From Lachnospiraceae bacterium (lineage in GTDB: Bacteria; Bacillota; Clostridia; Lachnospirales; Bianqueaceae), in contig JAAWDX010000007.1 of assembly GCA_022794035.1 (NCBI GenBank), positions 1 through 64,000 on the forward strand: a stretch of DNA of 64,000 nt, written 5' to 3'. The notes under the pieces were generated by a model, which was not told the DNA's origin, did no database searches, and was given only the letters and a program-made list of their open reading frames with translations. The position numbers were made by a program, and so were the translations under genes. Shown piece by piece: positions 1 to 64,000 of the stretch (positions within the stretch are counted from its first letter, which is position 1; each line of letters begins with the position of its first letter).

Positions 1-259
1 CATCATCACTGCCAGGTACTGTCTTACTCTCTTTTTCATCCTTTTCACGCTTCCCTTTCTTTCTTAGGCCCTTCCCCTGTGCCCTTTTATATGTATTGTT
101 AAGATATTTTCCTTTATACTTCTTTAAGACCCCCTCCCCTCTCCTTTCGGCTCACCTTTTTTCCCTTTTTTTTATTTTTTATTTCTGAGCTGTTTTTTTC
201 ATGTTTCTCGTCTTTATAAGATAAAAGATTCTATTATTTTAAAAATGGAGATTCTATAT
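1..259. other. Pyrimidine-rich non-coding stretch, no gene recognised
   Basis: No open reading frame of any credibility covers the left edge. The plus strand is strongly pyrimidine-rich, with long C/T runs between about 120 and 195, and then becomes A/T-rich just before the first gene. A TATAAG-like box near 215-220 could serve the next gene, but I cannot find a convincing -35 partner, so no promoter is called. It may be the intergenic end of a neighbouring unit outside the window. Confidence 0.5.
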
Positions 260-994
260 ATGTTTCATTTCAGAAAAACACCTAAAATCCCGTCTTCTTC
301 ATCTCCTCAAACGGCAGACGCATTGTTTAATCAAATCTCTGAAAAGCTATCTCTATCTTCTTCAAGGCGTTCTAAATGGCGCTTGAGCTATACTCTTTCT
401 CTCACAAAATATTTTTTGCCTCGCCTATTTATGTTTATTTTATTCATATGTATTTTAATTGGCGGTATTCATTTTCTCACTACTCCAGCTTCTATCCAAA
501 ATATAACATGTGATTCCCAATCGTATGAGGCGCAAAGAATCTCTTTTCAAATAACACATCCTTTCTGGATTAAATCCATCACCGCTTCTCAAAACAATTC
601 TTTACTGCCGGTTTCTCAAGTCGATGATACTTACTATGTTGATGCAACCGAAAATGGAGTATTGCTGCTAGAAATTGAAACCATTTCTCATGTGCGTATA
701 GAGCAAGAGATTATCATTGATTCTATCGACGATGAAGCCCCTCATATCCAGTCTCATCTTCGCAAAGGAGATGAAGTTTTCATCTATCTTTCCGATCAGG
801 ATGGAGCCGGCATCAATTGGCAGACCATCCAAGCAATTGGGCAGACATCTGGCACCTGCTTTCTCCCCTCGCATTATGATGAGAGTTCAAGTCTTATTAT
901 TTTTCCATTTCCTTCCGAGCCTCTTCAAATTACTATTCCTGACTTAGCCGGTAATTATTGTATAGCCCTTTTAGAGCCTTATAAAGCAGAATAA
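260..994 (+). CDS. Membrane-anchored protein of unknown function with extracytoplasmic beta-rich region
   Basis: I do not recognise this family. The start at 260 is preferred over the ATG at 245 because TGGAG at 246-250 sits nine bases before it; this gives 244 residues. The N-terminal ~45 residues are basic and serine-rich. One hydrophobic segment follows at about residues 51-73, and the remaining ~170 residues should lie outside the membrane. This tail alternates hydrophobic and polar residues like beta strands. Its end (a PDLAGNY motif) resembles the last strand of bacterial Ig-like domains, which suggests one or two beta-sandwich domains; that is inference. A strong hairpin overlaps the stop codon, so the gene is a single transcription unit apart from the IbrA/IbrB-like pair downstream. 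Function is unknown; a surface or cell-wall sensing role is possible but unproven. Confidence 0.7.
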   Translation: MFHFRKTPKIPSSSSPQTADALFNQISEKLSLSSSRRSKWRLSYTLSLTKYFLPRLFMFILFICILIGGIHFLTTPASIQNITCDSQSYEAQRISFQITHPFWIKSITASQNNSLLPVSQVDDTYYVDATENGVLLLEIETISHVRIEQEIIIDSIDDEAPHIQSHLRKGDEVFIYLSDQDGAGINWQTIQAIGQTSGTCFLPSHYDESSSLIIFPFPSEPLQITIPDLAGNYCIALLEPYKAE

Positions 995-1020
995 TTTTCT
1001 CTGCTTTATAAGGTCTTTTA
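977..1020 (+). terminator. Rho-independent terminator overlapping the stop codon
   Basis: A 14-bp perfect stem (977-990 with 1000-1013) is followed by TCTTTTATATCTTTT. The TAA stop codon (992-994) lies in the loop, so the stem begins inside the coding region. Confidence 0.85.
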
Positions 1021-1051
1021 TATCTTTTAAAACATAAAAGGCTTTCCTTAG

Positions 1052-1080
1052 TTGAGTTTTTCATTATTTTACGCTATAAT
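1052..1080 (+). promoter_or_regulatory. Sigma-A type promoter of the IbrA/IbrB-like pair
   Basis: TTGAGT (1052-1057) and TATAAT (1075-1080) are separated by 17 bp. Transcription would begin near 1087, about 25 bases before the revised start codon. This is a strong reason to reject the longer reading frame that begins at 1052. Confidence 0.8.
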
Positions 1081-1111
1081 AAAACAGGGATTGGAAGGAG
1101 AAGACATTCAA

Positions 1112-2434
1112 ATGAAAAGAATCTATAGTTCTCAAAATGTATATGACGCTCTTCAGGAACGTCTTCATTTTATTTTTACAGAATTTGATAATATTTACGT
1201 TTCCTTCTCTGGAGGCAAGGATAGCGGACTTTTATTAAATCTAACCTTAGATTTTCAAAAAAAGTATTACCCCCATAAACGAATCGGTGTTTTTCATCAA
1301 GATTTCGAAGCCCAATACACCGTCACCTCAGAGTTTGTGGAGCGTACCTTTAAACGCATTGAAAATGAAGTAGAGCCCTATTGGGTTTGTTTGCCTATGG
1401 CCACCAGAACTGCTCTCAGCAGCTATGAAATGTTCTGGTACCCCTGGGATGACACCAAAGAGGATGCCTGGGTGCGGCCCATGCCGCAACACCCTTACGT
1501 AATCAATCTTCAGAATAATCCCATGACCACCTATCACTACCGCATGCACCAAGAAGATCTTGCCAAACAGTTTGGCCGTTGGTACCGTCTCTCACACGAT
1601 AACAAAAAAACGGTCTGCCTGCTTGGGATCCGCGCCGATGAGTCATTGCAGCGTTACAGCGGCATCATTAATAAAAAATATGGTTATCAGGGATCCGCCT
1701 GGATTTCCAAGCAATTTAAAGATGTATGGTGCGCTTCTCCTCTATATGACTGGCGATCCTCTGATGTATGGCATGCCATCAGTCTTTTCCACTATGACTA
1801 TAACCGCTTATATGATCTGTATTATATGGCTGGCTTAAAGATCAATCAAATGCGGGTAGCTTCTCCTTTTAACGATTATGCAAAGGACAGCTTAAATCTA
1901 TATCGCGTTATTGATCCTCAAATTTGGACTAAGCTGGTCGGGCGAGTGCAAGGTGCCAATTTTGCTGCCATCTACAGTAAAACCAAAGCGATGGGATATA
2001 AAAATATCACACTTCCCGAAGGCTATACCTGGAAAACCTATACACAGTTTTTACTCAGCACCCTTCCCTCTCGCCTCAGAAGAAACTATATTCAGAAATT
2101 TAATACTTCGATTCGTTTCTGGCATACGACCGGCGGTGGTTTAGAAGAAGAAACAATTCAAGAGCTGGAAGCTCATGGATATCGCATTCAGCGAAATGGT
2201 ATTTCCAATTATACCATCGGTAAAAATTCCCGCGTGATCTTTTTAGATAAGATCCCAGATCATACCGATGATATTAAATCTACCAAAGACATTCCCAGCT
2301 GGAAGCGTATGTGCTACTGTATTTTAAAAAATGATCATATTTGTCGCTTTATGGGCTTTGGCCTCACCAGAGAACAGCAAAGCAAAATTAACACCCTAAA
2401 AATTAAGTATCGTAAACTTGGAGAATCATCATGA
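1112..2434 (+). CDS. PAPS reductase-like PP-loop protein, DUF3440 / IbrA type
   Basis: The protein belongs to the PP-loop ATP pyrophosphatase superfamily in its phosphoadenosine-phosphosulfate reductase branch. It shows the signature SGGKDS at residues 33-38, LGIRADES around 171-178 and a PLYDWRSSDVW motif around 210-220. The C-terminal half (about 230-440) fits the DUF3440 region of IbrA-like proteins. The start is set at 1112, where GGAAGGAG precedes ATG; this gives 440 residues. It overlaps the next gene by four bases (ATGA), so the two are translationally coupled. In E. coli, IbrA and IbrB activate expression of immunoglobulin-binding surface proteins. The wider family often travels with mobile DNA, and the PP-loop domain is related to DndC of DNA phosphorothioation. 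A role in sulfate assimilation is unlikely because no sulfate genes are nearby. Substrate and role here are unknown. Confidence 0.85.
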   Translation: MKRIYSSQNVYDALQERLHFIFTEFDNIYVSFSGGKDSGLLLNLTLDFQKKYYPHKRIGVFHQDFEAQYTVTSEFVERTFKRIENEVEPYWVCLPMATRTALSSYEMFWYPWDDTKEDAWVRPMPQHPYVINLQNNPMTTYHYRMHQEDLAKQFGRWYRLSHDNKKTVCLLGIRADESLQRYSGIINKKYGYQGSAWISKQFKDVWCASPLYDWRSSDVWHAISLFHYDYNRLYDLYYMAGLKINQMRVASPFNDYAKDSLNLYRVIDPQIWTKLVGRVQGANFAAIYSKTKAMGYKNITLPEGYTWKTYTQFLLSTLPSRLRRNYIQKFNTSIRFWHTTGGGLEEETIQELEAHGYRIQRNGISNYTIGKNSRVIFLDKIPDHTDDIKSTKDIPSWKRMCYCILKNDHICRFMGFGLTREQQSKINTLKIKYRKLGESS

Positions 2435-2961
2435 GTTATCAAAGTCCTGTATACCAGATCCTTTCTGTTCCTATTGAAAAAATTGTCCCCAATACATATA
2501 ATCCTAACTCTGTGGCGCCGCCGGAATTAAAGCTTCTATATGATAGTATTAAAGAAGATGGATATACAATGCCCATCGTCTGTTATCATGTAAAAGAAGA
2601 CGATACCTATATCATTGTCGATGGCTTTCACCGTTATCGTATTATGCTGGACTATCCGGATATCTACGAACGAGAGAGCGGTAAGCTACCTGTCTCTGTC
2701 ATTGACAAGCCCTTAGACTGCCGGATGGCAAGTACAATTCGTCACAATCGCGCCAGAGGATCCCACGATGTTGATTTAATGAGCAACATTGTTGCAGAAT
2801 TGCATGAACTGGGACGTTCTGATGCCTGGATTTCTAAGCATCTTGGCATGGACAAGGACGAAATATTACGACTTAAGCAAATTACTGGTCTAGCCGCTCT
2901 TTTTCAGGATGTTGAATTTGGAAAAGCCTGGCAGCCTCTTGATGAGGATCTGCCGCAATAA
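2431..2961 (+). CDS. ParB-like domain protein, IbrB type
   Basis: This 176-residue protein has a ParB/sulfiredoxin-like fold: an N-terminal VPIEKIVPNTYNPN stretch (13-26), the GFHRYR box (65-70) that corresponds to the nucleotide-binding motif of ParB proteins, and HNRARG (105-110). A short helix-turn-helix-like segment follows (about 128-152). It lacks the C-terminal dimer domain of chromosomal ParB, and there is no parA, so it is not a segregation protein. Its start overlaps the stop of the PAPS-reductase-like gene, which is the arrangement known for ibrA-ibrB. The pair is therefore most likely a coupled regulatory or nucleic-acid-modifying unit. Whether it binds CTP or DNA cannot be told from sequence. 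Confidence 0.85.
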   Translation: MSYQSPVYQILSVPIEKIVPNTYNPNSVAPPELKLLYDSIKEDGYTMPIVCYHVKEDDTYIIVDGFHRYRIMLDYPDIYERESGKLPVSVIDKPLDCRMASTIRHNRARGSHDVDLMSNIVAELHELGRSDAWISKHLGMDKDEILRLKQITGLAALFQDVEFGKAWQPLDEDLPQ

Positions 2962-2965
2962 TAAA

Positions 2966-3010
2966 GCGAGTGCTGCATCTGGATGATCCAGATGTAACAC
3001 TCGCCTTTAT
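2966..3010. terminator. Bidirectional terminator between ibrB-like gene and corC-like gene
   Basis: There are two nested stems, GCGAGTG (2966-2972) with CACTCGC (2998-3004) and CATCTGGAT (2976-2984) with ATCCAGATG (2986-2994). T-rich sequence lies on both exits, so it can end both convergent units. Confidence 0.85.
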
Positions 3011-3011
3011 T

Positions 3012-4271
3012 TTATTCTTCTTCCTCTACCGTTTGCGGAAGGCGTTTCGCCATAATTTCAATGACGCTTCTTTTGTCCGCTTTTACAATAATAAATGCAA
3101 AGCCTTCAAATTCAAAGCGTTCTCCTACCTGAGGGATTTTCTCCATCTCCTCCATCAGCCAGCCGCCGACAGAGGTTGATTCGAATTCATCAGGGTCCTG
3201 TAAGATGCCTAATGTTTCAAACATGTCATCCATATCGGCTGCGCCGTTTATAAGCCACTGGTCGTCATTTTCTTTCTGGAACATCACTTCTACTTCATCG
3301 TGTTCATCCCAGATCTCTCCAACCAGCTCTTCTAAAATATCTTCCATCGTTACAACGCCTTCTACACCGCCGCCTTCATCCAGCACGAGTGCCATATGCG
3401 TTTTACATTGCTGCAGCTTTTTCAATAACGCTGAAATCTTAATGCTTTTGGGGACATAAAGCGCTTCCTTAACCAAGCTAAGATATTCTGTACCTCCGCT
3501 TGTAATATGCGCCATAAAATCCTTCTCGTGTAAGATACCAATGATATTGTCGATCGTCTCATGATACACCGGCAACCGAGAGAAGCCGTGCTCAAAAAAG
3601 ACCTTCTTTACTTCTTCTAATGGCGTATCATCCTCTATCGCAATCATATTGACGCGTCTGGTCAGTACTTCCTCTACAGCCACATCATTAAACTCAATCG
3701 CCGAACGGATCAGATCGCTTTCGCCTTCTTCCAAACCGCCGCCTTCTTCCACTTCATCCAGCATGGTCATGAGTTCTTCTTCTGTGGCTCCCTGCTGCTC
3801 TTTATCCTTAAACAAGATCGCCATCAACTTGGAGACCGGACTAAAAAGCCAGCTAAGAGGAGACAAAATCAACATAACAATACGAAATACCGGAGCACTC
3901 GCGGTTGCAATGGATTCCGGACGCTGTTTAGCAAGACTTTTAGGACAGATCTCACCAAAAATCAGAACAATGATCGTCATAACCACCGTCGAAATCGTCA
4001 CGCCGTAGGTCGGGAAATAAGTTGTAAACAACACAGTTGCAATTGAGCTGGCTAAGATATTAACAATATTATTTCCAATTAACAATGTGGAAATAACTTT
4101 GTCAAACTTCTCTGTCAATTGCATCACCAACGATGCTTTGCGGTTACCATTTCCGGCAGCATTTTTCAGGCGGATCCGGCTGGCACTCATGAAGGCCGCT
4201 TCTGTCCCTGAAAAATATGCAGAAAACATCACTAATACAATCAAGAAAATAATCTGTTGCGTAATGCTCAT
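3012..4271 (-). CDS. CorC/HlyC-family membrane protein (CNNM + two CBS + CorC C-terminal domain)
   Basis: The 419-residue protein starts with a CNNM/DUF21 membrane domain of three to four helices (about 1-190, opening with IFLIVLVMFSAYFSGTEAAF). Two CBS domains follow (about 205-325; EEVLTRRVNMIAIEDD and VVTMEDILEELVGEIWDE mark them), and a CorC/HlyC C-terminal domain ends it (about 340-415). Such proteins are annotated as hemolysins, but the family is now associated with magnesium export or homeostasis, with CBS domains that sense Mg-ATP. The start has AGGAGG nine bases upstream and overlaps the stop of a small upstream ORF. It probably sits in the cytoplasmic membrane as a dimer. Confidence 0.93.
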   Translation of the reverse strand: MSITQQIIFLIVLVMFSAYFSGTEAAFMSASRIRLKNAAGNGNRKASLVMQLTEKFDKVISTLLIGNNIVNILASSIATVLFTTYFPTYGVTISTVVMTIIVLIFGEICPKSLAKQRPESIATASAPVFRIVMLILSPLSWLFSPVSKLMAILFKDKEQQGATEEELMTMLDEVEEGGGLEEGESDLIRSAIEFNDVAVEEVLTRRVNMIAIEDDTPLEEVKKVFFEHGFSRLPVYHETIDNIIGILHEKDFMAHITSGGTEYLSLVKEALYVPKSIKISALLKKLQQCKTHMALVLDEGGGVEGVVTMEDILEELVGEIWDEHDEVEVMFQKENDDQWLINGAADMDDMFETLGILQDPDEFESTSVGGWLMEEMEKIPQVGERFEFEGFAFIIVKADKRSVIEIMAKRLPQTVEEEE

Positions 4272-4390
4272 AGTCGCGTGCCTCCTTTCACAGAGGCGAA
4301 TTGTAATCGACTCAGATCATCATGACTGCTGTCCGGCCCTTTAGCCGTACTACTAGACCGCGGTTTACCATCGGGTATTGCATCATCCAT
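4268..4390 (-). CDS. Candidate 40-residue leader ORF coupled to the corC-like gene
   Basis: A small ORF begins with ATG at 4390, ten bases after a strong AAGGAGG, and its TGA overlaps the corC-like ATG (ATGA). It directly follows a well-formed promoter. The product is hydrophilic, rich in serine, lysine and aspartate, with no membrane segment or known domain. The excellent ribosome site and exact overlap support translation, and coupling to the downstream gene is the likely role. The alternative is that it is a chance frame in the leader. A longer in-frame ATG at 4456 has no ribosome site and lies upstream of the predicted transcription start. Confidence 0.45.
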   Translation of the reverse strand: MDDAIPDGKPRSSSTAKGPDSSHDDLSRLQFASVKGGTRL

Positions 4391-4436
4391 AAAACTAAAA
4401 ACCTCCTTGTGCTTTGCACATATAATATGATATATC

Positions 4437-4465
4437 ATTGTATCAGTTTTGTTCATAAATGTAAA
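4437..4465 (-). promoter_or_regulatory. Promoter of the corC-like unit
   Basis: On the minus strand TTTACA (4460-4465) and TACAAT (4437-4442) are 17 bp apart. The predicted start near 4430 leaves a ~40-base leader before the small ORF. Confidence 0.75.
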
Positions 4466-4482
4466 GAAATTTTTATCTTTCC

Positions 4483-5064
4483 CTATTCCTTAGCATAATG
4501 ATATCGAATTTTGATATAGATTAACGCCACTAAAGTAGATACGGCCGTTGCCAAAATAGCAGGCCCTACAATTTCGGTAGGATTTGCCGAACCATACCGC
4601 ACTCTGTATGCCAGCATATTGATCGGAATCAGCTGCAGGGATGACATATTCAAAATCATAAAACTGCACATATCCTTTGTCGCCCGCTTAGGATGCGGAT
4701 TTCGTTTCTGTAAGCTTTCCATTGCCTTCAAACCGGGCGGTGTAGCTGCCCATCCTAACCCAATCAAATTAGCTACAATATTCGCTGCGATATGTTCTAA
4801 TGCTTCATCCTCCTCCGGGATTCCCGGAAAAAGCCAGCGCAAAAAGGGCCTCATTTTTTTACACAGCTTCTTCATAAGACCGGCATCTTCGCCGATTCGC
4901 GTAAGCCCCGTCCACAAAGAAATTACACCCACTATGGAAATACCAAGTGTAATCGCTTCTCCAGATGAATCAATCAGGGCCGTCCCCAGTTCGCTCATTC
5001 TCCCTGTAAGTGCGGCCACCAAAATACTAATCAAAATCATAGCTGCCCAAATTCGATCTAACAT
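4483..5064 (-). CDS. spmA: Spore maturation protein A
   Basis: This 193-residue membrane protein has the nucleoside-recognition (Gate) domain arrangement: an N-terminal helix, a second helix near 40-55, the conserved NIVANLIGLGWAATPPGLKAM region near 92-112 and two C-terminal helices. This matches SpmA. In Bacillus, SpmA and SpmB together are needed for full dehydration of the spore core. Here the partner spmB is at the other end of the window (60.8-61.3 kb), which is unlike the usual adjacent pair. The start has AAGGAG eight bases upstream. No strong promoter is visible; a TTGGAA/TATAAC pair with an 18-bp spacer is only a weak candidate. Confidence 0.9.
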   Translation of the reverse strand: MLDRIWAAMILISILVAALTGRMSELGTALIDSSGEAITLGISIVGVISLWTGLTRIGEDAGLMKKLCKKMRPFLRWLFPGIPEEDEALEHIAANIVANLIGLGWAATPPGLKAMESLQKRNPHPKRATKDMCSFMILNMSSLQLIPINMLAYRVRYGSANPTEIVGPAILATAVSTLVALIYIKIRYHYAKE

Positions 5065-5094
5065 ATATATACTCCTTTGCCATATTATGGCTAA

Positions 5095-5168
5095 TTTTGC
5101 CAGTTATAATAAAAATTTGAAATTTTTTCCAAAATCATGTTGATAAATTTTTCCAGTTATGGTAATAT
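5095..5168 (+). promoter_or_regulatory. abrB-like promoter with a repeated CCAGTTAT element
   Basis: TTGATA (5140-5145) and TAATAT (5163-5168) with a 17-bp spacer form a promoter for the AbrB-like gene. The element TTTT(G/T)CCAGTTAT occurs twice in the same orientation, at 5095-5107 and 5148-5160. The second copy fills most of the spacer. The first lies in the upstream region of divergent spmA. A shared operator is a plausible but untested reading. Confidence 0.6.
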
Positions 5169-5234
5169 ATACATTAGTTCCTTATATTGGTTTTATCATA
5201 AGGAAGCAAAATGAGCGATAGGAGGCAACAAAAG

Positions 5235-5498
5235 ATGAAAGCAACCGGGATGGTACGCAATATAGATTCTTTAGGGCGAATTGTAATTCCTATTGAACTG
5301 CGTACGCGATTGGGGATGGATATCAATAAAGCGGTGGAGATCTTTACAGATGAAGATATGATCATCCTTCGCAGATATGAACCTGCAGACATTTTTACTG
5401 GAGAAACAGAGGATCTGATCGATTTTGACGGTAAGAAAATCAGCCGTAAAACAATTAGGGCTATGGCCGAGCAGGCTGGTTTTACCATCACAGAATAA
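5235..5498 (+). CDS. AbrB-family transition-state type DNA-binding regulator
   Basis: The 87-residue protein begins with the AbrB swapped-hairpin DNA-binding domain (GMVRNIDSLGRIVIPIELR, residues 5-23) and continues with a short C-terminal multimerisation region. Start 5235 is chosen because AGGAGG ends about nine bases before it; the ATG at 5211 lacks this. The length matches AbrB (about 95) and not SpoVT (about 178, with a GAF domain), so it is an AbrB-type regulator. The cysteine-containing linker common in clostridial homologues is replaced by IFTGETEDLIDFDG. It likely regulates stationary-phase or sporulation genes, possibly including its own promoter. A terminator follows immediately. 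Confidence 0.9.
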   Translation: MKATGMVRNIDSLGRIVIPIELRTRLGMDINKAVEIFTDEDMIILRRYEPADIFTGETEDLIDFDGKKISRKTIRAMAEQAGFTITE

Positions 5499-5510
5499 GC
5501 AGTACATAAA

Positions 5511-5546
5511 AAGGCTTCTGCATCATCTTATGCAGAAGCCTTTTTT
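5511..5546. terminator. Bidirectional terminator between abrB-like gene and recA
   Basis: A perfect 13-bp stem (5511-5523 with 5530-5542) with a six-base loop has T-runs on both sides, so it ends the abrB-like gene on plus and recA on minus. Confidence 0.9.
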
Positions 5547-5563
5547 CTATGCCATTTCTTCAC

Positions 5564-6610
5564 TTATAATAAACTGTCCTGTGTTTCCACCGCTGCAACT
5601 CCCTCGGCCCCTGTCAGTGGTGCAAACCCATATTTTTCTCTTACCTTACTCTCAATTTCATTCAGCAGCTCCGGCGTTTCCTCCAAATGCTTTTTAACAT
5701 TCTCACGCCCCTGTCCCAGCCGTGCATCATGATAACTATACCAACCGCCGCTTTTTACCACAATTCCTTCATTGGCAGCCAGATCGAGCACGTCTCCTGC
5801 TCTGGAAATTCCTTTTCCATACATAATATCAAACTCTGCTTCTTTAAAAGGCGGGGCCACTTTATTTTTTACGACCTTAATCCGTGTACGGTTTCCAATA
5901 AATTCGCCGTTTTGCTTTAAGGTTTCAATCCGGCGCACATCTAAACGGACAGAGGCATAAAATTTAAGCGCTCTTCCTCCTGCCGTTGTCTCCGGGCTGC
6001 CAAACATAACCCCCACCTTCTCACGCAGCTGGTTAATAAATACTACAATACACTTTGATTTATTGATTGCACCAGCCAGTTTTCTAAGAGCCTGCGACAT
6101 CAATCTTGCCTGCAGTCCTACATGAGAATCTCCCATTTCACCGTCAATTTCTGCTTTAGGCACCAGCGCTGCTACGGAGTCAACAATCACAATATCCATA
6201 GCGCCTGAACGCACCATCGTCTCCACAATTTCCAGCGCCTGCTCGCCATTATCCGGCTGTGAGATATAGAGATTATCAATATCCACTCCCAAATTTTTTG
6301 CATATTGCGGATCGATAGCATGTTCTGCATCCACATACCCGGCAATCCCGCCGCCTTTCTGGGTTTGGGCTACCATGTGCAATGCAACTGTCGTTTTACC
6401 ACTAGATTCAGGGCCATAAATCTCTACGATCCTTCCTTTAGGAATTCCTCCTACACCAAGTGCAATATCTAGTCCAAGAGAGCCAGTGGGAATAGCTTCT
6501 ACATTCATCTGTCCCAAAGATTCTCCAAGCTTCATGATCGAGCCCTGACCATAATCCTTTTGAATTTTTCCAATCGCTGCTTCCAGTGCTTTTTGTCTTT
6601 CGTCTTCCAT
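5564..6610 (-). CDS. recA: Recombinase RecA
   Basis: RecA polymerises on single-stranded DNA, drives strand exchange and stimulates LexA self-cleavage. The start at 6610 (GGGAGGT six bases upstream) gives 348 residues, typical of the family. Walker A GPESSGKT is at residues 66-73, and the protein is collinear with RecA throughout, including [21 protein letters not shown] and the L2-region [12 protein letters not shown]. It is the last gene of the minus-strand operon and ends at a strong terminator. A separate promoter lies in the gap after cinA. I see no recognisable Gram-positive LexA box (CGAAC-N4-GTTCG) there. Confidence 0.98.
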
Positions 6611-6631
6611 TTGGTTACCTCCCATACTCTT

Positions 6632-6660
6632 TATATATATTATCGTATATTTTTTGACAA
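6632..6660 (-). promoter_or_regulatory. Candidate recA promoter
   Basis: TTGTCA (6655-6660) and TATATA (6632-6637) on the minus strand are separated by 17 bp in the 64-base cinA-recA gap. The region is very A/T-rich, so the exact -10 is uncertain. Confidence 0.45.
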
Positions 6661-6674
6661 AAACCAAGTGTTTT

Positions 6675-7919
6675 TTAATTTTTTAATAAAATTAGCCGCA
6701 GCAAATTCAGCGCTTTTACGACAGATAAGCGTCGGTTTGCTTCTCGGTTTCTGCTAAAGCTGCATTTTTCTGCCTTTACAATCCCTTTACAGTACGCCGC
6801 AATCCAAACCGTTCCTACCGGCTTTTCTATGCTGCCTCCTCCCGGCCCCGCGATCCCCGTCACAGAAATCGCTGTTTCCGTTTGCAGTGCTTTTGCCGCT
6901 CCTATCGCCATCTCGCAGGCTGTTTCTTCGCTGACAGCTCCAAATTGATGCAGAGTCTCCTCTTTTACCCCTAAAAGCTTTCTTTTAGCCTCGTTGGAAT
7001 AAGTAACAAAACCACCCTCCAGCACCTCGGAGGCGCCGGGATAATTAACAATCTGACCGCTGACCCATCCTCCGGTACAGGATTCCGCCGTTGCCAGCTT
7101 CCAGTTCTTTTCCTTCAAAAGCTCTACGACAACCCCTTCCAGCGTCTGCGCATCAGTTCCAAATATCTGCTGGCCAAAGAGCATGCGAATTTCATCCTCC
7201 ACAGGCCTGATCATTGCCTCTGCCTCTTCTTGCGAAGCCGCTTTCGCCGTAATTCTAAGATCGACAATTCCTTCTTTTGCATAGGGCGCCAGCGTTGGAT
7301 TTATCATCCTCTTCATCTGCTCCTTTAAGGCAGTCTCTACCGCTGACTCTCCGCTTCCACAGATATGCAATGTACGGGAATGCATCACCGCCTGGCTAAA
7401 CCGGCGCAGATATGGCAGCACCTGTTCATCAAACATCGGGATAAGCTCTGACGGCGGCCCCGGCAGCATAATCAGAATTCGCTCTCCCTTTTGCAGTGCA
7501 AATCCCGGAGCTGTACCATTATGATTATAAAATGGTACACTGCCTTCGGGTAAAAGTGCTTGTTTCCAGTTATTCTCCGTAATTTGACGTCCCAGCCGCC
7601 CCATATATTGCCTAATATGTTCCTTTGCCTCTGGATCCTCCTTAAGATCAGCCCCAAAATAGGCGGCAGCCATCTCCTTAGAAAGATCATCCTGTGTTGG
7701 CCCCAGTCCCCCGGAGGTAATTACCAAATCAGCTCTTTCATAGGCATCCTTCAAGGCATCCTGTACTCGCTGCGGATTGTCTCCTACCACCTGCTGATGA
7801 TACGTATTAATGCCCAGCGCTGCAAGGCCGCGAGCCAAATAGGAGGCGTTTGTATTGACAATATCTCCTAATAAAATCTCCGTACCAATCGCCACAATCT
7901 CTGCTGTCAATGCTTTCAT
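6675..7919 (-). CDS. cinA: CinA: competence/damage-inducible protein, nicotinamide-nucleotide amidase family
   Basis: The 414-residue protein has an N-terminal MoCF/molybdopterin-binding-like domain (about 1-170, with [11 protein letters not shown] near 69-79) and a C-terminal CinA amidase domain (about 250-410, with AESCTGG and [10 protein letters not shown]). The C-terminal domain deamidates nicotinamide mononucleotide in NAD recycling, and the N-terminal domain acts as an ADP-ribose pyrophosphatase in studied members. The gene lies directly upstream of recA, its classic position in Firmicutes. The pgsA stop codon and this start are one base apart, so the genes are co-transcribed. Confidence 0.95.
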
Positions 7920-7920
7920 T

Positions 7921-8475
7921 TTACCCTTCCTTAAGCACTCCGATATTATTTTTGATGTAATTCACTACCGAAATAATGGTTAAAACAAGCGATGCATAAA
8001 CAAAAACCTGCTGAATGATATAAAACCAAGATGCTGAGAAAGGAATAAGCAAAAACATGACCGTAAACATCTGTACGACTGTTTTACATTTCCCCCAAAT
8101 ATCAGCAGCAATCACCACATTTTCAGTTGCAGCTACCAGCCGAAAGCCACTGATGATAAATTCGCGTCCAATCAGAATGACAACGATCCAGGCCGGCAAA
8201 ATTCCGTTCTGAACGAAGCAGATCAAAGCAGAGCACACCAACAGCTTATCCGCCAGCGGATCCATAAATTTGCCAAAATTCGAGACAATATGCAGGCTTC
8301 TGGCCAATTTCCCATCCAAATAGTCTGTCAGACAGGCGGCAGCAAAGATCACTAATGCAACATACTGATTGTATGGAGCCGCTACTACACAAGTGGTTAA
8401 ATAGAAAAATACATATAGCGGCACTAAAATAATCCGAAGCACTGTTAGCTTATTGGCTATGTTCATACGAATCAT
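7921..8475 (-). CDS. pgsA: CDP-diacylglycerol-glycerol-3-phosphate 3-phosphatidyltransferase
   Basis: This integral membrane enzyme makes phosphatidylglycerol phosphate, the first committed step to phosphatidylglycerol and cardiolipin. The CDP-alcohol phosphatidyltransferase signature D-G-x2-A-R-x8-G-x3-D-x3-D is visible as DGKLAR...GKFMDPLAD at about residues 53-75. About five hydrophobic helices cover the 184 residues. The ATG at 8475 overlaps the rimO stop (ATGA) and has GGAGA upstream, so it is preferred over the ATG three codons later. Confidence 0.95.
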   Translation of the reverse strand: MIRMNIANKLTVLRIILVPLYVFFYLTTCVVAAPYNQYVALVIFAAACLTDYLDGKLARSLHIVSNFGKFMDPLADKLLVCSALICFVQNGILPAWIVVILIGREFIISGFRLVAATENVVIAADIWGKCKTVVQMFTVMFLLIPFSASWFYIIQQVFVYASLVLTIISVVNYIKNNIGVLKEG

Positions 8476-9818
8476 ATCAATTCTCCTATCAAATCATATT
8501 CATAAGCACCTGTTACCCTGCAGCGCACAATATCGCCGGAACGCAGCTCCTCTGCTGCTGTTATAAAAATGAATCCGTCGATTTCCGGAGCGTCCCGATA
8601 GGTCCTCGCGCTGTAAACCTCCTGTCCTTCCTCGCTCTCTTCCGGAATGCGTCCTTCAATTATGGCCATCAGCTCTCTTCCCACCAGCTTCGCTGAGGCT
8701 TCTTCACTGATCTCCTTTTGCAGCGCCATCAGCTCGGCTTGCCGGCGCGCCTTTTCTTGTTCTGGAATCTGATCGGGCAAAAGCGCAGCCGGTGTGCCCT
8801 CCTCCTGCGAATAGGTAAACACGCCCAACCGTTCAAACGCATTTTCTTCCACAAATGCCATCATTTCCTGAAATTCTTCTTCTGTTTCTCCCGGGAAACC
8901 AGTAATCAGCGTTGTCCTGATCGCAATCTCAGGCATCGCCTTCCGCAGCTTTGCCATCACTTCTTGAAGCTCTTCTTTAGTATGGCGCCTTCCCATCCTT
9001 CGCAGTACGGTATTGCTGCAATGCTGAATTGGCATATCAATATACGGAAGAATTTTTTCTTCGGTCTGCATGACATGAATCAGTTCATCTGTAATATCCT
9101 CCGGATAACAATATAACAGACGAATCCATTCAATTCCGTCAATCTGACAAATTTCATGCAGCAGCTCCGGAAGCTGGCATCCATCTGGTAAATCACGGCC
9201 ATACTTTGTGATATCCTGCGCAACGATCATGAGCTCCTTAACGCCCTCTGCCGCTAAATCCCTTGTTTCTTGCAGGATATCCTCTTTCCTGCGGCTTCGA
9301 TAGCGTCCCCGCAGCTTAGGAATAATGCAATATGTACAATGATTATCACAGCCCTCAGCAATTTTCAGATACTCATAATATCCCGGTGTACTTACCGTCC
9401 GCTTATGATAAGACAGATCCCTGTGCTCCATCTGGTCCGTCTGCCGGACCTGCTTTTTTCCCTCCAGCAAAAGCGCGTCCATCACCTCTACGATCTTCTC
9501 ATAGCTGCCCGTTCCCACAACGGCATCCACCTCCGGCAGTTCTGCAAACATTTCATCTGCATACCGCTGCGCCAGACAGCCTGTTACAATCAGCGCTCTG
9601 CAGCGGCCGACTTCTTTGTATTGCCCCATCTCTATAATGGCATTGATGGATTCCTCCTGCGCATCCTGAATGAATGCGCAGGTATTGATCACAATCGCCT
9701 CAGCTTCTTCATCCTGCTTCGTAATTTCATATCCATGCTCTGTCAGCAGCGTAAGCATGATTTCACTATCGACCGTATTTTTATCACAGCCTAATGATAC
9801 GAAAGCGACTTTTTTCAC
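8472..9818 (-). CDS. rimO: Ribosomal protein S12 methylthiotransferase RimO
   Basis: This radical SAM enzyme adds a methylthio group to an aspartate of ribosomal protein S12. It has the N-terminal UPF0004 domain starting KVAFVSLGCDKNTVDSE, the radical SAM CxxxCxxC motif (CDNHCTYC), and a C-terminal TRAM domain. A GTG start at 9818 is preferred because GGAGG lies five bases before it and the family begins at this point; the ATG four codons earlier (9830) only offers poor spacing. The product is then 448 residues. It sits between folD and pgsA in the operon. Confidence 0.93.
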   Translation of the reverse strand: MKKVAFVSLGCDKNTVDSEIMLTLLTEHGYEITKQDEEAEAIVINTCAFIQDAQEESINAIIEMGQYKEVGRCRALIVTGCLAQRYADEMFAELPEVDAVVGTGSYEKIVEVMDALLLEGKKQVRQTDQMEHRDLSYHKRTVSTPGYYEYLKIAEGCDNHCTYCIIPKLRGRYRSRRKEDILQETRDLAAEGVKELMIVAQDITKYGRDLPDGCQLPELLHEICQIDGIEWIRLLYCYPEDITDELIHVMQTEEKILPYIDMPIQHCSNTVLRRMGRRHTKEELQEVMAKLRKAMPEIAIRTTLITGFPGETEEEFQEMMAFVEENAFERLGVFTYSQEEGTPAALLPDQIPEQEKARRQAELMALQKEISEEASAKLVGRELMAIIEGRIPEESEEGQEVYSARTYRDAPEIDGFIFITAAEELRSGDIVRCRVTGAYEYDLIGELI

Positions 9819-9830
9819 ATGAGCCTCCAT

Positions 9831-10694
9831 TTACTTGTTTTTCTCAGCCTGCTTCTCATATGCCTGCACGCAGTTAAGCAGGAGCATAGCCACTGTCATT
9901 GGTCCTACGCCTCCCGGAACCGGCGTAATCGCTCCGGCAATGCCCATACAGCTCTCTGTATCCACATCGCCGCATAGTCCCTCCGGCATACGATGAATTC
10001 CCACATCAATCACAACAGCCCCCGGTTTGATCATGGACCCATCGATCAGTCCCGGCTTTCCGGCCGCTACCACAAGGATATCCGCCAAGCGGCAAATAGA
10101 CGCTAAATCCTGCGTATGCGAATGGCATACGGTGACAGTAGCATTTTCTTCCAGCAGAAGAAGGGCTGCCGGCTTGCCTACCAGATTGCTCCGTCCAACC
10201 ACAACGCAGTGCTTACCCTCCATTTTGATTTGATTACGCCTTAATAGCTCTACCACTCCGTTTGGCGTACAAGGCAGAAATTCCTCACTGCCTCCCTTCA
10301 TCAAATGTCCCAAATTTTCGATATGAAAGCTATCGACATCCTTATCAGGTGCAATCATCTGAATCACTCTGTCAACCTGAATATGCTCAGGCAGGGGCAG
10401 CTGTACCAAAATTCCATTTACAGCAGGGTCCGCATTCAGCTCTTCAATCTTCTGCAGAAGCTCTTCTTCTGCAACATTCTCTGGCAAGCGAATGGTTTCT
10501 GATGAAATGCCGACCTGGCTGCAGGCCTTTTCTTTTCCTTTTACATAGGTTTGTGAAGCCGGATCCTCTCCCACCAGCACCACCGATAAATGAGGAGCGG
10601 CCTTTCCCTGCGCCGTTATCTCTGCCACGCGCTTTGAAACCTCTCTACGAATCTCACCTGCTACTTGTTTACCGTCTATCAGCCTTGTTTCCAT
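9831..10694 (-). CDS. folD: Bifunctional methylenetetrahydrofolate dehydrogenase/cyclohydrolase FolD
   Basis: FolD interconverts 5,10-methylene-, methenyl- and 10-formyl-tetrahydrofolate with NADP. The 287 residues carry the family motifs VGEDPASQTYVKGKEKAC (about 41-58), the catalytic K in this block, GILVQLPLP (about 94-102) and the C-terminal PVPGGVGPMT near 263-272. Upstream fhs supplies 10-formyl-tetrahydrofolate, so the two genes form a one-carbon module within the operon. The start has GAGGA five bases upstream. Confidence 0.97.
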   Translation of the reverse strand: METRLIDGKQVAGEIRREVSKRVAEITAQGKAAPHLSVVLVGEDPASQTYVKGKEKACSQVGISSETIRLPENVAEEELLQKIEELNADPAVNGILVQLPLPEHIQVDRVIQMIAPDKDVDSFHIENLGHLMKGGSEEFLPCTPNGVVELLRRNQIKMEGKHCVVVGRSNLVGKPAALLLLEENATVTVCHSHTQDLASICRLADILVVAAGKPGLIDGSMIKPGAVVIDVGIHRMPEGLCGDVDTESCMGIAGAITPVPGGVGPMTVAMLLLNCVQAYEKQAEKNK

Positions 10695-10711
10695 TTTTTC
10701 CTCAAAATTTC

Positions 10712-12388
10712 TTAGAACAATCCTGTGATGTTGCCATCTGCATCCACGTCAATATTTTCCGCTGCCGGTACCTTGGGCAGTCCGGGCATTGTCATGATAT
10801 CTCCTGCCAGTGCCACTACAAATCCAGCTCCTGCCGACAACGTCACCTGACGGATCGTAATCTTAAAGCCTGTCGGACGCCCCAGCTTCTTTTGATTATC
10901 TGATAAAGAATACTGCGTTTTTGCAATACATACCGGACAATGACCATAGCCAAGCTCCGTCAGCTTTTTCAGCGTCGTTTTTGTCCCCGGGCCAAATGTT
11001 ACGCCGTCAGCACCATAAATCTTAGTTGCTATCGTCTTAATTTTATCTTCCAGGCTCATCTCATCCGGATACAGAGGATGATAATGAGATGTCTTTTCCT
11101 CCAAGGTTTTCAGCAGCTCCTGCGCCAGCTCAATGCCGCCTTCTCCACCCTTTTCCCACACTTTGGAAAGGGCAAAGGAGCATCCCAGTTCACGGCAATG
11201 CTTCTCAACATATTCAATTTCTGCCGGCGAATCTGTGATAAAAGAGTTGAGCGTCACAACCACCGGCACATCATACTGCTGCAGATTTTGAATATGCGCC
11301 TCCAAATTGACAAAGCCCTTTTCCAGCGCTGCTGTATTCTCCTTAGCCAGCTCTTCTTTTTTAACGCCGCCATTATATTTTAACGCCCGAATCGTTGCCA
11401 CAAGAACAATGGCATCCGGCTTTAAGCCGCCCATGCGGCATTTAATATCCAGAAACTTTTCTGCTCCCAGATCGGCACCGAACCCTGCCTCTGTAATGAC
11501 TAGATCTGCCAGCTTTAATGCATATTTGGTTGCCCGCAGACTATTGCAGCCATGTGCAATATTAGCAAACGGACCGCCATGAATAATACAGGGCGTATTT
11601 TCAAGGGTCTGCACCAGATTCGGATTGATGGCATCCTTAAGCAAGGCCGCCATGGCCCCCTGGGCCTTTAAATCACGTGCATATACTGCCTTTCCATCAT
11701 AAGTATATCCGATTAAAATATTGGCTATGCGCTCTTTTAGATCCATCAAATCCTGTGCAAGACATAAAATTGCCATGATTTCAGAGGCAACCGTAATCAT
11801 ATAGCCGCTTTCTCTAGGAACTCCCTGGCTTTTTCCTCCAAGTCCTACAATGACCTGCCGCAGTGCTCTGTCATTTAGGTCAACGACTCGTTTCCAGGTA
11901 ATCGTTCGCGGATCAATCCCTAACGCATTTCCCTGCTGCAAATGATTATCAATCATCGCAGACAGCAGATTATGTGCCGTTGTAATAGCATGCAAATCTC
12001 CTGTAAAATGAAGATTGATATCCTCCATCGGAACAACCTGAGCATACCCGCCGCCGGCGGCACCGCCCTTTACTCCCATACAGGGACCTAACGAAGGCTC
12101 CCGCAACGCAATAATCGCCTTTTTGCCCAGCTGTCCCATGGCTTGCCCCAATCCTACCGTAGTCGTCGTCTTTCCTTCTCCTGCCGGTGTTGGATTGATT
12201 GCTGTAACCAGAACAAGCTTACCATCCGGATTGCCTTCAATCTTTTTCCATAGTCCATTTGTCAGCTTAGCCTTATAACGGCCATAGCACTCCAGATCCT
12301 CCTCGCCAATTCCCAGCTGAGCAGCAATCTCCGTAATCGGTTTCATCTTTGCCTCTCTTGCAATCTCGATATCCGACTTAAATGCCAT
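10712..12388 (-). CDS. fhs: Formate-tetrahydrofolate ligase
   Basis: This enzyme makes 10-formyl-tetrahydrofolate from formate, ATP and tetrahydrofolate. The P-loop [11 protein letters not shown] is at about residues 67-77, and [17 protein letters not shown] and the [10 protein letters not shown] block are also present. The ATG at 12388 follows AAGGAGG and gives 558 residues, the usual size; the ATG at 12415 lies inside the end of ftsK and lacks a ribosome site. With folD it can serve purine and glycine synthesis or acetogenic formate use; the window alone does not show which. Confidence 0.97.
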
Positions 12389-12401
12389 TTTTAATTCCTC
12401 C

Positions 12402-15110
12402 TTAATATTGATCATTTTCCCATTCTTCTTTTGTCATTAATACCTTACGAGGCTTACTGCCCTCATCCGGGCCTACCACACCTCTGGCATATAGCGCATC
12501 CATCAGGCGAGCCGCCCGATTAAAGCCAATCCTAAAAGCTCTTTGCAGCATGCTGATACTGGCTCTTTGTTTGTCTACGACAAACTTAACGGCCTCTTCC
12601 AGATATTCATCGATCTCATCCTCAATTCCGCTGGATCCCGTCCCTTCTTCTCTCTGAAGAGTATCCATCAGATCCGCATCATATTGCAGACTCTGCAGGC
12701 GTACCGCCTGCACGACCTCCTCCACCTCCTTATCCGATACAAACGTTCCCTGAATCCGCACCGGCTTAGAAGCACCGATCGGAGAAAACAGCATATCTCC
12801 CTTTCCCAGCAGCCGCTCCGCACCTACATTATCGAGAATGGTACGAGAATCCACTCCTGAAGAGACAGCAAATGCCAAGCGAGAAGGAATATTCGCTTTA
12901 ATCAGACCGGTAATGACATCAACTGAAGGTCTCTGTGTGGCAATGACCAGATGCATGCCAGCTGCTCTTGCCATCTGCGCAATCCTGCAGATAGACGCTT
13001 CTACCTCTTTAGAGGCCACCATCATCAAATCGGCCAGCTCATCAATCACAATGACAATCTGCGGCAGCTTCTTCTCTTCTTCGCCCAGCTCTACCACGGC
13101 TTCATTATAGCCTCTGATATCGCGGACATTCATATCAGCAAATTTTTTATAACGTTTTGTCATTTCCTGCACAGCCCAATTGAGTGTAGCAGAAGCTTTC
13201 TTTGGATCATTAACGACCGGCAGCAGTAAATGAGGAATCCCATTATATACAGAAAGCTCAACCACCTTAGGATCAATCAGAATCAGCTTTACCTCATTGG
13301 GGTCTGCCTTATAAATCAAGCTAACAATTAAAGAATTGATACAGACGCTTTTTCCAGAGCCTGTAGCACCTGCAATTAAAAGATGGGGCATCTTCGCAAT
13401 ATCCGCAACCCTTACCTCACCGTCAATATCCTTTCCCAAGGAAAAGGTAAGCTTGGAGGGCGCTTTGCGAAACGTATCGCTGTCAATAATTTCCCGCAGC
13501 GTAACCATGCTGATCTCTTTATTCGGGACTTCGATCCCCACAGCGCTTTTTCCTGGGATCGGCGCCTCGATGCGAATCGAGGAAGCCGCCAAATTCATTG
13601 CAATATCGTCAGTCAAATTGACAATGCGGCTCACCTTGACCCCCTGCTTCGGCTGCAGCTCAAACCTCGTAACTGCAGGCCCCTTATTGACCTGAATGAC
13701 TTTAGCCTCTACGCCAAAGCTCAGCAGTGCATCCTCCAGCAGCTTAGCACTTTTTAAAAGCTCCTCTTTCGATGAACCCGCTGCTCCCTCTGCGTTTCCC
13801 TCTTTTAACAGCTCAATAGAAGGAAATTCATAATGTCCGCTTGGCCCTGGAGCTTTAGGCGGATTTTTAAAATCAGAAGCTCTTGTCTCATGCAGATCTT
13901 CTTCCATTCCCATCTTCTGCATCGTTTCATCCTGATCCTGATAGCCTGTGGGAAATTCCTCTTTGGAAAAAGCCTTTTCCATGGAGATATTCTCTGCAAA
14001 TGCCTCCATTTCTTCCTGATATTCCGGCGCTTCGGCTTGATCAGAGAGTTCCGGCGCTATGGACAGCGCCGATTCATCTTCCGTCTTCTCCGGCTCCTCT
14101 ACGATTAACGGGAGATCCTCCTGCCCTTCTTTTTCTTCGATTAAAATTTCCGGCTCCAAAAGCTCTTCTGCCGGTTCCTCCAATTCCTCCTGCTTCCTGC
14201 GGCCGATCCGCTGTTTGCGCTCCAGATAGCTATCGTGACTGATCAGCGGAATGTCCACAGTTCCATCCTCAATCGGCCTCTTTCTCCCTACCGGACTTGT
14301 TTTGCGAATAGGATTCTCCGATCCATCCTTTTTCAGCGGCTCCTCCTGGAGTCCATGAATGACAATTTGTCTGTTCTCACCCGGATATGTCGCTTTTTCT
14401 ATTCCAAGCTGAGGGCCGTCTTCGTCATATCCAGACCAAATCTTTCCCGATTCCTCCCTCAGTCTTTCCTGAATCCTCTTTTCCTCTCTTCTCTGCTGCT
14501 TTTTCTGCGCCTGCTCTCTTGTATATGTTTTAACCCTGCGTCCCTTTTCTCTTGTTTTATCCGCTGCCTGCTGCATCCCCTTTACAATAGAACGCTCTGT
14601 AATGATGATGCCGCCAATAATAAACAAAAAGAGAATCACCACAATAGAACCCGTTTTTCCTAATACACTCACAAAAAGAGCCCCGATTCCGCCGCCGACG
14701 ACTCCGCCAGTCAACCAGGTAGCCCCCCGGTACATATCAGCTACTGCCTTGAGCTCCTGTCCGTTTATAATATGGAGCAGCGTAGCTGCCAACAGGATCG
14801 CGCCATAGCCGGCCCCCAGCTTAAGCCATAATTTCGCAGTCAGCTTTCCAAACAGATTCATTCCTGCAATGATCAAAGAATAAACCGTAATCAGATAGGC
14901 TGAAAATCCAAAAAGCCCTACGAAGAATGAGTTGAGCGCACCCCCTACGATCCCCATACTGCTTTTTAAATATACTCCTAAAGTAATCAACAGCAAGATT
15001 AGAAAAACAACCCAATTCTGTATTTCCAAACGCAGTGGACTCGTCACAGCCTGCTTTCGGCGGCCTCGTTTTTGTCCTGTCGCTGTTTTTCGTTTTTTAG
15101 CCTGCGCCAC
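12402..15110 (-). CDS. ftsK: DNA translocase FtsK/SpoIIIE
   Basis: This hexameric ATP-driven DNA pump clears chromosome from the division or sporulation septum. The 902-residue protein has about five N-terminal membrane helices (33-52, 62-84, 97-116, 132-150, 153-171). A long charged linker (about 175-440), rich in glutamate, joins them to the motor domain with Walker A GATGSGKS near residue 580 and [17 protein letters not shown]-terminal winged-helix gamma domain (about 835-895) should read oriented DNA motifs. The start is GTG at 15110 with GGGGAG about seven bases before it. In a sporulating species this copy likely does the SpoIIIE job; the gene position next to tepA supports that. Confidence 0.96.
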
Positions 15111-15163
15111 ACCTATTCTCCCCTCTGCTTATCTTTTGAATTTTCTCTCTTAGTCAAATTGCA

Positions 15164-16012
15164 TTACCGAAATATTCCCCAGATAATGGAAAGCATTCCT
15201 ACCAGCAAGCAATAATATCCAAAATAATGAAATTGATTCTTTTGAATCAAATTTCGCAGCCATTTTACGCATAAATAGCCTGTTAAGGCGGCTACGACCA
15301 TGCCGATCAAATAAGGACCTGCATTAGCTGCCAAATCTGCTCCCGATACATCTGTTAGCTTTAAAACAGCAGCGCCTAGAATTGCAGGAATGGACATCAA
15401 AAAAGAAAACCGAAAGGCAAATTCCTTATCCAAGCCGCAAAAAAGTCCGGCAGCCACTGTGGAACCGGAACGTGAAATTCCCGGTATCGTAGCGATTCCC
15501 TGTATAATGCCGATTGTGACGGCATCCCGATTTTTCATTTGCCCTAATTTTTTATGCCCTTGGGGCATCCTGCGGATTAAAAGCAAAAAGGTACCCGTAA
15601 CCAATAGGGCAAATCCAACCGCAATGAGAGAGCTTAGGAACAGATCCTCTAAGAATTTTTCCATCAAAAGCCCCAAGATTGCTGTGGGAATGGAGGCAAT
15701 GATGATAAGCAGCAGCATTTTTCGTTCCGGATAAAACGTCAGTTTTTTTCTTTTTATCACCCATAGGACGCAATCCCGTATTAAAAAAATTCCTTCCTGA
15801 ATTAAACTCCATACATCCTTCCAGAAAACAATAAATACAGCTCCCAGAGTCCCTACATGCAGCAAAATCTCAAATAATGCAGAGGTATCCAGCTGAGCCC
15901 CCAGTATAAATTTAGATAACACCAAATGGCCTGAACTGCTTACCGGTAAAAACTCCGTTAAGCCCTGTACCAGGCCCATGATCAGTGCTTGCAAATATCC
16001 GATTGTTTCCAT
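15164..16012 (-). CDS. uppP: Undecaprenyl-diphosphatase UppP/BacA
   Basis: The enzyme dephosphorylates undecaprenyl pyrophosphate to recycle the lipid carrier for peptidoglycan, and overexpression gives bacitracin resistance. The 282 residues contain the family motifs LVQGLTEFLPVSSSGHL (about 14-30) and a second block PGISRSGSTVAAGLF (about 178-192). About seven to eight membrane helices are present. Start: GGGGGA precedes ATG. It opens the uppP-ftsK-fhs-folD-rimO-pgsA-cinA-recA unit from its own promoter. Confidence 0.96.
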   Translation of the reverse strand: METIGYLQALIMGLVQGLTEFLPVSSSGHLVLSKFILGAQLDTSALFEILLHVGTLGAVFIVFWKDVWSLIQEGIFLIRDCVLWVIKRKKLTFYPERKMLLLIIIASIPTAILGLLMEKFLEDLFLSSLIAVGFALLVTGTFLLLIRRMPQGHKKLGQMKNRDAVTIGIIQGIATIPGISRSGSTVAAGLFCGLDKEFAFRFSFLMSIPAILGAAVLKLTDVSGADLAANAGPYLIGMVVAALTGYLCVKWLRNLIQKNQFHYFGYYCLLVGMLSIIWGIFR

Positions 16013-16069
16013 AGCTTCCCCCTATCTCAGGCTATTTTCTCTTATTTATTTAAAAGCCCGAATGGATAA

Positions 16070-16098
16070 ATTTTACCATATATTAGAGGGTTTGTAAA
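16070..16098 (-). promoter_or_regulatory. Promoter upstream of uppP
   Basis: On the minus strand TTTACA (16093-16098) and TAAAAT (16070-16075) are separated by 17 bp. It is the best candidate to drive the long downstream operon. Confidence 0.75.
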
Positions 16099-16118
16099 CC
16101 AAAAACCATTTTCTTCTA

Positions 16119-16820
16119 TCAGCTTTCCTTCCGCCTCTGTGCAATAAAACTATACAGCTTTTCTATCGCATGATCCAGCCCCCCTACTTCGTCAATCAGG
16201 CCTTCCCGCACGGCTTCTTCCCCCATCAAAATACTCCCTACATCCTTAGCCAGCTCTTCTGTATTTAACATAAGCTGCCTAAATCTCTCTTCTTTCATAT
16301 TTGAATTGCGGACTACAAAGCCAATAATCCGATCCTGTATTCTTTCCAGATATTCAAAGGTCTGAGCGACGCCGATCACCAGCCCATTGGTACGGACCGG
16401 ATGAATTGTCATAGAGGCAGAGGGGACAATATAGGAATACTGAGCTGATACGGCCAGCGGCACCCCAATTGAATGCCCCCCTCCTAAAACCAAGGATACA
16501 GACGGCTTTCCTAAATCTGCGATCATCTCCGCAATCGCCAGACCTGCTTCAATATCGCCTCCAACTGTATTGATCAGAAGCAATACGCCATCAATGTCCT
16601 GATTTTCCCTCACAGCAGCCAGCTGTGGCAAAATATGCTCATATTTGGTTGTTTTATTTTGCGGCGGCAAGGCCATATGCCCTTCTACTTCTCCGATGAT
16701 GCTCATGCAAATAATGTTACCGCGCGGATTTTTCTCTCCCGAAAATGGAAGCTGTGTTTGTCCAAGCTCTTTAAGGGTATCCTGATACTCTTCCGGTGTC
16801 ATCTTTTCCTGTTCTGCCAT
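16119..16820 (-). CDS. tepA: TepA-like ClpP-fold serine protease
   Basis: The 233-residue protein has the ClpP/crotonase fold of TepA (translocation-enhancing protein). The nucleophile lies in GGGHSIGVPLA (about 125-135) and the catalytic histidine in MTIHPV (about 149-154). It also carries NTVGGDIEAGLAIAEMI, the substrate-groove segment. No signal peptide is seen; TepA acts at the cytoplasmic face and has been linked to protein export and spore formation in Bacillus, where it also neighbours spoIIIE. Its start lies only about 25 bases from the pnp terminator, so it depends on read-through or on a promoter hidden in the hairpin region. Confidence 0.88.
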   Translation of the reverse strand: MAEQEKMTPEEYQDTLKELGQTQLPFSGEKNPRGNIICMSIIGEVEGHMALPPQNKTTKYEHILPQLAAVRENQDIDGVLLLINTVGGDIEAGLAIAEMIADLGKPSVSLVLGGGHSIGVPLAVSAQYSYIVPSASMTIHPVRTNGLVIGVAQTFEYLERIQDRIIGFVVRNSNMKEERFRQLMLNTEELAKDVGSILMGEEAVREGLIDEVGGLDHAIEKLYSFIAQRRKES

Positions 16821-16837
16821 TTTTCATCCTTTCCAAT

Positions 16838-16875
16838 CCAAAAAAATCAGCATCATGAACATTCATGATGCTGAT
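16838..16875 (-). terminator. Terminator or attenuator between pnp and tepA
   Basis: A 14-bp perfect stem (16846-16859 with 16862-16875) with an extremely tight loop is followed on the minus strand by seven T residues. Only about 25 bases separate it from the tepA start. Confidence 0.85.
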
Positions 16876-16910
16876 AGTCTTTGTATTTTCAAGCAATTTT
16901 ATACAGCTGC

Positions 16911-19061
16911 TTAACGGTCATGACGGCGGGGCGCATGTCCGGCGTTCTTATCTCCGCCTTCCGGAGGCGGCAATAAAGCCTTACGAGAAACCTTGACCTT
17001 GCCTTGGTCATCAATTCCAATGACCTTGACCATAATCTCGTCTCCTTCATGCAGCACGTCCTCTACCTCTTTTACATATTCATAGCTGATTTCAGATAAA
17101 TGAAGCAAAGCATCTTTTCCGGGAAGAAGCTCTACAAATGCGCCGAATTTGGCTAAGCGAACTACTTTTGCATTATAGATCTCATCCATCTGGATCTCTT
17201 TAGCAATCGTCTCGATCGTTTTGATTGCCTGCAAGCACATAGCCTCATCATTTCCCAGGACATATACGCTTCCGTCTTCTTCAATATCAATCTTGACGCC
17301 TGTCTCATCAATGATCTTATTGATCGTCTTTCCTTTCGGTCCAACAACCTCTCCGATCTTAGCGACGCTGATCTTTGTCTGATAAATCTTAGGCGCATAT
17401 TCAGACAGATGTTCTCTTGGTGCAGCAATCACCGGCAGCATCACTTCATCCAGTATATATTCTCTGGCAATTCTGGTCCGTTCAATCGCCTGCTCGATAA
17501 TCGGACGTGTCAGGCCTTGTACCTTGATATCCATCTGAATGGCCGTAATTCCTTTGTGAGTACCGGCCACCTTAAAGTCCATATCGCCAAAGAAATCTTC
17601 TAAGCCCTGAATATCTGTCAGTAAAATAAAATCATCATCCGTATCGCCTGTGACTAAGCCGCAGGAAATACCTGCTACCGGCGCCTTGATCGGTACACCG
17701 GCTGCCATCAGTGACAAAGTACTTGCACAGATGCTTCCCTGCGAGGTAGATCCATTGGAACTCAACACCTCGGAAACGGTACGAATTGCATACGGAAATT
17801 CCTCTTCTGAAGGAAGTACAGGCACTAATGCACGCTCCGCCAATGCGCCATGACCAATCTCTCTGCGTCCCGGGCTCCGGCTGGGCTTTGTTTCTCCCAC
17901 TGAATAGGAAGGGAAATTATAGTGATGAATATACCGCTTAGAATCAATATTTTCATCCAGAGAATCCAGAATCTGACGCTCACTTAAGGCTCCCAGACTG
18001 GTAACCGTCAAAACCTGCGTCTGTCCTCTCTTGAAGAGGCCGCTTCCATGCACGCGCGGCAGTACATCAACTTCTGCAGAAAGCGGACGGATTTCTGTAA
18101 GCTGACGGCCGTCGGGGCGCTTTCCGTCCACCTTAATCATTTTCCGAACCGTCTTTTTCTGATATTGATAAATTGCTTCATCCACATATTTAAGCATAGC
18201 TTCCTGCTCTTCCTGCGGAAGCGTTGCAATATAGGCCTTAAAATCCTCGGTTACTTTTGCAAGTCTCTCTTCACGAACCTGCTTCACATCTGTAAAGACA
18301 ACCTCTTCCATCTGCTGAGGCGGGCAAACCTGCTTAAGAGCTTCAAAAACATGCTCCGGCACAGACTGCTCTTCATAGGCATGCTTTTCCTTACCTACAG
18401 CTGCTACAATCTCATTGATAAAGGCAACAATCTTCTGGTTGGCTTCATGGCCAAAGAAAATCGCCTCGATCATCTTCTCCTCCGGAACCTCATTCGCTCC
18501 GGCCTCAATCATAACCACCTTTTCAGCGGTAGAGGCGACTGTCAAATCCAGATCGCTGACCTTACGCTGTGCAGACGTAGGATTGATAACCAGCTCGCCA
18601 TCCACTAATCCGACCGATACGGCTCCCACCGGACCAGCAAAGGGAATATCTGAAATCGATACGGCAATAGAGGAGCCTACCATTGCCAAAATTTCAGGAG
18701 CACAATCCTGCTCTACGCTTAAGACAGTGTTAACAATTGAAACATCATTACGATAGTCCTTAGGAAAAAGCGGTCTCATAGGACGGTCGATGCAGCGCGC
18801 CGTTAATACGGCATTCTCACTTGGACGTCCCTCTCTTTTTAAGAATCCTCCGGGAATTTTGCCCACAGAATACATTTTCTCTTCATAGTCTACGCTTAAC
18901 GGGAAAAAATCAATCCCGTCTCTCGGCTTGTCCGATGCCGTTGCTGTAGATAAAAGCGTTGTTTCTCCATAAGAAATCCACACAGCACCATTAGCCTGCT
19001 CTGCTACCTTGCCAACCTCTGCCCGCAAGGTGCGGCCGGCTAATTCCATTTCAAATACCAT
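16911..19061 (-). CDS. pnp: Polyribonucleotide nucleotidyltransferase (PNPase)
   Basis: PNPase degrades RNA 3'-to-5' by phosphorolysis. The sequence contains two RNase PH domains (about 1-230 and 310-540), an all-helical linker, a KH domain (about 550-610; KIGEVVGPKGKTINKI) and an S1 domain (about 620-690). The ATG at 19061 lies eight bases after AGGAGG and gives 716 residues; the ATG at 19067 is only two bases from it. The gene follows rpsO, as in most bacteria, with a terminator between them and a small hairpin in its leader. Confidence 0.96.
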   Translation of the reverse strand: MVFEMELAGRTLRAEVGKVAEQANGAVWISYGETTLLSTATASDKPRDGIDFFPLSVDYEEKMYSVGKIPGGFLKREGRPSENAVLTARCIDRPMRPLFPKDYRNDVSIVNTVLSVEQDCAPEILAMVGSSIAVSISDIPFAGPVGAVSVGLVDGELVINPTSAQRKVSDLDLTVASTAEKVVMIEAGANEVPEEKMIEAIFFGHEANQKIVAFINEIVAAVGKEKHAYEEQSVPEHVFEALKQVCPPQQMEEVVFTDVKQVREERLAKVTEDFKAYIATLPQEEQEAMLKYVDEAIYQYQKKTVRKMIKVDGKRPDGRQLTEIRPLSAEVDVLPRVHGSGLFKRGQTQVLTVTSLGALSERQILDSLDENIDSKRYIHHYNFPSYSVGETKPSRSPGRREIGHGALAERALVPVLPSEEEFPYAIRTVSEVLSSNGSTSQGSICASTLSLMAAGVPIKAPVAGISCGLVTGDTDDDFILLTDIQGLEDFFGDMDFKVAGTHKGITAIQMDIKVQGLTRPIIEQAIERTRIAREYILDEVMLPVIAAPREHLSEYAPKIYQTKISVAKIGEVVGPKGKTINKIIDETGVKIDIEEDGSVYVLGNDEAMCLQAIKTIETIAKEIQMDEIYNAKVVRLAKFGAFVELLPGKDALLHLSEISYEYVKEVEDVLHEGDEIMVKVIGIDDQGKVKVSRKALLPPPEGGDKNAGHAPRRHDR

Positions 19062-19098
19062 ATCCATATCCTCCTAATTCATTACCTCTTAACCAACT

Positions 19099-19120
19099 CG
19101 CGAAAACCCTTGTTTTCACG
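19099..19120 (-). other. Hairpin in the pnp leader
   Basis: A nine-pair stem (19099-19107 with 19112-19120, one G-U pair) sits about 40 bases before the pnp start. In E. coli a leader stem is cut by RNase III in PNPase autoregulation. A similar role here is speculation. Confidence 0.4.
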
Positions 19121-19149
19121 TCTACAACATATTGACTGCAAATAGAACG

Positions 19150-19187
19150 ACAAAAAGTTGTAAGCCGCCGAGGCAGGCTTACAACTT
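19150..19187 (-). terminator. Terminator after rpsO
   Basis: A 12-bp stem (19155-19166 with 19176-19187) with a nine-base loop is followed on the minus strand by TTTTTG. It separates rpsO from pnp, although read-through is usual in this gene pair. Confidence 0.85.
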
Positions 19188-19193
19188 TCTTTT

Positions 19194-19457
19194 TTATCGT
19201 CTGATACCCAGCTGTTCGATCAGCGTACGATATCCCTCGATATCCTTTGATTTCAGATAATTAAGCAGTCCACGGCGCTGACCTACCATCATCAGCAAGC
19301 CACGTCTGGAATGGTGATCCTTCTTATGAGACTTCAAATGCTCGGTCAGATGATTGATCCTCTCTGTCAAAAGTGCAATCTGCACTTCCGGAGAACCAGT
19401 ATCTCCCTCTTTGCGGCCGTACTGCTGAATCAGCTCTTGCTTTCTTTCCTTTGTCAT
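19194..19457 (-). CDS. rpsO: 30S ribosomal protein S15
   Basis: S15 is a primary 16S rRNA-binding protein of the small subunit platform. The 87-residue product shows the family core [17 protein letters not shown] and the HSRRGLL loop that contacts rRNA. The ATG at 19457 is eight to nine bases from GGAGGT and matches the normal N-terminus (TKERK); the ATG at 19463 is too close. It has a strong promoter and an ~85-base structured leader. Confidence 0.97.
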
Positions 19458-19543
19458 GATCATTACCTCCAAAAATATGATAAATCCCCGTCCGCTAAGT
19501 AAAGGTTGGAGCCTCCTGTCACTGAGCAGCGGTTCATTTCCAA
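19458..19543 (-). promoter_or_regulatory. Candidate S15 autoregulatory leader RNA
   Basis: The transcript leader can pair CCGCU (19528-19532) with AGCGG (19492-19496) to enclose an internal GGAGGCUCC segment. A CUCCAA (coded at 19506-19511) is perfectly complementary to UUGGAG of the rpsO ribosome site (19467-19472). This allows alternative open and closed states, as expected if S15 represses its own translation. Confidence 0.45.
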
Positions 19544-19549
19544 GAAAGG

Positions 19550-19578
19550 ATTATAGCATATTCCTATCTCGTTGTAAA
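19550..19578 (-). promoter_or_regulatory. rpsO promoter
   Basis: TTTACA (19573-19578) and a perfect TATAAT (19550-19555) are separated by 17 bp on the minus strand. Confidence 0.85.
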
Positions 19579-19660
19579 TACTTTTTTATTCTATCAGCCC
19601 AGCGCTCTATTGTCTTTGCTTTTTGAATATGCTAAGATGAAGAAAAGGGAGGTTCCGGCT

Positions 19661-20863
19661 ATGTCAAAACGAGTGATTTTACACATGGATATGGATGCAT
19701 TTTATGCTTCCGTAGAAATTAGAGATAATCCGCAGCTGGCAGGAAAGCCGCTGATTATCGGAGCTCTTCCTAATGAACGCGGTGTAGTAGCCACCTGCTC
19801 TTATGAGGCCCGCAGCTTTGGCCTGCATTCCGGTATGAGCATTAAAGAGGCCTACCGCCTCTGCCCCCATGGTATTTATATGCACGGCAACTCCGCAAAA
19901 TATCATGCCGTCAGTCAGCAGGTACATCAAATCCTGATGGACTACACCGACCAAATCGAATTTGTAGCCCTTGATGAGGGATATCTGGATATCACAGGCT
20001 CTTTATCTCTTTTCGGCTCTGCCGAAAAAATCGGCCGCGAAATCAAACAACGCATTCTTACCACGACCGGCCTTACCTGTTCTATTGGCATCGGCTATAA
20101 TAAAATGACGGCTAAAATTGCCAGTGAGGAGAAAAAACCTGATGGCTTTTTTGTGATTCCGGATCCTCAGTTTTTTCAGGATCTGATTATCGACCGCCCG
20201 ATTCGAGTTTTGCCTGGCATTGGCAGAAAAACGGCGCAGCATCTCACGCATTATCAACTTCATACAGTACGCGACTTATTAAATTGGAGCGCGGAGGCCC
20301 TGCAAAAGCTGCTTGGCCAGCATGGTCTAGAGCTGTATCAATCTGCCCGGGGCTTAGATGAGCGTCCGGTTCTCCATTTGGGCGAGGGAGAAATGAAATC
20401 CTATGGCAAAGAGGTCACCTATCAGCATGATATGACGGATCTACTTGAAATGGAGAGCACACTGCGGCTTTTATCGCGCACACTTTCTATCGGTCTTATG
20501 CGGGATAAATTATGGTGCCATACTGTTACACTGAAAATTAAATATAATAATCTGCAGCTGCATACGCGGTCTAAAACACTGATCAATCCGATTCATGATG
20601 CACATGAAATATATGAAACCGCCAGGGCGCTGCTGCGCAAAGACGCGCTGCCGCGCCCTGTCCGCCTGCTGGGAATCAGCACAAGCTCCTTTACCGCGCA
20701 GCCTGTACGCCAGCTCACATTGGAGGACGCAGCCCAAAACGAAAAAAGGGACCGCTTGAATCAAACCTTATTGCATCTCTATGACAAATTTGGAAAGGAT
20801 ATCATTCAAACAGGTGGCGAGCTTGAAAGTCAAAAGCTCCTTAAGGAAAGGGATCTTGATTGA
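19661..20863 (+). CDS. dinB: DNA polymerase IV (Y-family)
   Basis: This error-prone translesion polymerase carries the catalytic motif HMDMDAFYASVE (residues 8-19) and the DEGYLDITG motif (about 106-114) that supplies two acidic metal ligands. A helix-hairpin-helix segment (LPGIGRKTAQHL) and the little-finger domain follow. The start at 19661 follows GGGAGGT by about eight bases and gives 400 residues. I see no C-terminal QLxLF beta-clamp motif at the very end; the internal RQLTLE near residue 360 may be its counterpart. The gene is alone on the plus strand and ends in a terminator that overlaps its stop codon. Confidence 0.94.
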   Translation: MSKRVILHMDMDAFYASVEIRDNPQLAGKPLIIGALPNERGVVATCSYEARSFGLHSGMSIKEAYRLCPHGIYMHGNSAKYHAVSQQVHQILMDYTDQIEFVALDEGYLDITGSLSLFGSAEKIGREIKQRILTTTGLTCSIGIGYNKMTAKIASEEKKPDGFFVIPDPQFFQDLIIDRPIRVLPGIGRKTAQHLTHYQLHTVRDLLNWSAEALQKLLGQHGLELYQSARGLDERPVLHLGEGEMKSYGKEVTYQHDMTDLLEMESTLRLLSRTLSIGLMRDKLWCHTVTLKIKYNNLQLHTRSKTLINPIHDAHEIYETARALLRKDALPRPVRLLGISTSSFTAQPVRQLTLEDAAQNEKRDRLNQTLLHLYDKFGKDIIQTGGELESQKLLKERDLD

Positions 20864-20881
20864 AAATCAAGGTTCTTTTTT
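20845..20881 (+). terminator. Terminator overlapping the dinB stop codon
   Basis: GGGATCTTGATT pairs, with G-U pairs, to AATCAAGGTTC around a GAA loop that contains part of the TGA stop, followed by TTTTTTT. Confidence 0.65.
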
Positions 20882-21721
20882 TGTCTTAGGCCTGTAGAGC
20901 ACCTCGCTTACAGAATAAATCGTAATAAAAGCATCCGGATCTATCTCCGTTAAAAAATTCATCAGTTTGACATATTCCTGCTTATTGACAATCACAATCA
21001 GCTCATCCCGTTTCTTTTCATCATAGGCGCCATAGGCATGGTACAGCGTAGCTCCGCTATGCAGCGTATGAAGCACAAATTCCCGAATCTCCTTTTCCTT
21101 TTCGGAGATGATGCATACCCTCTTTTTCATTGTCGAGCCAAAGATAAAATGATCCAGAACCAATCCGCAGACATAGGTCCCCAGCACGCTCAGCACAACT
21201 GTTTTCAGATCATATACAAAAATTGCTGAAACAGCGACGCACATTCCCGGGATTGCCAATGCCTTTCCCAGATCCACCCGCAGATATTTGTTCAGAATTT
21301 TAGCGATAATATCCAGACCGCCTGAGGAGGCATTTCGGTTAAAAAGCATGGCCTGTCCCACGCTGACTGCAAAACAATATACCACCATATCGACAAATGC
21401 ATCCCCTGTGATAGATTCAAACTGAGGAAAGCCATGTTCCCACAGGGCCAAAAACACAGGAAATAAGATAGAGGTATAAATGGTTTTGATGCCAAATTCT
21501 TTTCCCAGCGTAGCAAATCCAATGATCAGCAGGATCACATTCAGCCCCATGCTAAGTGCCGAAACAGAAAGACCTGTAACCTGATTCAGCAGCACGGCCA
21601 GACCCGATACGCTTCCCATAGAAAGATGACTGGGCATCATAAAGAAAAACACGGCTGCCGAGCATAGGAAGGTCCCCAACGTAATGGATGCATACTCTTG
21701 TATTTGTTTGATTGTTTTCAC
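20867..21721 (-). CDS. YitT-family membrane protein (DUF161 + DUF2179)
   Basis: The 284-residue protein has five to six membrane helices (about 12-190), containing the YitT features MGSVSGLAVLLNQ and NASSGGLDIIAKIL. A cytosolic DUF2179 domain ends it (about 205-280: VCIISEKEKEIREF and VLYRPK). Function is not established for the family; transport or signalling has been suggested. It starts with GTG at 21721, about seven bases after GGAG, and lies 36 bases downstream of the ParB-like/BMP fusion gene, so the two are probably co-transcribed. Confidence 0.85.
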   Translation of the reverse strand: MKTIKQIQEYASITLGTFLCSAAVFFFMMPSHLSMGSVSGLAVLLNQVTGLSVSALSMGLNVILLIIGFATLGKEFGIKTIYTSILFPVFLALWEHGFPQFESITGDAFVDMVVYCFAVSVGQAMLFNRNASSGGLDIIAKILNKYLRVDLGKALAIPGMCVAVSAIFVYDLKTVVLSVLGTYVCGLVLDHFIFGSTMKKRVCIISEKEKEIREFVLHTLHSGATLYHAYGAYDEKKRDELIVIVNKQEYVKLMNFLTEIDPDAFITIYSVSEVLYRPKTKKEP

Positions 21722-21757
21722 ACTCTTTCTCCTTTGCTTAATAACATGATGTCCTTA

Positions 21758-23710
21758 TTATAACTCCGTTACCCCTTCGCTGTCGCTGCCTCCGCCTTCA
21801 GAGAAGCGAAGCAGGCTCTGCGCTTCTTCCGTTAGCTCTGACGCCATAGGGATCTCTCCGATTACGTTATCGATCAGCCAATCCATCGTCACAATATCAT
21901 TGGTTGTGATATAGCCATCCTCTTGAGCCCTCAGCTGCCCCATTTGATCTCTCACATATCCATCAAATGGACTGATATTTCGGCGTATCAATGCATTTTT
22001 ATAAAATTTAACCAATTGCCGTACTCCCTCTGGCAGATCCTCTGAATAAAGCATATCCACCACATTGGAAGAAAGTCCCCACCAATAGTTGATTGATTTA
22101 AGCTCATCCGTATCATCTACTTCATCCCAGGCTCCGCTTAAAATGCTGCGGATGATCCGTTCATAAAAATAGCCCCAGTTCCAGAAAGGCATCGCTAAGC
22201 CTTTAATTCCCTTTTCTTCGATCATATACAGACCGAATTTTCGGTTTGCCAAATTAGGAGTGATCATATCCTGATGAGAAACCATGTCCACATCCAGCTT
22301 TTCAATTTCCTGATTCAGATCCATGTCCTTTTGTGTTGACCACCGCAAATATACCTCTGCTTTTGGATTGACCAGCTGTACACCTCTGGCAAATGCGTTA
22401 ATATTGGCGATCATACCAGAAATCGGATAATCGGCTACATACACGATTCTATTTTTAACTGTCATAATGCCGGCAATCAGCCCGCAAAGGAATTTTGCCT
22501 CATACATACGCCCATAATACGTACGCAGATGCCGATAGGCCATGTTGACAGAGCAATTCAAAAATTTTACCTGAGGATGATTGATAGCGGCTTTAAGTGT
22601 TTGCTGAATGAGCTGCGGCGTTGTCGTAAATACTACGTCAAACTCTTGCTGTGCAAGCTCTTCCAGCACCTCATCCGGCGTTTTATCCTGATCAAAGACA
22701 GCATCGATCGAGCAGATTTCAACCTGCTCCCCCATCACTTCCTCCAGATACAAGATTCCCAGCTCATGCCCATAGGTCCAGCTGGAGGTCTCTTTTGTTT
22801 TATCGTGTACAAATGCAATTTTAAGCTTCTTTTTATTGCTCCCGCTCAGTGCTGTGGACAGCAGATTCACAATGCCCTTGTGCGCCGGCTCCTCCTGCGG
22901 CTCAAGCTGCAGGCCTACCGGCGTTTCTTTTTCGGCCAGCTCAATGCTTTCCCACATTCTTTCCAGCTCTTCCTCCAGCTCGGCCACGGATTTTTCATTG
23001 ATATCATTCAAGGAAAATACTTTAAGAAATTCTAACAGCGCATCTCCGACCGTAATATCCAATTTGTGTCCGCCCAGCTTGGCAAACGCATTTGAAAAAC
23101 GCGTATAGCAGGAATGAAATTCCTTTTGGAAATCCGTATCCCAGTCCTCTTTCGTCGGCCTTTTTAAAAGCTCCAGCAGCTTTAAAAAGCTCCCCTCTTT
23201 AGAAAACCAGATATAATTGATGCGGGCCACTTTATAAAACTGCAGAAATTCCCGATAGATATTGGATTCTCTGCTTCCATTGGGCCGAGGAATAATCCGG
23301 GTAACGGTGCCGGGAACCGAAACAGCTCCAAAATACTTTAAAACACTGACTCTCTTATTGCCCTCCGTCACATAAAAGCGATTCATAAATTCATAGCATT
23401 TGATGGGATCCCGAATGCCTTCTGTCAAATGAATATCGCACAGTGTGATCCATTTATTGGCAAACTCCGTATATTCATCCAGCAGCGGCATAAAATTATC
23501 GGCAAAAGCGGTGCTTCTGGAGCGTCCGTTGGTTCCTACGATTTGATCGATTGGGATATCGACTAGGCCCAGCGATACCTCAGATTCAATCTCAATATTT
23601 GAGGTCAGTTCTTCTAAAACCTGCAGATATGGATAAACTCCCTTTGCCAGATTTGCCTGATATTCTTTGCGGCCCTGCCGCAGTGCTCTTTTATAGTCAG
23701 CAATTGCCAT
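21758..23710 (-). CDS. Cytoplasmic fusion: ParB-like N-terminal domain + helical linker + BMP/PnrA-type periplasmic-binding fold
   Basis: The start at 23710 (GGGGGAG eight bases upstream) gives 650 residues without signal peptide or lipobox. Residues ~48-140 resemble a ParB/sulfiredoxin-like domain (VDIPIDQIVG at 50-59; YVTEGNKRVSVLKYFG at 113-128, the place of the ParB nucleotide-binding box). A helical stretch (about 150-260) links to residues ~294-600, which have the BMP/Med/PnrA sugar- or nucleoside-binding fold (IAFVHDKTKETSSWTYGHELG, then AGIMTVKNRIVYVADYPI). BMP proteins normally capture purine nucleosides outside the cell for an ABC importer. This one must work in the cytoplasm, so a sensor or regulator is more likely than a transporter. 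It shares a divergent promoter region with clpE. The ParB-like call rests on motif reading only. Confidence 0.75.
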   Translation of the reverse strand: MAIADYKRALRQGRKEYQANLAKGVYPYLQVLEELTSNIEIESEVSLGLVDIPIDQIVGTNGRSRSTAFADNFMPLLDEYTEFANKWITLCDIHLTEGIRDPIKCYEFMNRFYVTEGNKRVSVLKYFGAVSVPGTVTRIIPRPNGSRESNIYREFLQFYKVARINYIWFSKEGSFLKLLELLKRPTKEDWDTDFQKEFHSCYTRFSNAFAKLGGHKLDITVGDALLEFLKVFSLNDINEKSVAELEEELERMWESIELAEKETPVGLQLEPQEEPAHKGIVNLLSTALSGSNKKKLKIAFVHDKTKETSSWTYGHELGILYLEEVMGEQVEICSIDAVFDQDKTPDEVLEELAQQEFDVVFTTTPQLIQQTLKAAINHPQVKFLNCSVNMAYRHLRTYYGRMYEAKFLCGLIAGIMTVKNRIVYVADYPISGMIANINAFARGVQLVNPKAEVYLRWSTQKDMDLNQEIEKLDVDMVSHQDMITPNLANRKFGLYMIEEKGIKGLAMPFWNWGYFYERIIRSILSGAWDEVDDTDELKSINYWWGLSSNVVDMLYSEDLPEGVRQLVKFYKNALIRRNISPFDGYVRDQMGQLRAQEDGYITTNDIVTMDWLIDNVIGEIPMASELTEEAQSLLRFSEGGGSDSEGVTEL

Positions 23711-23765
23711 CTGCCGTTCTCCCCCATCTGTGAATAAACTTTGAATTCTTGCGGATTCTAGGCCT

Positions 23766-23794
23766 ATTATAGCAAAAACACTTGCAATTGTGAA
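23766..23794 (-). promoter_or_regulatory. Promoter for the BMP fusion gene, facing the clpE promoter
   Basis: On the minus strand TTCACA (23789-23794) and TATAAT (23766-23771) are separated by 17 bp. It overlaps the clpE -35 region, so the two polymerases cannot bind together. Confidence 0.7.
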
Positions 23795-23810
23795 GGGCAA
23801 TCCTTATAAT
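23782..23810 (+). promoter_or_regulatory. clpE-like gene promoter
   Basis: TTGCAA (23782-23787) and TATAAT (23805-23810) are separated by 17 bp. The ~107-base leader that follows contains GGCGCTTTG twice (23882-23890 and 23900-23908). No CtsR operator (GGTCAAA repeats) is visible. Confidence 0.75.
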
Positions 23811-23923
23811 AAGATTTTAGAATGTTGGATAGACATGCCGAGGTCTGCTGCTGCAAAAAATTGGGGTTCAGGGCTGCTCTCGGCGCTTTGAAAGTGCTTG
23901 GCGCTTTGGAATGGAGGAGTAAC

Positions 23924-26215
23924 ATGCTGTGTCAAATCTGCCATAAAAATACGGCCGTTATCTATGTAAATCGGCTGGAAAATGGTCAAAATAAACAAAT
24001 CGCCATGTGCCTGAGCTGTGCTCAGAAGCATGGATTTTCTCTTAAAACTATGATGGAACAAAATGGTCTTAAGCCAGAGGATATGGAAAACATCGGCGAG
24101 CAGATGAATTCTTTGATGGAAAACCTCTCTGAGGATGGCAATATGGAAGCGCTTGAAAAGATGTTTCCTCCCGAAATGCTGAATATGATGATGGGAGCGG
24201 CTCATCCCGGCGAAGACGCAGAAGATGAGATGGGAATTGCTCCTGAGGAGCCCTCTGCTTCCGAGTCTTCTGAAAAGCCTACCAAAACTGCCAGACGCAG
24301 GCAGGAAAAATTAAAAACACTCTCGAAATTTGGTACCAACCTTACACAAAAGGCTGCTGACGGTGAAATTGATACTGTAGTCGGACGCAGCTTTGAAATC
24401 GACCGGCTTATGCAAATTCTTAACCGTCGAACCAAAAATAATCCGGTGCTGCTGGGTGAGCCTGGTGTTGGCAAAACGGCCATTGCCGAGGGCTTTGCTC
24501 TGCTCATTGCTCAGGGCCGGGTCCCGGTTAAGCTGCGTGATAAGCAGGTATATTTGCTTGATATGACGGGTCTTGTCGCCGGCACGCAGTTTCGCGGACA
24601 GTTTGAGGCACGCATGAAGGCAATTATCAATGAAGTAACCGCCGCTAAAAATGTCATTCTTGTCATTGATGAAATTCATAATCTGGTCGGTGCCGGCGAT
24701 GCCCAGAACTCTATGAATGCCGCCAATATCTTAAAGCCTGCTTTAGCTAACGGAAGCCTTCAGATTATCGGCACCACTACGCTGGAGGAATATCGCAAAT
24801 ATATCGAAAAGGATTCTGCTTTAGAGCGGCGTTTTCAGCCTATCATTGTCGATGAGCCGTCCAAAGAAGAGGCTATCGAAATTTTGAAGGGCATTCGTCC
24901 GCATTATGAAAATTACCATAACGTAGCCATCTCGGATGAAATCATTGAGGACGCTGTCTCTCTTTCGCAGCGCTATATCCATCAGCGCTTTTTGCCGGAT
25001 AAGGCAATTGATGTCATTGATGAAGCGGCATCCCGCGTCAACCTGCAAAATACCGGATTGATCGATCTGCAGGATCTGGAAAAAACACTGGAAGTCACGC
25101 TGCAGAAAAAAGAAGACGCTGCCGCCGCCGAGGATTTTGAAACGGCTGCCAAATGCCGCGTAGAAGAGCTTAAGCTGGAAAAAGAAATTGAAGCCAAAAA
25201 GGCTTCCTGCACGCATGTTCCGCTCACCTTTGATGATCTGGCGCATGTCATCGAAGGCTGGACCAAGATTCCTGTCAAACGTCTTACCAGTGAGGAATCC
25301 GCCAAATTAATCGCCCTGGAAGACCACCTGCATCAGCGCGTAATTGGTCAAAATGCTGCCGTTTCTGCTCTTTCGCGTGCAATCCGCCGAAATCGCTCCG
25401 GATTCCGCAAAGAACGCAAGCCGGCCTCCTTCATCTTTGCCGGGCCTACGGGCGTTGGTAAAACAGAGCTGGTTAAAACTCTGGCAGTCGAGCTTTTTGG
25501 CACAGAGGATGCGCTGATCCGGATTGATATGTCAGAGTATATGGAAAAGCACACCGTATCTAAGCTGATTGGAGCGCCTCCTGGCTATGTTGGCTATGAT
25601 CAGGGCGGACAGCTGACGGAGAAAATCCGCCGTCGTCCTTTTTCGATTATTCTGCTGGATGAAATTGAAAAGGCTCATGCAGATGTCTTTAATATGCTGC
25701 TGCAAATTTTGGATGACGGCCGCCTTACCGATAGTCAGGGACGTACTGTCAATTTTGATAATACGATCATTGTCATGACTACCAATGCCGGCGCCAGCTT
25801 TAAAAACAATGGGCTGGGCTTCAATCAAAATGATACCTCTGCTCTTTCGCAGCGTATTGAAACTGCTTTAAAACAGCTGTTCCGTCCCGAATTCATCAAT
25901 CGAATTGATGAGATCATCACCTTTGATCCTCTGACCAAACCAGAGCTGCGTCAAATCGTAGATCTCATGCTGCAGGATGTATATCGTTCCGGAGCCTATC
26001 AGAACATTTCCATTGCTGTTTCGGATGAAGTAAAAAGCTATCTGGCGGAAAATGGATATGATGAAAAATACGGCGCCCGACCGCTCCGCCGTTTGATCCA
26101 GCGGACCATCGAGGATGAAATTGCCGAGGCCTTTTTAAAGGAATCCATTCGCAGCGGCGACCGCATCGAGCTTATTATGCAGAATGGAAAACCCGCTATT
26201 CAGCATCTTTCCTGA
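23924..26215 (+). CDS. clpE: ClpE-type AAA+ unfoldase with N-terminal zinc finger
   Basis: This Hsp100 unfoldase feeds ClpP or disaggregates proteins. The N-terminal treble-type zinc finger uses Cys3, Cys6, Cys29 and Cys32, which is the hallmark of ClpE rather than ClpC. A long charged linker (about 50-140) follows, then AAA domain 1 (Walker A GEPGVGKT at 178-185), a UVR coiled segment (about 386-420), AAA domain 2 (Walker A GPTGVGKT at 507-514) and a ClpB-type C-terminal domain. A GLGF tripeptide loop in domain 2 is a probable ClpP contact. The ATG at 23924 has GGAGG six bases upstream and gives 763 residues, somewhat longer than Bacillus ClpE (about 700). mcsA/mcsB and ctsR are absent nearby. 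Confidence 0.92.
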
Positions 26216-26252
26216 AATATTTCATTAACTATGACAAATATGATTTTAGCCA

Positions 26253-26290
26253 AAAAGGAGAAACCTCTAAGCAGAGGTCTCTCCTTTTTA
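26253..26290. terminator. Bidirectional terminator between clpE and the ABC importer operon
   Basis: AAAAGGAGA (26253-26261) pairs with TCTCCTTTT (26280-26288), with an inner ACCTCT/AGAGGT stem. T-runs are present in both directions. Confidence 0.9.
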
Positions 26291-26307
26291 TTATAGATAT
26301 ACTAAAC

Positions 26308-27852
26308 TTATTCTTCTTTGCCCACATTCAGCAAACGCTTTGTATAGGGATGCCGCGGATTGGCATATATCTCTTCCGCATCGCCCAGCTCGACCAATTT
26401 TCCTTGATAGAGCACGGCAACGCGGTGACAGATATGCCGCACAATGTTTAAGTCATGCGAGATAAACAGTATCGTCAGCTTTCTTTTTTCATGAAGCTCT
26501 AAAAGAAAGGCCAGAATCTGAGACTGTACGGTCACATCCAGCGCTGAAACGGCCTCATCTGCAATTAAAAATTTAGAATCTGTGAGCAGAGCCGCGCCAA
26601 TACTGATCCGCTGTCTCTGACCGCCGGACAGCTCATCCGGATATCGGTGGTAATACGATGCATCCAAACCAATATCCTCCAGCATACTGCAAACTCTTGC
26701 ATACCGCTCCTTTTTCGCATATCGCTTTCGCAGCGGTTCTTCTAAAATCCAGCCAATGGTATGGGCTGGATTAAGCGAACTAAACGGATCCTGAAAAACC
26801 ATTTGCGGTCGCAGCTGTGCGTCCATGCGAAGAGTCCCCTCATACTCCGGATTGAGCCCTGTAATCGCTTTGGCCAGCGTTGACTTTCCGCAGCCGCTCT
26901 CTCCGACGATGCCCAAAATCTCTCCTTCGTAGACCGATAATGTGAGATCTTCAATCACCCGGCGACGGGCCTTTTTAGACCAGGGTCCTCTTGTCTTTTC
27001 CTCATAGAACACATTCAGATTCTCTATTTCCAGTACCGCATGCCTAGACGGCTGAACACTGCTTCTCTCCGGCAGCCTGGCCACCAGTGTTTTCGTGTAG
27101 GCATGCTGCGGGGTACGAAGCACCGTCTGCACCGCTCCCCTCTCTACAATTTGTCCCTGATACATGACAAGTACTTCATCGCAGATTTCACGAATGACGT
27201 TCAAATCATGAGAAATAAATAGGATGGACACACCATGCTCTTCATGCAGCCTTTTTAATAGCTGCAAAATCTGAGCCTGTACGACCACATCCAAAGCGGT
27301 TGTCGGCTCATCTGCAATCAGAAGCTTCGGATGACAGATCATGGCCTGTGCAATCATCACCCTCTGGCGCATACCGCCGGATAGCTCATGCGGATATTGA
27401 TCATAAATCTTTTCTGCTTCCGATAGGCCCACTTCCTGCAGCGCAGCAAGCACTCGTTGCCGAAGCGCTTCCTTTCCCTCCTGATCCGATGAAATCGCTT
27501 CATGAAGCCGCAGACTCTCTCCCACTTGCCTCCCAATGCGCATCACCGGATTTAAAGATGTCATCGGCTCCTGAAAAATCATTGCCAGGTCTTTTCCCTG
27601 CACCTGTGTATACTGCGCCGGCGTCATGGATAATAGTTCCTGATCCTCCAGATAAACACTTCCGCTCACGGTGCATGCTTTTTCTGCCAAAAGCCCCATG
27701 ATCGCCAGCGCTGTCATCGACTTACCCGAGCCAGATTCTCCCACAACACCTAAAATTTTTCCATCAGGAAGAGAAAAAGAGATATCATCTACCACTTTAT
27801 GCAGCTGCCCGTCCTGGGGAAAGGCAACGCTTAAATGCTCTACTTGAAACAT
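26308..27852 (-). CDS. Peptide/nickel-type ABC transporter, fused double ATPase
   Basis: Two complete ATP-binding cassettes are fused in 514 residues. The first has Walker A GESGSGKS (about 38-45) and signature LSGGMRQR; the second has GESGCGKS (about 316-323) and LSGGQRQR. Each ends in the oligopeptide/dipeptide C-terminal extension (PQHAYTKTL and PRHPYTKRL). It is thus equivalent to DppD plus DppF or OppD plus OppF in one chain, as in GsiA and YejF. It energises the two permeases encoded upstream in the same operon. It is the last gene of the unit, ending at the shared terminator. Confidence 0.95.
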   Translation of the reverse strand: MFQVEHLSVAFPQDGQLHKVVDDISFSLPDGKILGVVGESGSGKSMTALAIMGLLAEKACTVSGSVYLEDQELLSMTPAQYTQVQGKDLAMIFQEPMTSLNPVMRIGRQVGESLRLHEAISSDQEGKEALRQRVLAALQEVGLSEAEKIYDQYPHELSGGMRQRVMIAQAMICHPKLLIADEPTTALDVVVQAQILQLLKRLHEEHGVSILFISHDLNVIREICDEVLVMYQGQIVERGAVQTVLRTPQHAYTKTLVARLPERSSVQPSRHAVLEIENLNVFYEEKTRGPWSKKARRRVIEDLTLSVYEGEILGIVGESGCGKSTLAKAITGLNPEYEGTLRMDAQLRPQMVFQDPFSSLNPAHTIGWILEEPLRKRYAKKERYARVCSMLEDIGLDASYYHRYPDELSGGQRQRISIGAALLTDSKFLIADEAVSALDVTVQSQILAFLLELHEKRKLTILFISHDLNIVRHICHRVAVLYQGKLVELGDAEEIYANPRHPYTKRLLNVGKEE

Positions 27853-27867
27853 AGCTTATCTCCTCTC

Positions 27868-28680
27868 CTAGTGCTGCTCTGCACGCAGGCCTTCACTGAT
27901 CATAGAAAACCCTAAGATGATAAAAATAATCACAATTCCCGGTGATAAGGCATACCACGGTGCATTAAAAAGATAGGACTGTGCCTCTGAAAGCATCCGC
28001 CCCAGACTCGGCATCGGCGGCTGCAGACCCAGACCTAAATAACTCATGCTCGCCTCTGCCAGTACCGCATTATTAAAGGCAATAGCCGCTGTTGTCAAAA
28101 GACTGACAACGGTATTGGGCAGGATATGCGCAAAAATAATGCGAAACGGGGAAACACCCATAATCCTTGCACTTTTCACAAAGTCCAGCTCCTTACAGCG
28201 AATAACCTCGCTACGCACAATCCTTGCAAAACTGGGAATAAACAAAATCCCTAATGCCAAAATCACATTTTCGGTTCCCGGCCCCAAAAAACTAATAAAA
28301 ATCAGCGCTAAAAGCACGCTCGGAAAGGAAAGCAGCATATCATTGATGCGCATCACTGCCTCATCTAAAATGCCGCCAAAATATCCTGTCAGCGCACCGA
28401 TAACAATCCCTATTGCAGCGCCGATCGTCACCGTTCCTACCGCCACCAGAAAGGTCATGCCGCTTCCATTCATCACCCGGCTTAGCACGTCGCGCCCGAA
28501 ATTGTCGGTCCCCATCGGATGCAGCAGACTCGGCGCCAGATTCACCGCTGCCGAATTCATTTCCGTAACCGAGTACGGCGTCCAAAACTGCCCGATAATA
28601 GCCATCAATAAAAAGAAGAGCGTTATCGCCACTCCTATGATCAGCTGCCCATTTCTTTTCTGTTTATTTCTGATCTTCAT
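27868..28680 (-). CDS. Peptide/nickel-type ABC permease, DppC/OppC type
   Basis: The 270-residue integral membrane protein has about six helices and the BPD_transp_1 fold. It carries the HPMGTDNFGRDVLSR motif (about 53-67) of DppC/OppC proteins and the EAA cytosolic loop ARIVRSEVIRCKELDFVKSARIMG (given here only as position, about 150-173). Its ATG overlaps the stop of the partner permease (ATGA), so the two are made in a fixed ratio. Confidence 0.95.
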   Translation of the reverse strand: MKIRNKQKRNGQLIIGVAITLFFLLMAIIGQFWTPYSVTEMNSAAVNLAPSLLHPMGTDNFGRDVLSRVMNGSGMTFLVAVGTVTIGAAIGIVIGALTGYFGGILDEAVMRINDMLLSFPSVLLALIFISFLGPGTENVILALGILFIPSFARIVRSEVIRCKELDFVKSARIMGVSPFRIIFAHILPNTVVSLLTTAAIAFNNAVLAEASMSYLGLGLQPPMPSLGRMLSEAQSYLFNAPWYALSPGIVIIFIILGFSMISEGLRAEQH

Positions 28681-29621
28681 CGCACCTTCACTCGCGGATC
28701 AATCCATTGATATAGTACATCGACTAAAAAATTAACAGTCACCACAATCACCGTGATATAGGTCACAGCAGCCTGCACCACCGGATAATCCCGGCCGGAA
28801 ATAGCCGTAATCAGCAGTCTTCCCATGCCGGGAATGCTAAACACCTGCTCAGCCACAATGCTCCCTGCCAAAATATCCGCAATTACCAGCGCCAAAAAGG
28901 TTACCACCGGAATCAGCGCGTTGCGCAGCACATGCACATACAAAATTCTCTTTTCCGAGCTTCCCTTGCTATGTGCTGTCCTCACATAATCCTGATCAAT
29001 TTCCTTCAGGATGGAATTACGTAAAAATTTAACCACCATTGCAATTTTAGGCAGCGCCACCGCAATAGCGGGAAAAATCAGATAGGCTATGCTTTGCCCA
29101 AGGTCCTCTTTTGGAGAAACAAAGGCTCCTGGCTGGAACCAGTGCAGCACCAGACCAAATATATAGGTGAAAAGCATTCCCAGAAAAAAAGAAGGAATCG
29201 CCATCGTCAGCTGTGTCAGCTGACTGATCAGGGTATCTACAAAGCCTCCCCTGTGCTGCGCGCTGAAAATCCCCAGCGGAATCGCAATCCCTAAAATCAG
29301 CACAAAAGAAAGCAGCGCTAAAAGCAGTGTAACCGGAAGACGCTGCGCCAGTAGGCTCGCTACAGTAACGCCGTCATACTGATACGATTCTCCAAAATCT
29401 CCCTGCACGGCCTTCCCAAGCCAGCGAACATACCGCACGGGCAATGGGTCATTCAGCCCCATCTCTTCTCGAAGCGCTTCCACCTGCTCCGGCGTCGCTT
29501 CTGTGCCCAGTTTGGCTGTCGCCGCATCTCCCGGAATCACGGAAAAGGCGGTGAAGGTAAGCAGGGATATCAGCACCAGTGTAATAATGAGAGTTCCAAC
29601 TTTTTTGACAATATAAGGCAT
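28677..29621 (-). CDS. Peptide/nickel-type ABC permease, DppB/OppB type
   Basis: This 314-residue permease has an N-terminal helix with LLTFTAFSVIPGDAA, the typical DppB/OppB opening. It continues with a BPD_transp_1 domain of about five helices and the EAA loop near 210-235 (YVRTAHSKGSSEKRILYVHV). It forms the translocation channel with the DppC-type protein. It lies 25 bases downstream of the substrate-binding protein gene. Confidence 0.95.
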   Translation of the reverse strand: MPYIVKKVGTLIITLVLISLLTFTAFSVIPGDAATAKLGTEATPEQVEALREEMGLNDPLPVRYVRWLGKAVQGDFGESYQYDGVTVASLLAQRLPVTLLLALLSFVLILGIAIPLGIFSAQHRGGFVDTLISQLTQLTMAIPSFFLGMLFTYIFGLVLHWFQPGAFVSPKEDLGQSIAYLIFPAIAVALPKIAMVVKFLRNSILKEIDQDYVRTAHSKGSSEKRILYVHVLRNALIPVVTFLALVIADILAGSIVAEQVFSIPGMGRLLITAISGRDYPVVQAAVTYITVIVVTVNFLVDVLYQWIDPRVKVR

Positions 29622-29646
29622 ATGCTATCCCTGCTTCCTTTCGCTT

Positions 29647-31218
29647 TTATTTTGCTTTTCGGTAAATCTTTGCTACATCCCACGCCGCTGTGGGATAAAA
29701 TTCATAGCCGCCAAATTCTGCATTTAAGGCTACAAAATCAGCGGGCTCCTCGATATAAACGGAAGCGGCATTTTCCGCCAGATTGATCTGCAGCTTTTTA
29801 TATAGCTCGATCTTCTCGGCATCGTCCACCGTCTCCAGCGCCTGCGCTAAAATCTCGTCAAACTCCGAATTGTTGTAATTCGCGATGTTGTTGGCAGCCG
29901 TGCTGCCATATTTCTTTAGCCAATCGCTGGGCGCCAGCGTACCGTCAAATCCAATGATTGTTGCCTGATAATTGCGATTGTGATAGGTGTCCTCTTTCCA
30001 TGTTGTCCACTCTACCTTTTTGATCGTGGCCTTGACGCCGACCTTGGCAAGCTGTTCTACCAGAATCTGTGCGGTGTCCACATGCTGCGAGAAAGAGCTG
30101 GGCACCGTGATTTCAAGCTCGAAGCCATTCGGATAGCCGGCCTGCGTCAGCAGCTCTTTGGCCTTCTCGATATTATATTCATACAGGTTTTCTGCCTGCG
30201 GCTCATACCATTTTTCCAAAGTGGAAATCATGTGTGAGCCGATCAAATGACTTTTGCCGCCAAAAAGAAAATCGCTGACCTCCTGACGGTTGACGGCATG
30301 GCAAAGGGCCTGCCGCACCCGCACATCCTGCAGGGGGCCGTAGCTATTATTCAAAAACATGGCCTGCACGAGATTCATGCTGCCTTCCACAATCGTAAAC
30401 TGATCCGGCTGCATCTGCTGCAGCGTCTGCACCTGCGTCGCCGTCAGATAATTGAGTACATCAATCGTCCCGGCCTGCAGCTCTGTGAAGGCTGTGCTCA
30501 GATCGGCAATAAACTTAAACTGTACCGTATCCAGATAGGGCTCATTGTCCTTCCAGTACCCCTCATATTTCTTTAGATTCAGATGCTGCCCTGCCGCATA
30601 GGACACGTACTGAAAAGGCCCTGTGCCAATCGGATTCCCTGCCGGATCCGGATTGCTCTTAGGGATGATGGCCAGCGTCAGATCTGCCAAAAACTCAGAA
30701 TATCCTTCTTTTAGCTGCACCCTAACGGTTTTGGCATCTACAATCTCGACCGAATCCAAATAATTAGAAAATGCGGAGGATTCTCCTTGAATCTCCGCAT
30801 AACGCTCTATCGAATATTGAATATCCTCCACGGTAACCAGACTTCCGTCATGAAAGGTGATGCCATCTCGCAAAATGAAGGTATAGGTCTTTGCATCCTG
30901 TGAAATGTCATAATCGCTGGCGACCGCCGGCTCTAAATCGCCGGTGGACGTTGGCTTAACTAAGCCTTCGTACATGTTAAATACCACACTCCGAGTTCCT
31001 GCGTCCGAGCTTTGATGCGGGTCAAGACTTGCCAGATCCTGCGTCATGCCAAATACAAGCTCTCCGCCTGCAACCGGCTCGCCGTCAGAATCCGCTGGTG
31101 TGCTTTCTGAAGAAATATTAGTGGATGAAGTCTCTGGCTTCTTATCGTCTCCGCATGCGCAGAGTACAATAGATACTAAAAGTACCAATACGCTCAAAAG
31201 AACGATTCTTTTTTTCAT
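29647..31218 (-). CDS. Solute-binding lipoprotein, family 5 (peptide/nickel-type)
   Basis: This 523-residue extracytoplasmic binding protein has a basic start, a hydrophobic core and a lipobox ending at Cys22 (VLCAC). A Ser/Thr-rich tether follows, then the family 5 domain (GELVFGMTQDLASLDPHQ near 51-68; the signature block TFILRDGITFHDGS near 112-125). It delivers a ligand, probably an oligopeptide or related compound, to the permeases. The specificity cannot be read from sequence; glutathione, nickel or opines remain possible. As first gene of the operon it follows a clear promoter. Confidence 0.93.
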   Translation of the reverse strand: MKKRIVLLSVLVLLVSIVLCACGDDKKPETSSTNISSESTPADSDGEPVAGGELVFGMTQDLASLDPHQSSDAGTRSVVFNMYEGLVKPTSTGDLEPAVASDYDISQDAKTYTFILRDGITFHDGSLVTVEDIQYSIERYAEIQGESSAFSNYLDSVEIVDAKTVRVQLKEGYSEFLADLTLAIIPKSNPDPAGNPIGTGPFQYVSYAAGQHLNLKKYEGYWKDNEPYLDTVQFKFIADLSTAFTELQAGTIDVLNYLTATQVQTLQQMQPDQFTIVEGSMNLVQAMFLNNSYGPLQDVRVRQALCHAVNRQEVSDFLFGGKSHLIGSHMISTLEKWYEPQAENLYEYNIEKAKELLTQAGYPNGFELEITVPSSFSQHVDTAQILVEQLAKVGVKATIKKVEWTTWKEDTYHNRNYQATIIGFDGTLAPSDWLKKYGSTAANNIANYNNSEFDEILAQALETVDDAEKIELYKKLQINLAENAASVYIEEPADFVALNAEFGGYEFYPTAAWDVAKIYRKAK

Positions 31219-31271
31219 TTTGGTTTACCTCTTACTCCTAATAATTCTCCCATTATTCTATTGTCTGCTCT

Positions 31272-31300
31272 ATTGTAACCGTATCTTTGCCAAAATGCAA
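31272..31300 (-). promoter_or_regulatory. Promoter of the ABC importer operon
   Basis: TTGCAT (31295-31300) and TACAAT (31272-31277) on the minus strand are 17 bp apart, placing the start about 40-50 bases before the lipoprotein gene. Confidence 0.75.
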
Positions 31301-31307
31301 TAGTTTT

Positions 31308-32438
31308 TTATTCTGTCACCAGCACCTTCATATTCTCCTCCGGAATGCGCGCTAAATTCCATGACGCTACCATCTGCTCATATCCCAAAGATCTAAGAAG
31401 GCGCATATTATCTCGGATTTGCTCTGGCCCTATCTTGGCAATAGGCTCTATATAATTCGCTTCGATGCCCGGCCATACCGGACAGCCGCCTTCCTGACGA
31501 ATCCATGAAAGCTCCTGCTCCATCAAATCCTGGTACTGCCCCTGCGAGCTGCCGGCCATCTGCAGCCACTGCCCAGCAGCCGTATTTCCTGCTGCCAGCC
31601 GCAGCCGTTCCCATTCAAAGGGGAGGCCCGCCGGCGCCATAGTGTAGCGATACATCATCGGCTTTACAAAATCAGCAATCTGACGCAGGCGCTGCATATC
31701 CTGCCCGCAAAAGTACCCCATCGCCGGCGCAAACAGATCGAAACCAACCTGCAGCCCTCTTGCATGAAATGCTTCGGTCAGACTCTGGAGCGCCTCTTCT
31801 ATGATCGTAGTTCTGATCTTAAAAAAAGCATCCAGTACAGGATCTGCAAGCTGCCACCGCCCTTTCTCATATGCCTTTAGACAGATCTCTGCTTCTCCTG
31901 CCTGCAGGCTGCACAGTCTTTGACGCAGCTGCTCTGTCTCTATGCCGGCCTGCGCGTACTTTGCCTCGCATGCAGAGCAAAAACAGCCCCCTATTCCGGC
32001 TATGCCGGAAAGAAAGGAGGGATATCGAATCCGGTCCAGAAAAATCCCATCAAACGGAATAGGGGAAAACTGTGCATCGTAGAGCTCCGTCAGGGCGTCT
32101 CTATTGCGCTGGGAGCTGGGGCAGCGAAACTGAAAGCTTTCCTGTGGGTTTAGCACATAGGGCGGCATAGCATCTCCGCTGAAATCGATCATGGGATCAA
32201 AATCCTGATAATTTTTGAGCTCTGAGAAGACGGCTATTTTTAAATAAAGAGGCACATTCCAGCTGTGCAGCGTATCGCTCAGCTGCCAATAGAAATCGTT
32301 GTCAGTGGACCATCCGCAAAGTACGCCGGCAAGCCTGCCTGCCTCATGCGCCATCCTTAGCTTACGCAAAATTTCCTTTGGATCGGCCAGGCTCTGCGGC
32401 GCAAGATCTCCGGTAAAAATCTGAAATACCAGCTTCAT
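31308..32438 (-). CDS. Putative TIM-barrel glycoside-hydrolase-like protein, unassigned
   Basis: I cannot assign a named family. The 376 residues alternate strands and helices like a TIM barrel. FDGIFLDRIRYPSF (129-142) resembles the strand-4 motif of several hypothetical glycosidase families, with aspartates at barrel ends. A compact cysteine cluster GCFCSAC (151-157) follows, and VGFDLFAPAMGYF (near 230) and VKPMMYRY (near 255) look like later strands. No signal peptide is present, so it should be cytoplasmic. Its ATG overlaps the stop of the preceding acidic protein gene (ATGA). The context with a deacetylase lipoprotein suggests work on a cell-wall or imported glycan, which is inference only. 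Confidence 0.7.
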   Translation of the reverse strand: MKLVFQIFTGDLAPQSLADPKEILRKLRMAHEAGRLAGVLCGWSTDNDFYWQLSDTLHSWNVPLYLKIAVFSELKNYQDFDPMIDFSGDAMPPYVLNPQESFQFRCPSSQRNRDALTELYDAQFSPIPFDGIFLDRIRYPSFLSGIAGIGGCFCSACEAKYAQAGIETEQLRQRLCSLQAGEAEICLKAYEKGRWQLADPVLDAFFKIRTTIIEEALQSLTEAFHARGLQVGFDLFAPAMGYFCGQDMQRLRQIADFVKPMMYRYTMAPAGLPFEWERLRLAAGNTAAGQWLQMAGSSQGQYQDLMEQELSWIRQEGGCPVWPGIEANYIEPIAKIGPEQIRDNMRLLRSLGYEQMVASWNLARIPEENMKVLVTE

Positions 32439-33589
32439 TTTTCTTTTACCATTGCCTTGCCCTGATCATAAAAAGGCTGCAGCTTAGATTCCATAAACTC
32501 ATTCCACAACGCCTCTTGAAAATCAGACAGGTAGTAGCTGATTTTGTCACAGGAAGAAAGGACAACCTCCGGGTCCTCTCTCTGCTCCTGATTCCAATGA
32601 TATAGCTTGGCAAAGGTGTCGTATTCCTGCGGACGCTCCTTTGCAAAATAGCGGATGGTATTTTCCAGCTGCGCAATCATAAAGAGACCTAACAGCTCTG
32701 CAAAATCGTCCCCATAAGTAAGCCAGTAGGCTTCTTCATTCCATTCATTTTCGGAGGGCAGCACCCTGCGGCCTGTATATTCTTCCATAAGCTCGTAGAC
32801 AAATCCGAATTCTTCTGCCTGCAAATCTCCTGCACCGATCAGGACCGCATCCTTTTGACTGGCCTCATAGCTCTCCTCCTCGGATTCGTCTTCATAGATT
32901 CCCTCTTCTTCCTCTTCTGTCGGCTCCTCTAATATGTAACGCCGATTATAATGGATGGATTCATATATTTTCTGTGCAAATAAAGCCCACAGACGCTCCT
33001 TGTCAAAATTTTCTTCATAATATTCATTAAATTCTTTAGCGTCCATCAAAAGACCATTCGCCTGCCGATATGCTTCCAGCTCTTTTCTTCCTTGTTCATA
33101 GTATGCGGAAGGCGCGATGCTTAAAATATATTGCCAAAGCCTCAGATGCAGAGCATCCAGCTCTTCAAAGGCCTCTACATAAATTTCTTCTACATCATCT
33201 TCCGTAAGCTGCTCTCTGCGCCCATTTTTCTCAGCAAATACGATCCCTTTTTCTTTTATATCCTGCCTGACTCTTGCTGCCATCTTTCCCTTTAAAAGCG
33301 CATGCTTCACATCATCCTCTGCCCGATCAAACATGTCCTCCAGTGTATAGGCAATATCCTCCTGCAAATCCTCTAAAATTTCCTGCAGCTCCAAGCTCTT
33401 ACTTTCTGCAGCTGCTTCCAGATACTCCTTTAGAGTTGCATATTGCTCCAGCTTTAGCGCTAGCTCTGGCTGTTTTTTTCGTTTTTCTTCCACCGATTCA
33501 TAAAAATGCGTTGCTGTTTCACGGATGATTTTTTCACTGTCCACCGCTTGCAGCAGCATCTGCCTAATTTCCTCTAAAATAGTACTCAT
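32435..33589 (-). CDS. Acidic, helical protein of unknown function
   Basis: I do not recognise this 384-residue protein. It is rich in Glu, Gln and Tyr and predicted mostly helical by eye. A highly acidic insert sits at about residues 222-242, where glutamates dominate. It has no signal peptide, membrane helix or Cys cluster. It overlaps both neighbours by four bases: its start with the stop of the PdaA-like gene and its stop with the start of the TIM-barrel gene. The tight coupling implies that the three products act together or are needed in fixed ratio. Confidence 0.75.
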   Translation of the reverse strand: MSTILEEIRQMLLQAVDSEKIIRETATHFYESVEEKRKKQPELALKLEQYATLKEYLEAAAESKSLELQEILEDLQEDIAYTLEDMFDRAEDDVKHALLKGKMAARVRQDIKEKGIVFAEKNGRREQLTEDDVEEIYVEAFEELDALHLRLWQYILSIAPSAYYEQGRKELEAYRQANGLLMDAKEFNEYYEENFDKERLWALFAQKIYESIHYNRRYILEEPTEEEEEGIYEDESEEESYEASQKDAVLIGAGDLQAEEFGFVYELMEEYTGRRVLPSENEWNEEAYWLTYGDDFAELLGLFMIAQLENTIRYFAKERPQEYDTFAKLYHWNQEQREDPEVVLSSCDKISYYLSDFQEALWNEFMESKLQPFYDQGKAMVKEK

Positions 33590-34467
33590 GTCAATTCTTC
33601 CTCCAGATTTCCAAACTCAAATCCCTGGCCGCGTACCTGATCAATCATCTGTGCTAAAATTTCCGCATTCGTTTGACTCACAGCATGCAGCAAATAAATA
33701 GCACCAGGATGGGCCCGGTCGCATACGCGCTGCAGGGCATCGCTTGGGCTCATTTGTTTCTTAGGATCCCAGTCAGCATAAGCAAAACTCCATAGCACAT
33801 TATGATATCCCATCGTACTTAAAAGCGCCATGGACTGTTCACTGATCGCTCCTTCCGGAGCGCGGAACAGACTCATTTCATAGCCAAACTGTTCTTTAAC
33901 ATAGTCATGCAGCTCCTGCACCTCTTGCTTTGCTTTTTCTAAAGAAAGCGTGGTCATATTAGGATGATGCGTCGTATGATTGCCTACTGTATGCCCCTCT
34001 TCTATCATCCTTTTTACTAGCGCAGGCTCCCGCTCCACATAATCCATGGTCACAAAAAATACAGCGTTGACCTCCTTTTCTGCCAGCGTATCTAAAATAG
34101 AAGATGTATATCCATTTTCATAGCCTTCATCAAAGGTTAAATATACCTTTTCCTTATCCGGCCCTAGGAATAGGGCTGCGTATTTCCCATACTGCTGCTG
34201 CAGGCTCACGCATGCTTGAGGACAGCCGGATTCATTAGTTTCGCTTCCCGGTCCCCATTTAATCTGTGTGCTGCTTAAGGCAGCCAGCTCTTCCTGCGTA
34301 TACACCGATTCATCCGGAACCAGCACATCTTTAGGCAGCGCCGTCTGCCCCGGTTCTACCACGGGAAGGGCATCCTGCGAATCCTGAATCTCCCTTTCTA
34401 CATCCCGACATGAAACACAGCTCAAAACTAAACTCCAGATCATTGCTGCTACTAAAAATTTTTTCAT
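33586..34467 (-). CDS. PdaA-like polysaccharide deacetylase lipoprotein
   Basis: The NodB-type deacetylase domain has TFDEGYENGYTS (motif 1, with Asp and Glu as in PdaA), GNHTTHHP (motif 2, zinc-binding histidines) and FRAPEG (motif 3). PdaA deacetylates N-acetylmuramic acid on the way to spore cortex delta-lactam, so a sporulation role is possible. The start at 34467 has GGGAGG about six bases upstream and gives 293 residues; it begins with a lipoprotein signal (VLSC or CVSC at the cleavage site). The longer frame to 34503 lacks a ribosome site. It leads the three-gene coupled unit. No convincing promoter was read upstream. Confidence 0.9.
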   Translation of the reverse strand: MKKFLVAAMIWSLVLSCVSCRDVEREIQDSQDALPVVEPGQTALPKDVLVPDESVYTQEELAALSSTQIKWGPGSETNESGCPQACVSLQQQYGKYAALFLGPDKEKVYLTFDEGYENGYTSSILDTLAEKEVNAVFFVTMDYVEREPALVKRMIEEGHTVGNHTTHHPNMTTLSLEKAKQEVQELHDYVKEQFGYEMSLFRAPEGAISEQSMALLSTMGYHNVLWSFAYADWDPKKQMSPSDALQRVCDRAHPGAIYLLHAVSQTNAEILAQMIDQVRGQGFEFGNLEEELT

Positions 34468-34539
34468 ACGTATCCTCCCTTTGACGTGTGGCATTCTATT
34501 CACACACTCTAAAGGATAGTATAGCCGGTTTGTAAAAAA

Positions 34540-34588
34540 TTAAACATCCGCTGATAGGCTGGTCCATACTTCTCCTGCCTATCAGCGG
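34540..34588 (-). terminator. Terminator after glgP
   Basis: A perfect 12-bp stem (34548-34559 with 34577-34588) with a 17-base loop is followed on the minus strand by a T-rich stretch with TTTTTT. Confidence 0.75.
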
Positions 34589-34604
34589 CTATCTATCTGC
34601 CTCT

Positions 34605-37037
34605 TTAACGCTCTAAGTGCGTCAGATGCCAAATACGCTCGTCATAGTCCAAAACAGAACGATCAGCTGCAAAAATGCCAGCCTTAGCCACATTGATCAG
34701 TGCCTTTTGGTTCCATGCCTTTGCATTACGGTATACAGCATCTGCTTCCCTCTGTGCCCGGCAGTAATCTTCAAAATCTGCCAGCACCAAATACGGATCT
34801 GCCACATTGCCGGCACTATGAAATAAAAGAGCATTGGCTAAATCCGGGAATGCAATCTCGTGACCCGGACGTCCGATCCCATGCTGCATAGCGCTGACTA
34901 CGCGGTTGATCCACCCATTATTTTGATAGAATTCCATCGGGTTATAGCCATGACGCAGCAAATCATTGACCTGCTCCGTCAGAAGCCCAAAGAGGAATAT
35001 ATTCTCTTTGCCAACCTTTTCATAAATTTCCACATTGGCTCCATCGAGTGTTCCGATCGTAATCGCTCCATTAAGCATGAATTTCATATTTCCTGTACCG
35101 GATGCTTCTCGTCCAGCAGTGGAAATCTGTTCGCTCAAATTAGCGGCGGGCATTAAAATCTCGGCTACCGTGACCTTATAATCCTGAATAAAAACAACCT
35201 TCATTTTATCGTTTACATCCGGATCATGATTCACCATATCCGCAACGGCATGGATGAGCCGAATGATCTGCTTCGCCCTGCTGTATCCGGGAGCAGCCTT
35301 TGCACCAAATAAAAAGGTTCTCGGCACATAATCCATGTTAGGGTTATCTTTATATTCATAATACATACGCAGAATGTGCAGTACATTCAGCAGCTGCCGT
35401 TTATACTCATGCAGTCGTTTAGCCTGTGCATCAAAGATAGAATCCGGATCGACAATAATTCCGTTTTCCTTTTCAATGAACTTGGCTAAGCGAATCTTAT
35501 TTTCCTTTTTTATCTCATCAAAGCGATTTAAAACTGCTGCATCCTTTGCAAACTTCTCCAGCTTTTCCAGTTCATTCGGATTTTTCATAAATCCGTCTCC
35601 AATACACTCCCGAATCAGCTGCGTCAGCTTAGGATTGCTCTGCCCCAGCCATCTGCGGTATGCAATTCCATTGGTTACATTGCGGAATTTTTGCGGCGTA
35701 TCTAAATAAAAATCATGGAAGCAATCGTCCTTTAAAATCTGCGAATGCAGCTCCGACACACCATTTACAGAGAAAGAACCGGCAATCGAGAGGTGTGCCA
35801 TTCGAATCTCTCCGTTCGCAACAATGGCCATTTTAGAAATCCGGTCCCAATCTCCCGGAAATACACTCCAAAGATGCTCACAAAATCTGCGGTTAATCTC
35901 CTGAATAATTTGATAAACACGCGGTACAATTTTCTTAATTAAATCCTCCGGCCAGCGCTCCAAAGCCTCTACCATTACCGTATGATTCGTATAGGCAACG
36001 GTACGATTGGTAATATCCCATGCTTCATCCCAGCCCATGCCATGCTCATCCATCATGATCCGCATAAGCTCTGGAATGACCATGGCCGGATGCGTGTCAT
36101 TGATCTGAATCACAATATGATCCGGCAGATTACTCAGTGTGCCATAAGCCTTATAATGCTTATTGATAATATTTTGAATAGAAGCCGAGATAAAGAAATA
36201 CTGCTGCTTAATGCGCAGAGATTTCCCTTCATAATTATTATCCTCCGGATACAGCACTTTAGAAAGCACCTCTGCCATTGCATTCTGTTCCATCGCTTTG
36301 AGATAGGCGCCCTCATTAAACAAGGTCATATTGATCGTATAGGGCGATTTAGGCTGCCATAGGCGCAGCGTATTCACTGTCTTAGAATCATATCCTGAGA
36401 TCATCATATCATTGGGCACCGCGTTCACGCTGTCGTAATTCTTCAAAGAAACCTTCATCTGCCCTGTAGACCAATCCTCAACAACCTCTCCGCCAAAGCG
36501 TACCTCTACAGTCTCATCCTGCTTTACCACCAACCAGCTGCGCCCTGTATCCAGCCAGCTGTCTGGCAGCTCTGTCTGCTGCCCTTCAATAATCCGCTGC
36601 TTAAAAAGCCCATATTCATATAAAATGCTATAACCCGTTGCCGGAAGCCCCTGAGAGGCCATGCCGTCCATATAGCAAGCGGCCAGCCTTCCCAAGCCTC
36701 CGTTGCCCAGCGCGGCATCCTGCTCCAGATCACAAATCTCATCAAAGCTAGTCCCCATCTGTGTAAGCAGCTCCTCAAACTGAGGCATCAACCTTAAATT
36801 ATAGACATTATTCCTCAAGGAACGTCCTAACAAAAATTCAATAGATAGGTAGCATACCTGCTTGGCCTGTTTTCTCTCCATTTCTTTCTGCGTTTTAACC
36901 CATTTTTCCATGAGCATATCCCGTACCACCTGCGCACAGGCATCATAGATCATTTTAGGCCGTGCATCCGTACAATCCGTGCCATAATGCCGTTTTAATT
37001 TTCCGTCTACTAATGTTTTTAACTGTTCTACCGTCAT
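34605..37037 (-). CDS. glgP: Glycogen/starch phosphorylase
   Basis: This pyridoxal-phosphate enzyme releases glucose-1-phosphate from glycogen. The PLP-lysine motif EASGTGNMKFMLNGA is near residues 645-660, and the N-terminal DAALGNGGLGRLAACYMD block is present. The ATG at 37037 has GAGGAG a few bases before it and gives 810 residues; earlier ATGs at 37049 and 37070 lack good sites. It is the last gene of glgB-glgC-glgD-glgA-glgP. Confidence 0.97.
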   Translation of the reverse strand: MTVEQLKTLVDGKLKRHYGTDCTDARPKMIYDACAQVVRDMLMEKWVKTQKEMERKQAKQVCYLSIEFLLGRSLRNNVYNLRLMPQFEELLTQMGTSFDEICDLEQDAALGNGGLGRLAACYMDGMASQGLPATGYSILYEYGLFKQRIIEGQQTELPDSWLDTGRSWLVVKQDETVEVRFGGEVVEDWSTGQMKVSLKNYDSVNAVPNDMMISGYDSKTVNTLRLWQPKSPYTINMTLFNEGAYLKAMEQNAMAEVLSKVLYPEDNNYEGKSLRIKQQYFFISASIQNIINKHYKAYGTLSNLPDHIVIQINDTHPAMVIPELMRIMMDEHGMGWDEAWDITNRTVAYTNHTVMVEALERWPEDLIKKIVPRVYQIIQEINRRFCEHLWSVFPGDWDRISKMAIVANGEIRMAHLSIAGSFSVNGVSELHSQILKDDCFHDFYLDTPQKFRNVTNGIAYRRWLGQSNPKLTQLIRECIGDGFMKNPNELEKLEKFAKDAAVLNRFDEIKKENKIRLAKFIEKENGIIVDPDSIFDAQAKRLHEYKRQLLNVLHILRMYYEYKDNPNMDYVPRTFLFGAKAAPGYSRAKQIIRLIHAVADMVNHDPDVNDKMKVVFIQDYKVTVAEILMPAANLSEQISTAGREASGTGNMKFMLNGAITIGTLDGANVEIYEKVGKENIFLFGLLTEQVNDLLRHGYNPMEFYQNNGWINRVVSAMQHGIGRPGHEIAFPDLANALLFHSAGNVADPYLVLADFEDYCRAQREADAVYRNAKAWNQKALINVAKAGIFAADRSVLDYDERIWHLTHLER

Positions 37038-37088
37038 ACTGCTCCTCATTTCTGCGTAGTTTACACCCATATTTTAATAGAAAGCGCC

Positions 37089-37120
37089 AAATAACAGATG
37101 GAATGTTCCATCTGTTATTT
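37089..37120 (-). other. Long hairpin between glgA and glgP
   Basis: A 15-bp perfect stem (37089-37103 with 37106-37120) has a two-base loop but no T-run after it on the minus strand. It is more likely an mRNA-stabilising or processing element within the operon than a full terminator. Confidence 0.6.
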
Positions 37121-37129
37121 GATTTCTTT

Positions 37130-38569
37130 TTATCGTTTTCCTGTTATCCTGCGGTACAAAGCCAGATATTCCTTTGCCGGCCCGCTCCAGCTGAAATCCT
37201 GCGTCATAGCATTCGTCATAAGCGTTTTCCACTGCTGTGGACTGCGGTATGTTTCTTCTGCCTGACGGATGACATATAGCATATCATGCGCATTGTAATC
37301 GGCAAAGGTAAAACCGGTTCCTCTTCCCTCCCATGAGATGTAAGGAGAGACCGTATCCTTCAAACCGCCCGTTTCTCTAACTACCGGGATCGTCCCATAC
37401 CGCATCGCAATCATCTGCGCTAATCCACATGGTTCACTTTGGGATGGCATTAGAAAAATATCAGCTCCTGCATATATTTTTTGCGCCAGATCACTGTTAA
37501 AGGTAATGTTAGCCGAAACCTTGCGGGGATAATTTTCTGCAGCACGGCGCAGCATCTCTTCGTACTGCCAGTCTCCTGTACCTAACACCACCAGCTGTAC
37601 ATCATCTGCTAAAATTTCGTCTAATACTCTCGCCACCAGATCCATACCTTTATGATCGACTAGGCGCGTTACCATGCCGATCATCGGAATCTCTGCATTA
37701 ACCGGCAAATTCAGCAGCTTTTGCAGCTCTGTCTTATTGACTGCTTTTTCCTGCATGGTCTCCACCGTATAATTTTTAAAAAGGTGCGGATCTGTTTCAG
37801 GGTCATAGACCTCGTAATCAATTCCGTTAATAATACCGCTCAGCTTCGCATTTTCCTTTTGTAAAAGGCCCTGCAGTCCATGCCCATAGTATGCGTTTTG
37901 AATTTCTCCTGCATAGGTCGGGCTGACCGTTGTTACCGCTGTCGCAGCCATAATGCCTGTCTTCATGTAGTTTACACAATTATCAAACTGAATATAACCT
38001 CCGGCATAGTCCTGCCAGTCCAGTCCTAATACATTTTCAACAATATCGGAAGGAAATACTCCCTGGTACTGAATGTTGTGAATCGTATAAACCACCTGCA
38101 GATGCCGGTAGCAGTCATTGATATTGCGATAAAATTTATTTAAGTAGAACGGCAGCATCCCCGTTTGCCAATCATTACAATTGATCACATCTGGTTCATA
38201 ATCAATATGCTGCAGCAGCTCCAAAACTGCCTTAGAGAAAAATGCAAAGCGCTCCGCATCATCATAATGACCATAAAACCCGCGTCTGCCAAAATAATAC
38301 TGATTATCCAGCAGGTAATACACAACTCCGCCGATTTTAGCTTCAAAGATACCGCAATACTGACTTCTCCATGAAAGCGGCACCCATATTTCTTTCACAA
38401 AATGAAGCTGATCCTTTAGATCCTGCCGAATTTCTTGATACAGAGGAAGCACTACGCGAACGCCTACCAGCTTTTTTCTAAGCGCAGCCGGAAGCGCTCC
38501 GGCCACATCTCCTAAGCCGCCCGATTTAGCAAAGGGAACCGCTTCAGAAGCAACGTATAAAACCTTCAT
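37130..38569 (-). CDS. glgA: Glycogen synthase (ADP-glucose)
   Basis: GlgA is a GT5-family glucosyltransferase that extends alpha-1,4-glucan from ADP-glucose. The N-terminal KSGGLGDVAGALP (about 15-27) binds ADP-glucose, and the C-terminal block with SQSEPCGLAQMIAMRYG and RETGGLKDTV supplies the catalytic glutamate region. The 479 residues match the usual length. It follows glgD by 18 bases. Confidence 0.97.
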   Translation of the reverse strand: MKVLYVASEAVPFAKSGGLGDVAGALPAALRKKLVGVRVVLPLYQEIRQDLKDQLHFVKEIWVPLSWRSQYCGIFEAKIGGVVYYLLDNQYYFGRRGFYGHYDDAERFAFFSKAVLELLQHIDYEPDVINCNDWQTGMLPFYLNKFYRNINDCYRHLQVVYTIHNIQYQGVFPSDIVENVLGLDWQDYAGGYIQFDNCVNYMKTGIMAATAVTTVSPTYAGEIQNAYYGHGLQGLLQKENAKLSGIINGIDYEVYDPETDPHLFKNYTVETMQEKAVNKTELQKLLNLPVNAEIPMIGMVTRLVDHKGMDLVARVLDEILADDVQLVVLGTGDWQYEEMLRRAAENYPRKVSANITFNSDLAQKIYAGADIFLMPSQSEPCGLAQMIAMRYGTIPVVRETGGLKDTVSPYISWEGRGTGFTFADYNAHDMLYVIRQAEETYRSPQQWKTLMTNAMTQDFSWSGPAKEYLALYRRITGKR

Positions 38570-38587
38570 AACTATCCATACCTTTCT

Positions 38588-39712
38588 TTAAACAACGCTT
38601 CCCTTTGACAGCACCATCGGATATAGCTTATATCCAAACAGCTTTCTGTTTTCCCGAATGACGACATCCTTATCAATAATGGTATACTCAAGCTGGCTGT
38701 TCGATTGAATTTCACAAGCCTGCATGATGATAGAATTTCTGACAACAGCACCTTTGCGGACACGAACTCCTCGGAAAATAATACTGTTTTCTACCTCTCC
38801 TTCAATCACACATCCGTCTGCAATCAGAGAATTTTTCACATTGCTGCCATTTTGATATAGAGTCGGCACCTCGTCACGGATTTTGGTAAAAATCTGATGA
38901 GGCTGATAAAAGAGCGCCTGCCGAATCTCTTCATTAAGCAAATCCATGCTGGCTTCAAAATAAGAAGCGACTGAATCTATTTTAGCATAATATCCCGAAT
39001 ATTCATATCCATAAATTTTTAGATCATTGATTCGTTTTTGCAGTACATCTCTGTGAAAGCTGTACATATTATGACTTGCACACTCCCGAATCAGTGTCTC
39101 CAACAACGCTTTTCCTATAATAATCTGCCCCATACTCAGATTATCCCGTCCAATCACCGGATTGATGGCCACATCTACAACACGGTCCTCTTCATTTGTT
39201 TGGATAAAGCAGCTGTACTCATGCTCATCCTGCCTGTCAAACTGGCCTTTTTTATACAGGATCGTAATATCGGCACCCTTTTCTTTATGAAACTCAAGAG
39301 CCTCATCAAAGGTCATGTTAAAAATACAATCAGCCGTTGAAAGCACGACATATTCACAATTCGACTTGCGGATAAATGCTCCCGCATTGATCAGCGCCTC
39401 CATTTTGCCGCGGTATACTGAGCGGTATTCTTCTGAATGCTGTGAGAACGGCGGCAGCATATACATTCCATCGTTTTTCCGGTTCAGATCCCATTCCTTG
39501 CCGGAACCCAAATGATCCATCAGCGACTGATAATTGTTCCGGGTAATAATACCCACTTTCGTCACACCTGAATTCACCATGCTGGAAAGCGCAAAATCTA
39601 CAACACGATATCGGCCTCCAAAAGGAATCGAGGAAAGCGCTCTCTTTTGCGTCAGCGCTTTCATAAGCTCATCATTCTGATAAGCAAAAATAAGTCCCAA
39701 AGTATCTTTCAT
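38588..39712 (-). CDS. glgD: GlgD, non-catalytic-type ADP-glucose pyrophosphorylase subunit
   Basis: The 374-residue protein shares the nucleotidyltransferase and left-handed beta-helix layout of GlgC. The nucleotide-binding signature GGxGxRL is replaced by a stretch reading FAYQNDELMKAL at its start, so it is unlikely to be catalytic alone. In Firmicutes GlgD forms a hetero-oligomer with GlgC and raises its activity. The gene lies just downstream of glgC, and GGGGGA precedes its ATG. Confidence 0.95.
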   Translation of the reverse strand: MKDTLGLIFAYQNDELMKALTQKRALSSIPFGGRYRVVDFALSSMVNSGVTKVGIITRNNYQSLMDHLGSGKEWDLNRKNDGMYMLPPFSQHSEEYRSVYRGKMEALINAGAFIRKSNCEYVVLSTADCIFNMTFDEALEFHKEKGADITILYKKGQFDRQDEHEYSCFIQTNEEDRVVDVAINPVIGRDNLSMGQIIIGKALLETLIRECASHNMYSFHRDVLQKRINDLKIYGYEYSGYYAKIDSVASYFEASMDLLNEEIRQALFYQPHQIFTKIRDEVPTLYQNGSNVKNSLIADGCVIEGEVENSIIFRGVRVRKGAVVRNSIIMQACEIQSNSQLEYTIIDKDVVIRENRKLFGYKLYPMVLSKGSVV

Positions 39713-39729
39713 TTCCGATATCCCCCTTT

Positions 39730-40950
39730 TTATAACCGATCCTGCGCCAGCATTTCACCGGCCTGCACCGTTTTATTTTCACCAATCTGAATCTCATCAG
39801 CCAAAACTGCCATATAGCCTGCCATAGGATCCGGCTGTACGGTTTTCATCGCTTCTTCTTTACTGCATCCAACGCGGGCATTTTTTCCGATAACAGCCTC
39901 TTGCCCCACAATCGCATATTCTACCACCGCGCCGTCTTCAATTTTACTGTTAGGCAGAATAACCGAATCTCGTACAATCGCTCCTTTGCCGATAGAAACG
40001 CCATGGAAAATAACGGAATGCTCCACAGTTCCATATACTCTGGTTCCTTCCGTAATCATCGAATTTTTAATCTGCGCCTCAGCAGCTGTAAAATGTGGCG
40101 GTTCATTAGGATTGCGGGCGTAAATTTTCCACGTAGGATCTGACAGATTGATCGGGTTAGCCGGATCCAGAAGCTCCATATTCGCCTCCCACAAAGAATC
40201 CAGCGTTCCTACATCTTTCCAATATCCGGAGAATTCATATGCATACATCGCTTCTCCCGCTCCCAGCATATTGGGAATGATATTTTTTCCAAAGTCATTG
40301 GAAGAACCTGGCGTATTTTCATCCTCTTCCAGATACTTTTTCAGCTTTTTCCAGCTAAACACATAAACGCCCATCGAGGCCTTCGTCGATTTCGGCTCTG
40401 CCGGTTTTTCTTCAAATTCATAAATGCGGTTATCCTCATCCGTATTCATAATCCCAAACCGGCTGGCTTCTTCAAGCGTCACATTCAATACGGCAATCGT
40501 ACAAGCAGCCTCTTTTTTTCTATGATAATCAATCATCTTAGAATAATCCATTTTATAAATATGATCCCCTGACAAGATCACCACATATTCCGGATCATAG
40601 CGCTCAATAAAATGCATATTTTGATAAATTGCATTCGCCGTTCCCTTGTACCACTGCCCATCCTTTCCTCTTACATAGGGCGGCAATACAGAGACCCCGC
40701 CGTCGTTCCGATCCAAATCCCACGGTTGTCCATTGCCGATATAGGCATTGAGATCAAGGGGCATATACTGTGTAAGCACCCCCACTGTATCGATGCCAGA
40801 ATTGATACAGTTGCTGAGCGTAAAATCAATAATACGATATTTACCTCCAAACGGAATCGCCGGCTTCGCCACCGTTTTCGTAAGTACGCCTAGACGACTG
40901 CCCTGACCGCCGGCCAGCAGCATCGCCACGCTTTCTTTCTTAGTACGCAT
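39730..40950 (-). CDS. glgC: Glucose-1-phosphate adenylyltransferase
   Basis: This enzyme makes ADP-glucose from ATP and glucose-1-phosphate, the committed step in glycogen synthesis. It has [12 protein letters not shown] (about 13-24), GTANAIYQN, and FEEKP near 176-180, and a C-terminal beta-helix with hexapeptide repeats. The 406 residues are normal. GGAGG precedes the ATG by about nine bases. Confidence 0.97.
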
Positions 40951-40992
40951 TGTAAAATTCCTCCATTCTGGATAAATATAGATACAGGCTCA

Positions 40993-42933
40993 TCACTTTT
41001 TACCTGCTGTCTTCTGCTTTTTTCCCTGATTACCTTTGCTCCGCTTTTTTCTGGTTGTAAAGTACACGGCAGCCATCGGCGGTACTGTGATGGAAATAGA
41101 GTACTCATACCCATGCATCGGTATTTCCTCTGCACTGATATACCCTCGGCTACCGACGCCAGATCCGCCAAATCTTTCTGCATCACTATTGAGCGCCTCT
41201 ATATAATACGCATCCTGCGCCACTCCAATTCTATAATTTTCTCTCGCCACAGGCGAGAAATTGACCACGACCACCACTTCTTTTCCTTTTTTATCCATAC
41301 GCCGAAAAGAAACTACATTTTGCATATGATCATCATGGCAAATCCAGCTAAATCCTTCCCATGAGCTGTCCTGCTCATAAAATGCCGGATGCTTGAGATA
41401 AAAATGATTTAATTCTTTTACATATGCCTGCAGTTTTTGATGCATCTCATATTCCAGCAGCTGCCAATCCAGTGCCTGCGCATAATTCCATTCAATAAAC
41501 TGTCCGAACTCGCCTCCCATAAATAACAGCTTCTTGCCCGGATGCGCCATTGTATAACCGTAAAATGCCCGCAGCCCTGCAAATTTTTGCTCATATTCAC
41601 CGGGATTTTTATCTAATAGTGACTTCTTGCCGTGCACCACTTCGTCATGAGATAAAGGCAAAATATAATTTTCCGAAAATGCATAGGTAAGAGAAAACGT
41701 AATATCATTATGATGATCCTTTCTAAAAAACGGATCCATACCGATATATTCGAGCATATCGTTCATCCAGCCCATATTCCATTTAAAATTAAATCCCAGA
41801 CCGCCGTCCGAAACCGGTTTCGTCACCATAGGCCATGCTGTAGACTCCTCGGCAATCATCAGAATGCCCGGATGTTCCTTAAAAACTGCTTGATTCAGCG
41901 TCTGCAAAAATTTAACTGCTTCCAGATTTTCATAGCCCCCATACTGGTTCGCTACCCACTCGCCGTCCCTGCGGGCATAATTCAAATAAAGCATACTGGC
42001 TACCGCATCAACTCTGAGCCCGTCTATATGATACATATCCAGCCAAAACATCGCATTAGAGATTAAAAAACTGACAACTTCAGGTCTACCGTAATCAAAA
42101 ACCTTTGTTCCCCACTCATAATGCTCCCCTTTTCGCGGATCCTCATATTCATATAGCGCATGTCCGTCAAAATAAGCAAGCCCGGCCGCATCTTTAGGGA
42201 AATGAGCCGGCACCCAGTCCATAATCACCCCTAATTGGTACTGATGGCAGATATCCACAAATTCCATAAATTGTTTTGGCGTTCCATAACGAGAAGTCGG
42301 TGCATAATATCCCATCACCTGATATCCCCAAGAACCGTCATATGGATATTCCGCTAAGGGCATCAGCTCAATATGCGTATATCCCATTGCTTTTACATAC
42401 TCACAAAGCTCTCTTGCCAGGCTAGGATATGGTAAATACTGTTTTTCAGAGTCCAATTTCCATGAGCCGGCGTGCAGCTCATAAATATTCATCGGTTCTT
42501 CATAAGGCACTGCCTTGCGCCGTTTTTTCATCCATTTATCATCCTGCCACGAATATCCCTCAAGATGGTATAAAACGGAAGCGGTCGCTGGCCTCTTTTC
42601 CATATAAAATCCGTAAGGATCACTCTTCATATATGTCTTGCCATCGGCTCCCACTATACAATATTTATAAAGATCCAGCTCTTTAAGCCCATAGGCAAAC
42701 CCTTCCCAGAGTCCGGCACTGCTAATTTTTGTCATTGAAACCCCTTGCTGAGGCTCCCATCCGCAAAAATCTCCAACTACAGAAATCTCCCTGGCGTTTG
42801 GCGCCCATACCCGAAAAACGGTACACACTTTGCCTTCCGCATCTACTGCAGCATGTGCTCCCAGATATAAATAGGCTCGGTAATTCGTCCCCTCATGAAA
42901 GATATGCACGGCAAAGTTGTTAGCTTTGTCCAT
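40993..42933 (-). CDS. glgB: 1,4-alpha-glucan branching enzyme
   Basis: This GH13 enzyme introduces alpha-1,6 branches. An N-terminal CBM48 domain (about 20-110) precedes the catalytic barrel with DGLRVDAVASML (nucleophile Asp), AEESTAW (acid/base Glu) and LPLSHDEVVHGK. The 646 residues are typical, and the last ~15 residues are strongly basic. It is the first gene of the operon, behind its own promoter. Confidence 0.97.
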   Translation of the reverse strand: MDKANNFAVHIFHEGTNYRAYLYLGAHAAVDAEGKVCTVFRVWAPNAREISVVGDFCGWEPQQGVSMTKISSAGLWEGFAYGLKELDLYKYCIVGADGKTYMKSDPYGFYMEKRPATASVLYHLEGYSWQDDKWMKKRRKAVPYEEPMNIYELHAGSWKLDSEKQYLPYPSLARELCEYVKAMGYTHIELMPLAEYPYDGSWGYQVMGYYAPTSRYGTPKQFMEFVDICHQYQLGVIMDWVPAHFPKDAAGLAYFDGHALYEYEDPRKGEHYEWGTKVFDYGRPEVVSFLISNAMFWLDMYHIDGLRVDAVASMLYLNYARRDGEWVANQYGGYENLEAVKFLQTLNQAVFKEHPGILMIAEESTAWPMVTKPVSDGGLGFNFKWNMGWMNDMLEYIGMDPFFRKDHHNDITFSLTYAFSENYILPLSHDEVVHGKKSLLDKNPGEYEQKFAGLRAFYGYTMAHPGKKLLFMGGEFGQFIEWNYAQALDWQLLEYEMHQKLQAYVKELNHFYLKHPAFYEQDSSWEGFSWICHDDHMQNVVSFRRMDKKGKEVVVVVNFSPVARENYRIGVAQDAYYIEALNSDAERFGGSGVGSRGYISAEEIPMHGYEYSISITVPPMAAVYFTTRKKRSKGNQGKKQKTAGKK

Positions 42934-42963
42934 TTTATTTCACTTCCTTGCCTGTTTTTTGTC

Positions 42964-42993
42964 ATTATATCACAATGAGTAAAGAGTGGTCAA
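42964..42993 (-). promoter_or_regulatory. Glycogen operon promoter
   Basis: On the minus strand TTGACC (42988-42993) and TATAAT (42964-42969) are separated by 18 bp, about 30 bases before the glgB start. Confidence 0.8.
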
Positions 42994-43017
42994 CCTGTTT
43001 AGCATAAATATTATCGA

Positions 43018-43050
43018 CCAAAAGAGCCATTGCTGCTTGCAATGGCTCTT
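43018..43050 (-). terminator. Terminator after ligA
   Basis: A perfect 12-bp stem (43022-43033 with 43039-43050) with a five-base loop is followed on the minus strand by a short T-run. Confidence 0.75.
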
Positions 43051-43075
43051 CCCTATCTAGTTTCTTTATCTACTT

Positions 43076-45034
43076 TTATTTCTGCTCCTCTAATAAATTC
43101 AGCAGCTGCTCTTCATCCAAAATAGGAACATTAAGTTTCTTTGCCTTTTGATTTTTCGACGAATTGCTTTGCAGATCATTATTGATCAGATAGGTGGTCT
43201 TTTGGCTCACGCTATCCGTTACCTTAGCCCCTTTTGCCTCCAGCAACGTCTTCAGCTCATTTCTATTTTCAAAATGCCTCAAACTTCCAGTAATGACAAA
43301 ATTCACGCCTGCCAGTGTTTGCTCTGTCTCTGCCTCCTGCTTAAACTCTATATACTGCAAAAGATCGGCAATCATCTCCCGATTCTCCTTCTGCTGAAAA
43401 AAGCAAAAAACTGCATCTGCCAGCACAGGACCAATGCCATCAATCTCTGCAAGCCTCTGAGCATCAGCCTCCATGACCGCTTCCAAACGGTATCCGAAGG
43501 ATTGAGCCAAGAGTTTTGCACCTGCTGTGCCAATTCCGGGAATTCCCAGTGCATTCAATAAGCGATATAGCTCCCTGTTTCGGCTCTCTTCAATGGAATG
43601 CAGCAGCTTATCACAGGACTTTTCGCCAAACCCTTCCATCTCTGCTATCTCTTCTCGGTGCTCTTTCAAACGGTACAGATCCGCAAAGCTATCAAGCCAA
43701 TCTCTTTCAATCATACGCGCCAACGTCGCCTCAGAGAGGCCTTCAATATTCATCGCCTGCCTTGAAACAAAATGTTCCATGGCCTTAAGCACTTTGGCAG
43801 GGCAGCCCGGATTGCTGCACATCAGCACCTTAACATCCTCGCGCTCTACCAGCTCCGTTCTTCCTCCGCACCGCGGACACTGCGCCGGGATCTCTGCATT
43901 ACCGCTTTTCGTCAGATTCTCCGCTACCTGTGGGATAATCATATTAGCCTTATATACCGTAATTTCATCTCCTATGCCCAGCTCCAGCTCCTGCAAAATA
44001 CTCACATTATGCAGACTTGCCCTTTTCACGGTAGTTCCCTCCAGCTCAACAGGATCAAAGATTGCTACCGGATTGATCAGACCCGTTCGAGAAGGACTCC
44101 ATTCAATCTCCTTCAGTGTCGTTTTAACCTTCTCGTCCTGCCATTTAAAAGCCATCGAATCCCGCGGAAACTTCGCGGTACTCCCGAGCGATTCCGATAC
44201 GCGCAGACTATCCATCGTCAGCACCAGGCCATCCACCGGAAAGATCAGTTCCTTTGTTTTCTGCGCAAAGCGCAAAACAGCTTCTGGCACCTCCTCTGCC
44301 GTAAGCATTTCATACTCCACCAAATCAAACCCCTGTTCACGCAAAAACAGTAGCTGCTTTTCCTTAGAATCCTCAAAGCGTTTGCTATCTCCCGCAAAAT
44401 CAATCAAGGCATAAGCAAGAAAATAGACCCCTCTCTGCGCTGTAATACGGCTGTCCAGCTGCCGAACTGATCCGCTGCACAAATTACGCGGGTTTTTATA
44501 TTGCTCGCCCTCCTCCAGACTTTCATTGATTCGCTCAAAATCCGGATACGAAATCAGAGCCTCTCCGCGCACCGACAGCTTTTCTTTACAGGGAATCTGT
44601 AATGGTACATTGCGAAAAACCTTTGCATTCGGTGTAATGTCCTCGCCTACTTCGCCATTTCCTCTCGTTGCCGCCATCACAAGCTGCCCCTCTTCATAGG
44701 TCAGCGCTACCGTAAGCCCATCCAGCTTCCATGACAAAATACCGCGCTGCTCTCCAAGAAATGCTGCCAAAGCCCCGGGATCCTTAGTTTTATCCAATGA
44801 TTTTAGAGGCGCTGCATGCGTCACCTTAGGCAGACTGCTCACGACCTCATATCCTACGCGCTGTGTTGGACTCCCGGATAATACAATTCCGCTTTTTTGC
44901 TCCAGTGCCTCCAACTCATCATAGAGCGCATCATATTCAAGATTACTCATCTGTTCCTGATCCGTTTGATAATAGGCATAGGCTGCCTCATTCAGCATTT
45001 GGATCAGCTCTTCCATTCGCTTCCTGTTTTCCAT
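43076..45034 (-). CDS. ligA: NAD-dependent DNA ligase
   Basis: LigA seals nicks in replication and repair using NAD. The adenylation lysine is Lys103 in WKLDG (102-106). An OB fold, a four-cysteine zinc finger (CPRCGG...CSNPGCPAK, near 395-420), helix-hairpin-helix repeats and a C-terminal BRCT domain (about 575-650) follow. The ATG at 45034 has GGAG six bases before it and gives 652 residues. It follows pcrA by 30 bases, a common pairing. Confidence 0.97.
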   Translation of the reverse strand: MENRKRMEELIQMLNEAAYAYYQTDQEQMSNLEYDALYDELEALEQKSGIVLSGSPTQRVGYEVVSSLPKVTHAAPLKSLDKTKDPGALAAFLGEQRGILSWKLDGLTVALTYEEGQLVMAATRGNGEVGEDITPNAKVFRNVPLQIPCKEKLSVRGEALISYPDFERINESLEEGEQYKNPRNLCSGSVRQLDSRITAQRGVYFLAYALIDFAGDSKRFEDSKEKQLLFLREQGFDLVEYEMLTAEEVPEAVLRFAQKTKELIFPVDGLVLTMDSLRVSESLGSTAKFPRDSMAFKWQDEKVKTTLKEIEWSPSRTGLINPVAIFDPVELEGTTVKRASLHNVSILQELELGIGDEITVYKANMIIPQVAENLTKSGNAEIPAQCPRCGGRTELVEREDVKVLMCSNPGCPAKVLKAMEHFVSRQAMNIEGLSEATLARMIERDWLDSFADLYRLKEHREEIAEMEGFGEKSCDKLLHSIEESRNRELYRLLNALGIPGIGTAGAKLLAQSFGYRLEAVMEADAQRLAEIDGIGPVLADAVFCFFQQKENREMIADLLQYIEFKQEAETEQTLAGVNFVITGSLRHFENRNELKTLLEAKGAKVTDSVSQKTTYLINNDLQSNSSKNQKAKKLNVPILDEEQLLNLLEEQK

Positions 45035-45064
45035 ACCAATCTCCATTTTGAAGCCTACTTAATA

Positions 45065-47308
45065 TTAAACCTTCTTAAGCCCTGCCAGCTTTACAAAAAG
45101 CAGCTTTTCCCCCGCCTTTGCGAAATTGACCCGCACCTGATAATCGGCGCTTACCCATTTGACTTCCAATATGGTGCCCAGCCCAAACTTTTTATGATGC
45201 ACCGTATCTCCGGGCTGAAATGTTTCATTTTGATTTTCCGGCGGCTGCAGCGTACTCGTTTTCTTTACATATGGATTATGAAATGGCTGATTATGCTGTT
45301 TAACAAAGCTTCTTGCCGGCCTCTCCAGACGCCCCTGCTCATCTATAGCATCACGTCCCCGCATTTTACCCTCTGCCAATACCTCCGCCGGAATTTCCAT
45401 CAAAAACCTCGACGCTTTAGAGGCCTGCTCCTGCCCATGCACGCGCCTTGTTTTTGCATATGTAATAAATAGTTTTTCTCTCGCTCTCGTAATCCCCACA
45501 TAGCAGAGCCGGCGTTCCTCCTCCATATCCTCTGGGTCCTCCGATACAATACTCATGTACCCGGGGAAAACCCCATCTTCAAGCCCTGTCATAAAGACTA
45601 CCGGAAACTCCAGACCCTTGGCACTGTGCAGCGTCATCAGCGATACCACGTCAGCGCCCTCCTCATACGTGTCAATCGCCGCTACCAGCGCAAGCTCATC
45701 CAAAAAGCCCGACAGACTTGGCTCTTCGGCCCCTTCTTCATATTGAACAGATCTGCTGATCAGCTCATCGATATTTTGCATTCGATCCTCATAGCGAGCT
45801 GCATCCTCTTTCATTAAATATGCGCCATAGCCTACCTCCTCCAAGATCCTTTGAATCAGGCTGCCGATGCTCTGCGTCTTGTCTTGCTCCAGCTGACTGC
45901 GCCATTGATGAAGCAAATCTCCAAAGGCAACCAGCTTTTTAGCGCTCCTCTTGAGATCCGGTACCTCCGGTGCCATCTCCGCTGCTTCTGAAACTCCCCA
46001 TCCGCCTTCTTCTGCAAATTGTCTAAAACGTTCGGCGGTTACGGCGCCAATACCTCTCCCTGGCACATTAATGATGCGATCAGCTGCAACATAATCATGA
46101 TCATTGGCTACGACCCGCAAGTAGCAAAGCATATCCTTAATTTCTTTTCTTTGATAAAACGGTGTGCCCCCATATAAGCGATAAGGAATACTGCCCATGA
46201 CCAGCCTCTCCTCTAACGCTCTGGATTGTGCATTCGTCCGGTAAAGCAGCGCTATATCCTTATACTGCCGTCCCTTTTGATTCACCATTTGCAGAATCTG
46301 CTCTGCTATGTACTGCGCTTCTTCATTTTCATTCCAGGTTTCCTGAAGCGTAATGTTTTCCCCCTGCCCATTTTCTGTCCACAGAGTTTTCTGTTTGCGT
46401 CCCTCATTATGGGCAATCACGCTGTTGGCGGCTGTCAAAATCTTCTCTGTAGAACGGTAATTTTGCTCCAGGCGAATCACAAGCGCATTGGGAAAATCCT
46501 TTTCAAAATCAAGAATATTACGGATATTAGCGCCCCGGAACCGATAGATTGACTGATCATCATCTCCCACTACGCACAGATTTTCATATCGCTCTGCTAA
46601 TAGACGAATTAAGTAATACTGCGCTGTATTGGTATCCTGATATTCATCGACCATAATATAGCGGAACTTTTCCTGATAGTAGGCCAAAACATCGGCCTGT
46701 GTCTGAAACAGGCGCACGGTTTCACAAATAATATCATCAAAGTCCATCGCCTGATTTTCCCGAAGCGTTTTTTGATATTGCTCATACACCAAGGCTACCT
46801 TTTCCTTGAACAGGTCTCCTTTTGCTACCTCTTCTCTGTATTTAATCGGCCCTTTTAGTTCATCCTTCGCATTGCTGATCGCTGCTAAAATGCTTTTAGG
46901 CGTAAACATCTTATCGCTTAGATTCAGCTCCTTCATAATTCGCCGGATCACCGCCTTTTGATCCTCCGGATCATAAATGGTGAAGCCTTTTTCATATCCG
47001 AGCCGCTCCGCATGCTGTTTTAAAATGCGGATACAGGCGCTGTGAAAAGTGGAAATCCAAGCTCCCCGTATCGTGTCAGCGCCTACCAGTGCCGTCGCTC
47101 TTTCCTGCATTTCCTTGGCCGCCTTATTGGTAAAGGTAATCGCTAAAATATGATAGGCAGGCACCATAAGCTCCTCTACCAAATAGGAAATCCGATGTGT
47201 CAATACCCTTGTTTTACCGCTTCCCGCGCCTGCCAAAATTAAAACAGGACCTTCCGTCTGATAAACAGCCCTTTGCTGCATCTCATTTAAATTTCCGTAT
47301 TTATCCAT
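45065..47308 (-). CDS. pcrA: ATP-dependent DNA helicase PcrA/UvrD
   Basis: This superfamily 1A 3'-to-5' helicase works in repair and rolling-circle replication. Walker A AGAGSGKT is at residues 26-33, VDEYQDTN marks motif II, and a C-terminal Tudor-like domain (about 695-747, HHKKFGLGTI) is typical of PcrA and contacts RNA polymerase. The ATG at 47308 has AAGGAG seven bases upstream and gives 747 residues; the longer frame to 47398 overlaps the deacetylase gene and has no ribosome site. Confidence 0.97.
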   Translation of the reverse strand: MDKYGNLNEMQQRAVYQTEGPVLILAGAGSGKTRVLTHRISYLVEELMVPAYHILAITFTNKAAKEMQERATALVGADTIRGAWISTFHSACIRILKQHAERLGYEKGFTIYDPEDQKAVIRRIMKELNLSDKMFTPKSILAAISNAKDELKGPIKYREEVAKGDLFKEKVALVYEQYQKTLRENQAMDFDDIICETVRLFQTQADVLAYYQEKFRYIMVDEYQDTNTAQYYLIRLLAERYENLCVVGDDDQSIYRFRGANIRNILDFEKDFPNALVIRLEQNYRSTEKILTAANSVIAHNEGRKQKTLWTENGQGENITLQETWNENEEAQYIAEQILQMVNQKGRQYKDIALLYRTNAQSRALEERLVMGSIPYRLYGGTPFYQRKEIKDMLCYLRVVANDHDYVAADRIINVPGRGIGAVTAERFRQFAEEGGWGVSEAAEMAPEVPDLKRSAKKLVAFGDLLHQWRSQLEQDKTQSIGSLIQRILEEVGYGAYLMKEDAARYEDRMQNIDELISRSVQYEEGAEEPSLSGFLDELALVAAIDTYEEGADVVSLMTLHSAKGLEFPVVFMTGLEDGVFPGYMSIVSEDPEDMEEERRLCYVGITRAREKLFITYAKTRRVHGQEQASKASRFLMEIPAEVLAEGKMRGRDAIDEQGRLERPARSFVKQHNQPFHNPYVKKTSTLQPPENQNETFQPGDTVHHKKFGLGTILEVKWVSADYQVRVNFAKAGEKLLFVKLAGLKKV

Positions 47309-47348
47309 AGCTTTCTCCTTTTCACAGCGCGGCTGCCCCAGCGCAGCG

Positions 47349-48260
47349 CTATTTATAATTCTGATCAAACACCACATAGGTAGGTGCATCCTCTTCATCC
47401 AGCGTATGAAAGGAATACCCTTCCTGCTTCAGATAATCAATAATCTTCGGCAGAACCTGTACTGTTTCATCTGTTTTATTCGTCGTATGCAGCAGAATCA
47501 CTGCGATATTTTTCCCCTCTACATATTTAACTACATTTCTGTATATATCCTGAGCGGGAACATGAGAATATATGGCATCCTCTCCTGATACATTCCAATC
47601 AAAATATCGGTATCCAAGTTCATCCAGCCGTCCCTTGATTTCTCTCATGACAGCCTCTTTGCCACAATTAGAACCTCCCGGAAAGCGAACAATTGGTTCA
47701 ACCTCATATCCGGTCTGACTGCGCACACAGTTTTCCAGCTTTTTAATTTCCTCATAGAAATTATCCCAAGATTCATACAAGCTTTTATACACATGGGAAT
47801 AGGTGTGATTGGCCAGAACATGTCCATCCTCTACAATTCTGCGATACACTTCTTCCGCTAATTCTGATTCTACTCCATTTACAAAAAAGGTAGCCTTAAT
47901 ATCATATTCATCTAGAATATTCATTACTTTTAATGTGTTTTCGCAAGGACCATCATCAAAAGTCAGATAGGCTCTATAATCCTGTACGCCATGTTCACTG
48001 ACCACACCGGTTACCAGCTGATCCATTTCCGTTTCTTTTTGCATTAAAAGCTGTTCTAATAATACCTTTTCTGTCTTTACCGCCTGTAGCTCCTCCTGTA
48101 TCTGCTGTATTTCCTCTGCATGCTGCTCCCTTTCATCCTGTATCCGGGACAAAATAAAAAAGCCGGCTATCACTAAGAGAAGTAAAAAACCTATCAAGCA
48201 GATCCAAACCATATTTCTTGCCCCGGATCTTCTTTTTGCAGGGGACTCATTTTCTCTCAT
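47349..48260 (-). CDS. Membrane-anchored polysaccharide deacetylase
   Basis: The NodB domain (about 100-290) shows TFDDGP (metal Asp and catalytic Asp), NHTYSH (zinc histidines) and RFPGGS. The N-terminus has one membrane anchor (about 16-36), followed by a coiled coil rich in Glu and Gln (about 38-80) that would hold the domain away from the membrane. The likely substrate is peptidoglycan N-acetylglucosamine or a surface glycan. The ATG at 48260 has AGGAGG about nine bases upstream and gives 303 residues. It precedes pcrA by 40 bases. Confidence 0.92.
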   Translation of the reverse strand: MRENESPAKRRSGARNMVWICLIGFLLLLVIAGFFILSRIQDEREQHAEEIQQIQEELQAVKTEKVLLEQLLMQKETEMDQLVTGVVSEHGVQDYRAYLTFDDGPCENTLKVMNILDEYDIKATFFVNGVESELAEEVYRRIVEDGHVLANHTYSHVYKSLYESWDNFYEEIKKLENCVRSQTGYEVEPIVRFPGGSNCGKEAVMREIKGRLDELGYRYFDWNVSGEDAIYSHVPAQDIYRNVVKYVEGKNIAVILLHTTNKTDETVQVLPKIIDYLKQEGYSFHTLDEEDAPTYVVFDQNYK

Positions 48261-48316
48261 CGCCAAGTTTCCTCCTATTGATATCAGATAAAATCTCTCC
48301 ATCAATAGCTTGTTCA

Positions 48317-48345
48317 TTATAACAGATTTTATGTGGCTTGACTAG
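48317..48345 (-). promoter_or_regulatory. Promoter of the deacetylase-pcrA-ligA unit
   Basis: A perfect TATAAT (48317-48322) on the minus strand has a weak TAGTCA 17 bp upstream. Confidence 0.5.
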
Positions 48346-48360
48346 TCCAATTCTGCATAT

Positions 48361-48395
48361 AAAAAAGGCATACCACAAAAGTGTATGCCTTTTTT
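48361..48395 (-). terminator. Terminator after the purine permease gene
   Basis: A 13-bp perfect stem (48361-48373 with 48383-48395) with T-runs on either exit lies between azgA-type gene and the deacetylase promoter. Confidence 0.9.
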
Positions 48396-48420
48396 CATTT
48401 TAGTCTTAATCCGCAATTCT

Positions 48421-49761
48421 TTATTTAACAAAGATATAGTAGGCTAAAAATAGAATTGCCAAAACCCACATAATAATGCTGACATTTTTTCTGCGGCCAC
48501 AGCAGACATTGATCAGCACATAGGACACGATGCCAAATGCGATTCCTTCAGAGATACTATAAGCAAACGGCATCATAATCGTTGCCAAGAAAGCCGGAAT
48601 GGCCTCCGGTGCATCCTGATAGTCTACTTTAAACAACGACTCAATCATTAAAAAGCCTACAAAGATCAAAGCCGGAGCCGTTGCAAAAGAGGGAATGGCC
48701 AAGAAGATCGGAGAGAAGAATAATGCCAAAACAAACAGTCCTGCTACCGTTAAGGAGGTTAAGCCCGTCCGGCCTCCCTGTGCTACGCCTGCTGCACTTT
48801 CTACAAACGTTGTCGTGGTAGAGGTACCGCATACAGCGCCTACAGAAGTAGCAATTGCATCAGAAAGCAGCGCCTGCTTTGCCTTGGGCACCTGCCCGTT
48901 CTCATCCAGCATATCTGCCTTACTAGCCACGCCAATAAGCGTGCCGACCGTATCAAAAATATCTACAAACATAAAGGAAAGCATCACGACGATCAGATTG
49001 AGAATGAAATCTCCTCCTGCAAGTCCGCCCTGCACAGCCTCCATATTAAAGCAAGCGCCTCCAATGGTTCCGATCCAGTCAGGCAGTGAAACAATCCCGC
49101 TTGGAAGCAGAGAATCCACCTGATACCAGCCAATCAGCTCTGCAGCAATTCCCAGTATCCATGTGGCTAAAATGCCAATTAGCAAAGAACCCTTTACTTT
49201 TCTATGATGCAGCACAGCGATGATCAAAACGCCTACCACTGCTAAACAGGGGCCTGCAGCCGTCATCTCGCCAAGCGTAACGCCTGTAGAGCTGTTCTGC
49301 ACAACAACTCCTGCATTTTGTAATCCTACAAAAGCAATGAACAGGCCAATGCCTGCGGAAATACCATATTTCAGATTTTTAGGAATGGCATTCAAGATAG
49401 CCTCACGCACATTGACAACGCTGAGCAGAATGAACAAAAGTCCCTCGAGAAATACAGCAAATAATGCCAGCTGCCAGGAATAGCCATATCCAAGCACAAC
49501 TGTAAATGCCATATAGGCATTGAGCCCCATGCCGGGCGCCAGCGCAAAAGGAAGGTTCGCCAGCAGGGCCATCGCTGTCGTTCCGACAATCGCAGCAATC
49601 GCCGTAGCGGTAAACAGTTCGCCTGTAGGCATGCCTGTTGCTCCTAAAATACTCGGGTTAACAGCCAAAATATAAGCCATCGTCATAAAGGTTGTTAATC
49701 CTGCCAAGACCTCGGTCTTAACATCTGTTTTGTTCTCCTTTAACTTAAAGAAGTCTTTCAT
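48421..49761 (-). CDS. AzgA/PbuG-type purine permease (NCS2)
   Basis: The 446-residue transporter has about 12-14 helices and belongs to the AzgA branch of NCS2 (adenine/guanine/hypoxanthine:H+ symport). It begins KENKTDVKTEVLAGLTTFMTMAYILAVNP-like (about residues 7-35) and contains the GTSTTTTFVESAAGVA motif near 314-329. The specific purine cannot be told. No purine riboswitch is present: the predicted leader is only about 35 bases. Confidence 0.92.
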   Translation of the reverse strand: MKDFFKLKENKTDVKTEVLAGLTTFMTMAYILAVNPSILGATGMPTGELFTATAIAAIVGTTAMALLANLPFALAPGMGLNAYMAFTVVLGYGYSWQLALFAVFLEGLLFILLSVVNVREAILNAIPKNLKYGISAGIGLFIAFVGLQNAGVVVQNSSTGVTLGEMTAAGPCLAVVGVLIIAVLHHRKVKGSLLIGILATWILGIAAELIGWYQVDSLLPSGIVSLPDWIGTIGGACFNMEAVQGGLAGGDFILNLIVVMLSFMFVDIFDTVGTLIGVASKADMLDENGQVPKAKQALLSDAIATSVGAVCGTSTTTTFVESAAGVAQGGRTGLTSLTVAGLFVLALFFSPIFLAIPSFATAPALIFVGFLMIESLFKVDYQDAPEAIPAFLATIMMPFAYSISEGIAFGIVSYVLINVCCGRRKNVSIIMWVLAILFLAYYIFVK

Positions 49762-49803
49762 TGGATTCGATCTCCTTTCATAAGAGAAATAAATGATGCC
49801 GCT

Positions 49804-49832
49804 ATCATAGCAAAAAGACTGTCGAGTGTCAA
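49804..49832 (-). promoter_or_regulatory. Purine permease promoter
   Basis: On the minus strand a perfect TTGACA (49827-49832) and TATGAT (49804-49809) are separated by 17 bp. Confidence 0.8.
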
Positions 49833-49901
49833 CGATTTTTTGAACAATTTGTAAATTTTACGCATCTTTTTAATTGCATCCGGCAATTTCAAGAAAATTC
49901 T

Positions 49902-50825
49902 TTACAAGCTTCCCTGCTCTGCTAAATATTTACTGACCCCTGTAATGGCAACAGCACCATCTGAAACCGCCGTCACAATCTGCCGCAGCGGTTTCACCCT
50001 TAAATCTCCTGCCGCAAAAATACCTGCCGCACTGGTTTGCATATACTCGTCACAAACTACAAATCCATGCTGCATTTCTGCAATATCCTGCAAAAGCTCT
50101 GTATTAGGATCCATTCCTACAGCGATAAATACGCCATCTACTGCAAGCTCGGTGAGCTCCTCTGTCTGATTATTCTTTAGCACAACGCCCTCCACTGCCA
50201 GTGAGCCCTTGATTTCTTCCACCTCAGTATTCCAAAGAATCTCCAGCTTGTCGTTTTCCCTCGCGCTGCGTGCCAAAATGCCAGCAGCCCGCAGCTTATC
50301 TCTCCTATGCGCTAAATATACCTTTCGGCACATATGTGTCAGATAAATTGCATCCTCCACTGCCACATCTCCGCCTCCCACTACCAGTACATCCTTTTGT
50401 CTGAAAAATCCTCCGTCACAGGTCGCGCAGTAGCTAACGCCATGTCCCGAAAGCTCCTTCTCTCCTGGTGCGCCTAATACTCTATGCCGGCAGCCTGTCG
50501 CCACCACAATTGTCCGCGTTTCATATGTCTGATTGGATGTGACCACTTTTTTCACTGCTTGGTCAGCATCCTCAATTCGAAGCACCTCATCCATCACTTC
50601 CTGAACACCATACTTTTGACTATGCTCCGCCATCTTGCCTGCTAAGCTCATCCCATCCAGCATCGGCAGCCCAGGATAATTATCCACCTCATACGTATTC
50701 AGCACCTGTCCACCCGGAAACCCTTTTTCGATCCGCAGCGTTTTGATCTCAGCCCTGCCTGCATAGATCTGTGCGGCCATCCCTGCCGGGCCGCCTCCAA
50801 TAATAATACAATCATATACGTCCAT
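49902..50825 (-). CDS. trxB: Thioredoxin reductase-like flavoprotein
   Basis: The 307-residue protein has an FAD-binding GGGPAG (10-15), the redox pair CATC (133-136), an NAD(P)-binding GGGDVAVE and a C-terminal FAAGDLR motif. It reduces thioredoxin or a related partner; no trxA gene is nearby. The ATG at 50825 follows GGGAGGAG and lies inside the 3' end of the peptidase gene (14-base overlap), so translation is probably coupled. Ferredoxin-dependent relatives also exist in Clostridia, so the electron donor is not certain. Confidence 0.93.
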   Translation of the reverse strand: MDVYDCIIIGGGPAGMAAQIYAGRAEIKTLRIEKGFPGGQVLNTYEVDNYPGLPMLDGMSLAGKMAEHSQKYGVQEVMDEVLRIEDADQAVKKVVTSNQTYETRTIVVATGCRHRVLGAPGEKELSGHGVSYCATCDGGFFRQKDVLVVGGGDVAVEDAIYLTHMCRKVYLAHRRDKLRAAGILARSARENDKLEILWNTEVEEIKGSLAVEGVVLKNNQTEELTELAVDGVFIAVGMDPNTELLQDIAEMQHGFVVCDEYMQTSAAGIFAAGDLRVKPLRQIVTAVSDGAVAITGVSKYLAEQGSL

Positions 50826-52905
50826 AAAATTCTCCTCCCAGTTCATTCTGCATGGCCATAATCGGCACATTCAGCATATCCGTTCCAATCAGCACAAAAC
50901 GGCCTCCCCTGATCAGATCCAGTTCAGAACCATCTTCTTTAACAACACTAATACGCCCAATTCGGTCATACGGCAGTGTTAAATCCGTATGCTTTTGTGT
51001 ATACGCCTTTTCCGGCTCTGATCTGCGCAGAATAGATCGTTCATTATCCTTTGCAACCACCTCTTTATGATCCAGCGGATTAAAAACAGGGATCTCCTCT
51101 TCATACGCAAAGCATGTATCGCCAATTGCAAAATGGGGCCCTGTTTTTTCCAGAATCAAAGTGGGAAGCTTCTGTAAAATATCAAATTTCTGCGCTGTAC
51201 AATAGGCCCACGTATTCGTTCCGATCGCAAATTCTCCCATCGGCAGCCCTTCCTGCATATCCAGTAAATTCTCATACACATAGGCTTTTCCAAGCTCTGC
51301 ATCCTCAAAATTAGTACAGGAATACTCTTTCACACACCCATTTTCAAAAAGCAGCTGCAAATTCTCATACCGCAGCCCATTGATTTCAACTGCATCCAGA
51401 TGCAAAAGCCCATTAGTCCCCTTCAGCTGCGGAGACGTAAACACTTCTCCAGCCGGCAGATTCACATCAGCCAGACAATTCATAAAATTCGTCTGCTTTT
51501 TAGGGCTACTAAGCGGCTGCAGGGCAATCCTGATATCCGTCTCATTGCCTTCACGCCCTGTCACATGCACCTCGCTGCCACGCCCCAGCGCCTGGATCAG
51601 AGCCTGCTGTGCCTTCGCAATATGCTCCTCCTCCATTGTATTAATCTGCACCATCTCATTGAAAATTTCTGCAAAATGCTCGCTGATTGCCGGAACCGGA
51701 AGCGCCATCATCGTATAGCTGCTCTCATGCAAACGGCCAATACGGTATTTCTCCTGCTCATAATACTGCTGCATTTCCTCTACCAGCTTACTCTGTTCCT
51801 CCGTCAGATCCAGCGCTTCTTCACAAAATTCAGGAACAAAAAACGCTTCACCAAATCCCTCCAGCTCTATGATGCCGCCAAATCCATGCAGCAGACCTGC
51901 ATTTTCCTGCAATACCTTCTGCATCGCTTCCTTTTGTTTTTCACAATAAGCTTCATTCAAATACAAACCATAATCATAGCGATGGTCATACTCATATTGA
52001 CGATTGATCTGGTTGCTGAACATATTAGCAACAAACGGCTCCATAGAAAGCTCCGTCCGGCACAGATCCATCACCCTCTTGACCAGCCGTTCCATACCAA
52101 TCGGACAATCAATGGCGACTGCGCTTTTTTTACGCATATCTTTATTATTACGAATAAATCCTTTTTTAAACCCTTCTATCATCGTCTTGGCCATACGGTC
52201 AATCTTTTCCTGCGGCAGCGCCGCAAAAAAACGCTGCAGGCTTTCTTCCTGTTCACCAACCGGCATTCCAAGCTGATACAGGTAGTACGGCTGGGATAAA
52301 TCCTCGCTATCTAGAAGATCTGTCAGCGCTGCATCCGATACATTATACTGTTTATGAAAATCAAGCTCTGCTTCTATGCCGGCATGCGCTAACCTGTATT
52401 GCTTAATCAGATCTACAATCTGCTCTGCCCGCACCTGACCATGGGTAATCTTTTTATATAATTCAAAATAAAATTCAATTCGATCGGCCAGTAAAAATCG
52501 GCGATGACAATAGGCATCCTGTACTGCATCCTTAAACATCTTTGCCACAGCTGCCAAAACAGGCCCCAGTTCTTTGCCTATAAACGAAGCCATATACTTT
52601 GGATTCAGATAGCTCTTACCATACTGAGAGCTGGATAGCTCGCCAAATATAAGCTCCTGATCCTGCTTCATATCCGCTAGCAAAGCAGTGTCCCTGTATT
52701 CCTTTGTCCATTTTTCCTCAAACTTGGTCAGAAGAAGCAGGTATTCTCCCTGTGCTTTTGCATACCAAAACATTTTCTCCCTAAAGCCCCGCTCCTTCGT
52801 TGCCGTCATCTGCTTTACCATAGAAGCAAGCTTTTCTCTTAATTCCTGATACCGCGCTTCGCTTCGGCAATTATATAATTTATAAAAGTCTTCGTAATTA
52901 AACAT
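50812..52905 (-). CDS. M29-type aminopeptidase with long N-terminal extension
   Basis: The C-terminal ~300 residues match M29 metallo-aminopeptidases (AmpS/PepS): GEVFTSP (485-491), LLFENG (518-523), GEFAIGTN (557-564) and EKTGPHFAIGD (586-596) hold the metal-binding residues. The protein is 697 residues, while typical members have about 410. The first ~390 residues are helical and acidic or aromatic and match nothing I recognise. They could shape the peptide entrance or mediate assembly. No signal peptide is seen, so it is cytosolic. It heads a two-gene unit with trxB. Confidence 0.85.
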   Translation of the reverse strand: MFNYEDFYKLYNCRSEARYQELREKLASMVKQMTATKERGFREKMFWYAKAQGEYLLLLTKFEEKWTKEYRDTALLADMKQDQELIFGELSSSQYGKSYLNPKYMASFIGKELGPVLAAVAKMFKDAVQDAYCHRRFLLADRIEFYFELYKKITHGQVRAEQIVDLIKQYRLAHAGIEAELDFHKQYNVSDAALTDLLDSEDLSQPYYLYQLGMPVGEQEESLQRFFAALPQEKIDRMAKTMIEGFKKGFIRNNKDMRKKSAVAIDCPIGMERLVKRVMDLCRTELSMEPFVANMFSNQINRQYEYDHRYDYGLYLNEAYCEKQKEAMQKVLQENAGLLHGFGGIIELEGFGEAFFVPEFCEEALDLTEEQSKLVEEMQQYYEQEKYRIGRLHESSYTMMALPVPAISEHFAEIFNEMVQINTMEEEHIAKAQQALIQALGRGSEVHVTGREGNETDIRIALQPLSSPKKQTNFMNCLADVNLPAGEVFTSPQLKGTNGLLHLDAVEINGLRYENLQLLFENGCVKEYSCTNFEDAELGKAYVYENLLDMQEGLPMGEFAIGTNTWAYCTAQKFDILQKLPTLILEKTGPHFAIGDTCFAYEEEIPVFNPLDHKEVVAKDNERSILRRSEPEKAYTQKHTDLTLPYDRIGRISVVKEDGSELDLIRGGRFVLIGTDMLNVPIMAMQNELGGEFYGRI

Positions 52906-52939
52906 TTTCTTCTCCCGTAAATTGCATTTTTCTATTTTT

Positions 52940-52968
52940 AGTATAGCATAGTGCCTTCATAAGTTCAA
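52940..52968 (-). promoter_or_regulatory. Promoter of the M29 peptidase-trxB unit
   Basis: TTGAAC (52963-52968) and TATACT (52940-52945) on the minus strand are 17 bp apart; GGGAGAAG precedes the start codon. Confidence 0.75.
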
Positions 52969-53009
52969 CTGATTCTCCGCTATCTCTCTTATCTTCTTCT
53001 TTAAAAAAC

Positions 53010-53042
53010 ACAACAAAAAAAGCGCTGTCATCAGCGCTTTTT
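53010..53042 (-). terminator. Terminator of the tRNA-Gln unit
   Basis: An 11-bp stem (53017-53027 with 53032-53042) with a TCAT loop is followed on the minus strand by seven T residues. It begins three bases after the tRNA 3' end. Confidence 0.9.
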
Positions 53043-53045
53043 AAC

Positions 53046-53116
53046 TGGGCATGAAGGATTCGAACCTACGAATGCTGGAGTCAGAGTCCAGTGCCTTACC
53101 GCTTGGCGAATGCCCA
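53046..53116 (-). tRNA. tRNA-Gln (anticodon CTG)
   Basis: The minus strand folds as a cloverleaf: acceptor TGGGCAT/ATGCCCA, anticodon stem CTGGA/TCCAG around loop CTCTGAC (anticodon CTG, reading CAG), and T-arm with GTTCGAATC. The U1-A72 pair is typical of glutamine tRNAs. CCA is not encoded. It is a single-gene unit with its own perfect promoter and terminator. Confidence 0.95.
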
Positions 53117-53146
53117 TTATGATCTTCTCTCTTGAAGACAGTGACT

Positions 53147-53175
53147 ATTATACCCATTTTGTTTTTATTTGTCAA
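53147..53175 (-). promoter_or_regulatory. Consensus promoter of tRNA-Gln
   Basis: TTGACA (53170-53175) and TATAAT (53147-53152) on the minus strand match consensus perfectly with a 17-bp spacer. Confidence 0.92.
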
Positions 53176-53202
53176 CCATTTTTTTAAGAAATTTAAATCC
53201 TC

Positions 53203-53242
53203 AAAAAAATAGTAGCCTAAGCCATCTAAGGCTGAGACTACT
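53203..53242 (-). terminator. Terminator after ftsH
   Basis: A 13-position stem with one mismatch and one wobble closes AGTAG (53211-53215) on CTACT (53238-53242), followed on the minus strand by TTTTTTT. A second small hairpin (53258-53266 with 53271-53279) lies between this and the ftsH stop. No gene is present in this gap. Confidence 0.8.
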
Positions 53243-53354
53243 TCAAGGAGAAGGTTTGTTCGTATTCTTAAATACGAACTAATAAATATGGGGGTTACGT
53301 CATCATATTATCACATTTTTTTCAAATATACAACATATTTCTTCTATTTTCTGT

Positions 53355-55169
53355 TTATTCTTCTTCCTGCAAAATTTGCAAAAACTCCTGTCTATGAATC
53401 GTTTCCTTTTCCATCAGATATCTTGAAACAATTAAAATTTTTTCCTGATGCCGATCAATCAGGTCTATGGCTCTCTGATGCTGCTCTTTAATGATTCTGA
53501 GGACCTCATCGTCAATACTTTTCTCCGTTATTTCCCCATAGCGTTTGATGGGTCTTCCGTCTAAATATGCAGAAGAGGAAGATTCTAACCCCATCATATC
53601 AAACCGCTTTGTCATACCATATACTGTCACCATTCTCCTAGCAGATTCCGTTGCCTTTTCAATATCATTGACGGCTCCCGTAGAGATCTGTTTTAAAAAC
53701 ACTTCCTCCGCCGCTCGGCCGCCTAAAGCAACACAGATCTGATCTTCCATCTCCTGCTGCATCACTAAATATTTTTCCTCTTCGGGCAGCTGCATTGTAT
53801 ACCCCAAAGCCCCTTTTGTTCTGGGAATAATCGTAATCTTATGCACCTCATTGGCTCCTGGCAAAATATGCGCTAAAAACGCATGTCCTACCTCATGATA
53901 GGCAACAGCCTGTTTTTCTTTTAATGAAAGCACTCTATCCCTTTTGATTTTTCCGGCAAGAACAATCTCCAAAGCTTCTTCCAAATCCGACTGCTCTATA
54001 TGCCTGCGCCCTTTTCTCACTGCCAGAAGAGCTCCTTCATTAATCATATTGGCTAAATCTGCCCCTGAAGCTCCCGGCGTCACTTTAGCGATCGCTTCCA
54101 GATCTACATTCTCTGAAACCTTTACTTTTTTAGCATGCACATTTAAAATTTGCTTTCGTCCGATCAGATCCGGTGTTTCCACAGGGATTGTGCGGTCAAA
54201 ACGTCCCGGCCTTAGCAAAGCAGGGTCCAGAATTTCCGGACGATTGGTTGCGCCTAAGATCACGACCCCTTTTGAGGAATCAAGCCCATCCATTTCTGTC
54301 AAAAGCTGATTCAGCGTTTGCTCTCGTTCATCATTACCTGAAAAACCACTATCTCTCTTCTTTCCAATCGCATCAATCTCATCAATAAAGATAATACAGG
54401 GTGCTTTTTCCTGAGCCTGCTTAAACAGATCACGCACACGCGCCGCTCCCATGCCGACAAACATCTGTACAAATTCAGAACCTGAAATAGAAAAAAACGG
54501 CACATGTGCCTCACCGGCGACTGCCTTTGCCAGCAGCGTCTTGCCCGTCCCCGGAGGGCCAACCAAGAGAGCCCCTTTGGGCATCTTAGCCCCAATTTCT
54601 TTATATTTATCCGGATGATGAAGCAAATCTACAATTTCGACCAGTGATTCCTTTGCTTCTTCTTCCCCTGCTACATCTGAAAATAATGTACCGGTTTCAT
54701 TTTCTGCATAAATCTTTGCATTATTTTTTCCAAATGACATGGAATCTCCCATGCTCCGTGTAATCCCTTTGCTTAAAAAACGCCAAACCACAATAAAAAG
54801 CAAAATAGGCACCACATACTGCAGTACCAGCATCAAAGCTCCGTTTCCTGTCTGTGTCAGTCCACTATAAACTGCAATTCCATTTTCTTCAATAAACTCT
54901 GTAATAGCTGACATCGACTCTGTAGGAATTGTATAATATGTGAGCACAGCATCCTCTTTTAAATAAAATTGAAGCTGGCCAGAGCTGGTGTTCATTTTTA
55001 CATTTTCCACCCTTTTTTCTTTCACCATCTGCTTAAATTCACTATATAATACTTCCTTATTGGTACCAGCCCTAACCAAGCGATTGATCCCAACCATCAT
55101 GATGACTACAGCAACAAAATAAATGATTCCTATTTTAATCTTTCTATGCTTAACATCCTTATCTGCCAC
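53355..55169 (-). CDS. ftsH: ATP-dependent zinc metalloprotease FtsH
   Basis: FtsH is a membrane-anchored hexamer that degrades misassembled membrane and regulatory proteins. It has two membrane helices (about 12-28 and 110-133) around an external domain, an AAA domain with Walker A GPPGTGKT (204-211), Walker B IIFIDEID (259-266) and the SRH region, and the zinc site HEVGH (425-429). The 604 residues are normal. The start is GTG at 55169, about seven bases after AAAGGT. It is preceded by a terminator of the upstream membrane protein gene. Confidence 0.97.
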
Positions 55170-55191
55170 AGTGAATACCTTTCTTTAATCA

Positions 55192-55229
55192 ATAAGCTCG
55201 GAAACGCTTTCAGGCGTCTCCGAGCTTAT
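55192..55229 (-). terminator. Terminator between the membrane protein gene and ftsH
   Basis: A long stem (55192-55207 with 55214-55229, about 14 of 16 positions paired) with a six-base loop precedes TTATTGATT on the minus strand. The T-run is poor, so read-through into ftsH is likely. Confidence 0.6.
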
Positions 55230-55273
55230 CCTTCCTCCTATATTGTGTTTTCATGCATCCGCTGAAAATCTGA

Positions 55274-56470
55274 CTAATGATTTTTTCTTTTCAGATATTC
55301 TCGCTCCATTTCCGGTGTTACTCTGGGAACATGTACAGTAATTTCCTCAACAGAAGCCGGCATCTCCTCCGAATTGCTTTTCTCTGCCTGAGAAGGTCTG
55401 TTACGACGATATTTATGTTTCTTTGAACGGGTACTATTTTTAATTTCTGATGTTATATTTCCAAACCTACGCAGCAAATTAAAAGAAAGGGAACTGATTT
55501 TATCTGCCCATGCCTGCTTGCTGCTTATCTCAAAACGAGGCTTATTTTTTTCATATACCTCATATTCCTTTTTAATGCGCGCATATAGTTCCGCAGCCGC
55601 TTCCGCCCCTATATCCAGCATTTTAACCACAACAATTGCTTTATGGTCTAGTTTTCTAGGCCCGGCCTGCACCGCCTTTACGTTTGTAATGGTAATATAG
55701 GGACCAATATATTTTCCTTTACGATAAAATTCAATAATCGCATACGATTCCTGTCCCTGCAGCTGATAAAACGAAAGATCCTCCAGTGCTTCAAAAAGCG
55801 GCTGTAAATCCTGCTTGCGAACTCCGTTTCTGACCTCCCGATAGCTTTCTACATAATTAACCGTCCACTCTTCCTTAGTAGGAAGCCATCGTTTTTTTTC
55901 TTCTTCATAAGGCCGACCAGCCCGATACACCACATGGTATAGCGGAACAAAAAATAAAAGCAGAAACTCGCCAATCCATACAATCAAAAGAGGAATTCCT
56001 TTTAAAATTTCTCCATTGATGCTTAAAGAGCCGTAGGGCAGGATATCTACAATAGCAGAGAATAAAGCGACCGGACTCACAAAAAGCTCCCACCAGCGTT
56101 CTAACAAAAGGGGAAACTGAAGATGGTAAGCCCATACCTCTTTCGCACCTTTCTGCCATGAATCCTGTACCAAATTCACAAAAAAGACCCAACTGCTATA
56201 ATATGATATAAATAATATAAGCACCGTGACCAGCAGCACAATCCTAGTGTTTCGTATTTTTGTTTTTCTTACCAGCCAAATCAGGGATCCTGAAATCGAA
56301 AACACATAACCGACGACTACCAAACTTCTCAGGAGCATATTGGATATCAAGCCCAGCAGATAGATATACGCAGCGCCTAATAAAAAGCCGATTCCTAAAC
56401 CGCCTGCCAAAAATATCGCTACATTGCCGGCTGTGTATTGGCCTGATGCTTTATAGCTTTGACCTATCAA
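55274..56470 (-). CDS. Polytopic membrane protein with cytosolic C-terminal domain, unknown
   Basis: I do not recognise this 398-residue family. Five hydrophobic segments lie at about 17-41, 46-67, 77-100, 128-145 and 160-182. The remainder is soluble, with a basic patch (about 345-360, repeated Arg and Lys) and an acidic end. The middle part (about 220-300) looks like a small alpha/beta domain. The start is TTG at 56470, seven bases after AGGAGG, a rare start choice in this window. The gene lies between ppk and ftsH with its own promoter, so neighbours give little hint of function. Confidence 0.75.
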   Translation of the reverse strand: MIGQSYKASGQYTAGNVAIFLAGGLGIGFLLGAAYIYLLGLISNMLLRSLVVVGYVFSISGSLIWLVRKTKIRNTRIVLLVTVLILFISYYSSWVFFVNLVQDSWQKGAKEVWAYHLQFPLLLERWWELFVSPVALFSAIVDILPYGSLSINGEILKGIPLLIVWIGEFLLLFFVPLYHVVYRAGRPYEEEKKRWLPTKEEWTVNYVESYREVRNGVRKQDLQPLFEALEDLSFYQLQGQESYAIIEFYRKGKYIGPYITITNVKAVQAGPRKLDHKAIVVVKMLDIGAEAAAELYARIKKEYEVYEKNKPRFEISSKQAWADKISSLSFNLLRRFGNITSEIKNSTRSKKHKYRRNRPSQAEKSNSEEMPASVEEITVHVPRVTPEMEREYLKRKNH

Positions 56471-56525
56471 GCAACTCCCTCCTATTCTTCTTGCTCAGCA
56501 TACGTTAAGTTGAACCTATGTTAGT

Positions 56526-56554
56526 AGTATATCATACTTTCCTTCTGCTCACAA
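56526..56554 (-). promoter_or_regulatory. Promoter overlapping the ppk stop codon
   Basis: TTGTGA (56549-56554) and TATACT (56526-56531) on the minus strand are 17 bp apart. The -35 box overlaps the last codons of ppk. Confidence 0.6.
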
Positions 56555-58654
56555 CTCATTCTTAGCCGTAACCGGCTGAAACTCCTGTTTTTCTTCTTTA
56601 TTTTCCTTTATTCTGCTTTCCTCTATCGCCAACTGATAAAATGCTTCCTGTGCGTTAACTGGTTTTTTACTGCGTGTGCCAGTCTTGCTGTACCCTCCTT
56701 CTTGATCCATCATTCGGGCCTTTCGATTATCTAAAAGCATTAAATCGAGACATGCCTGCAGCCGTTTTTTATGTCTTTCCTCCTCTACCGGGAACAGCAG
56801 TTCAATCCTCCGGTCCAGATTGCGAGGCATCCAGTCCGCGCTTGAAAGATAGAACTCTTCATGTCCGTCATTATAAAAATAGTATACCCGGCTATGCTCT
56901 AAAAGCCATCCCACAATACTGCGCACCCGGATGTTTTCTGATACGCCGGCAATACCAGGCTTGAGGCAGCAAATTCCGCGTACAATCAAATCAATCTGTA
57001 CGCCTGCACAGGAGGCAGCATACAATGCCTGTATAATCTCTGTATCCAGCAAAGAATTCATTTTTGCTATAATTCTAGCCTTTTTTCCCTTGCGAGCCAA
57101 ATTTTCTTCTCTCTGAATTAAGGCTAAAAATTTCTTTCTAAGCCCTGTCGGCGCCATCGTCAATTTATAAAAGCTGGGAGCATCTCCGTATCCTGATAGA
57201 CAGTTAAACAGTGCAGAGGCATCCGCTCCATAAGACTCTTTGCAGGTAAAAAGTCCCATATCCGTATACAATCGAGCCGTTACATCATTATAATTTCCCG
57301 TTCCCAAGTGAACATACCGCCGGATGCCTTCTTCTTCACGGCGCACCACAAGCGTAATTTTGCAGTGAGTCTTTAAGCCAATCAAGCCATAAATTACATG
57401 ACACCCGGCTTTTTCCAGGCGTCTGGCCCAGTGAATGTTATTTTCTTCATCAAATCTGGCCTTTACTTCGACTAATACCGTTACCTGCTTGCCATTCTCG
57501 GCTGCCCTAGCCAGCGCTTTGATAATCGGAGACTGTCCGCTTACCCTATACAGGGTTTGCTTAATGGCCAGAACCTGCGAATCATCTGCCGCCTTTTCAA
57601 TAAATTTAACAACACTGTCAAAAGATTCATAGGGATGGTGCAGCAAAATATCATTTTTACGAATGGCCTCAAAAATATCGGTTTCTCCCTGAAGCTCTTT
57701 CGGAACCTGCGGCACCAAAGCCCCATATTGCAGATGCATATAACCGGGAATCTTAGAAAGCTTAGAGACAAATGCCAGATCAAGAGGCCCATGAATCTCG
57801 TATACATCGCGTCCCGGCACATCTAGTTCCTTTTGAAGATACGCCAAAATCGCTTCATCTGCCTGACTTTCTATCTCTAAGCGTACAGCCTGTCCCCATT
57901 TTCTCTTTTTAATGGATTTTTCCATCTCTTTTAGCAGATCCGGCGCATCCTCTTCATGAATTGCCATATCTGCATTCCTGGTAATGCGATAATAGGCTGT
58001 CTGCTTGATTTTCTGCTTAGGAAAGATTTTAGAAAGATGCATCCTAATTACATCCTCCAGCAGAATATAGCTATCCTTCTGCCTCAGAGGCACCAGACGA
58101 GACAGTACAGCCGGCACCTGCACAGTGGCAAAGGTATCAATTCCCTCTTGCCTTTCAATAAGCAGGGCAATATTTAAACTACGGTTTAAAATCAACGGAA
58201 ACGGCCTGCTCACATCCACTGCCATAGGCGTAAGCACCGGATAAATCTCCTGTAAAAAGTACTCCTCCAAATAGTCTCTTTCCTGCTGCGAAAGCTGTTT
58301 GGGCTGAAGCAATTGAATGCCTGCTTTTTTAAGCTGCGGCATCAGACTTTGATTATAAATTTCATATTGATCATCCAGCATTTTATGCGCTCTGGCAATG
58401 ACCCTTTTCATTTGCTGCCGCGGCGATAGACCGGCCGCATCCTTTTTCTCGATTCCTGCCTGTACCTGATCATATAAAGATCCAACCCGTACCATAAAAA
58501 ATTCATCCAAGTTAGAAGTTACGATCGCCAGAAACTTAAATCGCTCTAATAAAGGATTTTTTTTATCTTTCGCTTCTTCCATAACGCGCTCATTAAACTC
58601 TAACCAGCTTAATTCCCGGCTAATAAAATATTCTGGATTTTCAAATTGACTCAT
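56549..58654 (-). CDS. ppk1: Polyphosphate kinase 1
   Basis: Ppk1 polymerises the ATP gamma-phosphate into polyphosphate and can work in reverse. The 701-residue protein has the N-terminal helical domain (YFISRELSWLEFNERV), the head domain and two phospholipase-D-like domains, with conserved histidines in LKTHCKI and EHSRVYYFYND. The last ~45 residues form a charged tail. It lies 24 bases downstream of the Ppx/GppA gene, so polyphosphate synthesis and turnover are co-expressed. Confidence 0.95.
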   Translation of the reverse strand: MSQFENPEYFISRELSWLEFNERVMEEAKDKKNPLLERFKFLAIVTSNLDEFFMVRVGSLYDQVQAGIEKKDAAGLSPRQQMKRVIARAHKMLDDQYEIYNQSLMPQLKKAGIQLLQPKQLSQQERDYLEEYFLQEIYPVLTPMAVDVSRPFPLILNRSLNIALLIERQEGIDTFATVQVPAVLSRLVPLRQKDSYILLEDVIRMHLSKIFPKQKIKQTAYYRITRNADMAIHEEDAPDLLKEMEKSIKKRKWGQAVRLEIESQADEAILAYLQKELDVPGRDVYEIHGPLDLAFVSKLSKIPGYMHLQYGALVPQVPKELQGETDIFEAIRKNDILLHHPYESFDSVVKFIEKAADDSQVLAIKQTLYRVSGQSPIIKALARAAENGKQVTVLVEVKARFDEENNIHWARRLEKAGCHVIYGLIGLKTHCKITLVVRREEEGIRRYVHLGTGNYNDVTARLYTDMGLFTCKESYGADASALFNCLSGYGDAPSFYKLTMAPTGLRKKFLALIQREENLARKGKKARIIAKMNSLLDTEIIQALYAASCAGVQIDLIVRGICCLKPGIAGVSENIRVRSIVGWLLEHSRVYYFYNDGHEEFYLSSADWMPRNLDRRIELLFPVEEERHKKRLQACLDLMLLDNRKARMMDQEGGYSKTGTRSKKPVNAQEAFYQLAIEESRIKENKEEKQEFQPVTAKNEL

Positions 58655-58677
58655 GACTATGATTTCCTCCTTTTATC

Positions 58678-60240
58678 TTATCCAGGCATCCGTTTGGTAT
58701 ATACCTTTAACTCTGGCTCTAAACTGAAAACCTCTCTAAACAATCCCTGTGTATGCTGAAACATCCATTCTTCCAGCACCGCATTTTCTTTCGTAAAGGC
58801 CTGTATGATAAAGGATTCTCCTTTTAGTTTAATGACAAGATCATATAATTTTTGCTTATGACTATAATCCAAAGCATTTGCAGCCTGCAGCATTGCCAAG
58901 AGCTTAGATACGGCCATACGGCTTTTTTTATTTAATGCCTTATATGCTTCATCCTCTGCCTTTGGTTCTCCTGCTTCATGATAGCGAACCAAAACTACCA
59001 GCTGTCGCTGCTCCTCCTCTGAGATTCCGATTAAATCCATATGCATGAGCAAATCTGCTCCGCACTGTGCATGATTGGCTAGATTGATTTGCTTGCCGAT
59101 ATCATGCAAAAGTGCTCCCATTTCCAGCAGTAATCGGTGTCGATTCGTCAGGCTCTGTTTTTTCCCCAAATGATCGAAAATTAAAAGTGCATTTTTCGCC
59201 ACTTCTTCTACATGATTCATAGAGATATAATATTGGCGTGCGGTAGCACGAATATACTGTAGGAGTTCCTCCTCCATCTCCGTATCTTCTTTTTCACGGC
59301 TCATCTCATATAAAATTCCATTTGATAGCCCAACAGACGGACAATATACCTTTTTTGCGCCGGCGGCGCTTATAAATGCCTGTACTATCATCATGGCGGG
59401 CAGCAGCATTTCTGCTCGTTCAAATCCCAAATCAAACTCATCTCGTATTTGCTGAGCATTCATGAAATGCATCTTTTCATATAGCTGTCTGAAAACTGCC
59501 TGATCTAGGCTTCTCTCGTTTTGAGGCTTGCCTTCACCACCGCAGATGCGGTACAGTACGTCTACCTCTTCTCCTGTGATCACTAAATGGCGAAAGCCTT
59601 TCTGCATAGGCAAAATCAGCTCCTGAATATATCCATATATATATTCTTTTAAAAGCCTTGTATATTCCATTGTTTTAAGCTCTGCAGAAGATAGGAGCTG
59701 ACGGATCCGAAGCGCTCCCATATTGATATTCTGGCTATACTGCATACCGTCCGGTGCATAGGCGGCAACCTGTACGCCTCCGGAGCCAATATTGACGATT
59801 AAAAGCCCCCCTTTTTTCAGCTTATCATAAGAAGGCAGAGCGTTTCGCACGGCCTGCTGCGTCAGGAACCGCTCCTGCGAAGCATGAATCATTTCGATGG
59901 TAAAGCCAGTATTGGCTTTAATTTGATCGATCACATATTCCCGGTTAAGTGCTTCTCGGATTGCTCCGGTAGCCACAACCTTGTATTTTTTCACCTTATA
60001 TTCTCGTAGAAGCTGTCGGAAGCCCAGTAGGTTTTTAGAAAGGGCGCGCATCATCTCAGGACTGATCCTTCCCTCCGAAAAGGTTTCTCGTCCGATCGGA
60101 AGCGTTTTTGTAACCGATTCTAAAATCTTCAGCTGCTCTCCCTCTGTCTTGTCTGCTATCTTGAGCTGCATAAAAGCACTGCCAATGTCAATGACACCCA
60201 GCAAGGCACTCTTCCTTGCTTTTCCCTGCAATTTTTCCAT
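58678..60240 (-). CDS. ppx: Ppx/GppA-family phosphatase with C-terminal HD domain
   Basis: The N-terminal ASKHA-fold halves start at GVIDIGSAFMQLKI (about 15-28) and IVNIGSGGVQVAAY (148-161). A C-terminal HD domain follows (HDIG near residue 390, with a later RYHEAGE). The family hydrolyses polyphosphate or pppGpp. The usual second phosphate loop DIGGGSTE is changed to NIGSGGVQ, and the EEA catalytic segment reads SQERF (121-125), with Glu123 kept. The 520 residues are typical of HD-containing members. It is co-transcribed with ppk1. Confidence 0.88.
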   Translation of the reverse strand: MEKLQGKARKSALLGVIDIGSAFMQLKIADKTEGEQLKILESVTKTLPIGRETFSEGRISPEMMRALSKNLLGFRQLLREYKVKKYKVVATGAIREALNREYVIDQIKANTGFTIEMIHASQERFLTQQAVRNALPSYDKLKKGGLLIVNIGSGGVQVAAYAPDGMQYSQNINMGALRIRQLLSSAELKTMEYTRLLKEYIYGYIQELILPMQKGFRHLVITGEEVDVLYRICGGEGKPQNERSLDQAVFRQLYEKMHFMNAQQIRDEFDLGFERAEMLLPAMMIVQAFISAAGAKKVYCPSVGLSNGILYEMSREKEDTEMEEELLQYIRATARQYYISMNHVEEVAKNALLIFDHLGKKQSLTNRHRLLLEMGALLHDIGKQINLANHAQCGADLLMHMDLIGISEEEQRQLVVLVRYHEAGEPKAEDEAYKALNKKSRMAVSKLLAMLQAANALDYSHKQKLYDLVIKLKGESFIIQAFTKENAVLEEWMFQHTQGLFREVFSLEPELKVYTKRMPG

Positions 60241-60245
60241 AGTGC

Positions 60246-60704
60246 TTATTCCTTTCTCTTCCGTAAGTCAGCAAAGAAGCGCTGCATCAGCTCTCGGCTT
60301 TCTTCTTCCAGAAGCCCCCGTACCACCTGTACCTGATGGTTAAATTTTGTTTCCTCCAATAGGTTCATAATTGAACCGGCGCATCCTGCTTTTGGATTCA
60401 TCGCTCCCAATACGACTCTGGGAATCCGGGCCTGTACAATAGCTCCGGCGCACATGGGGCAAGGCTCCAGCGTAATATACATGCTGCATTCTTCTAAACG
60501 CCAGTCCCCCAAATATACGGCAGCCTGATGGATGGCTTCAATCTCAGCATGGCACAAAGGATTCCCTTTTTGATTGCGCTTATTATATCCCTCTCCAATT
60601 ATCTGATCTTTATATACGACAACAGCACCAATCGGCGTCTCATCTTCTTCTGCTGCCTGCTGGGCAAGCGCTAACGCCCGCCGCATATATCTTTCATCGT
60701 CCAT
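60246..60704 (-). CDS. tadA: tRNA-specific adenosine deaminase
   Basis: TadA converts the wobble adenosine of tRNA-Arg(ACG) to inosine. The zinc site uses His52 in HAE (52-54, catalytic Glu54) and Cys82 and Cys85 in PCPMC. The ATG at 60704 has AAGGAG about seven bases upstream and gives 152 residues; the ATG at 60740 has no ribosome site and lies in the promoter region. It ends five bases before the Ppx/GppA start. Confidence 0.96.
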   Translation of the reverse strand: MDDERYMRRALALAQQAAEEDETPIGAVVVYKDQIIGEGYNKRNQKGNPLCHAEIEAIHQAAVYLGDWRLEECSMYITLEPCPMCAGAIVQARIPRVVLGAMNPKAGCAGSIMNLLEETKFNHQVQVVRGLLEEESRELMQRFFADLRKRKE

Positions 60705-60730
60705 AACGTTCTCCTTGGTATAGTTAAGCA

Positions 60731-60759
60731 ATTTTACCAAAAAAACATAAAAAAATCAA
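60731..60759 (-). promoter_or_regulatory. Promoter upstream of tadA
   Basis: TTGATT (60754-60759) and TAAAAT (60731-60736) are 17 bp apart on the minus strand, in the 62-base gap after spmB. It may drive tadA-ppx-ppk1. Confidence 0.55.
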
Positions 60760-60766
60760 GTATGGG

Positions 60767-61297
60767 TTAATAAAAGATCCAATACGTCAGGAAAATAGAG
60801 GCGCCGATCCCTGCCAAATTTGAAATAAGTGCCCCGGAAAGCGTGTACCGCGTATCCTTTACTCGGATTGCCATAAAATACACGGACATCGTATATAAAA
60901 TCGTTTCTGTAGAGCCAACCATAACCCCGGCCATTCTTCCCTCTAAAGAATCCGGCCCAAAGGTTTTTAATATATCCAAAATCAATCCGGTAGCCGCTGA
61001 CGAAGAGACTACCTTCGTAAGCGCTACCGGCAAAAGGGGCTCAGGCATCCAGATCATACGGCTGACCGGCGTCAGCAGCCGAGCCAGTAAATCCAGGGTA
61101 CCGGATGCTCTGAGTGCTCCTACGGCGACCATGAGCCCTAAAAAGGTAGGGAGAATATCCACGACTACTTGAAACCCTTCGTTGACTCCCACTACAAAGC
61201 TTTCCATTACTTTTACCTTTTTAAGACGTGCATATAAAATGATCCATAAAAAAACCGCCGGGATCATCCAGTCGGACATCAAAGCCAATATCTTCAT
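60767..61297 (-). CDS. spmB: Spore maturation protein B
   Basis: The 176-residue protein has four to five membrane helices and the nucleoside-recognition domain seen in SpmB (PTFLGLMVAVGALRASG, then VALTKVVSSSAATGL and MVGSTETILYTMSVYF). It should act with SpmA in spore core dehydration. The ATG shares one base with the stop of the amidase gene (TGATG), so it is coupled to a cell-wall hydrolase gene, which fits sporulation. Its partner spmA lies about 56 kb away. Confidence 0.92.
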   Translation of the reverse strand: MKILALMSDWMIPAVFLWIILYARLKKVKVMESFVVGVNEGFQVVVDILPTFLGLMVAVGALRASGTLDLLARLLTPVSRMIWMPEPLLPVALTKVVSSSAATGLILDILKTFGPDSLEGRMAGVMVGSTETILYTMSVYFMAIRVKDTRYTLSGALISNLAGIGASIFLTYWIFY

Positions 61298-61902
61298 CAG
61301 CTCATTCCAAAATAAGCTAGGATCCCTTGATAGATCCCCTGCGCAAACAGATCCGGCCTCTGAGACAGCAGCGCCGCATCTTCGGTATTCGTCAAAAATC
61401 CCATTTCTACCAGTACCGCCGGCATACTTGTATTTCTGAGTACATACAGGCGCGGATTGATCATAACACCCCGATTGCGAAGCCCTGTAGTATCATGCAT
61501 GCCAATTAAAATTTGCTCTGCCAGCGGATAGGCAGCGCTTTGCTCGCTGTATACATAAGCCTCGCTCCCGCTCGCATTGGGATTCGGATTAGAATTGCAA
61601 TGCAGGCTGATAAAATAATCTGCTCCCCATGCGTTAGCAGCTGTTACTCTTGCCTGCAGGCTGGATGTACTTGACGTTGCCTCCTTACTTCCTAGATGAG
61701 TTTCCGGGGTTGGTCTGGATACCTGTACCTCAAAATTACCATTATTCTCTAAAAGTGCCTCCAGCTCTTTTCCAACTGTATAATTGATATCCTGCTCTCT
61801 GAGCCCGTTTGCCTCTGCTCCTGCATTGGGATTAGTAGGATTATGCCCCTGATCAATAAAAATACGAATCAAGCCGACCACCTCATTAAGTCTTTGCTTC
61901 AT
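61297..61902 (-). CDS. N-acetylmuramoyl-L-alanine amidase, Amidase_3 (CwlD-like)
   Basis: The zinc amidase fold fills the protein: DQGHNP (first His, about 17-22), GAEANG (Glu, about 27-32), SLHCNS (second His) and VEMGFLTN (catalytic Glu). It lacks a signal peptide or wall-binding repeats. CwlD removes peptide side chains to start cortex muramic-lactam formation; the coupling to spmB and the PdaA-like deacetylase elsewhere fit this. The start is uncertain: ATG at 61902 has little ribosome site, while TTG at 61872, after GAGGT, would give a 191-residue protein beginning just before FIDQGHN. Confidence 0.88.
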   Translation of the reverse strand: MKQRLNEVVGLIRIFIDQGHNPTNPNAGAEANGLREQDINYTVGKELEALLENNGNFEVQVSRPTPETHLGSKEATSSTSSLQARVTAANAWGADYFISLHCNSNPNPNASGSEAYVYSEQSAAYPLAEQILIGMHDTTGLRNRGVMINPRLYVLRNTSMPAVLVEMGFLTNTEDAALLSQRPDLFAQGIYQGILAYFGMS

Positions 61903-61965
61903 GATATGATCGGCTCTTTGATTTTATGCCATAGGAAGTTGCATCATTCCCCCGCTGGTCTATGC

Positions 61966-63102
61966 CTATTGGGGCATACGCCAGCGAATCCATTCAATGG
62001 ACGCTGTTCCCCAGTAATTTCCAGCCTCGCTTTGAACTTTCTTTCTATTCATATAGTATACAGTAAACAGATCGCCGTTTGCCAGCTCTGTAGTGCAAGG
62101 ATATCCCAGATCCGCTGTTTCTCCCTTGTCCCAGAGCGTATAGCCCTTAGTCCAGCTTCTTCCTTCATCCCAACTCACCATCGCTTCTAGCCCATAGGGC
62201 GGTTTGCGTCTGCCATAAGAACAAATCACAGCGCCGGAAGAATGACGCAGCAAGTGAGGCGGCGCTCCTTCTGCTCCTGTCGGCGCCGGTATACTCCATG
62301 TTTTTCCTCCATCCTCTGAGATGGATTGCAGTATTGAAAAAATACGCTCTTCATAAGGCTTTCCCGGCTCATCAATTCGGATATGTAATAGCAGCTTGCT
62401 CGCTGCATCCCCCTTTGACGGCAGCTCAAGAATATGAGGCTCTGCATAATTACAAAATGAAAACTCAGGACATTTAGGAATATCAGCCAATTTATGAAAA
62501 TGATATCCATCTTTGCTGTGATATACGGCAATCGGAAAATTCGGATCTTTTGGGCCCACCGGAGTCCCTGCATAGATCAAGGAACCATCTGCTAATAAAT
62601 TGGGACCATGCGGAGCACTCACAGGCACCTTGATTGGCTCCTGCCACGAAAATCCATTATCGCTACTCACACTGATCAAGGATCCTAAATATTGCTGCTC
62701 CATCTCATCTGTTACATTGGATACATAGGCCTTGACCATCTCTGTACGCTCTCGTGGACCATATACCCCTCTGTCAGCCTCTTTTTTCTGAAAGGCACGC
62801 GAGTTATTGAATGTGGAAAGCAGCATTTTTTGGTTTCCCATATATAAAATACCGGCATCCCGATCATCCAGCGGTGTATCAATGCCAATGATCGGTGCTG
62901 ACCAGGTCCTGCCTTCATCCCGGCTCTTTCTTAATAATACTTTACCGTATGGACAAACATGCATAATCCGATTGCCTGAAAAGGCAACCACCAGATCTCC
63001 CTCGGCATCCTTTGTCACAGAGGGCCATGCGGCATATCCCAGTACTCGATTGGGCTGTGCCATCACTGTTCCCTGTGCGATTACTTTCACGGATTGATTC
63101 AT
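61966..63102 (-). CDS. Sialidase-family (BNR/Asp-box) beta-propeller protein
   Basis: The 378-residue protein carries four clear Asp-box motifs (S-x-D-x-G-x-T/S-W): SRDEGRTW (60-67), SSDNGFSW (146-153), SEDGGKTW (262-269) and SWDEGRSW (310-317), with one degenerate copy near 196. This indicates a six-bladed propeller of the sialidase or exo-glycosidase type. No signal peptide or carbohydrate-binding domain is seen, so it is probably cytoplasmic and may act on imported oligosaccharides. It could also be a non-sialidase member; catalytic arginines cannot be assigned with confidence from sequence alone. Confidence 0.85.
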   Translation of the reverse strand: MNQSVKVIAQGTVMAQPNRVLGYAAWPSVTKDAEGDLVVAFSGNRIMHVCPYGKVLLRKSRDEGRTWSAPIIGIDTPLDDRDAGILYMGNQKMLLSTFNNSRAFQKKEADRGVYGPRERTEMVKAYVSNVTDEMEQQYLGSLISVSSDNGFSWQEPIKVPVSAPHGPNLLADGSLIYAGTPVGPKDPNFPIAVYHSKDGYHFHKLADIPKCPEFSFCNYAEPHILELPSKGDAASKLLLHIRIDEPGKPYEERIFSILQSISEDGGKTWSIPAPTGAEGAPPHLLRHSSGAVICSYGRRKPPYGLEAMVSWDEGRSWTKGYTLWDKGETADLGYPCTTELANGDLFTVYYMNRKKVQSEAGNYWGTASIEWIRWRMPQ

Positions 63103-63171
63103 GATATTCCCTGCTTTCTATCCTAAAATATTTCACATTTCGGCAAGTATATCACAGATCCAGGCTTTCTT

Positions 63172-63594
63172 CTACTGCAAATGATAACTTTCACATAAAA
63201 GAACTAACTCCTGTTTGTCCTCTGCCATAATTCCCTGAATCAGCTGAATCCGGTCCTGTTCATTCAAATACTCTGAAATCTGCCTCAGCTCCTGACATAG
63301 TACTCCTTCCTGATTATAAAGGCCAATCTTGCCATCCTTCATCTTCATCGTACAAGGAAAGGTAAGGGGCGGTGCCTCTGGTTCTAATTCAATCGGTTCT
63401 GTCATTTGCTGCGCAGCAGCAGCCACCTCCTCTGTCATAACAACCACCGCCTGCTCTTCTCTTAGGTCCTCTCGCTGTGCCTGCTCTGCCCATTGATTCA
63501 CATAGTAAAACCATACATAAGTAAGCAATACAAATAATACACTTAATCCCCAAACGCTTATCCAAAGCTTTTTAGAAAGTAACTGCCGGAACAT
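63172..63594 (-). CDS. Small membrane-anchored protein with BofC-like C-terminal region
   Basis: The 140-residue protein has one N-terminal membrane helix (about 10-31), an acidic Glu/Gln/Ala linker (about 37-72) and a compact C-terminal domain (about 78-140) ending ELVLLCESYHL. That end resembles the C-terminal domain of the sporulation protein BofC (bypass-of-forespore C). This is a pattern-based guess. It lies directly downstream of a spoVB-type gene. Its start codon is buried in a hairpin. Confidence 0.65.
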   Translation of the reverse strand: MFRQLLSKKLWISVWGLSVLFVLLTYVWFYYVNQWAEQAQREDLREEQAVVVMTEEVAAAAQQMTEPIELEPEAPPLTFPCTMKMKDGKIGLYNQEGVLCQELRQISEYLNEQDRIQLIQGIMAEDKQELVLLCESYHLQ

Positions 63595-63632
63595 ACTCTC
63601 GCCTCCTTTTGAGAAAGTATGTCCCGGCAGTT
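63581..63632 (-). promoter_or_regulatory. Hairpin that sequesters the start codon of the BofC-like gene
   Basis: AACTGCCGG (63581-63589) pairs with CCGGCAGTT (63624-63632) and ACATACT (63591-63597) with AGTATGT (63616-63622), separated by one mismatch. The ATG (63592-63594) lies in the stem and the AAAGGAGG ribosome site in the loop. No T-run follows, so it is not a terminator. Confidence 0.6.
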
Positions 63633-63646
63633 GATTATTTATACCT

Positions 63647-64000
63647 TTAAATCTTTAATAATCGCAGCATTCTTCCCATTGGCATATTTTCCATATCCTT
63701 TTCTGTAATCCCTCCCCAATTTACCATGAGTAGGAAGTAACAAATCACACCAAATAAAACGCTGCCGATCGTAGCGATGGCATTGGATCCTGCAATGGCA
63801 AAAAGCAAAATATAGCTAAAAAAGCAAATCACAGCCATGATACTGCTGCATACCAGCGGCAGCTTAGCCATCCGCAGCAGCCGGATTTTTACGCGGCAGT
63901 GCTGCATGGCCGCCCGCATATTGAGCAGCATCAACAGACCGCTAAAGGCAGCAGAATTAATGGGGAGCGAATAGATATTAAGATCGAAGACCCAGACGCA
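63647..64000 (-). CDS. SpoVB-type polysaccharide flippase, C-terminal part (cut by window edge)
   Basis: The frame remains open to the right edge, so only the last ~117 residues are seen. It begins near a DLNIYSLPIN segment and contains three to four membrane helices, with a hydrophilic end (TEKDMENMPMGRMLRLL). This matches the C-terminus of SpoVB/MATE-like flippases that move lipid-linked glycans across the membrane. The stop lies 53 bases before the BofC-like start, so they are likely co-transcribed. The start codon is outside the window. Confidence 0.75.
   Translation of the reverse strand, partial: CVWVFDLNIYSLPINSAAFSGLLMLLNMRAAMQHCRVKIRLLRMAKLPLVCSSIMAVICFFSYILLFAIAGSNAIATIGSVLFGVICYFLLMVNWGGITEKDMENMPMGRMLRLLKI

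Follow-up and report, generated by a model that had tools for sequence, protein, structure and literature searches.

What does a BMP-type ligand-binding domain do in a bacterial protein that carries no export signal and begins with a ParB/sulfiredoxin-like domain? The question is raised by a gene of a Lachnospiraceae bacterium (GenBank assembly GCA_022794035.1), located in a stretch of 64,000 nucleotides of contig JAAWDX010000007.1 that was analysed as a whole and is referred to here as the window. An earlier note on this DNA had placed the gene at 21758-23710, and an ORF was found there on the minus strand, running from an ATG at 23710 to a stop at 21758 and encoding 650 amino acids. The features of the locus are as follows:

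21758-23710, minus strand: fusion gene encoding a ParB/sulfiredoxin-like domain, a linker and a BMP domain (ORF call, Pfam, phmmer, alignment)
23261-23590, minus strand: putative ParB/sulfiredoxin-like domain, residues 41-150 (sequence profiles)
23504-23542, minus strand: IVGTxxxxRSxxF motif (residues 57-69), found where ParB has its C-motif (alignment)
23342-23365, minus strand: box II-like motif EGNKRVSV, residues 116-123 (alignment, register of the PDB profile)
22841-23260, minus strand: linker, apparently helical, residues 151-290 (sequence searches gave no known fold)
21848-22840, minus strand: BMP domain, residues 291-621 (Pfam, phmmer, PDB profile search)
23766-23794, minus strand: sigma-70-like promoter, 11/12 match with TG (consensus match only)
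20867-21721, minus strand: YitT-family membrane protein, codirectional with the fusion gene (PF02588 and DUF2179)
23822-26215, plus strand: ClpE-type ORF, divergent from the fusion gene (sequence, neighbourhood comparison)

The fusion is kept as a single open frame in 49 aligned members, none of which showed a signal peptide or lipobox when these were sought; all 49 start with a charged stretch. An alternative TTG start, 30 codons further upstream of the ATG, would add a hydrophobic stretch to the window ORF; a relative with 80% identity does not have this extension, and the strongest promoter match, whose -10 element is at 23771-23766, lies between the two starts, that is, downstream of the TTG. 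The absence of an export signal claimed in the earlier note therefore stands, no evidence of export having emerged, and the fusion protein is, judged from its sequence, cytosolic. Searches around the gene in Rfam gave no element, and NCBIfam holds no model matching the window protein.

The domain order proposed earlier, a BMP/PnrA-type domain behind a ParB/sulfiredoxin-like one, agrees both with the profiles of the N-terminal domain and with Pfam, since PF02608 matches the window protein at 79 bits (E 4e-22), above its cut-off of 24.1, and is matched by 49/49 fusion members. By phmmer, AtzT 6pi5 aligns over residues 293-621 (E 9.5e-30) and Brucella 3s99 is also found (E 1.4e-25); a BMP profile searched against the PDB gave 6pi5 (E 8e-78), 3s99 (E 4e-75) and PnrA 2fqw (E 1.9e-6). 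The nearest solved relatives are thus two purine-base binders, AtzT with bound guanine and 3s99 with adenine modelled, which match the BMP part of the fusion over its full length, and not the nucleoside binder PnrA that had served as the reference. The affinities given for AtzT are 110 nM for guanine and 2.5 uM for adenine (PMC6834077). Unlike these proteins, the fusion is cytosolic, places its BMP domain behind a ParB-like domain and lacks cognate importer genes. Exported BMP relatives from the same and other genomes, used as controls, are lipoproteins whose genes stand directly ahead of those for an ABC ATPase and two permeases, in most cases with an apparent xanthine phosphoribosyltransferase gene (xpt) on the upstream side (all named from sequence), an operon content that points to purine-base uptake.

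Assignment of the N-terminal domain was less direct. Pfam matched only the BMP domain in the window protein and offered no family for the N-domain; PF02195 (ParB_N) gave a match in 2/49 members (best E 0.031), below the curated cut-off, and none in the remaining 47 or in the window protein. A profile built from 43 relatives, with a mean column identity of 63%, was compared with 177,635 PDB sequences, and its top two matches were sulfiredoxin 6ky4 (E 0.031) followed by ParB 4umk (E 0.93), which share one alignment register at the EGNKR box; with two divergent bridging relatives added, the E values were 0.018 for sulfiredoxin and 0.13 for ParB. Over 4,209 ORFs, fusions made up 17 of the 19 best non-ParB matches of a ParB profile (hypergeometric 2e-28) and, reciprocally, ParBs made up 11 of the 20 best non-fusion matches of a fusion profile (hypergeometric 6e-20), both values ignoring relatedness within each family. 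The signal was also separated from controls by hmmsearch against shuffled sequences. In hhalign the N-domain and chromosomal ParB aligned end to end with a score not above decoys, so the ParB/Srx fold is supported rather than proven; it rests on the profiles because AlphaFold2 models from two-sequence alignments were poor (pLDDT 39 for the full protein and 52 for the N-domain), and Foldseek on the N-domain model was uninformative.

Within the domain, G59, T60, R65, F69, P75, E82, K86 and W87 upstream, and E116, G117, K119, R120 and S122 in the box II-like motif, are invariant in the 49 members. The domain shows a box II motif of the G-x-x-R type as well as homology at the profile level, the two marks of the ParB/Srx-like superfamily, which supports a divergent ParB/sulfiredoxin-like domain. 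Although sulfiredoxin 6ky4 is the best PDB match, the domain is not a sulfiredoxin, because Asn118 of GNKR stands where GCHR has its catalytic Cys (His does so in one of the members shown). With ParB-CTPase fold proteins (PF02195) it shares a G-x-K/H-R motif of the box II type and is distantly similar by profile, but 47/49 members have no PF02195 match and no HTH was detected. The ParB-CTPase fold is already known to be joined to other domains, and the main text of a survey of the fold mentions no BMP partner; divergent ParB-fold fusions have been found experimentally to bind NTPs, with CTP, ATP and GTP binders among them, and their specificity is unpredictable from sequence (PMC12704722). In the reading favoured below, the ParB/sulfiredoxin-like domain described here probably binds an NTP.

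Related domains occur in other settings. A 418-aa protein (L167:831-2087) has the same ParB-like domain (DGNHRVSVAK, 60 bits) without BMP, beside a gene for a SixA-like histidine phosphatase, and Bacillus phage G gp57 is a distant relative of the fusion N-domain (36 bits). The window itself encodes a second, ordinary ParB-like protein (2431-2961, plus strand, with ParB_N above cut-off at 2458-2643) that follows a PAPS-reductase-like protein (1052-2434, plus strand), a pair resembling IbrA/IbrB.

Neither of the genes flanking the fusion appears to be its functional partner. The earlier note had described it as paired with YitT and back-to-back with ClpE; both adjacencies are real, but linkage to YitT is found only in the genus of the window and linkage to ClpE only in its family (11/41 compared stretches carry a member of the ClpE ORF cluster), and both candidates were rejected because of this restriction. 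The statement that no importer lies nearby holds for a cognate BMP-type importer and fails for importers in general, as an ABC importer judged from sequence to be of the peptide type is encoded at 26308-31218, starting beyond ClpE.

The gene that does follow the fusion, in answer to the earlier proposal to trace neighbour conservation, encodes a calcineurin-like metallophosphoesterase of about 200 aa, the sole neighbour conserved across families in the 40 neighbourhoods compared. It lies immediately downstream of the fusion in 51/61 loci, those at class level included, with gaps of -4 to 476 bp and in either orientation, and is adjacent in all 19 intact class-level loci. The exceptions comprise most members of the window's family, where the gene has moved but is kept, and a second fusion copy within one genome (L119, G445:C30), which has an in-frame stop and no adjacent phosphoesterase and is possibly a pseudogene. 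The window genome's own phosphoesterase gene (G000:C9:78451-79038; L086:9449-10048, minus strand) is unlinked, encodes a protein 58% identical to the query copy and sits between genes for an XRE-type regulator and a HAD-type phosphatase; it was missed by the earlier reading because it lies on another contig. Of the 196 genomes that represent the order, both genes are present in 57, the fusion alone in two (one of these copies lies at a contig edge), the phosphoesterase alone in one and neither in 136, so that presence agrees in 193/196 (Fisher p 7.5e-46, phylogeny ignored); the phosphoesterase occurs in 0/25 genomes with exported BMPs only.

The partner matches PF00149/PF12850 above cut-off and conserves the calcineurin-like metal motifs GD, GNHD, H and HGHxH, with metal residues D8, D34, N57, H129, H163 and H165 invariant in 29 sequences. 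It shares these family matches and motifs with relatives of YfcE, Icc, MPPED2 and Dbr1, but differs from them in that motif I is D-x-E and not D-x-H in most members, and in having no close solved relative, the nearest, MPPED2, being distant (E 9e-5). The family also resembles the PADLOC candidate defence family PDC-S10 (E 3e-17).

The full-length fusion was found in 59/196 genomes of the order, at about one copy per genome and in many genera, within families f1, f2, f6, f7, f14, f17, f22 and f24; at class level it occurs in f31, f45, f46, f64, f66, f79, f83, f85 and f86, and a search of 398 genomes of the phylum found none outside the class. The fusion and phosphoesterase genes overlap by 4 bp in a record labelled Collinsella aerofaciens, where they lie beside ribosomal genes and are annotated as 'BMP family ABC transporter substrate-binding protein' and 'metallophosphoesterase'; with the labelling taken as given, this suggests that the module is present in, or has been transferred to, Coriobacteriia. 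Viral contigs yielded only a BMP-only locus, and a 10-kb record labelled bacteriophage (MT836456.1) that contains both genes is probably a misassigned bacterial contig. Both genes also occur in a chromosome-like record labelled plasmid (NZ_OY725717.1:569269-571892), and one genome with a standard fusion encodes a divergent second fusion of 593 aa outside the standard neighbourhood (L168:3629-5410).

The binding pocket gives some indication of the ligand. In AtzT the guanine site is formed by Tyr45, Ser97, Phe98 N, Glu165, Trp194, Asn218 and Asn220, with Asn169 behind (PMC6834077), and an offset of 5 places all eight residues on the sequence. The stacking aromatic at the Tyr45 position is Trp in 49/49 fusions, a pocket His near it is found in 48/49, the Ser97 position is S/T in 43 of 49 and the Asn220 position is D/N/E in 48 of 49; the window protein has W311, H315, T364 and D481, which are the same as or similar to the AtzT residues. 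Two key guanine contacts are changed in it, Glu165 to G432 and Trp194 to K461, which makes a purine ligand less certain for this protein and may mean that its ligand is larger or phosphorylated. This variation follows two clades of the midpoint-rooted fusion tree (support 1.0 and 0.90). The Glu165 position is E/D in 25/26 loci with a convergent phosphoesterase, most of which also have W at the Trp194 position, and G in 15/16 loci with a codirectional one; in the codirectional clade, together with the window's family, G and K predominate at the two positions. The ligand is possibly a base in the convergent clade and a larger or phosphorylated purine in that of the window.

The fusion architecture and its membership in a two-gene module are well supported, since the computation shows the domain order, the lack of an export signal, the conservation of the family and its motifs and the nearly one-to-one pairing; the class of ligand, NTP binding, coupling between the domains and the role of the phosphoesterase are inferred. 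In the reading we favour, held tentatively and a little short of an even chance, the module is cytosolic, and the binding of a purine ligand controls the ParB-fold nucleotide site while the phosphoesterase resets or executes the output. The BMP domain, whose ancestor would have been a purine-base binder outside the cell, would close on an intracellular purine-type ligand; closure would switch the ParB/sulfiredoxin-like domain, whose box II-type motif is still complete, to another state; and the phosphoesterase, whose metal site is almost complete, would remove a phosphorylated product or signal. A cytosolic fusion with which a phosphoesterase travels probably senses purines instead of importing them, and the intracellular small-ligand sensor of the earlier note is plausible in this more specific form.

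The strongest rival, itself rather unlikely, makes the ParB-like domain a small-molecule kinase whose substrate is the ligand bound in the BMP domain, with the phosphoesterase as the opposing phosphatase in a cycle or a damage-repair pair. The free serine kinases SerK and SbnI share the ParB-like fold, for which small-molecule kinase activity is known. SerK-like proteins are discussed in the survey of the fold (PMC12704722). Besides this precedent, the near-obligate pairing with the phosphoesterase would suit such a cycle, and K461 with G432 in the window's clade could fit a phosphate; against it, catalytic residues are not assignable from sequence alone. That the fusion acts on DNA, as a regulator or segregation factor with ligand-gated binding, is improbable: it draws on the distant homology to ParB, but no HTH was found in the linker or elsewhere in the fusion by Pfam or PDB profile searches, contrary to the DNA action suggested before, and the sole recurrent neighbour across families is the phosphoesterase. 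The linker itself had no PDB profile match better than E 2.2 and no consistent Pfam match across members.

A role in anti-phage defence or conflict, in which the phosphoesterase would be the effector, seems quite improbable, for the likeness to PDC-S10 and the relative in phage G are set against the absence of the fusion from PADLOC, its presence as roughly a single copy per genome across many genera and the ribosomal-gene neighbourhood in the Collinsella-labelled record, which is unlike defence islands. The importer subunit implied by the NCBI name and by a BMP domain above the Pfam cut-off is very improbable, because location, conservation and partnership contradict it: the 49 members lack the signal peptide or lipobox that exported relatives have, cognate ATPase and permease genes are absent nearby, and a 290-residue N-terminal extension carries strict motifs.

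ParB-fold fusions are already known, and the literature searched held no description of the ParB-like/BMP fusion, its phosphoesterase partner or the two pocket clades. For a conserved gene of many gut Clostridia, the public name is apparently wrong on both location and role, and the ParB-CTPase fold gains a type of fusion that a survey based on PF02195 would miss. A broader interpretation, less likely than not, is that a recaptured transporter binding protein gates a ParB-fold NTPase or kinase and, with its dedicated phosphoesterase, forms a cytosolic purine-responsive NTP switch, which would represent a new nucleotide-signalling or repair module widespread in gut Clostridia and apparently present in Coriobacteriia. 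The near one-to-one tie to an uncharacterised phosphoesterase turns the pair into a two-protein module, concrete enough to test, that may serve purine sensing or nucleotide turnover.
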